From assembly GCA_009780695.1 (NCBI GenBank), contig WQZN01000013.1:1-64000 (forward strand): 64,000 bases of DNA, in the 5' to 3' direction. The position numbers and the translations under genes were made by a program. Source of the DNA: Microbacteriaceae bacterium (GTDB lineage Bacteria; Actinomycetota; Actinomycetes; Actinomycetales; Microbacteriaceae). Positions 1-64,000 of this stretch are shown in pieces. Position 1 is the first letter of the stretch. Every line of letters starts with the position of its first letter. The notes under the pieces were generated by a model. The model saw only the letters and a list, made by a program, of their open reading frames with translations. It was not told the DNA's origin and did no database searches.

Positions 1-39
1 CTGCTCCACACCTCCACTCACTTACAGGAGAAAGCCAAC

Positions 40-420
40 ATGGCACGTCTTGCAGGCGTTGACATCCCGCGCGAGAAGCGCGTGGAGATCGCACTGACGT
101 ACATCTACGGTGTCGGTCGCACCCGGTCTCTCGAGACCCTCGCCGCCACCGGCATCTCGGGGGACATCCGGGTCAAGGACCTGACCGACGACCAGCTCGT
201 CGCCCTCCGCGACTACATCGAAGGCACCTTCAAGGTCGAGGGTGACCTCCGCCGCGAGGTCCAGGCCGACATCCGTCGCAAGGTCGAGATCGGCTCCTAC
301 GAGGGTCTGCGCCACCGCCGTGGCCTCCCGGTGCGCGGTCAGCGCACCAAGACGAACGCTCGCACCCGTAAGGGCCCGAAGCGCACCGTCGCCGGCAAGA
401 AGAAGGCCGGCCGCAAGTAA
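40..420 (+). CDS. rpsM: 30S ribosomal protein S13
   Basis: [26 protein letters not shown]... canonical S13; followed by rpsK. Confidence 0.98.
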
Positions 421-453
421 TCGCGGGCCCACGGATTCAGGAGAGATACACAA

Positions 454-855
454 ATGGCTGCACCTAAGTCGGCTGCTGCGCGTAAGCCGCGCCGCAAGGA
501 GAAGAAGAACATCGCCGTGGGCCAGGCCCACATCAAGAGCACCTTCAACAACACCATCGTGTCGATCACCGACACGACCGGTGCTGTGATCAGCTGGGCC
601 TCCTCGGGTGGCGTCGGCTTCAAGGGCTCGCGCAAGTCGACCCCGTTCGCCGCGCAGCTCGCGGCCGAGTCGGCCGCGCGCCAGGCGCAGGAGCACGGCA
701 TGAAGAAGGTCGACGTCTTCGTCAAGGGCCCGGGCTCGGGTCGCGAGACCGCCATCCGCTCGCTCCAGGCCGCCGGCCTCGAGGTGGGCTCGATCACCGA
801 CGTGACGCCGCAGGCGCACAACGGTGCGCGCCCCCCGAAGCGTCGTCGCGTCTAA
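454..855 (+). CDS. rpsK: 30S ribosomal protein S11
   Basis: [42 protein letters not shown]... canonical S11. Confidence 0.98.
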
Positions 856-867
856 CTAGGACACTGT

Positions 868-901
868 CGATGCGGATGCCTCTCGCGAGGCATCCGCATC
901 G
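868..901 (+). terminator. Hairpin between rpsK and rpoA (15-bp perfect stem, 4-nt loop)
   Basis: CGATGCGGATGCCTC-TCGC-GAGGCATCCGCATCG read directly. Confidence 0.75.
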
Positions 902-980
902 GAACGCTCAACACAAAATTCCATAACTCCACTTCACGCAAAGGGTCATATAGCGGACCCCGAGCCGAAAGGAATCAACA

Positions 981-1967
981 GTGCTCATTGCACAGCGTCC
1001 TACTCTGACCGAGGAGTCGATCTCGGAGCACCGCTCGCGGTTCATCATCGAGCCGCTCGAGCCGGGCTTCGGCTACACTCTCGGCAACTCGCTCCGCCGC
1101 ACGCTGCTCTCGTCGATCCCGGGCGCTGCGGTCACGAGCATCCGCATCGACGGCGTTCTGCACGAGTTCAGCACGGTGCCGGGCGTCAAGGAGGATGTCA
1201 CCGAGATCATCCTCAACATCAAGGGCCTGGTCGTCTCCAGCGAGCACGACGAGCCCATCACCGCGTACCTGCGCAAGCAGGGTGCCGGCGAGGTCACCGC
1301 CGCGGACATCTCCGCGCCGGCCGGTGTCGAGATCCACAACCCGGAGCTCGTCATCGCGACGCTCAACGACAAGGCGAAGCTCGAGGTCGAGCTGACCGTC
1401 GAGCGCGGCCGCGGCTACGTCTCGGCGCAGCAGAACCGCAACGAGTTCAGCGAGGCCGGTCAGATCCCCGTCGACTCGATCTACTCGCCCGTGCTCAAGG
1501 TCACCTACCGCGTCGAGGCGACGCGTGCCGGTGAGCGCACCGACTTCGACCGCCTCGTGGTCGACGTCGAGACCAAGCCGGCGATCAGCCCGCGCGACGC
1601 GATCGCGTCGGCCGGTCGCACGCTCGTCGAGCTGTTCGGTCTCGCCCGCGAGCTGAACAACCAGGCCGAGGGCATCGAGATCGGCCCGGCGCCGGTCGAC
1701 GCCGTCCTCAGCTCCGAGCTGTCGATGCCCATCGAGGACCTCGACCTCTCGGTGCGCTCGTACAACTGCCTCAAGCGCGAGGGCATCAACACCGTCAGCG
1801 AGCTGGTCTCCCTCTCGGAGACGCAGCTCATGAACATCCGCAACTTCGGTCAGAAGTCGGTGGATGAGGTCAAGGAGAAGCTGACGGAAATGGGCCTGTC
1901 GCTCAAGGACTCGGTCCCCGGGTTCGACGGCGCCCACTTCTACAGCGGCTTCGAGGACGAGAACTAA
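981..1967 (+). CDS. rpoA: DNA-directed RNA polymerase subunit alpha
   Basis: [57 protein letters not shown] start. Confidence 0.98.
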
Positions 1968-2015
1968 GGTTCTCGCCCCTTCGACTACCACCCTTTTCAC
2001 TAACGGAGAAACACC

Positions 2016-2546
2016 ATGCCCAAGCCCACCAAGGGCCCCCGCCTCGGAGGCGGCCCCGCCCACGAGCGCCTTCTGCTCGCGAACCTGGCCGCCAGCCTGT
2101 TCACCCACAAGTCGATCCAGACGACCGAGGCCAAGGCCAAGCGCCTGCGCCCCATCGCCGAGCGCCTGGTGACCTTCGCGAAGCGCGGCGACCTGCACGC
2201 CCGTCGTCGCGTCCTCGCCGTGATCAAGGACAAGGCGGTCGTGCACGAGCTGTTCACGCAGATCGCGCCGCTCGTCGCCGAGCGTGAGGGCGGCTACACC
2301 CGCATCATCAAGACCGGCTACCGCAAGGGCGACAACGCCCCCATGGCCGTGATCGAGCTCGTCCTCGAGCCCGTCGCGCCCAAGGTGAAGAAGGCCAAGC
2401 CGGCCGCCGCCCCCGCCGAGCAGACCAAGGCCGAGGAGGCGGAGGTCGTCGAGACCGAGGCCGTCGAGACCGAGGCCGCTGAGGCGCCCGCGGAGGAGAC
2501 CGAGGCCGCCGAGGCTGAGGCTCCCGCCGAGGAGGAGGCCGAGTAA
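2016..2546 (+). CDS. rplQ: 50S ribosomal protein L17 with long acidic C-terminal extension
   Basis: [46 protein letters not shown]...; E/A-rich tail. Confidence 0.97.
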
Positions 2547-2575
2547 CACCGGCTTCTCGCGTCCAGACGCATTCG

Positions 2576-2610
2576 GAACGCCCCGCACCCGCAAGGGTCG
2601 CGGGGCGTTC
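2576..2610 (+). terminator. Rho-independent terminator after rplQ
   Basis: GAACGCCCCGCACCC-GCAA-GGGTCGCGGGGCGTTC. Confidence 0.8.
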
Positions 2611-2644
2611 TGCGTGGTGCGTGACACCGCTGCGCGGACAGAAT

Positions 2645-3046
2645 ATGAACATGACGGATGCCGGAAGCCGCTGCCCCTGCGGGACCGGGCTCGCCTACGG
2701 CGAATGCTGCGGACCGCTGCACACCGGGGAGCGGCGTGCCGCCACGGCCGAGCAGCTCATGCGATCCCGGTACAGCGCCTTCGCCGTGGGGCTCGCCGAC
2801 TATGTGCTGGCGTCGTGGCATCCCTCGACCCGTCCGGCGACCATCGAGCTCGAGGGCGACCTCGTCTGGCGCAGCCTGGACGTCGTCGGGCTCTCGGGCG
2901 GCGGCCCGTTCGACGCGGCCGGCACCGTCGAGTTCCGCGCGATCTGGCGCCAGGGCGCGCAGCGCGGCGTGCTGCACGAGCGCAGCCGCTTCGCGCGCGA
3001 GAACGGCGCGTGGTACTACGTCGACGGCGAACTGCTGCCGGGCTGA
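2645..3046 (+). CDS. YchJ-like / SEC-C motif (UPF0225) protein
   Basis: CPCGTGLAYGECCGPLHTGERRAATAEQLMRSRYSAFAVGLADYVLASWHPSTRP: YchJ family signature; exact start uncertain. Confidence 0.85.
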   Translation: MNMTDAGSRCPCGTGLAYGECCGPLHTGERRAATAEQLMRSRYSAFAVGLADYVLASWHPSTRPATIELEGDLVWRSLDVVGLSGGGPFDAAGTVEFRAIWRQGAQRGVLHERSRFARENGAWYYVDGELLPG

Positions 3047-3070
3047 GCCGCGCTCCGGCGCGCCGCTACG

Positions 3071-3955
3071 ATGAGCGGAATGAGTGATAGCGTACCCACC
3101 GTCCGCATCCGGCTCGACCTCGCCTACGACGGCACCGGCTTCAGCGGCTGGGCGCGGCAGCCGGGCCTGCGCACCGTGCAGGGCGTGCTCGAGGAGGCGC
3201 TCGCGACGCTCTTCACCCGCACCCCGCCCGCGCCCGTCCTCGTCGTCGCCGGGCGCACCGACGCCGGCGTGCACGCGGCCGACCAGGTGGTGCACCTCGA
3301 CCTCACGCCGGAGCAGGTGGCGTCGCTGAGCACGGTGCGCGTCGCGCGCGGTCCGGCCGGGGACGCCGGCGCGGCGGTCGCGTACCGGCTGAACGGCATC
3401 CTCGGCCAGCACACCGATGTCGTCGTCAAGCGGGGCGGCCTCGCGCCGGCCGGCTTCGACGCGCGGTTCTCGGCCGTCTGGCGGCGCTACGAGTACCGCG
3501 TGAGCGATCGGGTCGAGACGCGCGATCCGGCGCAGCGGCATCGCACGCTGTGGTGGCCGAACGAGCTCGACGGCGACGCCATGCACGCGGCCGCGCAGAG
3601 CCTGCTCGGCCTGCACGACTTCGCCGCGTACTGCAAGCCGCGAGAGGGTGCGACGACGATCCGCACCCTGCAGGCCTTCAGCTGGCGCCGTGACGCGTCG
3701 GGAGTGCTCGTCGCGGCCCTCGAGGCCGATGCCTTCTGCCACAGCATGGTGCGGGCGCTGGTCGGCGGTGCGGTCGCCGTGGGGGAGGGGCGGCTCGCGG
3801 CAGCCGACCTCGCGCTCATCCTCGACGTCGGCGAGCGCACGAGCGCCGTCAAGGTCATGGCCGCGAAGGGGCTGACGCTGACGGAGGTCGGCTATCCGGC
3901 CGACGGCGAGCTGGCGGCGCGCGCCGAGGCTACGCGCGCGAGGCGCGCGTTGTGA
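3071..3955 (+). CDS. truA: tRNA pseudouridine(38-40) synthase
   Basis: RIRLDLAYDGTGFSGWARQPGLRTVQGVLEEAL...VAGRTDAGVHAADQVVH; start may be 3080. Confidence 0.96.
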   Translation: MSGMSDSVPTVRIRLDLAYDGTGFSGWARQPGLRTVQGVLEEALATLFTRTPPAPVLVVAGRTDAGVHAADQVVHLDLTPEQVASLSTVRVARGPAGDAGAAVAYRLNGILGQHTDVVVKRGGLAPAGFDARFSAVWRRYEYRVSDRVETRDPAQRHRTLWWPNELDGDAMHAAAQSLLGLHDFAAYCKPREGATTIRTLQAFSWRRDASGVLVAALEADAFCHSMVRALVGGAVAVGEGRLAAADLALILDVGERTSAVKVMAAKGLTLTEVGYPADGELAARAEATRARRAL

Positions 3956-5237
3956 CTTCGCCGTCGCTCTCGTTGCCGTCGCTCTCGTCGTCGGCCGAGC
4001 GCAGCGGGCCGGATGTCCCGCGCAGCGATCCCAGGGCGTCGCGCACGATGAGCACCGGATAGCCGATGGCGGCGGCGGCGTAGCCGCTCAGCGTGCGGTC
4101 GTAGGGGCCGAAGGCGCGTTTGCGGTCCCAGGCGCGCCGGATCGCCCCGCCGCGGCTCTGACGCTGTGCGGGGCGCTCGGACAGCTCGCCGAGATCGCGC
4201 AGCGTGGCCATCGCGTCGAGCTGCTGCTGCCAGTCGTTGTCGGAGACCGGGTGGAAGTAGTTGTCCTGGCGCCAGCTCGGGTCGACGGCGTGGAAGCGCG
4301 CCGCCACGAGGTCGTCGAAACCGCCGAGCAGGCCGCTGCCGGTGAAGACCAGGTTGATCAGCTCGGCGCTCACCCCGAAGTGGTCGAGGACCAGGCTCGG
4401 GACGCGGGCGGCGATCGCCTCGATCGCGGCAGTGGAGCTCACGGTGAGGAAGCCCACCGCGCGGGCGAGGTGGTCGGACATGGCGCCGCCCTCGACCACG
4501 AGGTTCTTCGGCGCGTTCTTCGGCACGAGCTCGGCGTAGGGGTACTTCTCGCGGTGCGTCTGCCGTTCGCCGGCCTGGGCGCGGACCTTGATGACGACCC
4601 GCAGCCCGGGGTGGGCCGCAGCGGTCTCGACGAGCTTGTCGACGAGGGCCTGCCGGTCGTCGAGCGTCCAGGGCACACCGGGCTGGGCGGCGAAGACGAT
4701 CGAGTCGCGCCCGGCGGCGTCGAACTCGTGCTCGTCGACGTGCTCGAGGAACGGGAGCGTCGCGAGCACGAAGTTGTGGGTCATCCCGCGGGATGCCGCG
4801 AGCGCCTGGTATTCGCGGATCTCGCGGTGGCTGTGCAGCACGAAGAGGTCGGCCTGCGCGCGGCGGAACAGACCCTTGTACTTCGGGGGAGAGGAGATGC
4901 CGGGCAGCCCGGTCATGATGACCGGTCGCGGTCGCACCTTCTGGGTGACCTCGGTGATCACCGCCTCGGAGACGGCGCCGCTCGTCGAGACGAAGACGGC
5001 GTCGTGCCCCTCGGAGCTGAGCTTCTCGACGATCTGCTGCAGGGTCGCGCGCGGCGCGGCATCCGGCCCGAAGGCCGAGCCCGCGAGCGCGGACCCGAGT
5101 TGCGACTCGCTCGCGGCGAGTCGCGATTCGACCGTCACCAGCTCGACGTCCCACTCGTCGGAAGGGAGGTGCGACAGCAGCGCCGCACCCCACTTCACGT
5201 ACGAGTCCGAGTCGACGACCCCCAGCAGGCGCCTCAA
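3930..5237 (-). CDS. DUF6716-like putative glycosyltransferase associated with nonulosonate genes
   Basis: MRRLLGVVDSDSYVKWGAALLSHLPSDEWDVELVTVES...; immediately downstream of neuB homologue on the same strand. Confidence 0.7.
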   Translation of the reverse strand: MRRLLGVVDSDSYVKWGAALLSHLPSDEWDVELVTVESRLAASESQLGSALAGSAFGPDAAPRATLQQIVEKLSSEGHDAVFVSTSGAVSEAVITEVTQKVRPRPVIMTGLPGISSPPKYKGLFRRAQADLFVLHSHREIREYQALAASRGMTHNFVLATLPFLEHVDEHEFDAAGRDSIVFAAQPGVPWTLDDRQALVDKLVETAAAHPGLRVVIKVRAQAGERQTHREKYPYAELVPKNAPKNLVVEGGAMSDHLARAVGFLTVSSTAAIEAIAARVPSLVLDHFGVSAELINLVFTGSGLLGGFDDLVAARFHAVDPSWRQDNYFHPVSDNDWQQQLDAMATLRDLGELSERPAQRQSRGGAIRRAWDRKRAFGPYDRTLSGYAAAAIGYPVLIVRDALGSLRGTSGPLRSADDESDGNESDGEVTTRASRA

Positions 5238-5247
5238 ATCAGCGGCC

Positions 5248-6120
5248 TCAGGCGCCGACGCGGCGGAGCTTGGCCTTGGGGGCCTCTTCGCCCGGGAAGA
5301 CGCGCTTGACGCCGTCGCCCATGGCCTTCTCGATGATGCGGATGTCGCGCACGAGCTTCTCGAGGCCGGCCGGCTCGAGCGAGGCTGCGTGGTCGGAGCC
5401 CCACATCGTGCGGTCGAGGGTGATGTGGCGCTCGACCGCGACGGCGCCGAGAGCGACGGCCGCGATGGAGATCTGCAGGCCCGACTCGTGACCCGAGTAG
5501 CCCACGGGGATGCCGGCGTAGCGACCCTTCAGGGTGTCGATCATGCGCAGGTTCGCCTCCTCCGGGGGAAGCGGGTAGGTCGAGGTCGCGTGCAGCAGGA
5601 TCAGCTTGTCCTTGTCGAAGCGGGCGACGGCGGCGTCGATCTCCTCGATCGTGGACATGCCCGTGGAGAGGATGACGGGCTTGCCGGTCTTCGCGATCGC
5701 GTCGAGCATCTCGATGTCGGTCACCGACGCCGAGGCGATCTTGTAGGCCACCACGTCGATGTCCTCGAGGAAGTCCACCGACGGGACGTCCCACGGCGAT
5801 GCGAACCAGTCCAGGCCCTTCTCGTTCGCGTACGCGCCGATCTCGAGGTACTGGTCCTTGTCGAACTCGACCTTGTAGCGGTACTCGAGGTAGGTCATGT
5901 CGCCCCACGGCGTCGAGCGCGGCTGGTTCTTCATGTGCTCGGGCGTGGCGATCTCGGGGGTGCGCTTCTGGAACTTGACGGCCTGCGCGCCGGCCTCGGC
6001 CGCGACGTCGATGAGCTGCTTCGCGATGTCGACGGAGCCGTTGTGGTTCAGGCCGATCTCGCCGATGACGTAGACGGGCTGGTCGTCGCCGATGGCATGT
6101 GCGCCGATGTGGACGGTCAT
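5248..6120 (-). CDS. neuB: N-acetylneuraminate (or other nonulosonate) synthase
   Basis: VYVIGEIGLNHNGSVDIAKQLIDVAAEAGAQAVKFQKR...ILSTGMSTIEEIDAAV: NeuB family. Confidence 0.92.
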   Translation of the reverse strand: MTVHIGAHAIGDDQPVYVIGEIGLNHNGSVDIAKQLIDVAAEAGAQAVKFQKRTPEIATPEHMKNQPRSTPWGDMTYLEYRYKVEFDKDQYLEIGAYANEKGLDWFASPWDVPSVDFLEDIDVVAYKIASASVTDIEMLDAIAKTGKPVILSTGMSTIEEIDAAVARFDKDKLILLHATSTYPLPPEEANLRMIDTLKGRYAGIPVGYSGHESGLQISIAAVALGAVAVERHITLDRTMWGSDHAASLEPAGLEKLVRDIRIIEKAMGDGVKRVFPGEEAPKAKLRRVGA

Positions 6121-6161
6121 GAATGGCCTTTCGAACTGGTGGTGATGTGAAGTCGGAGGTC

Positions 6162-6878
6162 TCAGGAGGGTTCGCTGCGGGCGATGGCGTCCGCGAGTGC
6201 CAGATCGGCCGGGGTGTCGATCTCGACGGAGTGGCTTTCGTCGGTGACGGCCAGATCGACGCGGCCGAAGAAGCGGAAACCCGCCTCCCGGAAGCCGTCG
6301 ACGCGCATCACGTAGAACGCGCCCGTCTCGACGTATTGTGCCTCACGGTCCTGGCGACGGGGTCGGAACGAGCTGTCGTGGTTGATCGCCGCGGCGCCGG
6401 CATCCGTCTGGCGCCAGAGGAAGGAGTGCGTCTCGGCGGCCGCGAGGACCACGTCGCTCTCGCCGTCGAGCACGCGCTGCACCGCGGCATCGAGGTCGGT
6501 GGGATCGATGAAGGGGCTCGTCGCCTGGATGAAGACGAGGACGTCGGCCGGCAGGCCGTCGGCCTCGAGCACGTCGAGCGCGTGCAGCAGTGCGGACTCG
6601 CTCGACGCGGTATCGCCCGCGATCTCGGCCGGGCGGTCGACGACGATCGCGCCCGCTGCGCGGGCGACCTCGGCGATGTCGGGGCCGTCGGTCGTGACCG
6701 CGACCTCGTCGATGAGGGCGGCCGCGCGGGCGGATGCCACGGCGCGCGCCACGAGCGGCACGCCGCCGACAGGACGGATGTTCTTGCCGGGAACTCCCTT
6801 GGAACCCGCGCGTGCGGGGATCACTGCGACGACCGTCGGAACGTGCCCCTGTTCGGGGCCGTGTTCAGCACGATCCAT
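6162..6878 (-). CDS. neuA: Acylneuraminate/nonulosonate cytidylyltransferase
   Basis: VVAVIPARAGSKGVPGKNIRPVGGVPLVARAV...: CMP-NeuA family N-terminus. Confidence 0.9.
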   Translation of the reverse strand: MDRAEHGPEQGHVPTVVAVIPARAGSKGVPGKNIRPVGGVPLVARAVASARAAALIDEVAVTTDGPDIAEVARAAGAIVVDRPAEIAGDTASSESALLHALDVLEADGLPADVLVFIQATSPFIDPTDLDAAVQRVLDGESDVVLAAAETHSFLWRQTDAGAAAINHDSSFRPRRQDREAQYVETGAFYVMRVDGFREAGFRFFGRVDLAVTDESHSVEIDTPADLALADAIARSEPS

Positions 6879-7151
6879 GCGGCCAAACTAGGGGCAGCGC
6901 CTGTGTGAAGGCAAACAGCGTCGGCTGTCGCGTGCTCTGAACCGCGCTCGGCGGTCGGGAGCGGACAGCGGGACGGCGGGTTTGTCGCTCGCAGCGGCCT
7001 CGGGTAGGATTGATGTTTGGTGTCGTGTGCATGCTGCGCGCGCACCCGAAGTTGAGCCCTCCACCTGTGCGTTCCGCTCGATCCGAGTCGGAACTCCCAA
7101 AGGGAGCGGGATTCACGACCATCCAACTCCGATAAGAAAGCAGCCACTACT

Positions 7152-7598
7152 GTGACGCGTACTTACAGCCCCAAGGCCGGCGAGATCCAGCGCGACTGGG
7201 TCGTCATCGACGCCACCGACGTCGTGCTGGGCCGCCTGGCCAGCCACGCCGCCGCCATCCTGCGCGGCAAGAACAAGCCGACGTTCGCCCCCCACATGGA
7301 CATGGGCGACTTCGTCATCATCATCAACGCCGACAAGGTCGCCCTGACCGGCCAGAAGGCGCTGCAGAAGAAGGCGTACCGCCACTCCGGCTACCCGGGC
7401 GGCCTCAAGGCCGTCGGCTACGCCGAGCTCCTCGAGAAGAACCCGGTCCGCGCCGTCGAGAAGGCGATCCGCGGCATGCTGCCGAAGAACTCCCTCGGCC
7501 GCCAGCAGCTGGGCAAGCTGAAGGTCTACACGGGTGACGTCCACCCGCACCAGGCTCAGCAGCCGAAGCCCTACACCTTCTCGCAGGTCGCTCAGTAA
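7152..7598 (+). CDS. rplM: 50S ribosomal protein L13
   Basis: [61 protein letters not shown]. Confidence 0.98.
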
Positions 7599-7633
7599 GC
7601 GCCGGAACCTCAAAGACTTAAGGACTGAATCAA

Positions 7634-8119
7634 GTGGCAAAGATCGCTGACCAGATCGAAGAGGCTCCGCAGAGCTTCACGACCGAGACCCCGGCCGCCG
7701 AGGCCGTCGTCGCCCCCCGCCCCGTGCTGAGCGTCCCCGGTGCTGCCGTCGGCCGCCGCAAGGAGGCCATCGCCCGCGTCCGCCTCATCCCCGGCGCCGG
7801 CACCATCACGGTGAACGGCCGCGCATTCGCGGACTACTTCCCCAACAAGCTGCACCAGCAGCTGATCACCGACCCGTTCAAGGTGCTCGACCTCGTCGGC
7901 TCGTACGACGTCGTCGCCCGCATCACCGGCGGCGGCCCCTCGGGCCAGGCGGGCGCCCTGCGCCTCGCGATCGCCCGTGCGCTGAACGAGATCGACCGCG
8001 AGAACAACCGCGCCACCCTGAAGAAGGCCGGCTTCCTCACGCGTGACGCCCGCGTCACCGAGCGCAAGAAGGCCGGTCTCAAGAAGGCCCGCAAGGCCTC
8101 GCAGTTCTCGAAGCGCTAA
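7634..8119 (+). CDS. rpsI: 30S ribosomal protein S9
   Basis: [34 protein letters not shown]...[12 protein letters not shown]. Confidence 0.98.
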
Positions 8120-8147
8120 GCGCAACGGGAACCGGGGCAAGCCTGTC

Positions 8148-9512
8148 ATGCCGCGTCTCTTCGGAACCGACGGCGTTCGCGGACTCGCGAACGGCGAGAT
8201 CCTCACGGCCGAGTTGGCCTTGAAGGTCGCGCAGGCGGCGGCGATCGTGCTGGGCACCGGCCGTTCGGCCGATGCCCGGCGCGCAGCAGGCAAGCGCCCC
8301 ACCGCGGTGGTCGCACGCGACCCCCGCGTCTCCGGCGAATTCCTCGTCTCGGCCGTGGCGGCCGGTCTGGCATCCTCCGGCGTCGACGTCCTCGACGCCG
8401 GGGTGATCCCGACCCCCGCCACGGCCTTCTTGATCGCCGACATCGGCGCCGACTTCGGCGTGATGATCTCGGCATCCCACAACCCGGCCCCCGACAACGG
8501 CATCAAGATCTTCGCCCGCGGCGGGACCAAGCTGCCCGACGTCGTCGAGGACCGCATCGAAGCGGCCATCTCGCAGCCGAAGTGGACGCCCACCGGCGGC
8601 GACGTCGGTCGCGTGCGGCGCTTCGCGGACGCCGAGGACCGCTACGTCGTGCACCTCATCGAGGCGCTGCCGCACCGCCTCGACGGCATCCACGTCGTGC
8701 TCGACACAGCCAACGGCGCGGCATCCGGCACGTCGCCCGAGGCCTTCGTCCTCGCCGGCGCCAAGGTGACCCTCATCGGGGCCGACCCCGACGGCCTCAA
8801 CATCAACGACGGCGTCGGCTCGACCCACATCGACAACCTGAAGCGCGCCGTGCTCGAGGCGGGTGCCGACGTCGGCATCGCGCACGACGGCGACGCCGAC
8901 CGCTGCCTCGCCGTCGACGCCGAGGGCACCGAGGTCACGGGCGACCAGATCATGGCGATCCTCGCGCTCTCGCTCCAGCAGCGCGGCAAGCTCGCGAAGG
9001 ACACGCTCGTCGCGACCGTGATGAGCAACCTCGGGCTGCACCGCGCGATGGCCGAGCACGGCATCGAGGTCGTGCAGACCGCCGTCGGCGACCGCTACGT
9101 GCTCGAGGAGATCAACGCGCAGGGCTACGCCATCGGCGGCGAGCAGTCCGGCCACGTCATCCTCTCGGAGCACGCGACCACGGGCGACGGCGCCCTCACC
9201 GGCCTCACGCTGCTGTCCGAGATGGCGCGCACGGGGAAGAGCCTCAAGGAGCTCGCCTCGGTCATGCAGATCTTCCCGCAGGTGCTCATCAACGTCCGCG
9301 GCGTCGACAAGCACGCGTTCGTCGGCAACGCGGCCATCGCCGCGGCGGTCGCCGAGGTCGAAGCCGAGCTCGGCGACAGCGGCCGCGTCCTGCTGCGCCC
9401 GAGCGGCACCGAGAACATGATCCGCGTCATGGTCGAGGCGGCGCACGACGACGTCGCCCAGAGCTATGCCGAGCGGCTCGCCGAGGTCGTCGCGAGAGAA
9501 CTCGCGCTCTGA
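8148..9512 (+). CDS. glmM: Phosphoglucosamine mutase
   Basis: [32 protein letters not shown]...; ATG at 8148 in the ORF 8043..9512. Confidence 0.96.
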
Positions 9513-9528
9513 GCCGCGGGGCGCGCGC

Positions 9529-10575
9529 TCAGTAGTTGAGCAGCAGCGCGACCTGGCGGTGGTCCGTCGCGACGAAGCCCTGCGCGGTGTAGAGCTCGAC
9601 GGGGCTCGTCGGGTGCGGGGTGTCGACGTCGAAGACCGCGCGATCGAACCCGGCGGCGCGGGATGCCTCGAGCACCCGGGCCAGCAGCGCCGAAGCGATG
9701 CCGTGCCCCCGGTGCTCGCGTCGCGTGCCGAGCAGGTCGAGGTAGGCGCTGGAGTAGCCCTGGCGCTCGAAGTCGCCCGGGAAGGCGCTCGTGACGGCAT
9801 AGCCGACGACGGTCTGCGGCTCGTCCGTCGCGACGGCGACGAAGGTGAGATCGGGGCGGAAGAACTCGCCCTCGGTGAGGGCGCGCCAGCTCTCCTCCGT
9901 GGCCGGCTGGGTGCCCCAGTGGTCGCGGAAGGTCGCGCGATAGGCGTCCAGAGCGGCGCCGGAGAGCGCGGCATCCCACGACACGAGCCGGAAGGCGGCG
10001 TCGGTCGCATGCGGCGCGACCGGCTGGGTGAGATCGCGCGTCATGCTGGTCGAGAAGCGCACCGGGCGGAACCCCAGCAGCCGGGCGAGGCCGATGGCGT
10101 CGTCGCTCTGCGCGGGCTGCCACGTGAGCACCCACCCCGGCAGGGCGAGGTCGGATGCCGCGAGCTGCTGTTGTGCGCGGCCGCGCTGCCATTGCAGCAG
10201 ACGGCGGCCGAGCCCGCGCCCCCGCAGTTCAGGCGAGATCGTGCCGTCGAGGACGACGCGCACGATCGACTCGGGGTTCGCGTCGAGGAAGTTGATGCCG
10301 TAGGCGGCGATGTCGCCGTCATCCGTCAGGCCCGCGATGGTGTCGTGGGCGAGGTCGAGGTCGCTGCGCGCGAGACGGTCGCGCAGTTCGGGCTCGGGTG
10401 TCACCCAGTCCGGGTGGTCGACCGGGTCGGCGGCGGCGTGCAGCCGGGCGAGCGCCGGCGCGTCGTCGACGGTGAGCGGGCGCCACACGGCGACGTCGGG
10501 GTGGAGGGGCAGCTCGAGCCGGTGCGGGGCATCGACGCGCTCGCTCAAGGGGCTCAGCATCGTCACGGGTAACAC
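9529..10575 (-). CDS. Tandem-domain GNAT family N-acetyltransferase
   Basis: two GNAT-like halves: SPELRGRGLGRRLLQWQRGRAQQQL and TRREHRGHGIASALLARVLEASRAAGF. Confidence 0.85.
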   Translation of the reverse strand: MLPVTMLSPLSERVDAPHRLELPLHPDVAVWRPLTVDDAPALARLHAAADPVDHPDWVTPEPELRDRLARSDLDLAHDTIAGLTDDGDIAAYGINFLDANPESIVRVVLDGTISPELRGRGLGRRLLQWQRGRAQQQLAASDLALPGWVLTWQPAQSDDAIGLARLLGFRPVRFSTSMTRDLTQPVAPHATDAAFRLVSWDAALSGAALDAYRATFRDHWGTQPATEESWRALTEGEFFRPDLTFVAVATDEPQTVVGYAVTSAFPGDFERQGYSSAYLDLLGTRREHRGHGIASALLARVLEASRAAGFDRAVFDVDTPHPTSPVELYTAQGFVATDHRQVALLLNY

Positions 10576-10609
10576 CTTCCCACCCGCCGGGCGGCGGGGG
10601 CTCGAACTC

Positions 10610-11566
10610 CTAGAGCTTGCGCAGCAGAACCGACGAGACCGCGTGGTCGCCGCCCTTGCGCAGCACGAGCTTGGCGCGGCTGCGCGTCGGGCGGACGTTC
10701 TGGGTGAGGTTCGGCTCGTTGATCGACTTCCAGATGCCGCGTGCCGTCGACACGGCCTCTTCTTCGCTCAGGCCCGCATAACGGTGGAAGTAGGAGTTCG
10801 GGTCGGCGAATGCGCCGCGCTGCAGCTTGAGGAAGCGGTCGACGTACCACTTCTCGATCGACGCGGTCGCGGCGTCGACGTAGACCGAGAAGTCGAAGAG
10901 GTCGCTGATCGCGAGGTGGCCCGGCTCGGGCGGCTGCAGGACGTTCAAGCCCTCGACGATGAGGATGTCGGGCTGCCGCACGATGATCTGGGCATCCCGC
11001 ACGATGTCGTAGCTCAGGTGCGAGTAGAACGGCGCGCGCACCTCTCTCGCCCCCGACTTCACCTCGGTCACGAAGCGCAGCAGCGCGCGGCGGTCGTAGG
11101 ACTCGGGGAACCCCTTGCGGCGCATCAGGCCGCGGCGCTCGAGCTCGGCGTTCGGGTAGAGGAAGCCGTCGGTCGTGACGAGCTCGACGCGCGGGGTGTC
11201 GGGCCAACGGCGCAGCAGCTCGCGCAGCAGGCGCGAGACGGTCGACTTGCCGACCGCCACCGAGCCGGCGACGCCGATCACGAAGGGGGTGCGCGCGGCG
11301 CGCTCGCCGAGGAAGTCGCTCGTCGCGCGGTGCAGGCGCTGGGTGCCCGCGGCGTAGAGGTTGAGCAGGCGCGAGAGCGGCAGATAGACCTCGTTCACCT
11401 CGCGCAGCGAGAGGACGTCGCCCAGGCCGCGCAGCTGCACGACCTCGGTCTCGGACAGCGGCTGGGGGGTGCTGAGCGCCAATTCCGCCCAGTCGGCGCG
11501 GGAGAGCTCGACGAACGGCGTGCCGGCCCCTGTGGAGACGGCGCCTGTGTCGGTCATGGGCATCAA
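10610..11566 (-). CDS. coaA: Type I pantothenate kinase
   Basis: [25 protein letters not shown]...[29 protein letters not shown]. Confidence 0.96.
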
Positions 11567-11613
11567 GCCTATGCGAGGAGGCTCTCAGGTGCGGCCCTCA
11601 TAGACTTGCCCGC

Positions 11614-13464
<1,851 letters not shown>

Positions 13465-13472
13465 GCGCTGCC

Positions 13473-13862
13473 GTGATCACGGGCATCGGCGTGGATGTCG
13501 TCGGGCTGGAGCGCTTCGCGCAGCAGCTCGAGGGCACGCCGCGCCTGCGCGAGCGCCTGTTCGCCGAGAGCGAACGCGGGCTGCCCGTGCACTCGCTCGC
13601 GGCGCGCTTCGCCGCGAAGGAGGCGCTCATCAAGGCGCTGGGCCGATCCGACGGCCTGAGCTGGACCGAGATCGAGATCGTGCCGGACGAGCACGGCGAC
13701 CCCGGCTTCCGGCTGCACGGCTCGGCGGCCGAGGCGGTCGCGGGCCACGGCGTGCGACGGCTGCACCTCTCGCTCACGCACGATGCCGGCGTCGCGGTCG
13801 CGTTCGTCGTGGCCGAGGGCGCGCCGAGCGAGCTCGGGACGTTCGGGGTGACGGATGTCTGA
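13473..13862 (+). CDS. acpS: Holo-ACP synthase
   Basis: MITGIGVDVVGLERFAQQL...LAARFAAKEALIKALG. Confidence 0.94.
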   Translation: MITGIGVDVVGLERFAQQLEGTPRLRERLFAESERGLPVHSLAARFAAKEALIKALGRSDGLSWTEIEIVPDEHGDPGFRLHGSAAEAVAGHGVRRLHLSLTHDAGVAVAFVVAEGAPSELGTFGVTDV

Positions 13863-15018
13863 GGCATCCGCGCCTTCGGCATCGTCGGTCGCCGCGCTGC
13901 CCGTCGGCTTCCGCGAAGCCGTCGTCGACCTCGGGGCGATCGAGTCGAACGTGCGCGTGCTGCGCCGCCTGACCGGCACCGAGAACTTCATCGCCGTGGT
14001 GAAGGCGAACGGCTACGGGCACGGGGCGGTGCCCGCGGCGCGGGCGGCGCTCGCCGGCGGCGCGACGCACCTGGGGGTCGCCGCGATCTCCGAGGCGCTC
14101 GAGCTGCGGGCCGCGGGCGTCGACGCCCCGCTCATCGCGTGGCTGCACGACCCCGACGAGCGCTTCGACGAGGCCGTCGCCGCCTCGGTCGCCCTCGGGG
14201 TGTCGAGCGCGGCGCAGCTGAGTGCGGTCGCCGAGGCGGCGCGCCGGGCGGGCGGCGCGGCATCCGTTCACCTCAAGATCGACACCGGTCTCTCGCGCAA
14301 TGGCATGCCGCGCGCGGCATGGACGCGATGCTTCGCCCTCGCGGCGGAGCTGCAGACCGCCGGCCTGCTGCGGGTCGAGGGCGTCTTCACGCATCTGTCC
14401 AACGCCTCGATCGAGGCTGACGCGGCTGCGCTCGTCGAGTTCGACGACGGCGTCGCGCAGGCCCGCGCCGCCGGCCTCGCACCCGTCATGGTGCACGCCG
14501 CCGCCTCGGCCGCCGCGCTGCGCCAGCCCGAGGCGCGCTACAACACCGTGCGGCTCGGCCTCACGATCTACGGGCTCTCGCCGTTCCAGGACCCGCAGGC
14601 GGCCGCCGAGCTGGGGCTGCGACCCGCCATGACCCTGCGGGGGCGCATCGCGAACGTGAAGCGCGTGCCGGCCGGGGCCGGGGTCTCGTACGACTACACG
14701 TACCGCACCGAGCGCGAGACGACACTGGCGCTCGTGCCGTTCGGCTACGGCGACGGCATTCCGCGCGCGGCATCCAATCGCGCGCCGGTCGTGATCGGCG
14801 GGCGGGAGTATCCGATCGCGGGCCGCGTCGCGATGGACCAGTTCGTCGTGGACGTCGGTGACGCCCCCGTCGAGGTCGGCGACCCCGTCGTGCTGTTCGG
14901 CGACCCGGCGGCCGGTGCCGCGCCTGTCGAGGACTGGGCCGCAGCCTGCGACACCATCAACTGGGAGATCGTCACGCGCATCGGCGGTCGGACGGCGAGG
15001 CGGTATGTCGGTGAGTGA
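13855..15018 (+). CDS. alr: Alanine racemase
   Basis: REAVVDLGAIESNVRVLRRLTGTENFIAVVKANGYGHGAV... Confidence 0.96.
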   Translation: MSEASAPSASSVAALPVGFREAVVDLGAIESNVRVLRRLTGTENFIAVVKANGYGHGAVPAARAALAGGATHLGVAAISEALELRAAGVDAPLIAWLHDPDERFDEAVAASVALGVSSAAQLSAVAEAARRAGGAASVHLKIDTGLSRNGMPRAAWTRCFALAAELQTAGLLRVEGVFTHLSNASIEADAAALVEFDDGVAQARAAGLAPVMVHAAASAAALRQPEARYNTVRLGLTIYGLSPFQDPQAAAELGLRPAMTLRGRIANVKRVPAGAGVSYDYTYRTERETTLALVPFGYGDGIPRAASNRAPVVIGGREYPIAGRVAMDQFVVDVGDAPVEVGDPVVLFGDPAAGAAPVEDWAAACDTINWEIVTRIGGRTARRYVGE

Positions 15019-15514
15019 GGGGACGCGTGTCACCCGTGCGCCGCAGCGTGCGGTCGTCGCCGGCACCGACGAGATGGAGGCGCTCGGTCGCGAGCTCGGA
15101 GCCCAGCTGCGCGCGGGCGACCTCGTCGTGCTCACCGGGCCGCTCGGCGCGGGCAAGACCACGCTCACCCGCGGCATCGGCGAGGCGCTCGACGTGCGCG
15201 GGCCGATCACCTCGCCGACCTTCGTGCTCGCGCGCACCCACCCCTCGCTGAGCGGCGGCCCCGAGCTCGTGCACGTGGACGCATACCGCTTGGGGAATGC
15301 GATGGAGCTCGACGACCTCGACATCGACTTCGAGTCATCGGTCGTCGTCGCCGAGTGGGGGCACGGGCTCATCGAGTCCGAGGTCGAGTCGTGGCTCGAG
15401 GTCGTGATCGCGCGGCCCGAGGGGGCCGGCGAGGAGTTCGACCCGTCGGACGCCCCCGAGGAGCCGCGCACCGTGACGATCACGGGCTACGGGCCGAGAT
15501 GGGCTGCGGCATGA
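15005..15514 (+). CDS. tsaE: tRNA t6A biosynthesis ATPase TsaE
   Basis: LVVLTGPLGAGKTTLTRGIGEALDVRGPITSPTFVLARTH; ATG at 15005, overlaps alr end. Confidence 0.93.
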   Translation: MSVSEGTRVTRAPQRAVVAGTDEMEALGRELGAQLRAGDLVVLTGPLGAGKTTLTRGIGEALDVRGPITSPTFVLARTHPSLSGGPELVHVDAYRLGNAMELDDLDIDFESSVVVAEWGHGLIESEVESWLEVVIARPEGAGEEFDPSDAPEEPRTVTITGYGPRWAAA

Positions 15515-16560
15515 GCGCGGCATCCGCGCTGCGCGCCGCCTACGCCGACCGCTTCGCCGCGGTCGCCCTCGCCAACTTCGCGCAGCCGTACCCGTATGCC
15601 GCGCACCACACCACGTCCGGCCCCGACGACCGCGCGCTGCCCGTCGAGCTGCACCCGGCCTTCGCCTCGTCCTACGACTGGCACTCGAGCGTGCACATGC
15701 ACTGGCTCGCGACCCGGCTGCTCGAGTCGGGGGTCGCGTTCTCCGCGGCCGACGCGCTCGCCGGGGCGCTCACGGCGAACCTGAGCGCGGCGAACCTCGC
15801 CGTCGAGGCGGACTATCTGCGGGCGCACCCGCTGTACGAGCGGCCGTACGGCTGGGGGTGGGCGCTCGCGCTCGCCGCGTCCGCCGCCGAGTCGCGCGTG
15901 CCGGTCGTCGCGACGCTCGCGTCGGGCTTCGCGCCGCTGACCGCGGTGCTGTTCGAGAGCGTGTTGCGCTGGGTCGCGCACACGCCGGAACCCGTGCGCC
16001 ACGGCGTGCACAGCAACAGCGCGTTCGCCCTGAGGCATGCACTGCTCGCCGCGCGCGTGCTCGGCCGCGACGACGTCGCCGCGGCGGTGGCGGATGCCGC
16101 GCGCCGCTGGTTCGGCGCCGACCGCGGCTGGCCCTTCGCGTGGGAGCGCAGCGGGCACGACTTCCTCTCGCCCGGCTTCGCCGAGGCCGACCTCATGGCG
16201 GCGGTGCTGGGCGCCGACGAGTTCGCGGAGTGGGCCGACGTGTTCTTCTCGGCGCTCGGCGCCGAGGCGGCCGCGCTGCGGCCGGCGCGGGTGGTCGATG
16301 AGCACGACGGGCAGCAGGTGCACCTGTTCGGGCTCGGGCTCTCGACGGCAGCGGCGGCCGCGCGGGTCGCGGCGGTGCTGCCCGGCGGCACGGAGGCGGG
16401 TTCGGCCGCGGGCCGCGGGCTCGCGGAGCGGCTGGCGGCCGCGGCGCCCCTGCTGCTGCCGGCCGGGCTCGAGGCATCCGTCTCGGACGAGTTCATGTCG
16501 AGCCACTGGCTCGCGACCTTCGCCTGGGACGCGCTCGAGGCCCTCGACGCGCTCGGCTGA
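15511..16560 (+). CDS. DUF2891 family protein
   Basis: YPYAAHHTTSGPDDRALPVELHPAFASSYDWHSSVHMHWLATRLLE; starts ATGA overlapping tsaE stop. Confidence 0.85.
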   Translation: MSAASALRAAYADRFAAVALANFAQPYPYAAHHTTSGPDDRALPVELHPAFASSYDWHSSVHMHWLATRLLESGVAFSAADALAGALTANLSAANLAVEADYLRAHPLYERPYGWGWALALAASAAESRVPVVATLASGFAPLTAVLFESVLRWVAHTPEPVRHGVHSNSAFALRHALLAARVLGRDDVAAAVADAARRWFGADRGWPFAWERSGHDFLSPGFAEADLMAAVLGADEFAEWADVFFSALGAEAAALRPARVVDEHDGQQVHLFGLGLSTAAAAARVAAVLPGGTEAGSAAGRGLAERLAAAAPLLLPAGLEASVSDEFMSSHWLATFAWDALEALDALG

Positions 16561-16564
16561 CCTG

Positions 16565-16621
16565 CCGGTCGTCACTTGTGCACACTGCGGAGGTCGTGGA
16601 CCGTGTGCATCTGACGACCGG
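16565..16621. repeat. Intergenic palindrome family A, copy A1
   Basis: CCGGTCGTCACTTGTGCACAC...GTGTGCATCTGACGACCGG; ends inverted. Confidence 0.85.
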
Positions 16622-16638
16622 GGTGGGGTGCTGAGCGG

Positions 16639-16693
16639 CGGTCGTCACTTGTGCACAGTGCGGGCGCCGTGGACCGTGCGCGAGTGACGACCG
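16639..16693. repeat. Intergenic palindrome family A, copy A2
   Basis: CGGTCGTCACTTGTGCACAGTGC...GTGCGCGAGTGACGACCG; 74 nt from A1 start. Confidence 0.85.
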
Positions 16694-16698
16694 GCGGG

Positions 16699-17583
16699 TC
16701 AGCGCAGACGGAAGCGGACTCGCGCGCCCGGCGCGAGCTGAGCGGCGCAGGCGATCGACGCTTCGGTGAGCACGGCGATCACCGGGTAGCCGCCCGTCAC
16801 CGGGTGGTCGGCGAGGAAGACGAGGGGATGTCCGTCCGCCGGCACCTGCAACGACCCCGTCGCGACGGGCTCGCTCGGCAGCTCGCGCGTGACGGAGCGT
16901 TCGAGCGGCGCAGGGCCCTCGAGCCGCACGCCGACCCGGTCGGAGGCGGGCGCGACCGTGAACTCCCGCGTGCGAAGCAGCGCGATCGCCGCGGGCGCGA
17001 ACCAGTCGTCGCGCGGGCCGAGCAGGGCGTCGAGGACGGCGACGGGAGCCGACGCCCCGGTGCCCCAGGGGGCGGCGACGGCGTCGACCACGGGCTCGCC
17101 GTCGACGAGGTCGCCGATCGGCAGCAGGTCGCCGACCCCGAGCGCGGCCGGCCCGAGACCCGCGAGAGTGTCGGTCGAGCGGCTGCCGAGGACGGCCGGG
17201 ACATCCGCCCCGCCGCGCACCGCGAGGTACGCCCGCAGACCCGTGCTCGGCGCGCCCAACCGCAGCTCGTCGCCGTCGGCGAGCGTGATGAGCTCGTACA
17301 TCGCCGCCCCGCGCGTGCGGCCGTCGCGGGCCGTGACGGTGAGGGGGCAGTACGCGCCGGTGACGGCCACGACCACCGTGCCGCGGGCGCGCACGGCCAA
17401 CGAGCCGAACAGCGCCTCGATCACGGCGGCGTCGGGCGCGTTCGCGACGAGGCGGTTGCCGAGCGCGGCGGATGCCCCGTCCGCCGCTCCCGAGACGCCC
17501 ACGCCCTGGTCGAGCAGCCCGAACCGCCCGCGATCCTGCACGGTCGCGAGCAGGCCGACCCCCGTGACCTCGAGCGCGCTCAT
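16699..17583 (-). CDS. pxpC: 5-oxoprolinase subunit C / biotin-dependent carboxyltransferase family
   Basis: MSALEVTGVGLLATVQDRGRFGLLDQGVGVSGAADGASAALGNRLV. Confidence 0.92.
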   Translation of the reverse strand: MSALEVTGVGLLATVQDRGRFGLLDQGVGVSGAADGASAALGNRLVANAPDAAVIEALFGSLAVRARGTVVVAVTGAYCPLTVTARDGRTRGAAMYELITLADGDELRLGAPSTGLRAYLAVRGGADVPAVLGSRSTDTLAGLGPAALGVGDLLPIGDLVDGEPVVDAVAAPWGTGASAPVAVLDALLGPRDDWFAPAAIALLRTREFTVAPASDRVGVRLEGPAPLERSVTRELPSEPVATGSLQVPADGHPLVFLADHPVTGGYPVIAVLTEASIACAAQLAPGARVRFRLR

Positions 17584-18212
17584 GACCGCCCGGCCTCGAC
17601 GAACCGCACGGCCGAACCGACCGCGAGCAGGGCGGGCGGTGTGCGCTCGGGCGACCACATCGGCACGTCGGTGCGCCCGATGAGCCGCCAGCCGCCCGGC
17701 GACGCGCGCGGATAGACCCCGCTGAACTCGCCCGCGAGCCCCACCGCGCCGGCGGGAACCCGGGTGCGCGGCGTCTCGAGGCGCGGCACGTCGAGCGACG
17801 GCTCATCGCTCACCAGATAGCCGAAGCCCGGGGCGAAGCCGCCGAACGCGCACACCCAGGTGCGGCCGGTGTGGGCCGCGATGAGCCCATCGACAGACAG
17901 CCCGAGCAGCGCTGCCGTCGAGACGAGGTCGGCGCTGTCGTAGACGACCGGGATCTCGACGGGCGCGCCCGAGCGGGGCAGCAGGCCCGGCTCGGGTTCG
18001 ATCGCCGTCACCGCGGCGGCCACGGCCTCGCGGCTCGTCATCGCCGGGTCGAAGCGCAGCATCACGGTGCGGGCCCCGCTTACGGCATCCTCGACCCCGG
18101 GAATCGCCGCGCGCGACAGGGCCGCGCGGCAGCCGACCGCCGCCGCGAGCGAGTCGAACTCGAGCAGGATGCCGCGCTCGCCCGCCCGCAGCACCCGCGG
18201 CGCGGAGCTCAC
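17580..18212 (-). CDS. pxpB: 5-oxoprolinase subunit B (allophanate hydrolase subunit 1 family)
   Basis: VRRAGERGILLEFDSLAAAVGCRAALSR-like region...RTWVCAFGGFAPGFGYLVSDEPSLDVPRLETPRTRVPAGAVGLAGEFSGVYPRASPGGWRLIG; GTG start. Confidence 0.9.
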   Translation of the reverse strand: MSSAPRVLRAGERGILLEFDSLAAAVGCRAALSRAAIPGVEDAVSGARTVMLRFDPAMTSREAVAAAVTAIEPEPGLLPRSGAPVEIPVVYDSADLVSTAALLGLSVDGLIAAHTGRTWVCAFGGFAPGFGYLVSDEPSLDVPRLETPRTRVPAGAVGLAGEFSGVYPRASPGGWRLIGRTDVPMWSPERTPPALLAVGSAVRFVEAGRS

Positions 18213-18967
18213 ACGAAGGCCTTCAGCGCGACGCCGGCCGCTTCGAGCGCCGAGCGCACGCGCCGGGCGATCGCGACGGCGCCGGGGGTGTCGCCGTGCA
18301 CGCACACCGAGCGGGCATCCACCGCGAGCTCGCTGCCGTCGACCGCCGCGACGCGGCCCTCGGTCACGAGCCGGACGACGCGCGCGGCGATCTCGTCGGG
18401 GTCGTGCAGCACCGCGCCGGGCAGGCCGCGCGGCACGAGCGTGCCGTCGGGCCGGAACGCGCGGTCGGCGAAGGTCTCGGCGACGGGCACGAGGCCATGG
18501 GCGGATGCCGCGCGCAGCAGCTCCGAGCCCGGCAGCGCCAGTACCGCGAGCCCCGGGTCGACCGCGGCACAGGCGCGCGCGACCGCGTCGGCCTGCACCG
18601 CGTCGACCACGGCGACGTTGTAGAGCGCGCCGTGCGGCTTGACGTAGCCGACGCGCGTTCCCGCCGCCCGCGCCGCGGCCTGCAGCGCGCCGAGCTGGTG
18701 GACGACATCGGCGAACAGCTCATCGGGCGTGAGGGGAAGCGGGCGCCGGCCGAAGCCGTGCAGGTCGTGGTAGGCGACGTGGGCCCCGACCGCGACGCCG
18801 CGTTCGGCGGCGAGCCGGCAGGTCGCGAGCATGATCTGCGGGTCGCCGGCGTGGAAGCCGCAGGCCACGTTCGCGCTCGTCACGAGCTCGAGCAGGGCGG
18901 CGTCATCGCCCATGGCCCACGCGCCGAAGCCCTCACCGAGGTCGCAGTTCAGGTCGATGGTGGCCAT
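18209..18967 (-). CDS. pxpA: 5-oxoprolinase subunit A (LamB/YcsF family)
   Basis: MATIDLNCDLGEGFGAWAMGDDAALLELVTSANVACGFHAGDPQIM. Confidence 0.96.
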   Translation of the reverse strand: MATIDLNCDLGEGFGAWAMGDDAALLELVTSANVACGFHAGDPQIMLATCRLAAERGVAVGAHVAYHDLHGFGRRPLPLTPDELFADVVHQLGALQAAARAAGTRVGYVKPHGALYNVAVVDAVQADAVARACAAVDPGLAVLALPGSELLRAASAHGLVPVAETFADRAFRPDGTLVPRGLPGAVLHDPDEIAARVVRLVTEGRVAAVDGSELAVDARSVCVHGDTPGAVAIARRVRSALEAAGVALKAFV

Positions 18968-19010
18968 GGCTTCACGCTAGCGGTGCGACGCACGCAGATA
19001 CGCTGGAACC

Positions 19011-19631
19011 ATGCTTCTCGCGATCGACACCTCGGCGGGCTCGTCGGTCGCGGTGGTCGACTTCGAACGCGGCGTGCTGGCCGAGTCGTCCGTCTTCGAC
19101 ACCCGCCGCCACGCCGAGGTCATCGGCCCGCTGATCGCCGACGCGCTCGCCGCGGCGGACATCGAGGTCGACGAGCTCAGCGTGGTCGCCGCCGGCATGG
19201 GCCCCGGCCCGTTCACCGGGCTGCGCGTCGGCATCGCGGCGGCGCGCGTCTTCGCGATCGGCGCAGGCAAGCCCGTCGTCAACCTGGTCAGCCATGACGC
19301 CATCGCGTACCGGGCCTTCCGCGAGGGCCATCGCGGCCCGCTGCTCGTCGTCACCGACGCACGCCGCCGCGAGCTGTTCTGGACCCGCTACGAAGGTGCG
19401 GACGAGGCCGGTCTGCCGCTGCGCACCGCCGGCCCCGGGCTCGCCAAGCCCGATGAGTTGCCGCATCCGGGCATCGAGCGCCTCGACGCGGCATCCGTCT
19501 CGGCCGCCTCGCTCGGCCTGCTCGCCGAGCAGATGTGGCACCACAAACGCGCGTTCGAGCCCGCCGAGGCGCTGTATCTGCGTTCGCCGGATGTCACGCC
19601 CTCGGCCGGCCCGAAGCGGGTGACCGGGTGA
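19011..19631 (+). CDS. tsaB: tRNA t6A biosynthesis protein TsaB
   Basis: [42 protein letters not shown]...[15 protein letters not shown]. Confidence 0.94.
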
Positions 19632-20178
19632 GCGCCGCGGACGCGGCATCCGCCCCCGCGTTCCCCGTGATCGGCGACTGGACCCTGCGCCGCGCGGCCG
19701 GCGACGACCTCGACCAGCTCGTCGCGCTCGAGCGCGTGATCTTCGAGAGCGACGCCTGGCCCGCGAAGCTGTGGCGGTCCGAGCTCGAGAGCCCCTACAC
19801 GTGGTACGTCGCGGTCGTGGCGACCGCGGCCCCCGACGTCGTGCTCGGCTACGCCGGGCTGCTCGCCCTGCCGCGCGCCCACGACGCCGACATCCAGACC
19901 ATCGGCCTCGCCGCCGAGGTGCGCGGCCACGGCCTCGGCCGCGAGCTCATGCGGCAGCTGCACGACGAGGCGCGCCGTCGGGGCGTGCGCGAGATGTTCC
20001 TCGACGTGCGTGTCGACAACCCGGTCGCGCAGGGGCTCTACACCTCGTTCGGCTACCAGGAGATCGGCGTGCGCAAGGGCTACTACCAGCCCGACGACGT
20101 GGACGCGCTGGTCATGCGCCTGACGCTGGAGGGTCTCGACACGCGGCCTTCGGCTGCTACTCGACCAACGGAGGGCCA

Positions 20179-20182
<4 letters not shown>
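19628..20182 (+). CDS. rimI: Ribosomal protein S18-alanine N-acetyltransferase
   Basis: GNAT; GTG start overlapping tsaB stop; between tsaB and tsaD. Confidence 0.92.
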
Positions 20183-21246
<1,064 letters not shown>

Positions 21247-21311
21247 CACCCTTCGGGGGCGCTGGGACGATGGGCGTGCAGCGGGCATTCAGCCCGCACC
21301 GAAGGAGCGTC

Positions 21312-22217
21312 ATGTCCGATCAGCCGAACCCGCCGAGCGAGCCGAACCCGCCCCTCGTGCCGTCCGAGCCGACGACGCCGAACGGCCCCGACGCGCCGGT
21401 CGCACCGCAGCCGCCGTTCGAGCCCGATGCGCCCTCGATCCTGCCGCCCGAGCCCGTGGCTCCGCCGACCCCCGCTGCGCCCGAGCAGCCTGCGTTCGAA
21501 GCGCCTTCCATTCCCGAGCCGCCCGCCGTGCCCGAGCCGCCGGCTGCCCCGGAACCGCCGGCCGCACCTGAGCCGCCCGCTGCCCCGGAGCCCCCGGCCC
21601 CGCCGGTCTTCGAGCCCCCGGTCGCACCGGCTGCGCCCGAGCCGCCGGCCCCGCCCGCCTACGGCGCCCCGCCCGCACCCGCGGCGCCGACGCCGGGCGC
21701 CTACGTGCCCGGTGCGCAGCCGCCCACCCCTCCGGCCCCGCCCGCGCCGCCGGCATCCGGCTTCGGCGCACCGCCCGCCGCACCCTACGCGGCGCCGCAG
21801 TACGCGCCGAGCCAGCCCCCGCAGCCGGCCGCTCCGCAGTACGGCCAGCCGCAGTACGCACCGCCCGTGCCGCCGGTCGGCGCCGCGCCCTACGGCGCCC
21901 CGGGCTACACGAACCCGTACCCCGCCCAGCCGCGCTACAACGCGCTGGCGATCGTCTCGCTCATCGCGTCGGGCGCCGGCGTCGTGTTCCTGCCGCTCAT
22001 CGGGCAGATCGTCGGCATCGTCCTGGGCTTCGTGGGTCTGAACCAGATCAAGCGCACGGGTGAGCGGGGCCGCGGCCTCGCCCTCGCCGGCGTGTGGATC
22101 GGCATCGGATCGCTCGCGCTGGCGGTCATCGCCCTCATCCTGCTGATCGTCGTCGCAGCCTCCTTCGGCGGCATGCACCACGGCACCTACACGTACGGCA
22201 GCTCGTCGTCGATGTGA
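21312..22217 (+). CDS. Proline-rich DUF4190-like membrane protein
   Basis: P/A/E-rich N-terminus then NALAIVSLIASGAGVVFLPLIGQIVGIVLGFVGLNQIKRTGERGRGLALAGVWIG (DUF4190-like two-TM domain). Confidence 0.82.
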   Translation: MSDQPNPPSEPNPPLVPSEPTTPNGPDAPVAPQPPFEPDAPSILPPEPVAPPTPAAPEQPAFEAPSIPEPPAVPEPPAAPEPPAAPEPPAAPEPPAPPVFEPPVAPAAPEPPAPPAYGAPPAPAAPTPGAYVPGAQPPTPPAPPAPPASGFGAPPAAPYAAPQYAPSQPPQPAAPQYGQPQYAPPVPPVGAAPYGAPGYTNPYPAQPRYNALAIVSLIASGAGVVFLPLIGQIVGIVLGFVGLNQIKRTGERGRGLALAGVWIGIGSLALAVIALILLIVVAASFGGMHHGTYTYGSSSSM

Positions 22218-22222
22218 CTCTC

Positions 22223-22268
22223 GTGCATGCGGAAGGCCGGGGCGCGCGCCCCGGCCTTCCGCATGCAC
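22223..22268. terminator. Perfect 46-bp palindrome, probable bidirectional terminator
   Basis: GTGCATGCGGAAGGCCGGGGCGCGCGCCCCGGCCTTCCGCATGCAC is its own reverse complement; lies between convergent genes. Confidence 0.85.
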
Positions 22269-22275
22269 GGACCCG

Positions 22276-23496
22276 CTAGACCCGCTCGGCGAGCAGCGCG
22301 GTGTGGCGGCCCGCGACGCGGGTCAGGATCAGGGTGGCGGATGCCGCGCCCTTGAGCCCCAGCTTCGTCCGCAGCCGCGCGGGGTCGACATCCACCCCGC
22401 GCTTCTTGATCTCGAGCGTGCCGATGCCGCGCCGGCGTAGCTCGGCCCGCAGCTCCTTCTCGTGGAACGGCAGTCGGTCGGTGATGCGGAAGCCCTGGGC
22501 GAACGGGGTGGTCTGCGGGGCATCCGTCGTCAGATAGGCGATGCCGTCGCTGATCATGCGCGCGTCGAGGGTGCGCGCGAGGTCGCCGATGAGGCGGGCG
22601 CGGATGACGGCGCCGTCGGGCTCGTAGAGGTACTCGCCGAGGTCGCCGACGCTCTCATCGGGGGTGTCGGCGGCGGCGGTCAGCTCGTGGGCGCCGTGCG
22701 CGTCGAGCACGAGCGCGGCGCGGTGGATGCCGGGCCGCGCGAGCGCGCCGAACCACAGCACCAGCTCGACCACGGACCCGCCGGCCGAGACCCACTGCGC
22801 CTCGGCCGAGCCCGGGATCAGCTCGCGGTCGAAGCCCGGCCCGAGCTTCACGCCGACGGGCAGGCGTCTCGCGGCGTTGAAAACCCAGTCGAGCGAGGGC
22901 GACCAGTCGTCGCTGTCGGCGAGACGGCGGGTGTCGCTGTGGCCGGCGGTGCGGCGCGCGGGGTCGAGCCAGAGCGCGTCGGCGCGATCGAGCGCGAACG
23001 ACTCGGCGTCGCCCTGCTCGACGACGGCGTCGGGGAACGGGGCGAGGTTGTAGGTCGCGATCGCGGCCGTCACCTCGTCGCGGTCGAGGGCCGTGACCGC
23101 GAGGCCGAGGGCCGCGAGCGCCATCGCGTCGCCGCCGATGCCGCAGCCGAGATCGGCGACGTGCCGGATGCCCGCGTCGCGGTATCTGGCGGCGTGCCGT
23201 GCCGCGACCCTCAGCCGCGTCGCCTGCTCGAGACCGGCCTCGGTGAACAGCATCCGCCCCGCGAAATCGCCGAACTTGCCCTGCGGACCGCCGGCCTTCG
23301 CGCGCAGCTTGGCCTGAGTGAGCACGGCGGCGACGAGGGCGGGGGAGTGCCCGGCCGCCCGCAGCGCGGCGACCGTCTTGACCACGTCGCGCTGCGACTC
23401 GTACGGCGGCAGCGCGTCGAGCAGGGCGAGGCCGGTGGGGCTGAGCAGTTCGATGAGCTCGTCGCGCAGCATGCTCGTCGCCTCCGTCACCGGCAT
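22276..23496 (-). CDS. Class I SAM-dependent methyltransferase with THUMP-like C-terminus
   Basis: IRHVADLGCGIGGDAMALAALGLAVTALDRDEVTAAIATYNL... Confidence 0.85.
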   Translation of the reverse strand: MPVTEATSMLRDELIELLSPTGLALLDALPPYESQRDVVKTVAALRAAGHSPALVAAVLTQAKLRAKAGGPQGKFGDFAGRMLFTEAGLEQATRLRVAARHAARYRDAGIRHVADLGCGIGGDAMALAALGLAVTALDRDEVTAAIATYNLAPFPDAVVEQGDAESFALDRADALWLDPARRTAGHSDTRRLADSDDWSPSLDWVFNAARRLPVGVKLGPGFDRELIPGSAEAQWVSAGGSVVELVLWFGALARPGIHRAALVLDAHGAHELTAAADTPDESVGDLGEYLYEPDGAVIRARLIGDLARTLDARMISDGIAYLTTDAPQTTPFAQGFRITDRLPFHEKELRAELRRRGIGTLEIKKRGVDVDPARLRTKLGLKGAASATLILTRVAGRHTALLAERV

Positions 23497-23503
23497 TCAC
23501 ACT

Positions 23504-23530
23504 TTGGCACTCGCCTTGCAGGAGTGCCAG
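23504..23530. promoter_or_regulatory. CIRCE-like HrcA operator 1
   Basis: TTGGCACTC-N9-GAGTGCCAG. Confidence 0.85.
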
Positions 23531-23549
23531 ACGGGGTTCTAGACTCGGC

Positions 23550-23576
23550 TTAGCACACTCGGTATGAGAGTGCTAA
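23550..23576. promoter_or_regulatory. CIRCE HrcA operator 2
   Basis: TTAGCACAC-N9-GAGTGCTAA, one mismatch from the canonical TTAGCACTC-N9-GAGTGCTAA. Confidence 0.93.
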
Positions 23577-23616
23577 CCCATGTCTTGAAGTACACCGTAC
23601 AAGAAAGAGGTCTACC

Positions 23617-23913
23617 GTGTCGGTCTCCATCAAGCCGCTCGAGGATCGCATCGTGATCAAGCAGGTCGAGGCAGAGACGACCACCGCGTCGGGTCTCGTC
23701 ATCCCCGACACCGCGAAGGAGAAGCCGCAGGAGGGCGAGGTCGTCGCCGTGGGCCCCGGCCGCATCGACGACAACGGCAACCGCGTTCCGCTCGACGTCG
23801 CCGTCGGCGACCGCGTCATCTACTCGCGCTACGGCGGCACCGAGGTCAAGTACGGCGGCGACGAGTTCCTCGTGCTGTCGGCTCGCGACGTGCTCGCAGT
23901 GGTGGTCCGCTGA
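23617..23913 (+). CDS. groES: Co-chaperonin GroES
   Basis: [49 protein letters not shown]. Confidence 0.98.
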
Positions 23914-23964
23914 CGACGTCAGCGGCCGCGTCGATCCGCTGAGGATCGATTGGCATCATCTCTG

Positions 23965-24000
23965 AGGCCCGGGTCGGCAGACCCGGGCCTTAGTGTTTTC
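23965..24000 (+). terminator. Terminator downstream of groES
   Basis: AGGCCCGGGTC-GGCA-GACCCGGGCCT followed by TAGTGTTTTC. Confidence 0.8.
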
Positions 24001-24003
24001 CAG

Positions 24004-24944
24004 GTGGCACCGAGCACGTCGAACCCCCTCCGCTCCGGCCTGATCTACGGCCTGGTCGCGTATCTGCTGTGGGGTCTGCTGCCGCTCTACTTCCTGCTGC
24101 TCGCCCCGACCGGCGCCTTCGAGATCGTGGCGTGGCGCGTGCTGTGGACGCTCGGCTTCTGCCTCATCGCGCTCTCGCTGACGCGCGGCTGGAAGCCGCT
24201 CATCGCGCTCGTGAGGCGCCCCCGCATCCTCTTCACGATGGCCGGCGCGGGCGCGCTGATCTTCGTCAACTGGCAGACCTACGTGCTCGCGACGACGACC
24301 GGGCACGTCGTCGAGGCGGCGCTCGGCTACTTCATCAACCCGGTCGTCACGGTCTTCCTCGGCGTGCTCGTGCTGCACGAGAAGCTGCGTCGGCTGCAGT
24401 GGGCCGCGGTCGGCGTGAGCCTCGTCGCGGTCGTCGTGCTGACCTTCGCCTACGGCTCGTTCCCGTGGATCGCCCTGACCCTCGCGTTCTCGTTCGGCCT
24501 CTACGGCTTCGTCAAGAAGCGCGTGGGCGGCGAGGTGGACGCCCTGTCCGGGCTCGCGCTCGAATCGGCGTGGCTCGTGCCGGTGGCCGTCGCCGAGCTC
24601 GTCTTCGTGGGGCTGACGACGGGCGTGACCTTCGGGCACGTGAGCGTCTGGAACACGGTGCTGCTGGTGCTCGCCGGGGTCGTGACCGCCGTGCCGCTGC
24701 TGCTGTTCGCGGCATCCGCCCGCCGTCTGCCGCTCGTCTACATCGGCCTCGTGCAGTACGTGACGCCCGTGATGCAGTTCATCGTCGGCGTCGTCTTCCT
24801 GCACGAGGCGATGGATGCCGCGCGCTGGGTCGGCTTCATCGTGATCTGGCTCGCGCTCGTCATGCTCACCGTCGACCTCGTGCGCGCCGGGCGTTCCCAC
24901 CGTGCTCGGAATGTTCGCGCGCAGTCGTCGGTTAGCATTGAGTG

Positions 24945-24945
<1 letters not shown>
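24004..24945 (+). CDS. rarD: EamA family transporter RarD
   Basis: SGLIYGLVAYLLWGLLPLYFLLLAPTGAFEIVAWRVLWTL... Confidence 0.92.
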
Positions 24946-26511
<1,566 letters not shown>

Positions 26512-26526
26512 TTCGCAGCACGTGAG

Positions 26527-26560
26527 ATGAGCGGATGCCCCGGCCGGGGCATCCGCTCAT
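26527..26560. terminator. Perfect 34-bp palindrome after guaB
   Basis: ATGAGCGGATGCCCCGGCCGGGGCATCCGCTCAT is its own reverse complement. Confidence 0.8.
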
Positions 26561-26620
26561 TCGTTCCCCCGGCCGTGGCAAATCGTTTCGCAACGCTAAT
26601 CGAATCGATACGATCGCAGC

Positions 26621-27613
26621 ATGCGATTCGGAATGTTCGTTCCCCAGGGCTGGCGTCATGATCTGGTCAACATCGACCCCGCGAAGCACTGGGAGGTGAT
26701 GAACGGGATCGCCCAGCACGCGGACTCCAACGAGCTGTGGGAGTCGGTGTGGGTCTACGACCACTTCCACACGGTGCCGATCCCGTCCGACCAGGCGACG
26801 CACGAGGCGTGGTCGCTCATCTCGGGCTTCGCCGCGTCGACGAAGCGCGTGCGCCTCGGCCAGATGTGCACCTGCATGAGCTACCGCAACCCGGCCTACC
26901 TCGCGAAGGCCGCGACGACGGCGGACATCATCTCGGGCGGCCGCGTCGAGATGGGCATCGGCGGCGGCTGGTACGAGCACGAGTGGCGTGCCTACGGCTA
27001 CGGCTTCCCCGGCATCGGCGAGCGCCTCGGGCGCCTGCGCGAGGGCGTCGAGATCATGAAGCAGGCCTGGACGACCGGCACGGCGACCCTCGACGGCAAG
27101 CACTACCAGGTCGACAACGCGCTGTTCTACCCGCAGCCGCTGCAGAAGCCGGGCATCCCGTTCTGGATCTCGGGCGGCGGCGAGCAGAACACCCTCAAGA
27201 TCGCGGCGGAGTACGCGCAGTACACGAACTTCGGCGGCGCCCCCGAGACCTTCGCGCGCAAGAGCGAGATCCTCAAGCAGCACTGCGACAAGGCCGGCAC
27301 CGACTTCGACGCCATCGTGCGCTCGACGAACTTCAACGTCATGATCGGCGACTCGCAGGCCGACATCGACCGCCAGATCGACGCGCTCGAGGCGCGCGTG
27401 CGCCCGTACCTCGGCGACGCGACCGACGGCTTCCTCAGCGAGTATCGCAGCCCGGGCGCCCTCGCGGTCGGCACGCCCGAGCAGATCGTCGAGCGCCTCG
27501 CGAAGCAGGCCGAGGCCGGCCTCGGCTACACGATCTTCTACTTCCCCGACGCCGCGTACTCGCTCGAGGCCGTGCAGCGCCTGGAAGAAGAGGTTCTGCC
27601 GCACCTCGCCTGA
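26621..27613 (+). CDS. LLM class F420-dependent oxidoreductase
   Basis: MRFGMFVPQGWRHDLV...GRVEMGIGGGWYEHEWRAYGYGFPGIGERLGRLREGVEIMKQAW. Confidence 0.92.
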   Translation: MRFGMFVPQGWRHDLVNIDPAKHWEVMNGIAQHADSNELWESVWVYDHFHTVPIPSDQATHEAWSLISGFAASTKRVRLGQMCTCMSYRNPAYLAKAATTADIISGGRVEMGIGGGWYEHEWRAYGYGFPGIGERLGRLREGVEIMKQAWTTGTATLDGKHYQVDNALFYPQPLQKPGIPFWISGGGEQNTLKIAAEYAQYTNFGGAPETFARKSEILKQHCDKAGTDFDAIVRSTNFNVMIGDSQADIDRQIDALEARVRPYLGDATDGFLSEYRSPGALAVGTPEQIVERLAKQAEAGLGYTIFYFPDAAYSLEAVQRLEEEVLPHLA

Positions 27614-27619
27614 CCCCGT

Positions 27620-27691
27620 CGGGCACTTTTTCTACTGTGGGGCATATGGGATCGACCGATTCCATATGCCCCACAGTGGATTAAGTGCCCG
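27620..27691. repeat. Intergenic palindrome family C, copy C1
   Basis: CGGGCACTTTTTCTACTGTGGGGCATATGG...CCATATGCCCCACAGTGGATTAAGTGCCCG between convergent genes. Confidence 0.85.
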
Positions 27692-27695
27692 GCAG

Positions 27696-28862
27696 TCAGG
27701 CGGATGCCTCGGCCGCCGCCGCGATCTTCCCGACGGCCTCGACGAGCACCTCGGGGGCGCACGCGATGTTCATGCGCGCGAAACCGCGGCCCTGCGCGCC
27801 GAAGCGCGGGCCGTTGCTGAGCACCACCCCGGCGCGGCGGCGCAGGGCGCGTGCCGGGTCCTCGCCCCAGCCGTACTCGCTCAAATCGAGCCAGGCGAGA
27901 TAGCTCGCGCGCGGCTCGCGGTAGCGCGCGAGGGGCAGCTGCTCGGCGAGCAGGCGCGAGAGCATCCGCCGATTCTCCTCGATCGCGGCGATCGTGCCGT
28001 CGAGCCAGTCGCGGCCCTCGTCGAAGCCGATGCGCGTGGCGATCGCGCCGAAGAGGCCGGTGCGGAACACGACCTCTTCGGGCAGGCCGCGCACGAGCGT
28101 GCGCATGCGCTCGCCCGCTGTGACGAAGAGCGCGCACTTGAGGCCCGCGAGGTTGAAGGCCTTGCTGGCCGAGTGGGCCGCAATGCCGTGCTCGGCGGCC
28201 GCGGGGGAGACGTCGAGGTAGGGCGTGAACGCGGCGTCCGTGTGCACGAGCGGGGCGTGGATCTCGTCGCTCACGACGAAGCCGCGGTGCTTCTCGACGA
28301 CCGCGGCGAGCGCCTCGAGGGCTTCGCGCGAGTGCACGAGCCCGAGCGGGTTGTGGGGGTTGCACAGCAGGACGCCGCGGGCGCCGGCATCCATCGCCCG
28401 ATCGATGCCCTCGAGGTCGAGCGACCACTCCTCGCCGTCGTCGAGGAGCGGCACCTCGACGACCGTGCCGCCCGCCTCGGGCACGAGGTCGAAGAACGGC
28501 GGGTAGACGGGCGGCGTGATGATGACGCCCTCGCCGGGCGCGATCAGCCGGCGCAGCGCCTCGGCGATGACGACGCTCACGTCGGTCGTCGTGGCCATGC
28601 CGTCGGGGTCGGGATGCCAGTCCCACCGGTCGTCCGCGAACGCCGCCAGCGCCCGCGCCGCCGCCCGGCCGCCGGAGCGCGGGTCGAGGTAGCCCGTGTC
28701 GCCGAGGTCGATCGCCTCGTGCAGGGCCGCCTTGATGACGGGGGCGAGCGGGAAGTCCATCTCGGCGACGAACATGGGCAGGTACTCGGGCCCGAACGCG
28801 CGCCACTTCTCGCTCGTGCGGCGGCGCAGGGTGTCGAGGGATTCGGCGCGGGTGGGCTCCAT
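27696..28862 (-). CDS. MalY/PatB family PLP-dependent aminotransferase (cystathionine beta-lyase-like)
   Basis: LRRRTSEKWRAFGPEYLPMFVAEMDFPLAPVIKAALHEAIDLGDTGY. Confidence 0.9.
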   Translation of the reverse strand: MEPTRAESLDTLRRRTSEKWRAFGPEYLPMFVAEMDFPLAPVIKAALHEAIDLGDTGYLDPRSGGRAAARALAAFADDRWDWHPDPDGMATTTDVSVVIAEALRRLIAPGEGVIITPPVYPPFFDLVPEAGGTVVEVPLLDDGEEWSLDLEGIDRAMDAGARGVLLCNPHNPLGLVHSREALEALAAVVEKHRGFVVSDEIHAPLVHTDAAFTPYLDVSPAAAEHGIAAHSASKAFNLAGLKCALFVTAGERMRTLVRGLPEEVVFRTGLFGAIATRIGFDEGRDWLDGTIAAIEENRRMLSRLLAEQLPLARYREPRASYLAWLDLSEYGWGEDPARALRRRAGVVLSNGPRFGAQGRGFARMNIACAPEVLVEAVGKIAAAAEASA

Positions 28863-28909
28863 GACGCCAGCCTAGGCTCGGGCATCCGGCGCGCCGGTAG
28901 GCTGGGCGG

Positions 28910-30031
28910 GTGGCAGAGATCGAGATCGGCGCGAGCAAGCGCGCCCGCCGGGTGTACGCCTTCGACGACGTTGCGGTCGTGCCGAGCCGTCGCACGCGCG
29001 ACCCCGAGAACGTCAGCGTCAAGTGGTCGATCGACGCGTTCACGTTCGACACCCCGATCATCGCGGCGCCCATGGACTCGGTCGTCTCGCCGTCCACCGC
29101 GATCGAGATCGGGAAGCTCGGCGGCCTCGGCGTGCTCGACCTCGAGGGCCTCTGGACCCGCTACGAGGACCCCGAGCACGTGCTCGCCGAGATCCGCTCG
29201 CTGCCGGCCGAGAGCGCGACGAAGCGCATGCAGCAGATCTACGCCGAGCCGATCAAGGCCGAGCTGATCCGCGACCGCCTCGCCGAGATCCGCGCGGCGG
29301 GCGTCACCGTCGCCGGCTCGCTGAGCCCGCAGCGCACCCAGCAGTTCTACGAGACCGTGCTCGCCGCCGGCGTCGACCTGTTCGTCATCCGCGGCACGAC
29401 CGTGAGCGCCGAGCACGTCGCGAAGCAGCGCGAGCCGCTCAACCTCAAGCAGTTCATCTACGAGCTCGACGTGCCGGTGATCGTCGGCGGCGCCGCGACC
29501 TACACCGCGGCGCTGCACCTCATGCGCACCGGCGCCGCGGGCGTGCTCGTGGGCTTCGGCGGCGGGGCCGCGTCGACCACGCGCCTCGTCACGGGCATCC
29601 ACGCCCCCATGGCGACCGCGGTCGCCGACGTCGCGGGCGCGCGCCGCGACTACCTCGACGAGTCGGGCGGCCGCTACGTGCACGTCATCGCCGACGGCGG
29701 CCTCGGCACCTCGGGCGACATCGTGAAGGCGATCGCCTGCGGGGCGGATGCCGTCATGCTCGGCGCCGCGCTCGCGCGGGCCTCCGAGGCGCCGGGCGGC
29801 GGCTGGCACTGGGGCGCCGAGGCGCACCACCCCGAGCAGCCGCGCGGCCACCGCGTGCAGGTCGGCACGGTCGGCTCGCTGCAGGAGGTGCTCTACGGCC
29901 CCGCCTCGACGGCCGACGGCACCGCGAACCTCATCGGCGCGCTGCGCCGCTCGATGGCGACCACGGGCTACTCCGACCTCAAGGAGTTCCAGCGCGTCGA
30001 GGTCGTCGTCGCGCCGTATCTCGGCGGCTGA
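28910..30031 (+). CDS. guaB3: GuaB3 family IMP dehydrogenase-related protein
   Basis: EIEIGASKRARRVYAFDDVAVVPSRRTRDPENVSVKWSIDAFTFDTPIIAAPMDSVVSP. Confidence 0.95.
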   Translation: MAEIEIGASKRARRVYAFDDVAVVPSRRTRDPENVSVKWSIDAFTFDTPIIAAPMDSVVSPSTAIEIGKLGGLGVLDLEGLWTRYEDPEHVLAEIRSLPAESATKRMQQIYAEPIKAELIRDRLAEIRAAGVTVAGSLSPQRTQQFYETVLAAGVDLFVIRGTTVSAEHVAKQREPLNLKQFIYELDVPVIVGGAATYTAALHLMRTGAAGVLVGFGGGAASTTRLVTGIHAPMATAVADVAGARRDYLDESGGRYVHVIADGGLGTSGDIVKAIACGADAVMLGAALARASEAPGGGWHWGAEAHHPEQPRGHRVQVGTVGSLQEVLYGPASTADGTANLIGALRRSMATTGYSDLKEFQRVEVVVAPYLGG

Positions 30032-30044
30032 GCGGCGCCCGCGC

Positions 30045-30118
30045 CAACTGCGCCAGACGGCGCCGGCTGCGTCGGACGAAAGTCCGTGGTGCGCAGCCGG
30101 CGCCGTCTGGCGCAGTTG
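30045..30118. repeat. Intergenic palindrome family B, copy B1 (27-bp perfect arms)
   Basis: CAACTGCGCCAGACGGCGCCGGCTGCG / CGCAGCCGGCGCCGTCTGGCGCAGTTG with an internal CGGAC-GAAA-GTCCG hairpin. Confidence 0.9.
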
Positions 30119-30132
30119 AGGAGAGGGATGCC

Positions 30133-31215
30133 TCAGCCGTCGGCGCCCGCCGGGGTCGTCGTCTCGGTGAGCCCCTCGAGCTTGAGCGCCTTCTCGGCGT
30201 ACGAGTTGGTGAAGGTGTCGGCGTAGTTCAGCTTCGAGGTGTCGACGCCGAGAGTCTTCTCCATCGCGAAGATCACCTTCGGGCCGCCGGCCGGCATGAT
30301 GCCGTCGGGCAGGAACTGGCCCTTGTCGGTGGCCAGGCCGTCGATGTACTGCTGCTTCGTGATCGTGCTGTTCTGCACGAACGACGACGGCAGCTTGTTC
30401 GCGATGTCGGCGGCCGAGTGGGTCGAGATCCAGTGCATCGTCGCCACGAGCGCGTCGACGACGGCCTGCGTCGCCTTCTGATGCGACTTCACCCAGGATG
30501 CCTGCGCGAGCACGCCCGCCGCGGGCCATGCGCCCCCGAGCGCCTTGGTCGCGCCGTCCGTGGTCGCGAGGTCGATCGTCGTGTCGGCGACCTTCCCGGC
30601 GGTCAGCGCGCCGACCGTGGGCTGGGTCGTCATGACGCAGTCCGCGGTGCCGCGCTGCAGGGCGGCGATCGCGGTCGAACCGGCGCCGACGGCGAGCGTG
30701 CGGTACTGCGAGCGCTTGATGCCCTGCTGCGAGGCGAGGAACTGGGTCAGCTCGTCCGTGCCCGAGCCGAGGTCGGTCACGCCGAGGGTCTTGCCCTTGA
30801 AGTCGGCCGCCGAGGTCACGCCGCTCTTGGTCGTGCACATCTCGCGCTCGCCGGGGGCGCCGGAGAGCTGCACGACATCGATGACGTCCTTGCCCTTGGA
30901 CTGGAAGTCGACCGTGTGGATGTACCAGGCGCCGGCCATGTCCACCTGGCCGGAGGCCATGGCATCCTCGGCCCCGACCCCGCCGTTCTGCTCGGTCGAG
31001 AGCTCGACGTTCACGCCGTACTTCTTGTAGTAGCCGAGCTGCTGCGCGAGCTGGTACGGCAGATAGATCTGCTTGTCGATGCCGCCGACCATGAGCTTGA
31101 CGGTGGGCAGGCTGCCCGAGCCGGAGCTCGAGGTGGTGCTGCTCGGGCTGCTGCAGGCGGCGAGGCTCAACGCCACGATCCCCGCTGCGGCCACGCCGAT
31201 GGCGCGTGTGAACAT
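30133..31215 (-). CDS. ABC transporter substrate-binding lipoprotein, NitT/TauT type
   Basis: MFTRAIGVAAAGIVALSLAACSSPSS lipobox; LPTVKLMVGGIDKQIYLPYQLAQQLGYYKKYGVNVEL. Confidence 0.92.
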   Translation of the reverse strand: MFTRAIGVAAAGIVALSLAACSSPSSTTSSSGSGSLPTVKLMVGGIDKQIYLPYQLAQQLGYYKKYGVNVELSTEQNGGVGAEDAMASGQVDMAGAWYIHTVDFQSKGKDVIDVVQLSGAPGEREMCTTKSGVTSAADFKGKTLGVTDLGSGTDELTQFLASQQGIKRSQYRTLAVGAGSTAIAALQRGTADCVMTTQPTVGALTAGKVADTTIDLATTDGATKALGGAWPAAGVLAQASWVKSHQKATQAVVDALVATMHWISTHSAADIANKLPSSFVQNSTITKQQYIDGLATDKGQFLPDGIMPAGGPKVIFAMEKTLGVDTSKLNYADTFTNSYAEKALKLEGLTETTTPAGADG

Positions 31216-31287
31216 GCTGTGATTCCTTTCGATAGGCCGCCGACGCCGATGTCGGTGGCGGATTCCCGCCACGCGGAGCGACGGATG

Positions 31288-32181
31288 TCAGATGCCGGCG
31301 GCCTCGGACCGCACCGGCGGCCGCCACTTCAGCACGGCTCGCTCGAGCAGCCCGATCAGGTACTCGGCGAGCAGGGTGAACGCCGCGACGATGACCATGC
31401 AGGCGAACACCGTGTCCGGGTCGAAGCTCCCCTGCGCGTGGCTGATGATCAGGCCGATGCCGTGCTGGGCGCCGATCACCTCCGAGACGAGCGCACCGAT
31501 GATCGCGAACCCGAAGGCCGTGTGCATGCTCGCGATGATCCAGGTCATCGCGGAGGGCACCGTGACGTGCCGGGCGACGCCGAGCGGGGAGGCCCCGAGC
31601 ACCCGCACGTTCGCGACCAGGTTCCGATCCACCTCGCGCACGCCCTGGAAGGCGTTGAAGAACACGACGAAGAACACGAGCACGCCGGCGAGCAGCGCCT
31701 TGGGGAAGATGCCGAGGCCGAAGGCGACCATGAAGATCGAGGCCAGGATGATGCGCGGGATCGAGTTGACGATCTTGATGTAGGGGCTGAGCACGTCGGC
31801 GAGGTAGCCGTTCATGCCGAGCAGCAGGCCGAACAGGATGCCGGCCAGCGTGCCGCCCAGGAAGCCGTACAGCGCCTCCTGGATCGTCACCCAGAGGTTC
31901 TCCCAGATCGTGCCGAAGCCCGTGTCCTGGGTGAAGAGCGTCACGAGGCTCTGCCAGATGCCGGTCGGCTGGCCGAAGAAGAACTTGTCGACCCAGCCGA
32001 CCTCGGTGAACCACTGCCAGCCGCCGATCACGATCACGATGACCGCGACGCGGCCGAGCCAGACCAGGGCCCTGCGGCGGCTGCGAGTGCGGCGTGCGGA
32101 TGCCTGCAGCGCCGCTTCGGTCACCTGGTTGAGGTCGGCCAGCCCGTTGATGAGCTCGACGGTCACGCCCGACCCGCTCAT
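31288..32181 (-). CDS. ABC transporter permease (NitT/TauT type)
   Basis: multi-TM; ILASIFMVAFGLGIFPKALLAGVLVFFVVFFNAFQGVREVDRNLV...EVIGAQHGIGLIISHAQGSFD. Confidence 0.93.
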   Translation of the reverse strand: MSGSGVTVELINGLADLNQVTEAALQASARRTRSRRRALVWLGRVAVIVIVIGGWQWFTEVGWVDKFFFGQPTGIWQSLVTLFTQDTGFGTIWENLWVTIQEALYGFLGGTLAGILFGLLLGMNGYLADVLSPYIKIVNSIPRIILASIFMVAFGLGIFPKALLAGVLVFFVVFFNAFQGVREVDRNLVANVRVLGASPLGVARHVTVPSAMTWIIASMHTAFGFAIIGALVSEVIGAQHGIGLIISHAQGSFDPDTVFACMVIVAAFTLLAEYLIGLLERAVLKWRPPVRSEAAGI

Positions 32182-33014
32182 GCCGCGGCCGCCGTCATCG
32201 CGTAGGCGCGGTTGACCTCGTCGCGCAGCGACTCCCAGATCTGCCCCTGCAGCTCGAGGAAGCGCTGCTCGTGCCGGATCTGCTGCACGTCGCCGCGCGG
32301 GCGCGGCAGGTCGATGTCGAACACGTTCTTGACCGTGCCGGGGCTGCTCGTCATGACGGCGACCCGGTCGGAGAGGGCGACGGCCTCGTCGAGGTCGTGC
32401 GTGATGAACAGCACGGACGGCCGCAGCTCCTCCCACAGCCCGAGCAGCTCGGTCTGCATGATCGCCTTGGTCTGGACATCCAGCGCCCCGAACGGCTCGT
32501 CCATGAGCAGGATGCGCGGGCGGTTGATCAGCGCGGCGGCCATGGCGACGCGCTTGCGCATGCCGCCCGAGAGCTGGTGCGGGTAGCGGTCCTCGAAGCC
32601 GGCGAGGCCGACCCGGCGCAGCCAGTCGCGGGCGAGCGCGATGGCCTGCTTCTTCGGCGTGCCGAGCAGCGTGGGGCCGAGCACGACGTTGTCGAGCACG
32701 GTCTTCCAGGGGAACAGGGAATCGGCCTGGAACATGTAGCTCACCCCCTTCGTGATGCCGTCGACGAGCTGGCCGCCGACGCGGACGCCGCCGGCGCTCG
32801 GGCGTTCGAGGCCCGAGACCTGGGCGAGGGTGGTGGACTTGCCGCAGCCGGTCGGGCCGACGACGGCGCAGAACTGGCCGGGCTCGACGGTCAGCGACAC
32901 ATCGCGGATCGCGGTGAAGGGGTCGCCCTTCGGCGTGAGGAAGCGCTTCGTCAGGCCGACGATCTCGATGCGCGCGGCGCGGTCGCCGGTGGGGTTTGGT
33001 GACGCATCACCCAT
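32178..33014 (-). CDS. ABC transporter ATP-binding protein (NitT/TauT type)
   Basis: FCAVVGPTGCGKSTTLAQVSGLERPSAGGV...HQLSGGMRKRVAMAAALINRPRILLMDEPFGALD. Confidence 0.95.
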   Translation of the reverse strand: MGDASPNPTGDRAARIEIVGLTKRFLTPKGDPFTAIRDVSLTVEPGQFCAVVGPTGCGKSTTLAQVSGLERPSAGGVRVGGQLVDGITKGVSYMFQADSLFPWKTVLDNVVLGPTLLGTPKKQAIALARDWLRRVGLAGFEDRYPHQLSGGMRKRVAMAAALINRPRILLMDEPFGALDVQTKAIMQTELLGLWEELRPSVLFITHDLDEAVALSDRVAVMTSSPGTVKNVFDIDLPRPRGDVQQIRHEQRFLELQGQIWESLRDEVNRAYAMTAAAA

Positions 33015-33080
33015 GAGCAATCAGACCTCTCTGTCCGTTGTTGGCAGGTGCGGGGATGACGCTAGGCGGGCGGCGGCGGA

Positions 33081-33150
33081 TGCCGGCGGTTGTGCGCCTT
33101 GCGCTCGGGATAAACCCGTTGCCGCGGGTTGTGCGCATTGTGCTCAGGGT
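33081..33150. repeat. ~29-nt direct repeat (2 copies) in the divergent promoter region
   Basis: TGCCGGCGGTTGTGCGCCTTGCGCTCGGG and TGCCG-CGGGTTGTGCGCATTGTGCTCAGG, ~39-nt period. Confidence 0.7.
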
Positions 33151-33233
33151 CGCCCTGGGCCGTTTTGCGGCATCCGCGCGGCCGCCGCGTATGCTGGCGC
33201 GGTTCTTTCGGCGACGGCGACGAGGAGGTGGCG

Positions 33234-34976
33234 ATGGCGTGGGTTCCGACCCCGTCGCGCACGACGCGGCGGCCCGACGCCCGCCGGCGCCGCCTGGGCT
33301 TCACCGGTCAGGCGATGGTGCTGCAGCTGGTCGTCGTCGTCGCGGCGGTCGCGGGGGCGGTGGCGCTCACCGCCTGGTTCAGCGCCCAGCAGCTGACCGG
33401 CCAGATCGAGCAGCGCGCGCTCGCCGTGGCGCGCACGACGGCGAGCAACGGCGACATCCGCACCGAGGTCGGCCGGCTGAGCGCGCTGCCCGCCTTGCCC
33501 GACGCGGCCGCGCTGCGCACGGGAACGGTGCAGCAGATCGCGGAGGAGATCCGCCGCAGCACGGGCGCCCTCTACGTCGTCGTGACGGACGAGTCGGGGC
33601 TGCGCCTCTCGCACCCGGACGCGAGCCTGCTCGGGCAGCCCGCGACCGGGCGCACCGACCTGGTGCTGCACGCCGGCCGCGAGAGCACCGACATCGACCA
33701 CGGCGGCCTCGGGCTCTCCGCGCGGGCGCGGGTGCCGATCTTCACCGAGCCGGGCGGCCGGGTGATCGGCGAGGTGAGCGTCGGGTTCCCGATGACGGCC
33801 GTCGATCAGGCGCTGCTCCAGTTGATCCTGCCGCTGCTCGCCGCGACCGTCGGCGCCCTGGCGATCAGCGGCGCGGCATCCACCCTCGTGGCCCGTCGGC
33901 TGCGTCGGCTGACCCGCGATCTCGAACCCGAGCAGATCGCGAATCTGCTGCAGGACCAGGAGGTCGTGCTGCACGGGATCGCCGAGGGGGTTCTCGGCGT
34001 CGCGCCGGACGGGCGTGTCACGGTCTGCACCGCGCGGGCACAGCGGATGCTGCAGCTGGGGGACGTCGTCGGGCAGCAGTTCCACAGCCTCGCCCTGCCG
34101 GCGGCGGTGGGCCGGCTCATCGAGGATCCGCAGCAGGCGGGCAGCGACACCCAGGTCGTCGTGGGGGAGGCGGTGCTCAGGGTCCTCGCCCGCCGCGTCA
34201 CGCGCGGCACGAGCAACCTGGGCTGGGTGCTCACGATCTTCGACCGCACGCAGATCGTCGCGCTCACCAACCAGCTGGATGCCGTCGCCGCGCTGTCGAA
34301 CGCGCTGCGTGTGCAGCGCCACGAGTTCGCCAACCGGCTGCACACGGCGACGGGTCTGCTCGACCTCGGCGACACCGAGGAGGCTGCGCGGTTCCTGCAC
34401 GAGACACTCGAGAACGGGCCGCTCAAATACCCGCTCAAGCACTCGGAGCGACTGAACGACCCCTACCTGAAGGCCTTCCTGGGCGCGAAGGGCTTCGAGG
34501 CCTCCGAGCGCGGGGTGCTGCTGCGGCTCGGCGTCGAGACGCTGATCCGCGGCGACGTCGCCGACCCGCAGGACATCACGACCGTGCTCGGCAACTTGAT
34601 CGACAACGCGGTCGAGGCCGCGGTGCGCGGCAGCGGCGAGCCGCGCTGGGTCGAGGTCGAGCTGATGAATGAAGCGGATGTCCTGCACCTGGTCGTCGCG
34701 GATTCGGGCGACGGCGTCGTCGACGGCCCCGAGCTGCCGTTCGTCGAGGGCCACACGACGGCGGAGCCCGCACCGGGCCTCGAGCCGGGGCCGGCGGAGG
34801 GCTGGCTGCGCCGCGGCCACGGGCTCGGGCTGCCGCTGTCGCGGCGCATCGCCCGCGCGCTCGGCGGCGACGTCTGGCTCGCCTCGGCGGGCGCCCCCGG
34901 CGGCCCGGGTGCGGTCTTCTGCGCGCGACTGCCCGGGGTGGTCCGGGCAGGCGCGGCCGCGGCGGTGCGGCGATGA
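33234..34976 (+). CDS. CitA/DcuS-family sensor histidine kinase
   Basis: two TMs with periplasmic region, PAS-like region, RVQRHEFANRLHTATGLLDLGDTEEAARFL (H-box), GNLIDNAVEAA, GHGLGLPLSRRIARALGGDV; RBS GAGGAGG. Confidence 0.92.
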   Translation: MAWVPTPSRTTRRPDARRRRLGFTGQAMVLQLVVVVAAVAGAVALTAWFSAQQLTGQIEQRALAVARTTASNGDIRTEVGRLSALPALPDAAALRTGTVQQIAEEIRRSTGALYVVVTDESGLRLSHPDASLLGQPATGRTDLVLHAGRESTDIDHGGLGLSARARVPIFTEPGGRVIGEVSVGFPMTAVDQALLQLILPLLAATVGALAISGAASTLVARRLRRLTRDLEPEQIANLLQDQEVVLHGIAEGVLGVAPDGRVTVCTARAQRMLQLGDVVGQQFHSLALPAAVGRLIEDPQQAGSDTQVVVGEAVLRVLARRVTRGTSNLGWVLTIFDRTQIVALTNQLDAVAALSNALRVQRHEFANRLHTATGLLDLGDTEEAARFLHETLENGPLKYPLKHSERLNDPYLKAFLGAKGFEASERGVLLRLGVETLIRGDVADPQDITTVLGNLIDNAVEAAVRGSGEPRWVEVELMNEADVLHLVVADSGDGVVDGPELPFVEGHTTAEPAPGLEPGPAEGWLRRGHGLGLPLSRRIARALGGDVWLASAGAPGGPGAVFCARLPGVVRAGAAAAVRR

Positions 34977-35644
34977 GCGCTGCGCCCCGACCGCTGCGGG
35001 TCCTCGTCGCGGACGACGACTTCCACGTCGCGCGGCTGCACGCCGCCGTGGTCGACGCCACGGAGGGCTTCGTGGCGCTGCCGCCGATGGGCTCGGGCGA
35101 GGCGGTGCTGCGCGCGGTGCCCGCCGCCGCCCCGGACCTCGTGCTGCTCGACGTCTACATGCCCGACATGAACGGCCTCGACGTGCTCGCACGCATCGAC
35201 ATCGACGCCTTCGTGGTGAGCGCCGCGAGCGATCAGGCCTCGGTGCGCCGCGCGCTGCGCCGCGGTGCGCTGAGCTATCTCATCAAGCCGTTCCCGGAAG
35301 AGCTGCTGCGGCGCCGGCTGCAGGGGTACCTGCGGTTCCGGCAGCTGCTCGCCGACGGGCCGAACCTCGATCAGGACGCCGTCGAGCGCGCGCTGCGGAT
35401 GCTGCACCCGGGCGACCGCAGCACCGGCCGGCCGCGCGCCGTGACCGAGCTCTCGGTGCTCGAGGCGCTGCGGAACGCCGTCGAGCCGCTGTCGGCGGCC
35501 GATGTCGCCGCCGCGGTCGGGGTCTCACGCGCGACGGCGCAGCGCTACCTCTCGGGCCTCGTCGACGACGGCGCCGCGAGCGTGCAGCTGCGCTACGGGG
35601 CGGCGGGGCGGCCGGAGCACCGCTACGGCATCCGGCCGGAGTGA
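34973..35644 (+). CDS. CitB/DcuR-family response regulator
   Basis: LRVLVADDDFHVARLHAAVVDATEGF...DLVLLDVYMPDMNGLDVL...KPFPEELLRRRL; C-terminal HTH; overlaps kinase stop. Confidence 0.93.
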   Translation: MSAAPRPLRVLVADDDFHVARLHAAVVDATEGFVALPPMGSGEAVLRAVPAAAPDLVLLDVYMPDMNGLDVLARIDIDAFVVSAASDQASVRRALRRGALSYLIKPFPEELLRRRLQGYLRFRQLLADGPNLDQDAVERALRMLHPGDRSTGRPRAVTELSVLEALRNAVEPLSAADVAAAVGVSRATAQRYLSGLVDDGAASVQLRYGAAGRPEHRYGIRPE

Positions 35645-35666
35645 GGCTCGTTCCCGCACTGCCGCT

Positions 35667-35740
35667 CTTTCGCGCGATACGGACTTCGTCGCGCGTTCTG
35701 ACGGGTTGTAACGCGCGACGAACTCCGTATCGCGCGAAAG
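35667..35740. repeat. Long intergenic palindrome (D): 31-bp arms with one mismatch, 12-nt loop
   Basis: CTTTCGCGCGATACGGACTTCGTCGCGCGTT / AACGCGCGACGAACTCCGTATCGCGCGAAAG. Confidence 0.88.
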
Positions 35741-35780
35741 TCTGCGAATGCCAGCCGGGCGGGTCTGTAGCCTGACGAGC

Positions 35781-36401
35781 GTGGACCACGAGGAGGTCGT
35801 TCGGGTGTACGGGCCGTGGCTCGCGCACACTCCGGCTGATGTTGTCGAGCTGCAGCGTGGCTACCCCGGGCGGTGGTGGGTCGCCGGCGGTTGGGCTATC
35901 GAGGCCTTCACCGGCATCCCGCGACCACATGGTGATATCGACTTGAGCATCCCGCGCTCCGATGTCGCGCTGTTCTGGCACCACCTCTTCGGCCGCATGC
36001 ACGTCTGGGAGGCGGATGCAGGGACGCTCCGTCCCCTGGTCGGCGCTGAAACGGCGGTCGCACAGAGTTGCGGCAACCTCTGGCTTCGCCGGAGTGGCGC
36101 CGACCCGTGGGAGTACGACGTCCTTCTTGCGGAGACGGACGAGGAGCGCTGGATCTACAAGCGTGACCCGCGTATTGCGCTCCCCATCGAAGACATCGTG
36201 TGGCGAAAGGATGGGGTCGGCTACCTGAGGCCCGAAATCCAGCTCTTGCACAAGGCGCGCGGTCTGCGCTCTCAGGACCAGCATGATTTCGATGCGTGTC
36301 TTCCGCTTCTAAGCACACCCGCGCGAACCTGGCTGCACGCGGCTCTGGATGTCGCCCATCCGGGGCACCCTTGGGCGGTTCGGCTCGCGACGCAGCTCTG
36401 A
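35781..36401 (+). CDS. Nucleotidyltransferase-fold protein (aminoglycoside/lincosamide nucleotidyltransferase-like)
   Basis: PGRWWVAGGWAIEAFTGIPRPHGDIDLSIPRSDVALFWHHL: GG(W)-x-DxD-like NTase motif; GTG start. Confidence 0.75.
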   Translation: MDHEEVVRVYGPWLAHTPADVVELQRGYPGRWWVAGGWAIEAFTGIPRPHGDIDLSIPRSDVALFWHHLFGRMHVWEADAGTLRPLVGAETAVAQSCGNLWLRRSGADPWEYDVLLAETDEERWIYKRDPRIALPIEDIVWRKDGVGYLRPEIQLLHKARGLRSQDQHDFDACLPLLSTPARTWLHAALDVAHPGHPWAVRLATQL

Positions 36402-36449
36402 CCAATGGGCAGGGCCGTGATGGCGGTGCGGAACACCCACCGTCGCGGT

Positions 36450-37577
36450 TCAGACCAGTGGCGACCAGAGCTCGTCCTCGAGGCGCCAGTCGACCGGGGC
36501 GCCCGTGACCTCGAGCGCGTCGGTGAGCCAGACCGTCGCGCCCGGCGCCCAGCCGGCGAGCACAGTCGCCGCGGCATCCTCGACACCTGCGGCTTCGGCA
36601 TCCTCGACGGCGATCGCCCGCTCTGCCGCGCGCAGATAAGCCGCGCCCGTGACGTGCACCGCGTCCCATTCGGCGGCGACTGCCGGCCAGTCGGGCAGCA
36701 CCCAGCGCCCGTCGCGACCCGTGGCGAGCCCCCACACCTGGCGGCGCGATGCGGTGACGTCGAAGGGATGCCTGCGGCACAGCTCCGCCCAGTCCGCCGG
36801 CCCCGCGATCTCGAGCACGCGTGCACCCGCACGCGCCCGCGCCGGCCAGACCCGGGCGTGTTCCTCGCCCATCGAGTCCTCGAGGAAGTGCAGCGCAGCC
36901 GGTCCCGCTGCTCCGAGCTCGGCCGTCGACCACACCCCGCTGTACATCGGCAGCGCCCACCACGCGCCGCTCAGCGGCTGGCCGGGGTAGTTCGCGGCGT
37001 GTCGGGCGAACTGCGCCTCGTCGAGCTCGGCGCGCGAGCGCCAGCCCGCGAGCCGGGCCCCCGTCGTCGCGGGCTCGGGCCGCTCGGGCACGCGTCGCTC
37101 GCGCGTCTCGGGGTCGTCGTAGAAGAACCCGGTCACGAACTGGGGTGCGGCGAGCGGATGCCACAGCCACGCGGCCTCGGGCATCCGCCCCACCCGCTCC
37201 GCGACCGTGCGCAGCGCCTCGTCGAAGATCGGGTCCGCGAGCATGAGGTCGGTGCCGTCGGGCTCCTGCCAGGGACGGGCCGCGTCGACGGACGCGGTGA
37301 GGGCGGCGCCCAGCGTTCCGGGCCGCAGCACGAGGTCGTCGGCGGCGGCCGCGAGGTGCGCGGCGACGCCGGCCGCGGTGTCGGCGGGGCGCGCCGCGGG
37401 GGAGCCGCCCCACCCCGTCGCGAAGCCGAACGCGACGCCGCCCGAGCGCTCGAGGTCGCGCACCACGCCCCACGCCACGGCGTGCACGGACTCGTCGGCG
37501 CGGGCCGCGAGCTCCCACAGCATCCGCCGCCCGCGCGGCCCCTCGATCAGCTCGTCAGCGTGCGCATCCTCGTCCAC
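36450..37577 (-). CDS. Hypothetical protein
   Basis: VDEDAHADELIEGPRGRRMLWELAARADESVHAVAWGVVRDLERSGG... good actinobacterial codon pattern, no family recognised. Confidence 0.7.
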   Translation of the reverse strand: MDEDAHADELIEGPRGRRMLWELAARADESVHAVAWGVVRDLERSGGVAFGFATGWGGSPAARPADTAAGVAAHLAAAADDLVLRPGTLGAALTASVDAARPWQEPDGTDLMLADPIFDEALRTVAERVGRMPEAAWLWHPLAAPQFVTGFFYDDPETRERRVPERPEPATTGARLAGWRSRAELDEAQFARHAANYPGQPLSGAWWALPMYSGVWSTAELGAAGPAALHFLEDSMGEEHARVWPARARAGARVLEIAGPADWAELCRRHPFDVTASRRQVWGLATGRDGRWVLPDWPAVAAEWDAVHVTGAAYLRAAERAIAVEDAEAAGVEDAAATVLAGWAPGATVWLTDALEVTGAPVDWRLEDELWSPLV

Positions 37578-37597
37578 GGCTCCACCCTGGCACCGCT

Positions 37598-37671
37598 CGC
37601 CTGCGCTGGGCGGCTCCACCGGCGCCGGACGGCGCGCCGCGTGGCGCAGGTGGGGCCGCCCAGCGCAGGCG
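37598..37671. repeat. Intergenic palindrome, possible family B copy B3 (23-bp arms, one mismatch)
   Basis: CGCCTGCGCTGGGCGGCTCCACC / GGTGGGGCCGCCCAGCGCAGGCG between divergent genes. Confidence 0.8.
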
Positions 37672-37700
37672 GGCGGCGGCCCCGCGCCTAAACTGGCCGC

Positions 37701-38243
37701 ATGACGGAAGTCCGGCGGACCAAGCTGCCCGGTGTCGGCATGCTGCACACCTTCTATCCCGAGGACGGGGGCAAGGTCGGCGTCGTCGCACACCGCAGCG
37801 GCGCGAACGACCTCGTCATGATCGACGACCCCTCGAACCCCGACGAGGCGGTCAAGATCACCCTGCGCCTCACGGAGGACGAGGCGCACACCCTCGCCGA
37901 GCTGCTCGGCGGCACGCAGATCACCGAGAGCCTGCAGGCGCTCGACCAGATCCCGGGCCTCAGCATCGACTGGTTCACGGTCGACTACGACGACGCCATC
38001 GCCGGCAAGCCGCTCGGCAAGCCCGCCGATCACGGCTTCGTCGGCGTCACGGTCGTCGCGGTCGTGCGCGGCGAGACCACGAACCCGGGCCCCGGCATCG
38101 ACTTCACGGTGTTCCCGGGTGACACGCTCGTCGTCGCGGGCAGCCCCGAGAAGGTCGCGAAGACCTTCGCCTACTTCCGCACGGGGACTGTGCCGATGAC
38201 CTCCGCCATCCCCACCGCACCCGCCGCGCAGCCCGAAAGCTGA
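37701..38243 (+). CDS. KhtT-like cation:proton antiporter regulatory subunit (RCK_C/TrkA-C)
   Basis: MTEVRRTKLPGVGMLHTFYPEDGGKVGVVAHRSG...GIDFTVFPGDTLVVAGSPEKVAKT. Confidence 0.88.
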   Translation: MTEVRRTKLPGVGMLHTFYPEDGGKVGVVAHRSGANDLVMIDDPSNPDEAVKITLRLTEDEAHTLAELLGGTQITESLQALDQIPGLSIDWFTVDYDDAIAGKPLGKPADHGFVGVTVVAVVRGETTNPGPGIDFTVFPGDTLVVAGSPEKVAKTFAYFRTGTVPMTSAIPTAPAAQPES

Positions 38244-38245
38244 AC

Positions 38246-39514
38246 GTGCACCGCGCTGCCGCGCTCGCCGCGGGGTCGACCGATCACGCCCACCTCGGCA
38301 CGCAGCTGATCACGCTCGGCGTCCTGTTCGTCTTCGCCTACGTGCTCGGCCGTCTCGCGAAGCGCGTCGGCCTGCCGGCGATCCCCGTCTACATGGTCGT
38401 CGGGCTGCTCGCGAGCCCGAACACGCACGCGTTCCCGCTCGATTTCCAGGCGGCGGATGTCCAGCTCGTCGCCGTGTTCGGCCTGATCCTGCTGCTGTTC
38501 TCGCTGGGCCTCGAGTTCGATCAGGACGAGTTCTTCGGCAGCCTCGGCAAGCTCGTCGTCTCGGGCGGCACCTACGTCGCGCTGAACCTCGGCATCGGCC
38601 TCGCCTTCGGCTTCTGGGTCGGCTGGGGCACGCGCGAGGCCCTCATCATCGCGGGCATGACCGCGACATCCTCGAGCGCGATCGTCACCAAGCTGCTCAT
38701 CGAGCTGCGCCGCCTGACGAACGCCGAGACGCCGATGATCCTCGGCGTCACGGTCGTCGAGGACATCTTCATCGCGATCTACCTGGCGATCGTCTCGGCC
38801 GCGCTCAGCCATGCGACGGGCTTCTGGCCGATCGCGCTGCGGCTCGTGCTCGACTTCCTGTTCATCGTGCTGATGTTCGCCCTCGCGCGCTGGGGCGGGA
38901 AGTACGTCTCGCGGCTGCTCAAGACGAACGACGACGAGCTGTTCACCGTGCTGTTCTTCGGCCTCGCCGTCGTGTTCGGCGGCATCGGCGAGGAGATCGG
39001 CGTGACCGACGCGATCGGGGCGTTCCTCATCGGCGTCGTGCTCGGCGCCACCCGCTACCACGCGCGCATCGAGCGCGTCACGATCCCGCTGCGGGACATC
39101 TTCGCCGCGTTCTTCTTCCTGAACTTCGGTCTCGACCTCGATGTGGCGCAGTTCGGCGGGGTCGCGTGGGTCGTGGTGGCCGCCGTCATCCTCACCCTCG
39201 GCCTCAACTTCGGCGCGAGCCAGCTGATCGCGCGGATGAACGGCTTCGGGGTGGAGGCCGGGATCAACACCTTCGTGATCCTGCAGAACCGCGGCGAGTT
39301 CGCGCTGATCCTCGCGACGCTCGCCGTCGGGGCGGGGCTCGACGAGCGCCTCACGCCGTTCGCCGGCCTGTATGTCCTGATCATGGCCGTCATCGGGCCG
39401 CTCATGGCGGCGAACTCGGAGCGCGTGAACACGCGGATCCGGAAGCGGCGCGTGCGGCGCAACCTGGCGAAGGCGGCCGCGCTCGCGGCTGCTTCCCAGC
39501 TTGTTGAAGAGTGA
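38246..39514 (+). CDS. KhtU/KefB-like cation:proton antiporter (CPA2)
   Basis: FAYVLGRLAKRVGLPAIPVYMVVGLLASPNTHAFPLDF...FGLILLLFSLGLEFDQDEFF. Confidence 0.9.
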   Translation: MHRAAALAAGSTDHAHLGTQLITLGVLFVFAYVLGRLAKRVGLPAIPVYMVVGLLASPNTHAFPLDFQAADVQLVAVFGLILLLFSLGLEFDQDEFFGSLGKLVVSGGTYVALNLGIGLAFGFWVGWGTREALIIAGMTATSSSAIVTKLLIELRRLTNAETPMILGVTVVEDIFIAIYLAIVSAALSHATGFWPIALRLVLDFLFIVLMFALARWGGKYVSRLLKTNDDELFTVLFFGLAVVFGGIGEEIGVTDAIGAFLIGVVLGATRYHARIERVTIPLRDIFAAFFFLNFGLDLDVAQFGGVAWVVVAAVILTLGLNFGASQLIARMNGFGVEAGINTFVILQNRGEFALILATLAVGAGLDERLTPFAGLYVLIMAVIGPLMAANSERVNTRIRKRRVRRNLAKAAALAAASQLVEE

Positions 39515-39561
39515 ACCCTGTCGAATAGTCCTGTCGACTCGACCTCGCCCGAAAGCCGTAT

Positions 39562-40449
39562 GTGAATCCTGAGCACGCCCCCCACCCCGGCGACCTGACC
39601 CTGATGCGGGTGATGCGCCGCCCCCGCTGGATCGGCGTGCTCCTCATCGCACTCGCCGTCGCGGCGGCCTTCGCCTTCCTCGGCCGCTGGCAGCTCGACC
39701 GCGCGCTCGCGGCGCGCCAGGTCGGCCCGCAGATCACCGAGACGACCCACCCCCTGCAGGACGTGATCGGCCCCGGTGCGGCGATCGCGAACGACCGCGT
39801 CGGCCAGCTCACGACGGTCGACGTGACGACCGTGCCGGCCGACTACCTGCTCATCGAGGACCGCGACAACGACAGCGGCGCCCGCGGGTACTGGGTCGTC
39901 GCGCACACGATCGTGAGCAGCGGGCGGGATGCCGGCGCCCACCTCGCCGTCGCACGCGGCTTCACCCCCGACCGCGCGACCGCGCTCTCGGTGGTGCGGC
40001 GGCTCGAGGCATCCGCCCCCGAGCAGCTCGCCCTCACCGGCCGCATCCAGCCGACCGATCCGCCGCAGCAGCCCGAGGACAGCATGGCCGGGAACCCGCC
40101 CGCCATGAAGGACATGGCCGTCGCGATCCTGATCAACCACTGGTCGCAGCTCGGCCCCGACCCGCAGTTCTTCGAGGCCTACTTCGTCGCGAAGAACGCG
40201 GTGCCGACCGGCCTCGTGCCGATCTACTCGCCCGCGCCGATCGAGCAGAAGTCGATCGACTGGCTCAACGCGTTCTACGCCGCCGAGTGGGTCGTGTTCG
40301 CCGGCTTCGCCGTGTACCTCTGGTACCGGCTCGCGAAGGACGCCTGGGAGCGCGAGGTCGACGACCTCGCCGAGGCGGCCGCTGCGGCTGCCGGGGAGGC
40401 CTCGGCCGAGGCATCCGACATTCCCACGGATTCACAGAAAGTAGACTGA
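39562..40449 (+). CDS. SURF1 family protein
   Basis: MRRPRWIGVLLIALAVAAAFAFLGRWQLDRALAARQ...LEASAPEQLALTGRIQPTDPPQ. Confidence 0.9.
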   Translation: MNPEHAPHPGDLTLMRVMRRPRWIGVLLIALAVAAAFAFLGRWQLDRALAARQVGPQITETTHPLQDVIGPGAAIANDRVGQLTTVDVTTVPADYLLIEDRDNDSGARGYWVVAHTIVSSGRDAGAHLAVARGFTPDRATALSVVRRLEASAPEQLALTGRIQPTDPPQQPEDSMAGNPPAMKDMAVAILINHWSQLGPDPQFFEAYFVAKNAVPTGLVPIYSPAPIEQKSIDWLNAFYAAEWVVFAGFAVYLWYRLAKDAWEREVDDLAEAAAAAAGEASAEASDIPTDSQKVD

Positions 40450-40454
40450 TTCCT

Positions 40455-40988
40455 ATGCAGCAGGCCGCCCCCTCCACCGATGAGGGCACCTACCTGTCCC
40501 GCCTGTGGGAGCAGCTGCGCAGCGTCAAGGGCGCCCGCCCCCGCGCGGCCGATCTGCCGAAGGTGCCGGCGGCGCTGAAGCTCTACCAGGTCACCGCGTG
40601 GATCACCGGCATCATGCTGCTGCTGCTGTGTGCCGAGATGATCGTGAAGTACGGCTTCGGGCACTGGGTCTACGCCTTCCAGCCCGGCGAGCCGCTCATC
40701 TCGTTCCCGCCCGTCAACCCGGCCACCGACCCCTACCTCAAGGGCGTCAACCTGTCGATCGCGGTGCTCATCGTCCACGGCTGGCTGTACGTGCTCTACC
40801 TCTTCGCTGACTTCCGGCTGTGGAGCCTGATGCGGATGCCGTTCACCAAGTTCGTGCAGATCGCGCTCGGCGGCGTGATCCCGTTCATGTCCTTCATCGT
40901 CGAAGGGCTGATCACGAAGCAGGTCCAGACCTATCTCGCTGAGCACCCCCAGCCCGCTGGGAACACCGGAGGACGGAATGAGCACTGA
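40455..40988 (+). CDS. DUF3817 domain membrane protein
   Basis: [36 protein letters not shown]...[24 protein letters not shown]. Confidence 0.9.
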
Positions 40989-42555
40989 GCAAGAGGGCCG
41001 GCCGGTTCTCGTCGTCGACTTCGGCGCGCAGTACGCGCAGCTGATCGCACGGCGGGTGCGCGAGGCATCCGTCTACTCCGAGATCGTGCCGCACACGATC
41101 ACCGCCGCCGAGGTCGCGGCCAAGAACCCGGCCGGCATCATCCTCTCGGGCGGTCCCTCGTCGGTGTACGAAGAGGGCGCGCCCGCCTTCGACTCCGGCG
41201 TGTTCGAGCTCGGCGTGCCGACGCTCGGCATCTGCTACGGCTTCCAGGTCATGGCGCAGGCGCTGGGCGGCGAGGTCGCCCAGACCGGCCGCCGCGAGTA
41301 CGGCGCGACGGATGTCACCGTCAGCGCCTCCGGAACGCTGCTCGCCGACCAGCCCGCCGAGCAGGTCACCTGGATGAGCCACGGCGACTCGGTCTCGCGC
41401 GCGCCCGAGGGCTTCGACGTGCTCGCGTCGTCGGACGCGACGCCCGTCGCCGCCTTCGCCAACGACGAGAAGAAGTTCTACGGCGTGCAGTGGCACCCCG
41501 AGGTGAAGCACTCCGAGTACGGTCAGGGGCTGCTCGAGAACTTCCTGCACCGGGCCGCCGGCATCCGCGCCGACTGGACGAGCGAGAACGTCATCGAGAC
41601 GCAGGTCGCGCGCATCCGCGAGCAGGTCGGCAACGCGCGCGTCATCTCGGCGCTGTCGGGCGGCGTCGACTCAGCCGTCTCGACCGCGCTCGTGCACAAG
41701 GCCGTCGGCGACCAGCTCACTGCCGTGTTCGTCGACCACGGGCTGCTGCGCGCCGGCGAGCGGCAGCAGGTCGAAGAGGACTACGTCGCCTCGACGGGCG
41801 TGCGGCTCATCACGGTCGACGCCCGTGACACGTTCCTCGGCCACCTCGAGGGCGTCACCGACCCCGAGCAGAAGCGCAAGATCATCGGCCGCGAGTTCAT
41901 CCGTGCCTTCGAGAAGGTGCAGCGCGAGCTCGTCGCCGAGGCGGCGGCCGAGGGCGGCGAGCCGGTCAAGTTCCTCGTGCAGGGCACGCTCTACCCCGAT
42001 GTGGTCGAGTCGGGCGGCGGCGCCGGCACGGCGAACATCAAGAGCCACCACAATGTCGGCGGCCTGCCCGACGACCTCGACTTCGAGCTCGTCGAGCCGC
42101 TGCGCGCGCTGTTCAAGGACGAGGTGCGGGCCGTCGGGCGCGAGCTCGGCATCCCCGAGGCCATCGTCTCGCGTCAGCCGTTCCCCGGGCCCGGTCTCGC
42201 GATCCGCATCGTCGGCGAGGTGACGCCCGATCGTCTCGCGATCCTGCGTCAGGCCGACGCGATCGCGCGCGCCGAGCTCACCGCGGCGGGCCTCGACGGC
42301 GAGATCTGGCAGTGCCCGGTCGTGCTGCTGGCGGATGTCCGTTCCGTCGGCGTCCAGGGCGACGGCCGCACCTACGGCCACCCGATCGTGCTGCGCCCGG
42401 TGTCGTCGGAGGACGCGATGACCGCCGACTGGACCCGGGTGCCCTTCGACGTGCTCGCCCGCATCTCGAACCGCATCACCAACGAGGTGCGCGAGGTCAA
42501 CCGCGTCGTGCTCGACGTCACGTCGAAGCCGCCGGGGACCATCGAGTGGGAGTGA
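40978..42555 (+). CDS. guaA: GMP synthase (glutamine-hydrolysing)
   Basis: [30 protein letters not shown]...[23 protein letters not shown]. Confidence 0.98.
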
Positions 42556-42563
42556 GTCCGTAG

Positions 42564-42591
42564 CGGAAGCCGCCCTTCGGGGCGGCTTCCG
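42564..42591 (+). terminator. guaA terminator
   Basis: CGGAAGCCGCCC-TTCG-GGGCGGCTTCCG. Confidence 0.85.
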
Positions 42592-42608
42592 TCGTTTGCG
42601 CACCCTGT

Positions 42609-42682
42609 GCGGCACATTTTCCAGTGCCGGGCATACCGGTGCAGTGGCCGGGATATGCCCCACAGTAGAAAATGTGCCCGAC
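42609..42682. repeat. Intergenic palindrome family C, copy C2
   Basis: right arm reverse complement CGTCGGGCACATTTTCTACTGTGGGGCATATCC matches C1 left arm GTCGGGCACTTTTTCTACTGTGGGGCATATGG. Confidence 0.85.
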
Positions 42683-42708
42683 GGCACCGGGCCGGGCAGG
42701 ATTGACGC

Positions 42709-43254
42709 GTGGATGTCGATGACCTGATCACCCGATTGCGGGGGCTCCCCGCGTCCGATGCCCGTGAGGCCTTCCTGGGCTTCGCGACCGAGCGCGGCGA
42801 CGCCGCCTGGCAGCGCGAGGGCGGCCCCGAACACGTCACGGCCTCGGCCTTCGTGTTCTCGCCCGACCTTGCCCAGGTGCTGCTGTGCTTCCACAAGAAG
42901 GGCCGGTTCTGGGTGCAGTTCGGCGGCCACATCGACCCGGAGGACGCCACCGTCGCGGAGGCGGCGCAGCGGGAGGCGCGGGAGGAATCCGGCATCCCCG
43001 ACCTCGAGCTCGCGAGCGGGGCGATCACCGACCTCGACCGGCACGACCTCCACGGCGGATTCAGCTGCGCCGCGCACTGGGACATCGGCTTCGTCGCGTT
43101 CGTCGCGCCCGACGCGCGCATCGAGGTGAGCGAGGAGAGCGAGGATGTCCGCTGGTTCCCCGTGGACGCCCCGCCCGCCGAGGTGCCCGAGCGGTTCGAG
43201 CGCCGACTCGCCGCCGCGCGGGGGCTCGCGGCATCCCTGCAGAAAAAACTCTGA
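42709..43254 (+). CDS. NUDIX hydrolase
   Basis: GRFWVQFGGHIDPEDATVAEAAQREAREESGIPDL: Nudix box. Confidence 0.93.
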   Translation: MDVDDLITRLRGLPASDAREAFLGFATERGDAAWQREGGPEHVTASAFVFSPDLAQVLLCFHKKGRFWVQFGGHIDPEDATVAEAAQREAREESGIPDLELASGAITDLDRHDLHGGFSCAAHWDIGFVAFVAPDARIEVSEESEDVRWFPVDAPPAEVPERFERRLAAARGLAASLQKKL

Positions 43255-43339
43255 CCCCGCGTCGATCTGAGCCTTCCCCGCTCGACGCGGAGGTGGAAGG
43301 GTCGTGACGAGAGCGACCCGCAGACCGAGGAGGGTTCTG

Positions 43340-43795
43340 ATGACCACCTACATGCTGATCATGCGCACCGCCGATGAGGCGGCCGCCAATCAGGCCATCG
43401 CCGAAGCCGGTCTCGACTTCGAGAAGATGATCGAGACGATGGGCCGGTACAACGAGGAACTGCTCGCCGCGGGCGTGCTCGTGAGCTGCGAGGGGCTGGA
43501 TGACCCGTCCACGGGCGCCGTCGTCGACTTCGGCTCCACGCCGCCCGTCGTCACCGACGGCCCCTACGGCGAGACGAAGGAGCTGTTCAACGGCTACTGG
43601 ATCGTCGACGTGGCCGACAAGGCCGAGGCCGTCGCCTGGGCCTCGAAGGCGCCGCTCGGCCCCGGGGTGCAGATCGAGATCCGCCGGGTGCCGTCGATCG
43701 ACGAGTTCCCGCTGGACAACGAGTACATCGTGCGCGAGAAGCAATGGCGCACCGACCTGCTGCGCCGCCAGGCCGACAAGGCCGAGGGGAAGTAG
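43340..43795 (+). CDS. YCII-related / DGPF domain protein 1
   Basis: MTTYMLIMRTADEAA...FGSTPPVVTDGPYGETKELFNGYWIVDVADKAEAVAWASKAPLGPGVQIEIRRV. Confidence 0.93.
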   Translation: MTTYMLIMRTADEAAANQAIAEAGLDFEKMIETMGRYNEELLAAGVLVSCEGLDDPSTGAVVDFGSTPPVVTDGPYGETKELFNGYWIVDVADKAEAVAWASKAPLGPGVQIEIRRVPSIDEFPLDNEYIVREKQWRTDLLRRQADKAEGK

Positions 43796-43797
43796 CC

Positions 43798-44220
43798 GTG
43801 TCGAAGTTCATGCTGATCATGCGGGCGACGCCCGAGGCGGTCGCGGCGTTCGCCGAGGCCGACTTCACCGAGGTGATCGCCGCGATGGGGGCCTACAACG
43901 AGTCGATGCTCAAGGCCGGCGTGATGGTCGGCGGCGACGGGCTCGCGCCCGAGCCGGGCCTCGTCGTGTCCTTCGACGAGACCCCGCCGGTGGTCACCGA
44001 CGGCCCCTACGGCGAGACGAAGGAGCTGTTCAACGGCTTCTGGGTGCTCGAGGTGCCCACCATCGAGGAGGCCGCCGAGTGGGCGCGCCGCGCGCCGCTC
44101 ACCCCCGGCAACAAGATCGAGGTGCGGCGCATCACCGGCCCCGATGACTTCCCCGCCGACAACGAGTGGATCCAGAAGGAAGAGGAGTGGCGGGCGAACG
44201 GGTACTCCCCGACGGAGTGA
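43798..44220 (+). CDS. YCII-related / DGPF domain protein 2
   Basis: VSKFMLIMRATPEAVAAFAEADF...TDGPYGETKELFNGFWVLEV. Confidence 0.93.
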   Translation: MSKFMLIMRATPEAVAAFAEADFTEVIAAMGAYNESMLKAGVMVGGDGLAPEPGLVVSFDETPPVVTDGPYGETKELFNGFWVLEVPTIEEAAEWARRAPLTPGNKIEVRRITGPDDFPADNEWIQKEEEWRANGYSPTE

Positions 44221-45467
44221 CCGCCCGCCGTGCCGTCGAGGCCGTCTGGCGCATCGAGTCGGCGCGCATCGTCGCGACCCTGACCCGTTTCACGGGCGAC
44301 TTCGCGCTCGCCGAGGACATCGCCCAGGAGGCGCTCGCCGAGGCGCTCGCATCCTGGCCCCGGGCCGGTGTGCCCGCCAACCCGGGGGCGTGGCTCGTCG
44401 CGGTCGGCAAGCGGCGCGCGATCGACGGGTGGCGGCGCGACGCGGCGCGCGACGTGCGCTATGCGGCGCTCGCGCGCGAGCTGGGCGAGGCGGATGCCGC
44501 GGCCGCGGCATCCTCGACGCCGCCCTGGGACCCCGACGCGATCGACGACGACGTGCTGCGCCTCGTGTTCATCGCCTGTCACCCCGTGCTGTCGCGCGAG
44601 GCGTCGATCGCGCTGACGCTGCGCACGGTCGCGGGCCTGTCGACCGAGGCGATCGCGCGGGCGTTCCTCGTGCCGGTCGCGACCGTGCAGCAGCGCATCG
44701 TGCGCGCGAAGAAGACGCTCTCGGCCGCGGCGGTGCCGTTCGAGGTGCCGCCGCGTGACGAGTACCCGGCGCGGCTGTCGGCCGTGCTGTCGGTCGTCTA
44801 CCTGATCTTCAACGAGGGCTACGCGGCCGCGTCGGGGGCGGAATGGATGCGTGCCGACCTCGCGCGCGAGGCGCTGCGTCTCGGCCGCGTGCTCGCCGAG
44901 CTCGTGCCGCGCGAGCCCGAGGCGCACGGGCTGGTCGCCCTCATGGAGTTCCTCGTCGCGCGCTTCCCCGCGCGGCTCTCGGCGGCAGGCGAGCCCGTGC
45001 TGCTCGCCGATCAGGACCGCTCGCGCTGGGACCGCATGCTGATCGCGCGCGGGCGCGCGGCGCTCGCCCGGGCGGATTCCCTGGGCCGGGGCCGCGGCGC
45101 GTACGGCCTGCAGGCCGCCATCGCCGAGTGCCACGACGTCGCACCGTCGGTCGGCGAGACCGACTGGGGGCGCATCGTGGTGCTCTACGAGGCGCTCGGC
45201 CGCATCGCGCCGTCGCCCGTCGTCGAGCTCAACCGGGCCGTCGCGGTGTCGCAGGCCGAGGGGCTGGCTACGGCGCTGCGGATCGTGGACTCGCTCGCGG
45301 CATCCGGCTCGCTCGCCGGCTACGGGCTGCTGCCGAGCGTGCGCGGCGAGCTGCTGACCCGGCTGGGGCGCACCGATGAGGCGCGGGCGGAGTTCGAGAA
45401 GGCGATCGCCCTGACGTCGAACGAGCGGGAGCACGCGGTGCTCGTCGCGAAGGTCCGCGCGCTCTGA
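44187..45467 (+). CDS. ECF42-like RNA polymerase sigma factor with C-terminal extension
   Basis: VEAVWRIESARIVATLTRFTGDFALAEDIAQEALAEALASWPRAGVPANPGAWLVAVGKRRAIDGWRR; downstream of two DGPF genes; start could be 44217. Confidence 0.9.
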   Translation: MAGERVLPDGVTARRAVEAVWRIESARIVATLTRFTGDFALAEDIAQEALAEALASWPRAGVPANPGAWLVAVGKRRAIDGWRRDAARDVRYAALARELGEADAAAAASSTPPWDPDAIDDDVLRLVFIACHPVLSREASIALTLRTVAGLSTEAIARAFLVPVATVQQRIVRAKKTLSAAAVPFEVPPRDEYPARLSAVLSVVYLIFNEGYAAASGAEWMRADLAREALRLGRVLAELVPREPEAHGLVALMEFLVARFPARLSAAGEPVLLADQDRSRWDRMLIARGRAALARADSLGRGRGAYGLQAAIAECHDVAPSVGETDWGRIVVLYEALGRIAPSPVVELNRAVAVSQAEGLATALRIVDSLAASGSLAGYGLLPSVRGELLTRLGRTDEARAEFEKAIALTSNEREHAVLVAKVRAL

Positions 45468-45509
45468 ACCGCTGCCGGCGGGAGGCCCGGTCGCCGGTCG
45501 CCGCCATCC

Positions 45510-45547
45510 GCCGTCGTTCGCCACCCGTCTGCCGTCGTTCGCCACCC
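45510..45547. repeat. 17-nt direct repeat, two copies 21 nt apart, abutting A3
   Basis: GCCGTCGTTCGCCACCC at 45510 and 45531. Confidence 0.85.
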
Positions 45548-45600
45548 GGTCGTCACTTGTGCACAGTTGCCGCGGTGCGCACTGTGCTCAGGTGACGACC
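45548..45600. repeat. Intergenic palindrome family A, copy A3
   Basis: GGTCGTCACTTGTGCACAGT...GCACTGTGCTCAGGTGACGACC. Confidence 0.85.
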
Positions 45601-45619
45601 CAGTCGGGCCTGGCCCTGT

Positions 45620-45676
45620 CCGGTCGTCAGTCGCGCACAGTGCGGGCGGCCCGGACTGTGCCGGAGTGACGACCGG
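45620..45676. repeat. Intergenic palindrome family A, copy A4
   Basis: CCGGTCGTCAGTCGCGCACAGTGCGGGC...GGACTGTGCCGGAGTGACGACCGG; 72 nt from A3 start. Confidence 0.85.
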
Positions 45677-45685
45677 GCTGGGAAG

Positions 45686-46180
45686 ATGGGCGGCATGACC
45701 GAGGCCGACGCGCGTGACGAGTGGCAGCAGCGCGTCGACGCGTTCTGGGCAGCGTTCGATGCGACCGACAGCGCCGGGCAGCTCGCGAAGATGCGTGAGC
45801 TCGTGGCCGAGCGGGGTGAGGCGGATGCCCACGCCCTCGCCGAATGGGGCGGGGTGCACGACGCGCTCGGCCTCGAAGCCGACGCCGTCGAGCCGTATCG
45901 TGCCGCGCTCGCCGCCGGCCTCGACCTCGAGACGGCGCATCAGGTGACGATCCAGCTCGCGAGCACGCTGCGCAATCTGGGCCGCACCGATGAGGCGCTG
46001 GCGCTGCTCGACGGGCTCGACGCCCCGGAGCTCGGGGACGCCCCGGCGTTCTTCCGTGCGCTCGTCCTGCACTCGGCGGGCCGCGACGCCGAGGCGCTGC
46101 AGACGGCGCTCACGGCGCTCGCCGAGCACCTGCCGCGCTATCGGCGTGCGGCGCGCGGCTACGCCGACGGTCTCGCCTGA
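45686..46180 (+). CDS. Tetratricopeptide repeat protein
   Basis: AALAAGLDLETAHQVTIQLASTLRNLGRTDEALALLDGLDAPELGD...LHSAGRDAEALQTALTALAEHLPRYRRAARGYADGLA; start probably 45695. Confidence 0.88.
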   Translation: MGGMTEADARDEWQQRVDAFWAAFDATDSAGQLAKMRELVAERGEADAHALAEWGGVHDALGLEADAVEPYRAALAAGLDLETAHQVTIQLASTLRNLGRTDEALALLDGLDAPELGDAPAFFRALVLHSAGRDAEALQTALTALAEHLPRYRRAARGYADGLA

Positions 46181-46190
46181 AGCAACACAG

Positions 46191-46268
46191 CTCAACTGCG
46201 CTGGACGGAGCCGTCTGCGCGCAGCGGCGCACCGTCCGACGCAGGCGGCGCCGTCCAGCGCAGTTGAG
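46191..46268. repeat. Intergenic palindrome family B, copy B2
   Basis: CTCAACTGCGCTGGACGGAGCCGTCTGCG / CGCAGGCGGCGCCGTCCAGCGCAGTTGAG, two mismatches. Confidence 0.87.
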
Positions 46269-46348
46269 CCCGCTCTCTGGTGGGCGCGGCGACCGCGGAA
46301 CGGCCCGGCCCCATGGGAGCCGAGCCGCGAGGCATCCGCCGCCGAAAG

Positions 46349-47170
46349 CTAGTTGCGCTGCAGGATCGCGAAGAGGCGCAGGAACTCGACGTAGAGCCAG
46401 ATGAGCGTGACCATGAGGCCGAAGGCGCCCGACCAGCCGTAGACGCGCGGGGCGCGGTTGTTCACGCCGTTCTTGATGAACTCGAAGTCGAGCACGAGCG
46501 AGTACGCGCCCATGAGCACCGCGAACACGCCGACGATGAGACCGAGCGGGATGCCCATGAAGGTCACCGAGTTGAGGCCGAAGGCGAGCGACGAGGAGAC
46601 GCCGCCGAACACCATGAGGCCGACGTTGACGAGGCTGTAGACGAGATAGCCGATCATCGCGCCCATGAAGATCTTGGTGAGGCGCGAGGATGCGCGCACC
46701 TTGCCGTTCGCGAACAGCGCCAGCATCACGCCGAAGACGCCGAAGGTCGCGATGATCGCCTGGATCACGACACCGGGGTAGACCAGCTCGAAGAAGCGCG
46801 AGATGCCGCCGAGGAACACGCCCTGCGCCGCGGCGTAGATGACGATGAGCGCGGGGGAGGGCCGGCGCTTGAACGAGTTGACCAGGCCCAGCACGAGGCC
46901 CACGATCGCGCCGCCCACCGCGAGCGCCGGGACGAACCACGAGACCGCGGCGCCCGCGAGCAGCACGGCGAAGAGGATGACGGTCTTGACGACCGTGTCT
47001 TCGTAGGTCATGCGGCCCGTCTCGGCCGAGCCGGCGCTGCGGCCCTGGAACAGCGCCTCGAGATCGGGCGCCGAGCCGACGGTCGTCGGGTCGACGGGCT
47101 GCGGGGCGGCGCCCGCGCCGGCGCGGAATGCGGGGATGCGGCGCAGCGCGGGGTTGTTCGAAGAGGCCAT
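46349..47170 (-). CDS. Bax inhibitor-1/YccA family membrane protein
   Basis: MASSNNPALRRIPAFRAG...MTYEDTVVKTVILFAVLLAGAAVSWFVPALAVGGAIVGLVLGLVNSFKRRPSPALIVIYAAAQGVFLGGIS. Confidence 0.95.
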   Translation of the reverse strand: MASSNNPALRRIPAFRAGAGAAPQPVDPTTVGSAPDLEALFQGRSAGSAETGRMTYEDTVVKTVILFAVLLAGAAVSWFVPALAVGGAIVGLVLGLVNSFKRRPSPALIVIYAAAQGVFLGGISRFFELVYPGVVIQAIIATFGVFGVMLALFANGKVRASSRLTKIFMGAMIGYLVYSLVNVGLMVFGGVSSSLAFGLNSVTFMGIPLGLIVGVFAVLMGAYSLVLDFEFIKNGVNNRAPRVYGWSGAFGLMVTLIWLYVEFLRLFAILQRN

Positions 47171-47309
47171 GCACCGACGTTATCCGTGACGCCGGACATC
47201 GTGGCTGTGAACCGCCCATGAGCCTGCGCGATCGGCCCGCGCGGTCACGTTCGGGGAACACGATTCTGAGTTCATAGTCTGCGACAAAGTCGATGTCTAC
47301 GCTGGAATC

Positions 47310-48743
47310 ATGAGCCTCCGCCGCCGCGCCTGGCTGCTCGGCGCCGCAGCGGCCGTGGTGTCGGCCGCCGCCTCGTGGGTCCCGGCGTACTGGGGCGACG
47401 AGGTCGCAACCGTGCGCGCCGTGGGGCTGCGGCCCGCGGCGCTGTTCGCGTTCGTGACGCAGCACACGGACGCCGTGCACGGCCTGTACTACTTCGCCCT
47501 GCACTTCTGGTCGGGTGCGTTCGGGCTCTCGGAGGGGGCGACGCGATCGTTGTCGTCGATCGGCATCGGCGTCGCGACGGCGTTGACGGTGCTGATCGCG
47601 CAGCGCCTGGGGAGGCCGCGACTCGGCGTCCTGGTCGGCGTGCTGTTCGCGCTCATGCCGCGGGTCACGGAGGCGGGGGCCGAAGCCCGCTCCTATGCGT
47701 GGACCGCCGCGCTCGCCGCCCTGCTGTGGCTGCTGCTGCTGATCGCGCTGGAACGCGGCCGATGGTGGTGGGCGCTGCTCGGTGCGGCCGCCGTGCTCTC
47801 GATGACCCTCTTCGTGCTGACGGGCACCCTCGCGGTCGCGCAGCTCGTGTTCGTCGCGGTGCGGTCGCGGCGCTCGCTCGCGCCGCTCATCGCGGCCTGG
47901 GTGTCGGCCGCGGCGGTGGTGAGCCCGCTGCTCGTGGTGGCCTGGCAGGAACGCGGCCAGGTGAGCTGGCTGGCGAACTCCGGAGTGGTGAACCCGTGGT
48001 CCGTCCTGGCGGAGCCGTGGGCCGAGACATCCTGGGGATTCGGCATCGCCGCCACAGCCCTGCTGGTCGTCGGCGCCGTGCGCTGGCGCGCGGCCCTCGC
48101 CCGGACGTGCTCCGAGTTCCTGCTGCTGGCCGGGTGCTGGGTCGCCGTGCCGCTCGTGCTGATCGCCTCGAGCCGATTCGTCGGCAGCGCCCTGTTCACG
48201 CCGCGGTACCTGACCTTCGCGACGCCGGGCTACGCCATGCTGCTCGCGGCGGCCGCCGTCGCGCTGGGCTCGCGCCGCAGGATCGCGATCGCCGTCGTCG
48301 CGCTCGTCGCGATCGCCCTGCCCACCTATCTGGGGCAGCGGGGCCCGTTCGGCAAGAACGGCGGCAGCGACCTGCGCCAGCTCGCGCAGGTCGTGCGCGC
48401 CCACGCCCGGCCCGGCGACGGCATCGTCTTCGAGTCGGCCCAGTCGAAGATCATGAGCCCGAGGCCGGCGCTGTGGGGGTACCCGCAGGACTTCGTCGGC
48501 CTGGTCGACGTCGAGCTCACGACGCCGTTCCCCGCGTCGGGGTCGTTCCACGACCTGATCGCGCCGCTGAGCACGCGGAAGGCGGAGCTGACGCGCCTCT
48601 CGACCGTGTGGGTGGTCACCGACGGCCTCGGCCACTGCGGCGCCGTGCAGGACATCAGGACCCTGCGGGCCGCGGGCTTCGCGCCGACCGCGGCGTTCCC
48701 GGTGCACCGCACGACGGTCTGCCGGTTCGACCGGCAGCCCTGA
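47310..48743 (+). CDS. Membrane glycosyltransferase (GT39/ArnT-like)
   Basis: MSLRRRAWLLGAAAAVVSAAASWVPAYWGDEVATVRAV; multiple TMs with the acidic N-terminal loop typical of GT-C enzymes. Confidence 0.8.
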   Translation: MSLRRRAWLLGAAAAVVSAAASWVPAYWGDEVATVRAVGLRPAALFAFVTQHTDAVHGLYYFALHFWSGAFGLSEGATRSLSSIGIGVATALTVLIAQRLGRPRLGVLVGVLFALMPRVTEAGAEARSYAWTAALAALLWLLLLIALERGRWWWALLGAAAVLSMTLFVLTGTLAVAQLVFVAVRSRRSLAPLIAAWVSAAAVVSPLLVVAWQERGQVSWLANSGVVNPWSVLAEPWAETSWGFGIAATALLVVGAVRWRAALARTCSEFLLLAGCWVAVPLVLIASSRFVGSALFTPRYLTFATPGYAMLLAAAAVALGSRRRIAIAVVALVAIALPTYLGQRGPFGKNGGSDLRQLAQVVRAHARPGDGIVFESAQSKIMSPRPALWGYPQDFVGLVDVELTTPFPASGSFHDLIAPLSTRKAELTRLSTVWVVTDGLGHCGAVQDIRTLRAAGFAPTAAFPVHRTTVCRFDRQP

Positions 48744-48771
48744 GCAACCCCGCCTGGCTAACATCACCCGC

Positions 48772-49806
48772 ATGCGAGAGCAGCCTTCCCCCGTCGTCAT
48801 CGGCCATCGCGGCGCCTCGGGCTACCGCCCCGAGCACACCCGGCAGGCCTACGAGCTGGCGTTCCGGCTGGGCGCCGACTTCGTCGAGCCCGACATCGTG
48901 GCGAGCAAGGACGGCGTTCTCGTGCTGCGTCATGAGAACGAGATCTCGGGCACCACCGACGTGGCGAGCCGCCAGGAGTTCGCCGGCCGCCGCACCACGA
49001 AGGAGATCGACGGGGAAGCCCTCACGGGATGGTTCACCGAGGACTTCACCTGGGACGAGCTCGCAACCCTGCGCGCCCGCGAGCGCCTGCCGCGGCTGCG
49101 CCAGCCGAGCTCGAGCTTCGACGACCTGTATCCGATCCTGAAGCTCAGCCATCTGGTCGACCTCGTCGACCGGCTGGCGGAGGAGACCGACCGTGAGCTC
49201 GGCATCGTCGCCGAGCTGAAGCACGCGACCTACTTCGAGCGGGCGGGCCTGCCGCTCGACGAGCTGTTCGCCGACGAGATGCGCCGCCTCGGCTGGGCCG
49301 GCGAGCGCAGCCGCCTCGTCGTCGAGTCGTTCGAGAAGACCGTGCTCGGCAAGGTGCGGGCGCGGGGCGTCCTCGGTCAGCGCATCTATCTCGTCGCCGA
49401 TCGCGGGGCCGCAGCCGACCTCGTCGCGCGCGACGGGTCCGCGGCGACGACCTGGGCCGAGGAGGTCGGCGAGACCGGGCTGTACCGCCTCGTCGCTCGC
49501 CGGGGCGATGAGGCGGTCGACGGCATCAGCGTGGACAAGTCGATGCTGCTGGATGCCGCGAGCGAGTCGGGCACGACCGACCTCGTCGACCGCGCCCATG
49601 CGGTCGGCCTCGCGGTCTTCACGTGGACCCTGCGCCCCGAGAACGCCTTCCTCTCCGAGCGGTTCCGCGGCGATGCGGCGGACGCCGGGCCGGCTGCTTT
49701 CGGCCGCTGGCAGCAGGAATTCCGCGCGGTCATGGCCACCGGCGTCGACGGCGTCTTCGCCGACCACCCCGACCTCGCGATCGTGGCGCGGGACTCGCTC
49801 GGCTGA
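48772..49806 (+). CDS. Glycerophosphodiester phosphodiesterase
   Basis: PVVIGHRGASGYRPEHTRQAYELAFRLGADFVEPDIVASKDGVLVLRHENEISGTTDVA. Confidence 0.94.
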   Translation: MREQPSPVVIGHRGASGYRPEHTRQAYELAFRLGADFVEPDIVASKDGVLVLRHENEISGTTDVASRQEFAGRRTTKEIDGEALTGWFTEDFTWDELATLRARERLPRLRQPSSSFDDLYPILKLSHLVDLVDRLAEETDRELGIVAELKHATYFERAGLPLDELFADEMRRLGWAGERSRLVVESFEKTVLGKVRARGVLGQRIYLVADRGAAADLVARDGSAATTWAEEVGETGLYRLVARRGDEAVDGISVDKSMLLDAASESGTTDLVDRAHAVGLAVFTWTLRPENAFLSERFRGDAADAGPAAFGRWQQEFRAVMATGVDGVFADHPDLAIVARDSLG

Positions 49807-49925
49807 CGTCGTCGGGGCTGCGACGCGACGGCGCTCGAGCGGGGGTAGACGAATAGTTCTTCCCCGCGGTGCCCTGGTGTGGATAAGGTGTGCCCGGAAA
49901 TATCCACCGACGAAAGGGGCACGGC

Positions 49926-50108
49926 ATGGGGTTCCTCGATGACGCGATCAATCAGGGCAAGGACTTCCTGGGCACCGACCAGGGCGAGCAGATCAGCGAC
50001 AACGTTCTGAACGCTGCCGCCGAGAAGGCGAACGACCTGACCGGCGGGAAGTTCTCGGACCAGATTCAGCAGGGTGAGCAGGCGGCCGACGGCGCGATCG
50101 GCCAGTAA
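49926..50108 (+). CDS. Small Rv0909/MT0933-like antitoxin-family protein
   Basis: MGFLDDAINQGKDFLGTDQGEQISDNVLNAAAEKANDLTGGKFSDQIQQGEQAADGAIGQ. Confidence 0.75.
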   Translation: MGFLDDAINQGKDFLGTDQGEQISDNVLNAAAEKANDLTGGKFSDQIQQGEQAADGAIGQ

Positions 50109-50231
50109 GCCACCTCACTCCGGAAGGCGTCGCTCTCATGGCTGAGGGCGGCGCCTTCTCGCATGTCGGGGCCGGGTGAGGATGCCCGGCCGGAGCCGCC
50201 TGTCGGTGGCCCTCTTTAGACTTGACGGGCA

Positions 50232-52664
50232 ATGACAGACGCGCGCGCATCCGACGGCTTTATCCCTCTCCTCATCGAAGGCTGGGAGGGCCCAGGGGCA
50301 GGCTTCCGCGGCGATGAGAGCCTGCTCAACGGCCTCAATCCGCCCCAGCGCGAGGCGGTCACCTACCGCGGAAGCGCGCTGCTCATCGTCGCGGGCGCCG
50401 GCTCGGGCAAGACCCGGGTGCTCACCCACCGCATCGCGGGGCTGCTCGGCAGCCGCGAGGCGTGGCCGAGCCAGATCCTGGCGATCACCTTCACCAACAA
50501 GGCCGCCGCCGAGATGCGCGAGCGCGTCGAGGGGCTCGTCGGCTCCGACGCGCGCGGCATGTGGATCTCGACGTTCCACTCGGCGTGCGTGCGCATCCTG
50601 CGCAAAGAGGCGAAGTCGTTCGGCTTCACCGAGAACTTCACGATCTACGACTCGGGCGACAGCCGCGCACTGCTCAAGCGCATCATCAAAGAGATGGAGG
50701 CCGAGACCTTCGGCTTCACGCCCGCGAGCGCCGCGGCGAAGATCTCGAAGCTCAAGAACGAGCTCGAGGACTACGAGTCGTACGCCCGCAGCGCGAACCG
50801 CGAGGACCCGGCCGAGCAGGTGTTCCTGCAGATCTTCCGCGAGTACTCGCGCGCGCTGCGCGCCGCGAACGCCTTCGACTTCGACGACCTGATCGCGCAG
50901 ACGGTGTACCTGTTCCGTGCGTTCCCGCGCATCGCCGCGAACTACCAGCGCCGCTTCCGGCACGTGCTCGTCGACGAGTACCAGGACACGAACCACGCGC
51001 AGTACTCGCTCATCCGCGAGCTCACCAAGCCCGTGCCCGCGCACCTCGTCGCCGAGCTCAAGCTCGACGGGCTCTACGTCGACGGGCTGACCGACCCGAC
51101 CGGTGCGATCCCCGGGGCGTCCCTCACCGTCGTCGGCGACTCGGACCAGTCGATCTACGCGTTCCGCGGCGCCGACATCCGCAACATCACCGAGTTCGAG
51201 CACGACTTCCCGGGCGCCAAGGTCGTGCTGCTCGAGCAGAACTACCGGTCGACGCAGAACATCCTCTCGGCGGCCAACGCGGTCATCGCGAACAACTTCG
51301 ACCGCAAGGCGAAGAACCTGTGGACCGACTCGGGCGACGGCGAGAAGATCGTCGGCTACACGGGCTACTCGGGCCACGACGAGGCGCAGTTCGTCGCCGA
51401 CGAGATCGACGCGCTGCGCCGCGCGGGCATGCCGTACAGCCAGATGGCGGTGTTCTACCGCACCAACTCGCAGACGCGTGCGCTGGAAGAGATCCTGATC
51501 CGCTCGGCGGTGCCGTACAAGATCATGGGCGGCACGAAGTTCTACGAGCGCGCCGAGATCAAGGACGCGATGGCCTACCTGGTGTCGGTCGCGAACCCCG
51601 CCGACGAGCTCGCGGTGCGGCGCATCCTGAACACCCCGAAGCGCGGCATCGGCCCCGCGACCGAGACGCAGCTGGCGGCCTTCGCGGCGGACAACAACCT
51701 GACGTTCCGCGACGCGCTGCGCGCGGCATCCTCGCTCGGCCTCGGCCCCAAGGTGACCGCCGCGATCACGCGCCTGTCCGACCTGCTCGACGAGTCGGCC
51801 GCGATGATCGACCCCGACAACCCGGGCGGGGTGAGGCCCGTGGCGGATGTCCTGACTCATCTGCTCGCCGGGTCGACCCTGCTCGACACGCTCCGCAACT
51901 CGCGCGACCCGCAGGACGAGGCACGTGCCGAGAACGTCGACGAGCTCGTCGCCGTCACGAAGGAGTTCGGGCGCAACAACCCCGGCGGCACCCTCACCGA
52001 CTTCCTCACCGAGGTGCAGCTCGTCGCGGCCGCCGACGACCTCGACGACTCGTCGGGCACCGTCTCGCTCATGACCCTGCACACGGCGAAGGGCCTCGAG
52101 TTCGACGCGGTGTTCCTGACCGGGGTCGAAGAGGACCTGATCCCGCACAGGATGTCGGCGAACGAGCCCGGCGGCCTCGCGGAGGAGCGCCGCCTGTTCT
52201 ACGTCGGCATCACGCGCGCCAGGAAGCGCCTCTACCTCTCGCTCGCGATGACCCGCTCGCAGTTCGGCGAGGTCAACGTGGCGATGCCGAGCCGGTACCT
52301 GCAAGAGATCCCGGGCGAGCTCATCGACTGGCGCCGTTCGCCCTCGGCCGCCAACGGCCGCGACGGCACGATGTCGCGCGCGCTCAACGCGAAGCGCCCG
52401 GGCTTCGGCTCCGATCGGGCGCTCGCCACGGCGGCCGCGCTCTCGCGCCCGAAGACCGAGTGGGCGAACAAGGTGACGGGCCAGGTGCGCGACAACAGCG
52501 GGCTCGAGCTCGCCGCGGGCGACCGCATCCGCCACGTCGACTTCGGCGAGGGCCGTGTGCAGCAGGTCACGGGCGAGGGCCCGAAGCGCATCGCGCACGT
52601 GCAGTTCGACCAGGCGGGCGCGAAGAAGCTGCTGATCAAGATCGCCCCGATCGAGAAGCTCTAG
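50232..52664 (+). CDS. pcrA: ATP-dependent DNA helicase UvrD/PcrA
   Basis: LNGLNPPQREAVTYRGSALLIVAGAGSGKTRVLTHRIAGLLG...VDEYQDTNHAQYSLIREL. Confidence 0.96.
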   Translation: MTDARASDGFIPLLIEGWEGPGAGFRGDESLLNGLNPPQREAVTYRGSALLIVAGAGSGKTRVLTHRIAGLLGSREAWPSQILAITFTNKAAAEMRERVEGLVGSDARGMWISTFHSACVRILRKEAKSFGFTENFTIYDSGDSRALLKRIIKEMEAETFGFTPASAAAKISKLKNELEDYESYARSANREDPAEQVFLQIFREYSRALRAANAFDFDDLIAQTVYLFRAFPRIAANYQRRFRHVLVDEYQDTNHAQYSLIRELTKPVPAHLVAELKLDGLYVDGLTDPTGAIPGASLTVVGDSDQSIYAFRGADIRNITEFEHDFPGAKVVLLEQNYRSTQNILSAANAVIANNFDRKAKNLWTDSGDGEKIVGYTGYSGHDEAQFVADEIDALRRAGMPYSQMAVFYRTNSQTRALEEILIRSAVPYKIMGGTKFYERAEIKDAMAYLVSVANPADELAVRRILNTPKRGIGPATETQLAAFAADNNLTFRDALRAASSLGLGPKVTAAITRLSDLLDESAAMIDPDNPGGVRPVADVLTHLLAGSTLLDTLRNSRDPQDEARAENVDELVAVTKEFGRNNPGGTLTDFLTEVQLVAAADDLDDSSGTVSLMTLHTAKGLEFDAVFLTGVEEDLIPHRMSANEPGGLAEERRLFYVGITRARKRLYLSLAMTRSQFGEVNVAMPSRYLQEIPGELIDWRRSPSAANGRDGTMSRALNAKRPGFGSDRALATAAALSRPKTEWANKVTGQVRDNSGLELAAGDRIRHVDFGEGRVQQVTGEGPKRIAHVQFDQAGAKKLLIKIAPIEKL

Positions 52665-52816
52665 CGCCACGGCCCCCGGGGTCAGGCAGCCGGCCGATGA
52701 CACCTGGGACAATTCGTGGGTTAAAAGGATTGCCGCGTGCGGCGGTGCGGGTCAGGCTGTGGTCAGAGGTCGGCCGCCCGGCACCCCGCTCGGTCGAAGC
52801 TCTCGAGGAGGGCCGA

Positions 52817-54136
52817 GTGGCCGAGGCATCCGCATTCACTCACGCGACGATCGTCACGGGCGATGCGCATGGCACCGTCCTGCCCGATCGGACCGTGACG
52901 GTCGGCGCCGACGGGCTGATCCGCTCGGTCGAGCCGTCGGCTGGCGAGCGCCCGGCCTGGGGTGCGCGGGTCGTCGATCTGACCGGCAAGTACCTGGTGC
53001 CCGGCTTGATCAACGCCCACGCGCACCTGTTCTCCGACGGCAAGCCGCTGCCCGTCGCCCTCACCAGCAAGTCGGCCGAGCGCGCCGTGACGACGTTCTT
53101 CCACAGTCCAGTGGGCGCCGCGATGCTGCGGCGACGCACCCGTGCCAACGTGCAGACGCAGCTGTTCAGCGGAGTGACTACCCTGCGCAGCGTCGGCGAC
53201 GTGCGCTACGAGGTCGTCGCGGTGCGCGATCGGATCGAGGCCGGGCGGATGCCGGGGCCGCGGGTCCTCGCATCGGGCCCGCTCCTCGCCGCCACGGGCG
53301 GCCACGGCGCCCCGCTGATCGCTCTCGTGAGCGATGACCCATGGGGTGCACGCCGCAATGTCCGGCTCAATCTGCGCAAGGGCGTGAACGCGATCAAGAT
53401 CTCGGCGACGGGCGGCGTGACCGATGCGCGGGCCGTCGGCGAAGCGGGCCGCCCGCAGCTGACCGAGGACGAGATGGCCGCGATCTGCGAGGAAGCGCAC
53501 AATGCCGGCATCGTGGTCGCCGCGCACGCCCAGAGCGTCGAGGGCGCCAAGCGCGCGCTGCGCGCCGGAGTCGACACCATCGAGCACGGCTGCGAGCTCG
53601 ACGACGAGCTGATCAGGCTCTTCCACGACAACCCGCGGGCGCTGCGCGGCTGGTCGGCGCTCGTGCCCACGTTCCTGCCCGCGCTGCCGCTCGTGAAGCT
53701 CGAGCAATCCGCGACGGGCGTCGACGACGTCGTGCGCGCGAATGCCGAGATCGTGGTCGAGCGCATGATCGGCGGCGTGCAGGATGCCGTCGCGAACCGC
53801 ATCCGCATCGGCTTCGGCTCCGACTCGGGGCTCACCTACGCCACGCATTACGACACGTGGCGTGAGCTCGACCTCGTGACCCGCTACGGCGGGCTCACAC
53901 CCGCCCAGGCGCTGCACGCCGCGACGGCGGCGAACGCCGAGATCCTCGGCATCGACGACGTCACGGGGGCGATCGAGCCGGGCAAGGCCGCCGATCTCGT
54001 CGTGCTGCCGGCGAACCCGCTCGACGGCTTCCGCGCCTTCACCGGGCTCGAATTCGTGGTCGCGCGCGGGCAGATCTTCGAGGACCCCGCCGTCACACGG
54101 TTCGACGAGATCGATCGTGAACTGGACTCGTTCTGA
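52817..54136 (+). CDS. Amidohydrolase family protein
   Basis: LVPGLINAHAHLFSDGKPLPVALTS...HAQSVEGAKRALRAGVDTIEHGCELDDE; GTG start inside the over-long ORF 50462..54136. Confidence 0.9.
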   Translation: MAEASAFTHATIVTGDAHGTVLPDRTVTVGADGLIRSVEPSAGERPAWGARVVDLTGKYLVPGLINAHAHLFSDGKPLPVALTSKSAERAVTTFFHSPVGAAMLRRRTRANVQTQLFSGVTTLRSVGDVRYEVVAVRDRIEAGRMPGPRVLASGPLLAATGGHGAPLIALVSDDPWGARRNVRLNLRKGVNAIKISATGGVTDARAVGEAGRPQLTEDEMAAICEEAHNAGIVVAAHAQSVEGAKRALRAGVDTIEHGCELDDELIRLFHDNPRALRGWSALVPTFLPALPLVKLEQSATGVDDVVRANAEIVVERMIGGVQDAVANRIRIGFGSDSGLTYATHYDTWRELDLVTRYGGLTPAQALHAATAANAEILGIDDVTGAIEPGKAADLVVLPANPLDGFRAFTGLEFVVARGQIFEDPAVTRFDEIDRELDSF

Positions 54137-54141
54137 GCGGC

Positions 54142-55071
54142 ATGCGGATGTCTGACTCCGCAGCGGCATATCGAGGGCGGCTGCGCTCGGCCGTGGCCGT
54201 CGTGCTGCTGGTGTTCGTGGTGCTGCTGGCCCCGCTGTCGGTCGTCGCGCGCTGGTTCCACACGCACATCGCCGACACCGGCGGCTACGTCGCGACGGTC
54301 GCGCCGCTGGCGCGGAACGCCGACATCCACACCGCGCTCGCGAACGCAGCGGCCGCCGCGGTGACCCAGCACGTCGATGTGCCGGCCATCGGCACGCTCG
54401 TCTCGGGCGCGACCCGCCGATTCGCCGAGAGCGATGCGTTCCCGCCGCTGTGGCTCGCCGCCAACCGCGAGGCGCATCGGCAGGTGCTCGGCGTGTTCAC
54501 CGGGCACGGTACCGATCAGGTCGCGGTTGAGGGCGGCAGGGTGAGCCTCGATGTGGGCGGCATGGTCGCCGGCGCACGCCAGCGGCTGCTGGACGACGGC
54601 GTGAGCGCGGCGGCTCTGATCCCGTCGGTCGACCTCTCGATCACCATCTTCGAGTCCGACCGCATCGCGCCGGCGCAGCGTGTGTTCCGCCTGCTCGATC
54701 AGGCATCCGCGATCCTGCCGGTCCTCACGGCCGTGTTGTTCGCCGGCGCGATCGCGGTCGCGCGGCGACGGCTGCGCACCGCGGCCGTCGCGGCCGCCTG
54801 CGTCGCCATGGGGATGGCGCTGCTCGCTGCCGCGCTCGCGCTCGTGCGTTCGCAGTATCTGGCCGCACTGCCCGGGGACATCCCGACGCCGGTCGCGCGA
54901 GCGGTCTTCGACGCGCTGGCCGCACCGCTGTGGCCCGCCCTCCGCGACTGGCTCATCGCCGCTCTCGGTTCGGCCGTCGTGCTCGCCGCCGCCTGGATCG
55001 GCTGGACCCGCTTCACCTCGCACCGCACCCCTGCGGCTCCGGCCGGAGCCGCAGCAATCCCTCAGGAGTAG
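54142..55071 (+). CDS. Hypothetical membrane protein
   Basis: AVAVVLLVFVVLLAPLSVVARWFHTHIADTGGYVATVAPLARNADIHTALANAAAAAV; N- and C-terminal TM segments. Confidence 0.85.
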   Translation: MRMSDSAAAYRGRLRSAVAVVLLVFVVLLAPLSVVARWFHTHIADTGGYVATVAPLARNADIHTALANAAAAAVTQHVDVPAIGTLVSGATRRFAESDAFPPLWLAANREAHRQVLGVFTGHGTDQVAVEGGRVSLDVGGMVAGARQRLLDDGVSAAALIPSVDLSITIFESDRIAPAQRVFRLLDQASAILPVLTAVLFAGAIAVARRRLRTAAVAAACVAMGMALLAAALALVRSQYLAALPGDIPTPVARAVFDALAAPLWPALRDWLIAALGSAVVLAAAWIGWTRFTSHRTPAAPAGAAAIPQE

Positions 55072-55073
55072 CC

Positions 55074-55469
55074 ATGACCTTCTTCCAATCCATCTGGATC
55101 GTCTTCGAGATCTTCCTGTTCTTCGCCTACCTGATGGTGCTGTTCCAGATCGTCGGCGATCTGTTCCGCGACCGCAGCCTGAGCGGCTGGGCGCGCGCCC
55201 TGTGGATCCTGTTCCTCGTGCTCGTGCCGCTCATCACGGCGCTCGTGTACCTGATCGTGCGCGGCCGCGGCATGGGCGAGCGTCAGCTCCAGGCGCGGCA
55301 CCAGGCACAGGCCACCGCCGAGGACTACATCCGCTCGGTCGCCGGCCGCACGGGCGCCGCGGGCGACAGCCCGGCCGACCAGATCGCGAAGGCCAAACAG
55401 CTGCTCGACTCGGGTGCGATCACACCGGCCGAATACGAGAAGCTCAAGGCGGACGCGCTCAGCCGCTGA
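55074..55469 (+). CDS. PLDc_N-like/SHOCT domain membrane protein
   Basis: LWILFLVLVPLITALVYLIVRGRGMGERQ...DQIAKAKQLLDSGAITPAEYEKLKADAL (SHOCT). Confidence 0.9.
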   Translation: MTFFQSIWIVFEIFLFFAYLMVLFQIVGDLFRDRSLSGWARALWILFLVLVPLITALVYLIVRGRGMGERQLQARHQAQATAEDYIRSVAGRTGAAGDSPADQIAKAKQLLDSGAITPAEYEKLKADALSR

Positions 55470-55512
55470 CGGTCCGCGAGACCGAACCTACGCGGTCGCC
55501 TCGCCGCGACCG

Positions 55513-55995
55513 CTACAGCGCGACCTCGCGGTTCGCGCGGCGCACGTGGCGCGGGGGCTTGCCGCCGAGGAACGACGCGGCCGGGTCGACGACGAAGCCG
55601 TTGCGCAGCGCCTCGCGGCCGACGAGCAGGCGGAAGCCCATGGTGTCGCGGCGCGTCAAGGTCATCTCGACGGGGAAGGTGCGCTCGAGCATCCGCAGCT
55701 CCGCGAGCACCACGACGCGCTCCTGCAGGTGCCCCGTCGAGCTGCGCACCTGGCGCCGGTCGTGCACGGGCAGTTCGACCTTCACGCCGTCGCGCGGGCT
55801 GCGCTGCCACGGGTGCACCTCGAAGCGCACCCAGCGGCTTCCGGCGCGCGTGAACTCGCGCAGACCGAAGGCGTGCAGCGAGGATGTCTGGGCCCCGGTG
55901 TCGATCTTCGCCTTCACCCAGGGAACACCTAAGTCCGGCAGGCCGACCCATTCTCGCCAACCGACGATCTGTGGGGTTGAATGGCGGGCGGACAT
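55513..55995 (-). CDS. RimB-like retropepsin-type (ATP-dependent zinc) protease
   Basis: QIVGWREWVGLPDLGVPWVKAKIDTGAQTSSLHAFGLREF: DTGA aspartic-protease motif; divergent from RimK. Confidence 0.88.
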   Translation of the reverse strand: MSARHSTPQIVGWREWVGLPDLGVPWVKAKIDTGAQTSSLHAFGLREFTRAGSRWVRFEVHPWQRSPRDGVKVELPVHDRRQVRSSTGHLQERVVVLAELRMLERTFPVEMTLTRRDTMGFRLLVGREALRNGFVVDPAASFLGGKPPRHVRRANREVAL

Positions 55996-56020
55996 GTCGT
56001 CTATCAAAACAGGAACCTGA

Positions 56021-57214
56021 GTGAAGATCGCCATCTTGTCGCGCGCGCCGCGCAGCTACAGCACCCAACGACTCCGCGCCGCGGCATCCGAACGCGGCCA
56101 TGATGTGCGGGTTCTGAACACGCTGCGCTTCGCGATCGACCTCGCCGCGGACGAGCCCGACCTGCTGTTCCGAGGCCGTCAGCTGTCCGACTACGACGCG
56201 ATCATCCCGCGCATCGGCAACTCGATCACCTACTACGGCACGGCCGTGGTGCGTCAGTTCGAACAGATGGACGTCTACACGCCCAACACCGCCAACGGCA
56301 TCTCCAACTCGCGCGACAAGCTGCGCGCGAACCAGATCCTGTCCCGCCACGGCATCTCGATGCCGCCGACGGCGTTCGTGCGCAACCGCGCCGACGTCGT
56401 GCCGGCGATCGAGCGGGTCGGCGGCGCGCCCGTCGTGCTCAAGCTGCTCGAGGGCACGCAGGGCATCGGCGTGATCCTCGCGCCCGAGCTCAAGGTCGCC
56501 GAGGCGATCATCGAGACGCTGCAGTCGGCGCGGCAGAACGTGCTGATCCAGCGCTACATCCGCGAATCGCGGGGGCGGGATGTCCGCGCCCTGGTCGTCG
56601 GCGACCGGGTCGTCGCGGCCATGCGCCGCACTGCCAAGGGCGGCGAGTTCCGCTCGAACGTGCACCGCGGCGGCTCGGTCGAGAAGGTCGAGCTCGACGA
56701 CGACTACGCCCGCGTGGCGGTGCGCGCCGCGCAGATCATGGGGCTCAAGGTCGCGGGCGTCGACATGCTCGAGAGCGACGACGGCCCGCTCGTGATGGAG
56801 GTCAACTCCTCGCCCGGCCTCGAGGGCATCGAGACCGCGACGAAGCTCGACGTCGCGGGCGCGATCATCGACTACATCGCGAACCAGGTCGCGTTCCCGC
56901 AGATCGACGTGCGCGAGCGGCTCTCGGTCTCGACCGGCTACGGCGTCGCCGAGCTCGTCGTGCACGGCGACGCCGACCTCGTCGGCAAGTCGCTCGGGGA
57001 GTCGGGTCTGCGCGAGCGCGACATCACCGTGCTGACCCTGCACCGGGGCCCCGTCGTCATCCCCAACCCGGCCTTCTCGCACCGCCTCGAGGCGGGCGAT
57101 CGCATGCTCTGCTGGGGGCGCGTCGAGGAGATGCGCTCGATGATCCCCGAGCGCCCGAAGCGCCGCCCGCGCGTCAAGAAGCTGCCGAAGCACCCCATTC
57201 CGCAGGACGAGTAG
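56021..57214 (+). CDS. RimK-family ATP-grasp ligase fused to a C-terminal RCK_C (TrkA-C)-like domain
   Basis: MKIAILSRAPRSYSTQRLRAAASERGHDVRVLNTLRFAIDL...; C-terminus LVGKSLGESGLRERDITVLTLHRGPVVIPNPAFSHRLEAGDRMLCWG. Confidence 0.9.
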   Translation: MKIAILSRAPRSYSTQRLRAAASERGHDVRVLNTLRFAIDLAADEPDLLFRGRQLSDYDAIIPRIGNSITYYGTAVVRQFEQMDVYTPNTANGISNSRDKLRANQILSRHGISMPPTAFVRNRADVVPAIERVGGAPVVLKLLEGTQGIGVILAPELKVAEAIIETLQSARQNVLIQRYIRESRGRDVRALVVGDRVVAAMRRTAKGGEFRSNVHRGGSVEKVELDDDYARVAVRAAQIMGLKVAGVDMLESDDGPLVMEVNSSPGLEGIETATKLDVAGAIIDYIANQVAFPQIDVRERLSVSTGYGVAELVVHGDADLVGKSLGESGLRERDITVLTLHRGPVVIPNPAFSHRLEAGDRMLCWGRVEEMRSMIPERPKRRPRVKKLPKHPIPQDE

Positions 57215-57289
57215 CGCGGCATCCCGCTCACCCGCTGGGGGTAGGCTGACGAGCGGCAATTGTCTCGATGTCGAGAGAAATGGAACACA

Positions 57290-58453
57290 GTGGATCTGTA
57301 CGAGTACCAGGCCCGAGATCTGTTCGAGAAGTACGACGTGCCCGTTCTGAGGGGCATCGTCGCCGACACTCCGGACGAGGTCCGCGCCGCGTCCGAGACG
57401 CTGGGCGGTGTCACCGTCGTCAAGGCGCAGGTCAAGGTTGGCGGCCGCGGCAAGGCGGGCGGCGTGAAGGTCGCCAAGACGCCGGATGACGCGTTCACCG
57501 CCGCGCAGTCGATCCTCGGGCTCGACATCAAGGGCCACGTCGTGAAGCGCGTGATGGTCGCCGAGGGCGCCGACATCAAGCAGGAGTACTACTTCTCGAT
57601 CCTGCTCGACCGCGCCAACCGCTCCTACCTGTCGCTCGCCTCGTTCGAGGGCGGCATGGAGATCGAGCAGCTCGCCGAGGAGCGCCCCGAGGCCCTCGCC
57701 CGCGTCGAGGTCGACCCCGCGCAGGGCGTCTCGCTCGAGAAGGCGACGGAGATCGCGGTCGCCGCGAAGTTCCCGGCCGAGCTCGTCGACAAGGTCGCCC
57801 CGGTCTTCGTGAAGCTCTACGAGGTCTACAAGGGCGAGGACGCGACGCTCGTCGAGGTGAACCCGCTCGTGCTCACCGGCGCCGGCGACATCGTCGCGCT
57901 CGACGGCAAGGTCTCGCTGGACGACAACGCGGCCTTCCGCCACCCCGAGCACGAGGCGCTGGTGGATGCCTCGGCCACCGACCCGCTCGAGGCCAAGGCC
58001 AAGCAGCACGACCTCAACTACGTCAAGCTCGACGGCGAGGTCGGCATCATCGGCAACGGCGCGGGCCTGGTCATGTCGACGCTCGACGTCGTCGCCTACG
58101 CCGGTGAGGCGCACGGCGGCGTGAAGCCGGCGAACTTCCTCGACATCGGCGGCGGGGCTTCCGCGGAGGTCATGGCCGCCGGCCTCGACGTCATCCTCGG
58201 CGACCCGCAGGTCAAGTCGGTCTTCGTCAACGTCTTCGGCGGCATCACGTCGTGCGTCGCGGTCGCGAACGGCATCGTGAAGGCCCTCGAGATCCTCGGC
58301 GACGAGGCGAACAAGCCGCTCGTCGTCCGTCTCGACGGCAACCAGGTCGACGAGGGTCGCGCGATCCTCACCGCGGCCGCCCACCCGCTGGTGACCCTCG
58401 CCCTCACGATGGACGACGGCGCCGACAAGGCCGCCGAGCTGGCTGCGAAGTAA
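57290..58453 (+). CDS. sucC: Succinyl-CoA synthetase beta subunit
   Basis: [43 protein letters not shown] start. Confidence 0.97.
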
Positions 58454-58464
58454 GGACTAGAGAC

Positions 58465-59373
58465 ATGTCGATCTTCCTCAACAAGGACTCCAAGGTCATC
58501 GTCCAGGGCATCACCGGCGGCGAGGGCACCAAGCACACCGCGCTCATGCTCAAGGCCGGCACCCAGGTCGTCGGCGGCGTGAACGCGCGCAAGGCGGGCA
58601 CGACCGTCGCCCACACCGCGCAGGACGGCTCGGCCGTCGAGCTGCCGGTCTTCGCCACGGTCGCCGAGGCCATCGAGAAGACCGGGGCCGACGTCTCGAT
58701 CGTCTTCGTGCCGCCGGCCTTCGCGAAGGACGCGATGATCGAGGCCATCGACGCCGAGATCCCGCTGCTCGTCGTGATCACCGAGGGCATCCCGGTGGGC
58801 GACTCGGCCGAAGCCTGGGCGCACGCCAAGTCGAAGGGCGACACGACCCGCATCATCGGCCCGAACTGCCCCGGCATCATCACGCCGGGCGAGGCGCTCG
58901 CGGGCATCACCCCGGCGAACATCACGGGCCAGGGGCCCATCGGTCTCGTCTCGAAGTCGGGCACGCTGACCTACCAGATGATGTTCGAGCTGCGCGACCT
59001 CGGCTTCTCGACCGCCATCGGCATCGGCGGCGACCCGATCATCGGCACGACCCACATCGACGCGCTCGCCGCGTTCGAGGCCGACCCCGAGACGAAGGCG
59101 ATCGTCATGATCGGCGAGATCGGCGGCGACGCCGAGGAGCGCGCGGCCGCCTTCATCAAAGCGCATGTCACGAAGCCCGTCGTCGGCTACGTCGCCGGCT
59201 TCACCGCGCCCGAGGGCAAGACCATGGGCCACGCGGGCGCCATCGTCTCGGGCTCGGCGGGCACCGCCCAAGCCAAGAAGGAGGCGCTCGAGGCGGCGGG
59301 CGTTCGCGTCGGCAAGACCCCGAGCGAGACCGCGCAGCTGCTGCGCGAGGTGTTCGCGAGCGTCGGCGCCTGA
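58465..59373 (+). CDS. sucD: Succinyl-CoA synthetase alpha subunit
   Basis: [45 protein letters not shown]. Confidence 0.97.
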
Positions 59374-59381
59374 GCTCTCTC

Positions 59382-59479
59382 GCGCATAACTCCTGACGGA
59401 ATCCCGCGGGCGGCTTCGGCCCCCGCGGGATTCCGCGTCTCCGGGTGACCTGCGGCGCCGGGCATCAGGAGTTGTGCGC
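59382..59479. repeat. Nested palindrome (E): outer 15-nt arms flanking the sucD terminator
   Basis: outer GCGCATAACTCCTGA / TCAGGAGTTGTGCGC (14/15); inner CGGAATCCCGCGGG / CCCGCGGGATTCCG perfect 14-bp stem. Confidence 0.8.
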
Positions 59480-59521
59480 ACGGGGTTCCCGCGCGCGCCG
59501 CCACCGCGTAGCGTGCCGCCC

Positions 59522-59989
59522 ATGACCAAGGTGACTCCGTTCGTGTGGTTCGTCGACGGCGCCCAGGAGGCCGCCGAGCGCTACGTGAGCCTCTTCGACG
59601 ACGCCCGCGTGCTGTGGACCCAGCAGTTCCCGCCCGGCCCGATGGCGCAGCAGGTCTACACGCTCGCGTTCGAGCTGCAGGGCACGACCTACTACGCGAT
59701 CAACGGCGGCCCGGACATCCGCCCGAGCATGGCCTTCTCGTTCTTCATCGAGGTCGAGACGCAGGCCGAGATCGACCGGCTGTGGGACGCACTGCTCGAA
59801 GGCGGCGGCGAGCCGAGCCAGTGCGGCTGGCTGACCGACCGCTGGGGCCAGGCATGGCAGGTGGTGCCGAAGCAGCTGTGGGACTTCTACGCCTCGAGCG
59901 ACGTCGAGGCCGTCAACCGCACGGTGCAGGCGATGTTCACGATGCAGAAGCTCGACCTCGCGGCGCTGCAGGCGGCCTACGACGGCTGA
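59522..59989 (+). CDS. VOC/PhnB-like family protein
   Basis: MTKVTPFVWFVDGAQEAAERYVSLFDDARVLWTQQFPPGPMAQQVYTLAFELQGTTYYAINGGPD. Confidence 0.9.
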   Translation: MTKVTPFVWFVDGAQEAAERYVSLFDDARVLWTQQFPPGPMAQQVYTLAFELQGTTYYAINGGPDIRPSMAFSFFIEVETQAEIDRLWDALLEGGGEPSQCGWLTDRWGQAWQVVPKQLWDFYASSDVEAVNRTVQAMFTMQKLDLAALQAAYDG

Positions 59990-60414
59990 GCGCCCTCGAT
60001 CGACGCCGCGAGCTTGCCGAGCAGCTTCTGCAGCGTCGCCTGCTCGGCGGTGCTGAGGCCCGCGGCGAGGTCGCGCACGCCCACCTCGAAGGCCGGCCTG
60101 GCGGCCTCGAGCAGTTCGCGCCCGGCGGCCGTCACCACGAGCCACGACGAGCGGCGGTCGTGGGGGTTCGCGACGCGCTCGATCCACCCGGCCTCGACAT
60201 AGCGGTCGACGATCTTGCTCGCGGTGCCGACGCGCAGGTCGAGCGCGCGCACGAGGTCGTCGACGCGCGGATGCTCGATGCCGGCGAGCAGCGAGAGCAC
60301 GTTGACCGTGCCGACCGTCACGCCGTGGTTCGCCTTCATCCGCTCGTCCATGCGGTCGAACAGCAGGATCTCGGTGCGCACCAGCTGGTTGAAGAACTCG
60401 ATCGGTGCGTCCAC
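59977..60414 (-). CDS. MarR family transcriptional regulator
   Basis: VNVLSLLAGIEHPRVDDLVRALDLRVGTASKIVDRYVEAGWIERVANPHDRRSSWLVVTAAG. Confidence 0.93.
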   Translation of the reverse strand: MDAPIEFFNQLVRTEILLFDRMDERMKANHGVTVGTVNVLSLLAGIEHPRVDDLVRALDLRVGTASKIVDRYVEAGWIERVANPHDRRSSWLVVTAAGRELLEAARPAFEVGVRDLAAGLSTAEQATLQKLLGKLAASIEGAQPS

Positions 60415-60431
60415 GTGTGCCCCTCAAAAAG

Positions 60432-60488
60432 ATTCCTAGGAAATTAATTCCAAGGAATGTACATTGATCATGTTGATTCCACGGAATC
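60432..60488. promoter_or_regulatory. Putative MarR operator region: three ATTCC-NN-GGAAT palindromes
   Basis: 60432 ATTCCTAGGAAA, 60447 ATTCCAAGGAAT, 60475 GATTCCACGGAATC in the divergent gap. Confidence 0.8.
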
Positions 60489-60519
60489 TATTCATCGACC
60501 ATAACCGAGGGGAAGAACC

Positions 60520-61425
60520 ATGAGCAAGGAACAACGCGAGGCGATCGACGCCCAGCTGCGTGCGTGGGCGGCGGCGGGCTTCGGCGACACGGTCGCGCAG
60601 CGGCGCGCGAACTTCGAGCGGCGCGCCCAGCCCGGCGACACCGCGGGGCTGGCATCCGCCGAGACCGAATTGGGCGGTCGCCCGGCCCTCGAGATCTCGA
60701 GCGGCGGCCAGGATGTCGGCGAGCTGCTGTACCTGCACGGCGGCGGCTACGTCGTCGGCTCGCACCGCACGGGCGCGCGCCTCGCCGCCGAGCTGGTGCG
60801 TCGCACCGGGCTGCGCGCCTGGTCGCTCGACTACCGACTCGCGCCCGAGCATCGCATCCCGGCGGCGGCGCACGACGCGCTCGCCGCATACCGCGAGCTG
60901 CTCGAGCGCGGCGCCGACCCCGCACGCGTCGTCGTCGCGGGCGACTCGGCGGGCGGGCACCTCACCGTCACGACGCTCATGCTGACCCGCGACGCCGGGC
61001 TGCCGATGCCGGCGGCGGCGGTCGCGTTCTCGCCGATGAGCGATCTCGGGCACAGCGGCGAGAGCCTCACCACGAAGGAGGGCGTCGACCCGCTGTTCAG
61101 CCGCGCCGACATCGAGTTCTTCACCGAGCTGCAGCTCGGCGAGGTCGACGCCGACTCGCCGCTCGCCAGCCCGGGCCGCGTCGGCGACCTGCGCGGTCTG
61201 CCGCCGATGCTCATCCAGGTGGGCTCGCACGAGGTGCTGCTCAGTGATTCCGTGCTGCTCGCCGGGCGCCTCGGCGAGGCCGACGTCGACGTGACGCTGG
61301 AGGTCGTCGCCGGGGTCCCCCATGTGTTCCCCGACCTGTTCGGCGAGCTCGACGAGGCCGATGCGGCGCTCGACCGGGTCGCTGCGTTCGTCGCCGCGCG
61401 GCTCGGCGCGAACGCCGCCGTCTGA
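60520..61425 (+). CDS. Alpha/beta hydrolase (HSL-type esterase/lipase)
   Basis: LLYLHGGGYVVGSHRTGARLAAELVRRTGLRAWSLDYRLAPEHRIPAA...VVAGDSAGGHLTVT: HGGG and GDSAG motifs. Confidence 0.95.
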   Translation: MSKEQREAIDAQLRAWAAAGFGDTVAQRRANFERRAQPGDTAGLASAETELGGRPALEISSGGQDVGELLYLHGGGYVVGSHRTGARLAAELVRRTGLRAWSLDYRLAPEHRIPAAAHDALAAYRELLERGADPARVVVAGDSAGGHLTVTTLMLTRDAGLPMPAAAVAFSPMSDLGHSGESLTTKEGVDPLFSRADIEFFTELQLGEVDADSPLASPGRVGDLRGLPPMLIQVGSHEVLLSDSVLLAGRLGEADVDVTLEVVAGVPHVFPDLFGELDEADAALDRVAAFVAARLGANAAV

Positions 61426-61442
61426 GAGTCGCCCGGGTGGCT

Positions 61443-61486
61443 CGCGGGGCGGGCGGCGAGGCATCCGTGCCGCCGCCCGCCCCGCG
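61443..61486 (+). terminator. 15-bp GC hairpin after the hydrolase gene
   Basis: CGCGGGGCGGGCGGC-(14-nt loop with GGCATCC)-GCCGCCCGCCCCGCG. Confidence 0.75.
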
Positions 61487-61500
61487 GTTACCCTCGCTAG

Positions 61501-62772
61501 GTGTCCCGAGCCGTCGTCGCGTTCCTCGCCGCCTTCGAGGCGCTGATCACCGCGGCGATCGGCCTCGGCGTCGCCCTCGCGCCGCTCACCGTCGTATGGG
61601 CCGTGCAGTACCGCATGGCCGTGCCGTGGGGCGCGTTCTGGCGGGCCGCGACGGATGCCTGGCTGCTCGGCCTCGGCGTCGACCTGCACGTCGACCTCGA
61701 CCGCGTCACGGCGCTGGGTCTGGGGTTGCCCGGCGCCGTCGCGCCGTTCACGGTGACGATCGGGGCGCTCGGCGTCGCGCTGTTCACCGTCGCCATGGGC
61801 GCCCGCGTCGGGCGCCGCGCCGCCGAGACGACCTTCGCCTTCACGGGCGCCGTGGCCGCCGTCATCGCATTCGCGGTCATCGCGTGGGTCGTCGCGCTCA
61901 CCGCGCAGGCCCCGGTCGCCGGCCCCGTCGTCGGCCAGGTGATCCCGGTGGCCGGGCTCACCTTCGCCGCGGGCGTCGCGCTGGGCGTCGGCCTCGACTG
62001 GGCGCGCGAACGCGAGCACGTGCCGCACTGGATCGCCGATCGCATCGGCCCGTCCGCGCGCGCCGTGATCGCGGCGGCGCTCAAGGCCGCCGTCGGTTCC
62101 GTCGCGTTCCTCGTCGCGGCAGCGGCCCTTTTCGTCACCGTCCTGCTCTTCGCGCACTTCGGCAAGGCGGTCGCCCTCTACGAGGCGCTGCAGCCCGGTT
62201 ACCTCGGGGGAGTGACGCTCACCCTCGCCCAGCTCGCGTTCCTGCCCAACGCGATCCTGTGGGCGATGTCGTGGCTCATCGGGCCGGGCTTCTCGCTCGG
62301 CCTCGGCGGCACGATCGCGCCGGGCACCGGGGTGCAGGGCGGTTTGCCGGCCATTCCGCTGCTCGCCATCGTGCCCGCGCACTCGCCGGCGGCCGCGATC
62401 GCCGTCGTCGCGATCCCCGTGTTGCTCGCCGCCGTGATCGGCTTCCTCACCCACCGCACGCTGCGCGAGGCGAACCCGCCTGCCGACACCGCGCTCGACC
62501 TCGCCCTCACCGCGGGCGGCGCAGCCGTTGCGGGTGGCCTGATCATCGCGCTGCTCGCCTGGTGGTCGGGCGGCACGCTCGCACCGGGCGTGCTCGAGCA
62601 CCTCGGGCCGACGCCCTGGATCGTCGGCGTGTTCGGGGGCGTCGAGGTCGGCGTGGGGGTGGCCATCGGCCTCGCGGCCGGGCACTTCCGCGGGCAGGCG
62701 CACGGGTGGGTCGCGCACGAGACGGTGACCGACCGTCCTTCCGCGCGGCGCCCCGAAATGCAGGAAAGCTGA
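61501..62772 (+). CDS. DUF6350-like multi-TM membrane protein upstream of purN
   Basis: VSRAVVAFLAAFEALITAAIGLGVALAPLTVVWAVQYRMAVPWGAFWRAATDAWLLGLGVDLHV; precedes purN as in other actinobacteria. Confidence 0.85.
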   Translation: MSRAVVAFLAAFEALITAAIGLGVALAPLTVVWAVQYRMAVPWGAFWRAATDAWLLGLGVDLHVDLDRVTALGLGLPGAVAPFTVTIGALGVALFTVAMGARVGRRAAETTFAFTGAVAAVIAFAVIAWVVALTAQAPVAGPVVGQVIPVAGLTFAAGVALGVGLDWAREREHVPHWIADRIGPSARAVIAAALKAAVGSVAFLVAAAALFVTVLLFAHFGKAVALYEALQPGYLGGVTLTLAQLAFLPNAILWAMSWLIGPGFSLGLGGTIAPGTGVQGGLPAIPLLAIVPAHSPAAAIAVVAIPVLLAAVIGFLTHRTLREANPPADTALDLALTAGGAAVAGGLIIALLAWWSGGTLAPGVLEHLGPTPWIVGVFGGVEVGVGVAIGLAAGHFRGQAHGWVAHETVTDRPSARRPEMQES

Positions 62773-62869
62773 GCGGATTCCGGCAGTTCGCGACGCCGTG
62801 CCGACCGAGCAGACCGGGCGACGCAGACCCGAGATCGGCCTCATAGGCGGCGCCCGCTAGGCTGGAGCC

Positions 62870-63466
62870 GTGCTCTCGGTCGTCGTTCTCATCTCCGGGG
62901 GCGGGTCGAATCTGCGCGCGCTGCTCGAAGCCGCGGCGGATGCCGAATACCCTGCCCGCATCGTCGCCGTGGGCACCGACCGCCCCGACGCGGAAGGCCT
63001 GCGCCACGCCGAGGAGTTCGGAATCCCGACGTTCTCGGTCGCCCTGTCCGACTTCGAGAGCCGCGCGGCCTGGGGCGACGAGCTGCTGAACCAGATCCGG
63101 CAGTGGCAGCCCGACCTGACCGTGCTCTCGGGCTTCATGCGCCTGCTGCCGGCGGGCGTCGTCGAGGCGCTCTCGCCGCACCTCATCAACACCCACCCGG
63201 CGTTCCTGCCCGAGTTCCCGGGCGCACACGCCGTGCGCGACGCCGTCGCCGCGGGCGCGACGCAGACCGGGGCGAGCCTCATCGTGGTCGACAACGGCGT
63301 CGACACGGGCCCGATCATCGCGCGCGAGCGCATCGCCGTGGAGCCGGGCGACACCGAAGCCGCACTCCACGAGCGCATCAAGCCCGTCGAGCGCCGCCTG
63401 CTGATCCAGGCCGTGCTCGACATCGCCAACGGAAATCTCGATCTTAAGGAGCTGGCCCGCGCATGA
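62870..63466 (+). CDS. purN: Phosphoribosylglycinamide formyltransferase
   Basis: [43 protein letters not shown]...[20 protein letters not shown]. Confidence 0.97.
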
Positions 63467-64000
63467 GTGCCCACGCCGCCGACCCGAGCCTGTACCGCGA
63501 CCGCGACGTCGTCCCCGTGCGACGCGCCCTGATCTCCCTGTCCGACAAGACCGACCTCGACGTGCTCGCGAAGGCGCTCGACGCGGCCGGCGTCGAGATC
63601 GTCTCGACCGGCTCGACCGCGGCGACGATCCGCGCGCTCGGCATCGCCGTCACCGACGTCGCGAGCGTCACGGGCTTCCCCGAGTCGCTCGGCGGCCGCG
63701 TCAAGACGCTGCACCCCTCGGTGCACGCGGGCCTGCTCGCCGACCTGCGCCTCGAGGACCACGAGAACCAGCTCGCCGAGCTCGGCATCAAGCCGTTCGA
63801 GCTCGTCGTCGTGAACCTCTACCCGTTCAAAGAGACGGTGGCCTCGGGTGCCCAGGGCAACGACGTCGTCGAGCAGATCGACATCGGCGGCCCCGCCATG
63901 GTGCGCGCCTCTGCGAAGAACTACGCGAACGTCGCGATCGTCGTCTCGCGCGCGTCGTACCCCGCCGTCATCGAGGCCGTGCAGGCCGGCGGCACCTCGC
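63463..64000 (+). CDS. purH: Bifunctional IMP cyclohydrolase/AICAR transformylase, partial at window end
   Basis: [73 protein letters not shown]; runs off the window. Confidence 0.95.

Follow-up and report, generated by a model that had tools for sequence, protein, structure and literature searches.

Paired palindromes between an ECF sigma factor gene and a TPR gene are probably dispersed cognate sites of an AbiEi/Vsr-like endonuclease

Dispersed CGTC repeats without a dedicated transposase were recorded in a 2013 survey of bacterial REP elements, in the text of which the word Actinobacteria does not occur (PMC3733652). The EDxHD endonuclease I-Bth0305I acts as a dimer, and its target of nearly 60 bp is exceptionally long (PMC3943268); the site of the AbiEi-type antitoxin Rv2827c consists of inverted 23-bp repeats in two tandem pairs, with a 13-bp gap in each pair and 36 bp from centre to centre (PMC7319586). 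A survey of HEPN proteins names a Vsr-REase domain after a protein of Microbacterium testaceum (PMC3710099).

The palindromes described here, A3 and A4, form a doublet in the window, the 64,000-nucleotide stretch of a Microbacteriaceae genome that was analysed. The genome (G000) is a draft of 2.95 Mb in 41 contigs and is 86% complete. The doublet separates two genes on the same strand, one for an ECF-type sigma factor and one for a TPR_5 protein (Table 1). In the sister species G003, represented by one main contig, the 3' end of the orthologous sigma factor gene likewise adjoins a doublet. Alignment with the G003 orthologue suggests that the TPR_5 start codon is probably the ATG at 45695, which lies 20 nt beyond the end of A4; the first ATG of the frame (45686) lies 11 nt beyond it. 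These distances agree with a sequence-only reading of the window, which had placed A4 after the sigma factor gene and about 10-20 nt ahead of the TPR start and had suggested a possible influence on TPR translation.

The same reading had described arms common to A3/A4 and to a second doublet, A1/A2, which lies inside a convergent gap, and GGTCGTCA and GCACAGT are indeed present in both; likeness between the two doublets is mainly confined to these arms. The regular doublet geometry that it had reported also stands, but its exact figures do not: the start-to-start distance is 74 nt for A3/A4 and 73 nt for A1/A2, where 72 and 74 had been given. The centres of the four 16-bp half-sites of A3/A4 fall at 45555.5, 45592.5, 45629.5 and 45666.5, in steps of 37, 37 and 37 bp. 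Directly 5' of A3, at 45504-45545, a 21-bp unit CCRTCYGCCGTCGTTCGCCAC occurs as a tandem duplicate that is 90% identical. Rfam gave no match across the window.

Table 1. Positions of the palindromes and of the genes next to A3/A4
Feature	Record	Position	Strand	Size	Details
Palindrome A1	window	16567..16619			same family as A3/A4; inside convergent gap
Palindrome A2	window	16640..16692			same family as A3/A4; 20-bp gap from A1
ECF-type sigma factor (left neighbour)	window	44217..45467	+	416 aa	Sigma70_r2, Sigma70_r4_2, DUF6596
Palindrome A3	window	45548..45600		53 bp	type A; half-site GGTCGTCACTTGTGCACAGT, on the other strand GGTCGTCACCTGAGCACAGT; 13-bp centre
Gap A3-A4	window	45601..45621		21 bp	
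Palindrome A4	window	45622..45674		53 bp	type A; half-sites GGTCGTCAGTCGCGCACAGT, GGTCGTCACTCCGGCACAGT; 13-bp centre
TPR_5 protein (right neighbour)	window	45686..46180	+		
Type A doublet in GH95 gene	L023	11260-11312, 11323-11375			10-bp gap
Type A single in GH95 gene	L023	12604-12656			
AGTGTGAGTTCGGGCTG palindrome	L022	14268			
AGTGTGAGTTCGGGCTG palindrome	L025	13687			
AGTGTGAGTTCGGGCTG palindrome	L037	3555			
AGTGTGAGTTCGGGCTG palindrome	L153	1113, 2221			

The arms recur throughout G000. The pattern GGTCGTCA-N20..50-TGACGACC matched this genome 24 times and its reversed control 0 times, and every match measured 52 or 53 bp although gaps of 20 to 50 were permitted. This is far beyond chance and bears out the earlier view that the palindromes belong to a dispersed element family. 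Mismatch-tolerant and sequence-only profile models resolved the G000 copies into two types: type A, with about 36 elements of 53 bp and the half-site GGTCGTCACTYGYGCACAGT, and type B, with about 21 elements of 52 bp and the half-site GGTCGTCACAAAGTCG. G003 holds about 40 type B elements, with type A essentially absent, and diverged versions were found in two further members of the genus (ATTCGTCACAAAGTGC-like in G002, AACCGTCAGTTCYGCACRGT-like in G001). Across 400 genomes from the bacterial family, G000 and G003 alone contain two or more copies of the exact pattern. Doublets make up 17 of the 24 sites in G003 and 19 of 37 in G000, so that the doublet geometry, too, is a real and conserved unit, as had been proposed.

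The doublet was not found in viral contigs, and a wider scan of genome contigs for the pattern returned two matches, neither of which we count in the family. The one in L054 has no local repeats around it, while the one in L055:951-1176 (Stenotrophomonas chelatiphaga) falls in a cluster of 20-21-nt GGTCGTCACCCACCA repeats in inverted arrangement that looks unrelated; the string GGTCGTCAC is common to the L055 repeats and the palindrome family, again probably without relation. Elsewhere in G000, L039:6087-6285 (C18) holds a triple array, in which one B-like palindrome is followed by two of type A at the usual spacing. Dispersed single palindromes with the half-site GAGTCGTCRCTAACTCCCC, which has the TCGTC core in common with those described here, occur in G128, a genome of another genus (L088, L091, L093, L095).

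Each element consists of two inverted half-sites of ~20 bp, flanking a centre of fixed length and random sequence. The two arms of an element are identical at 16.25 of 20 positions, and arms taken from other elements match at 16.25 as well (p = 0.52); counted-pair controls, run on types A and B separately, showed no arm-arm covariation either. Pooled arm tests that mixed the two types were set aside in favour of these per-type tests. Selection for a hairpin predicts a better match between arms of the same element, and since this is not seen, the simplest reading is a double-stranded site of two independent half-sites that would be bound by a protein dimer. The independent variation of the arms thus fits better with protein-bound double-stranded DNA than with a hairpin, and hairpin formation is probably a by-product.

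The distances between the centres of the 16-bp half-sites are equal within elements and between them. Steps of 36-36-36 bp were found in 12 doublets, 37-37-37 in 6 and 37-36-37 in 5; the remaining doublets comprise four other near-equal combinations, seen once each, and one doublet with a middle step of 26. Equal steps within and between elements make the doublet a lattice of four half-sites that alternate in orientation, with about 3.5 helical turns from one to the next. Such spacing might suggest a CRISPR- or TIGR-like guide array, a candidate that we set aside: the elements are dispersed, mostly number only two units and alternate in orientation. Nor do we rely on tandem duplication as the origin of the doublet, as similarity within doublets is weak (gap versus upstream flank p about 0.03, centres 0.025, both pooled).

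Placement is strongly biased. Among sites that fall outside predicted genes, convergent gaps hold 19 of 31 in G000 and 13 of 20 in G003, against a background of 39/329 and 27/184 convergent junctions, respectively (12-15%; p = 2e-9 and 3e-6). Genes were called with a codon model, so these orientation counts carry some error, and several calls of a site as inside a gene are probably false frames. G000 and G003 have six site-bearing junctions in common, and at five of these the flanking genes match on both sides; the expectation is about 0.3 (p about 4e-7 to 4e-6, assuming 3,400 junctions). The A3/A4 junction is one of the six, and it carries type A in G000 and type B in G003. The types differ at no fewer than four of the six, and centres and gaps are without clear homology; sites at common junctions either have stayed in place and had their arm sequence rewritten, or have been occupied anew. 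G002 and G000 have two loci in common, at which G002 carries its own arm sequence; at the A3/A4 junction, neither the TPR gene nor the doublet is present in G002.

A candidate partner gene lies on contig 3 of G000, where two type A doublets 1,054 bp apart (about 149.2-150.2 kb) enclose a single gene, with TP-like and ADA-like genes (by inspection) as its neighbours. Its product has 307 aa, counted from the first ATG. The protein alone gave no significant Pfam match, but among its relatives 20 of 22 match MTES_1575 and 14 of 22 match DUF559 across the C-terminal domain. Towards AbiEi, the Pfam model AbiEi_4 gave a weak match in one of 22 relatives (0.011), and PADLOC AbiEi models matched up to six of 22 (best 1.3e-9). 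Profile matches in the PDB were 3r3p and 3hrl (E 0.001-0.005); the best, 3r3p, is listed as a mobile intron protein and is the Vsr-fold homing endonuclease I-Bth0305I. By sequence, the family carries a Vsr-type catalytic domain, and the motif residues of the nuclease fold are invariant among relatives; the motif of the contig 3 protein reads DYDG where EYEG is usual (D replaces E). Judging by these matches, the contig 3 protein is probably an endonuclease with a Vsr/DUF559-like C-terminus and an AbiEi-antitoxin-like N-terminus, the latter a predicted winged helix.

Going by the flanking A doublets, this protein would be the recogniser of type A, and it is probably the partner of these palindromes. 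An orthologue at the same junction in G002 is 54% identical (neighbouring genes 82-87%) and is flanked by palindromes of the G002 type, and G128 and G031 carry a 40% relative at this junction. In G003 and G001 the junction is empty, with the neighbouring genes 64 bp and about 25 bp apart, respectively. For type B, the main type in G003, no cognate flanking endonuclease gene was found there, and type B may be an orphan population in that species.

Signs of insertion come from two places. A GH95 fucosidase gene of G000 (L023:10646-13000, C23; assignment confirmed by Pfam) holds three type A elements in frame, and the stretches that contain them have a missing or shorter counterpart in the solved homologue 7kmq, which fits insertion of type A elements into this gene. 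The second sign is the contig 3 junction, which occurs both filled and empty. Direct signs of movement, namely a target-site duplication or a recent insertion polymorphism, were not found.

The association of such genes with palindromes of their own extends well beyond G000. Relatives of the G002 protein numbered 1-7 in 11 of the 12 genomes tested, and 44 related genes, from 11 genomes, were examined for the highest-scoring palindrome up to 260 bp from either gene end. Scores of 16/18 or higher were reached in 33% of the 88 flanks and in none of 132 control windows taken at these loci. A strong flanking palindrome is not universal: 30 of the 44 loci have at least one flank scoring 15 or more. 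The upstream and downstream arms of one gene match at 14/20 positions or better in 13 of 44 loci, compared with 0.26% of cross-locus pairs. Arm similarity follows protein relatedness to a small yet significant extent (Mantel r = 0.16, p = 0.003), and the two closest protein pairs have arms matching at 17/20 and 15/20. A search of a plasmid collection gave only three matches, all in Arthrobacter (31-35% identity). In this independent test, each of the three genes had palindromes of its own to either side; those of one gene occur at 10 places over both replicons of the strain, and those of another at four places on its plasmid. Gene-specific flanking palindromes of ~50 bp are thus seen in two bacterial families, including across Microbacteriaceae. 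G000 itself holds a second dispersed family, AGTGTGAGTTCGGGCTG, which belongs to an endonuclease gene on contig 26 and recurs at three other places within 436 kb of this genome (Table 1). Non-covarying arms, the link to an endonuclease family and different arms at junctions common to sister species are what the sequence-only reading did not foresee.

Several individual loci add detail. Ahead of the upstream palindrome of the endonuclease gene in Arthrobacter sp. ERGS1:01 (L170:1337-1451), two extra direct half-sites GAGGGCCCAGATAATCCGCC are present. One endonuclease gene in G007 (L152) has nearly identical palindromes upstream and downstream, centre included, which suggests a recent copy event. 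Relatives of two of the endonucleases were not found in viral contigs.

We consider it rather likely that A3/A4 belong to the dispersed copies of a DNA site cognate to the contig 3 endonuclease, and that the gene and its palindromes have spread by cutting and repair. Binding, cutting and mobility, as well as recognition of type A by the contig 3 protein, are features that we infer. One monomer would occupy each ~20-bp half-site, and a dimer would span one 53-bp palindrome with its nuclease domains above the unconserved centre; a doublet would hold four monomers at regular intervals of 36-37 bp. A site would be cut and then repaired from a copy bearing the gene or another site, and in this way gene and palindromes would spread. 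Palindromes would survive mostly in convergent 3' gaps, where they may be least harmful.

Other explanations account for part of these observations. The palindromes could be operators at which the AbiEi-like protein shuts down both the gene that encodes it and a regulon marked by the dispersed copies, with no mobility involved. AbiEi antitoxins autoregulate through inverted repeats in their own promoters (PMC7319586), and many of the endonuclease genes have upstream palindromes; yet palindromes also lie downstream of these genes, three sit within the GH95 coding frame, and divergent promoter gaps rarely hold dispersed copies (3/31 in G000, 0/20 in G003), which makes this reading unlikely. We regard it as a shade more unlikely still that they are bidirectional transcription terminators or other RNA hairpins between convergent genes. 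The strong enrichment in convergent gaps and the very stable folding of every palindrome (z -4.9 to -6.5) would suit such a role. Against it, the arms do not covary and their sequence is itself conserved, beyond what pairing needs, while centres and gaps keep fixed lengths despite random sequence; it also gives no reason to expect gene-specific palindromes to either side of the members of one gene family. Two hallmarks of intrinsic terminators are lacking: compensatory arm changes are not seen, and a T-tract is missing. The earlier suspicion that a simple terminator fits A3/A4 poorly is thereby upheld, and the coding start only 11-20 nt away speaks for it as well.

A role in chromosome architecture, as BIME-like sites for gyrase or a nucleoid protein and with the endonuclease association as a side effect, would explain the convergent placement, where positive supercoils meet, the regular lattice of a doublet of about 126 bp and the positions common to different species. 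It leaves unexplained that palindrome sequences are specific to individual endonuclease genes and change between sister species, and we hold it to be very improbable. Slightly less credible still, and the least probable of these readings, is mobilisation by a tyrosine or DDE transposase, as for classical REP, REPIN or MITE elements. The palindromes are short, extragenic and often in doublets, as in REPINs (PMC3116915), but a search for the Y1 class, in which controls were positive, detected no RAYT-type HUH tyrosine transposase (Y1_Tnp, PF01797) in G000, G001, G002, G003 or G128. An unpaired GTAG or CGTC tag is absent, and arms of 16-20 bp with centres of 13-20 bp stand against the stems of 8-9 bp and loops of 4-5 nt of the CGTC families (PMC3733652).

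Beyond the reading that we favour for A3/A4, we put forward more tentatively, as a possibility, that AbiEi/Vsr-like endonucleases of Micrococcales form an unrecognised class of bacterial selfish elements, which would spread themselves and their own 50-60-bp palindromes via break and repair. Each gene would evolve its own site, doublets would serve as landing pads, and sites at common junctions would be rewritten as specificity changes. If so, REP-like dispersed palindromes would have arisen alongside a Vsr-type nuclease, an unrelated enzyme, and many paralogous enzymes would each have their own long recognition site beside the gene. Dozens of natural enzyme-site pairs could then be read from genomes, as a test bed for the evolution of protein-DNA specificity and as a supply of nucleases whose sites are very long and can be predicted. 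Unannotated intergenic palindromes across a large actinobacterial order would also be accounted for.

A search of the open-access literature found no report of MTES_1575, DUF559 or AbiEi-like nuclease genes with flanking cognate palindromes. With the MTES_1575 and DUF559 nucleases, the proteins described here share a family match across the C-terminal domain; an association with palindromes is not mentioned in the accessible part of the HEPN survey (PMC3710099). The AbiEi-type antitoxins, AbiEi and Rv2827c, resemble them in their sites, which are operators of inverted 23-bp repeats, and the 36 bp of Rv2827c compares with the 36-37-bp lattice found here. The antitoxin sites, however, are promoters of toxin-antitoxin operons, whereas here the sites lie on both sides of the gene and genome-wide, and the protein carries a nuclease domain.

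I-Bth0305I is alike in its Vsr fold and long target, and 3r3p is the nearest solved structure by profile for the present family. It differs in being part of a mobile group I intron, whereas the genes here stand alone, with intact palindromes on their flanks that occur dispersed as well. The likeness to REP/RAYT systems (REPtrons) lies in short, dispersed, extragenic palindromes, often in doublets, mainly 3' of genes and family-specific (PMC3116915, PMC3733652), copies of which flank one cognate gene, though of another kind. The enzyme there is a HUH tyrosine transposase, and here a Vsr-like nuclease with an AbiEi-like N-terminus. CGTC, a tag in REP elements as defined in PMC3733652, here lies paired inside both arms of a symmetric element, and the palindromes measure 52-53 bp and are apparently double-stranded sites. 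Taken together, paired palindromes that match those flanking the gene of a putative DNA-binding, DNA-cutting protein point to a selfish-DNA system that is REP-like but built on an unrelated enzyme.
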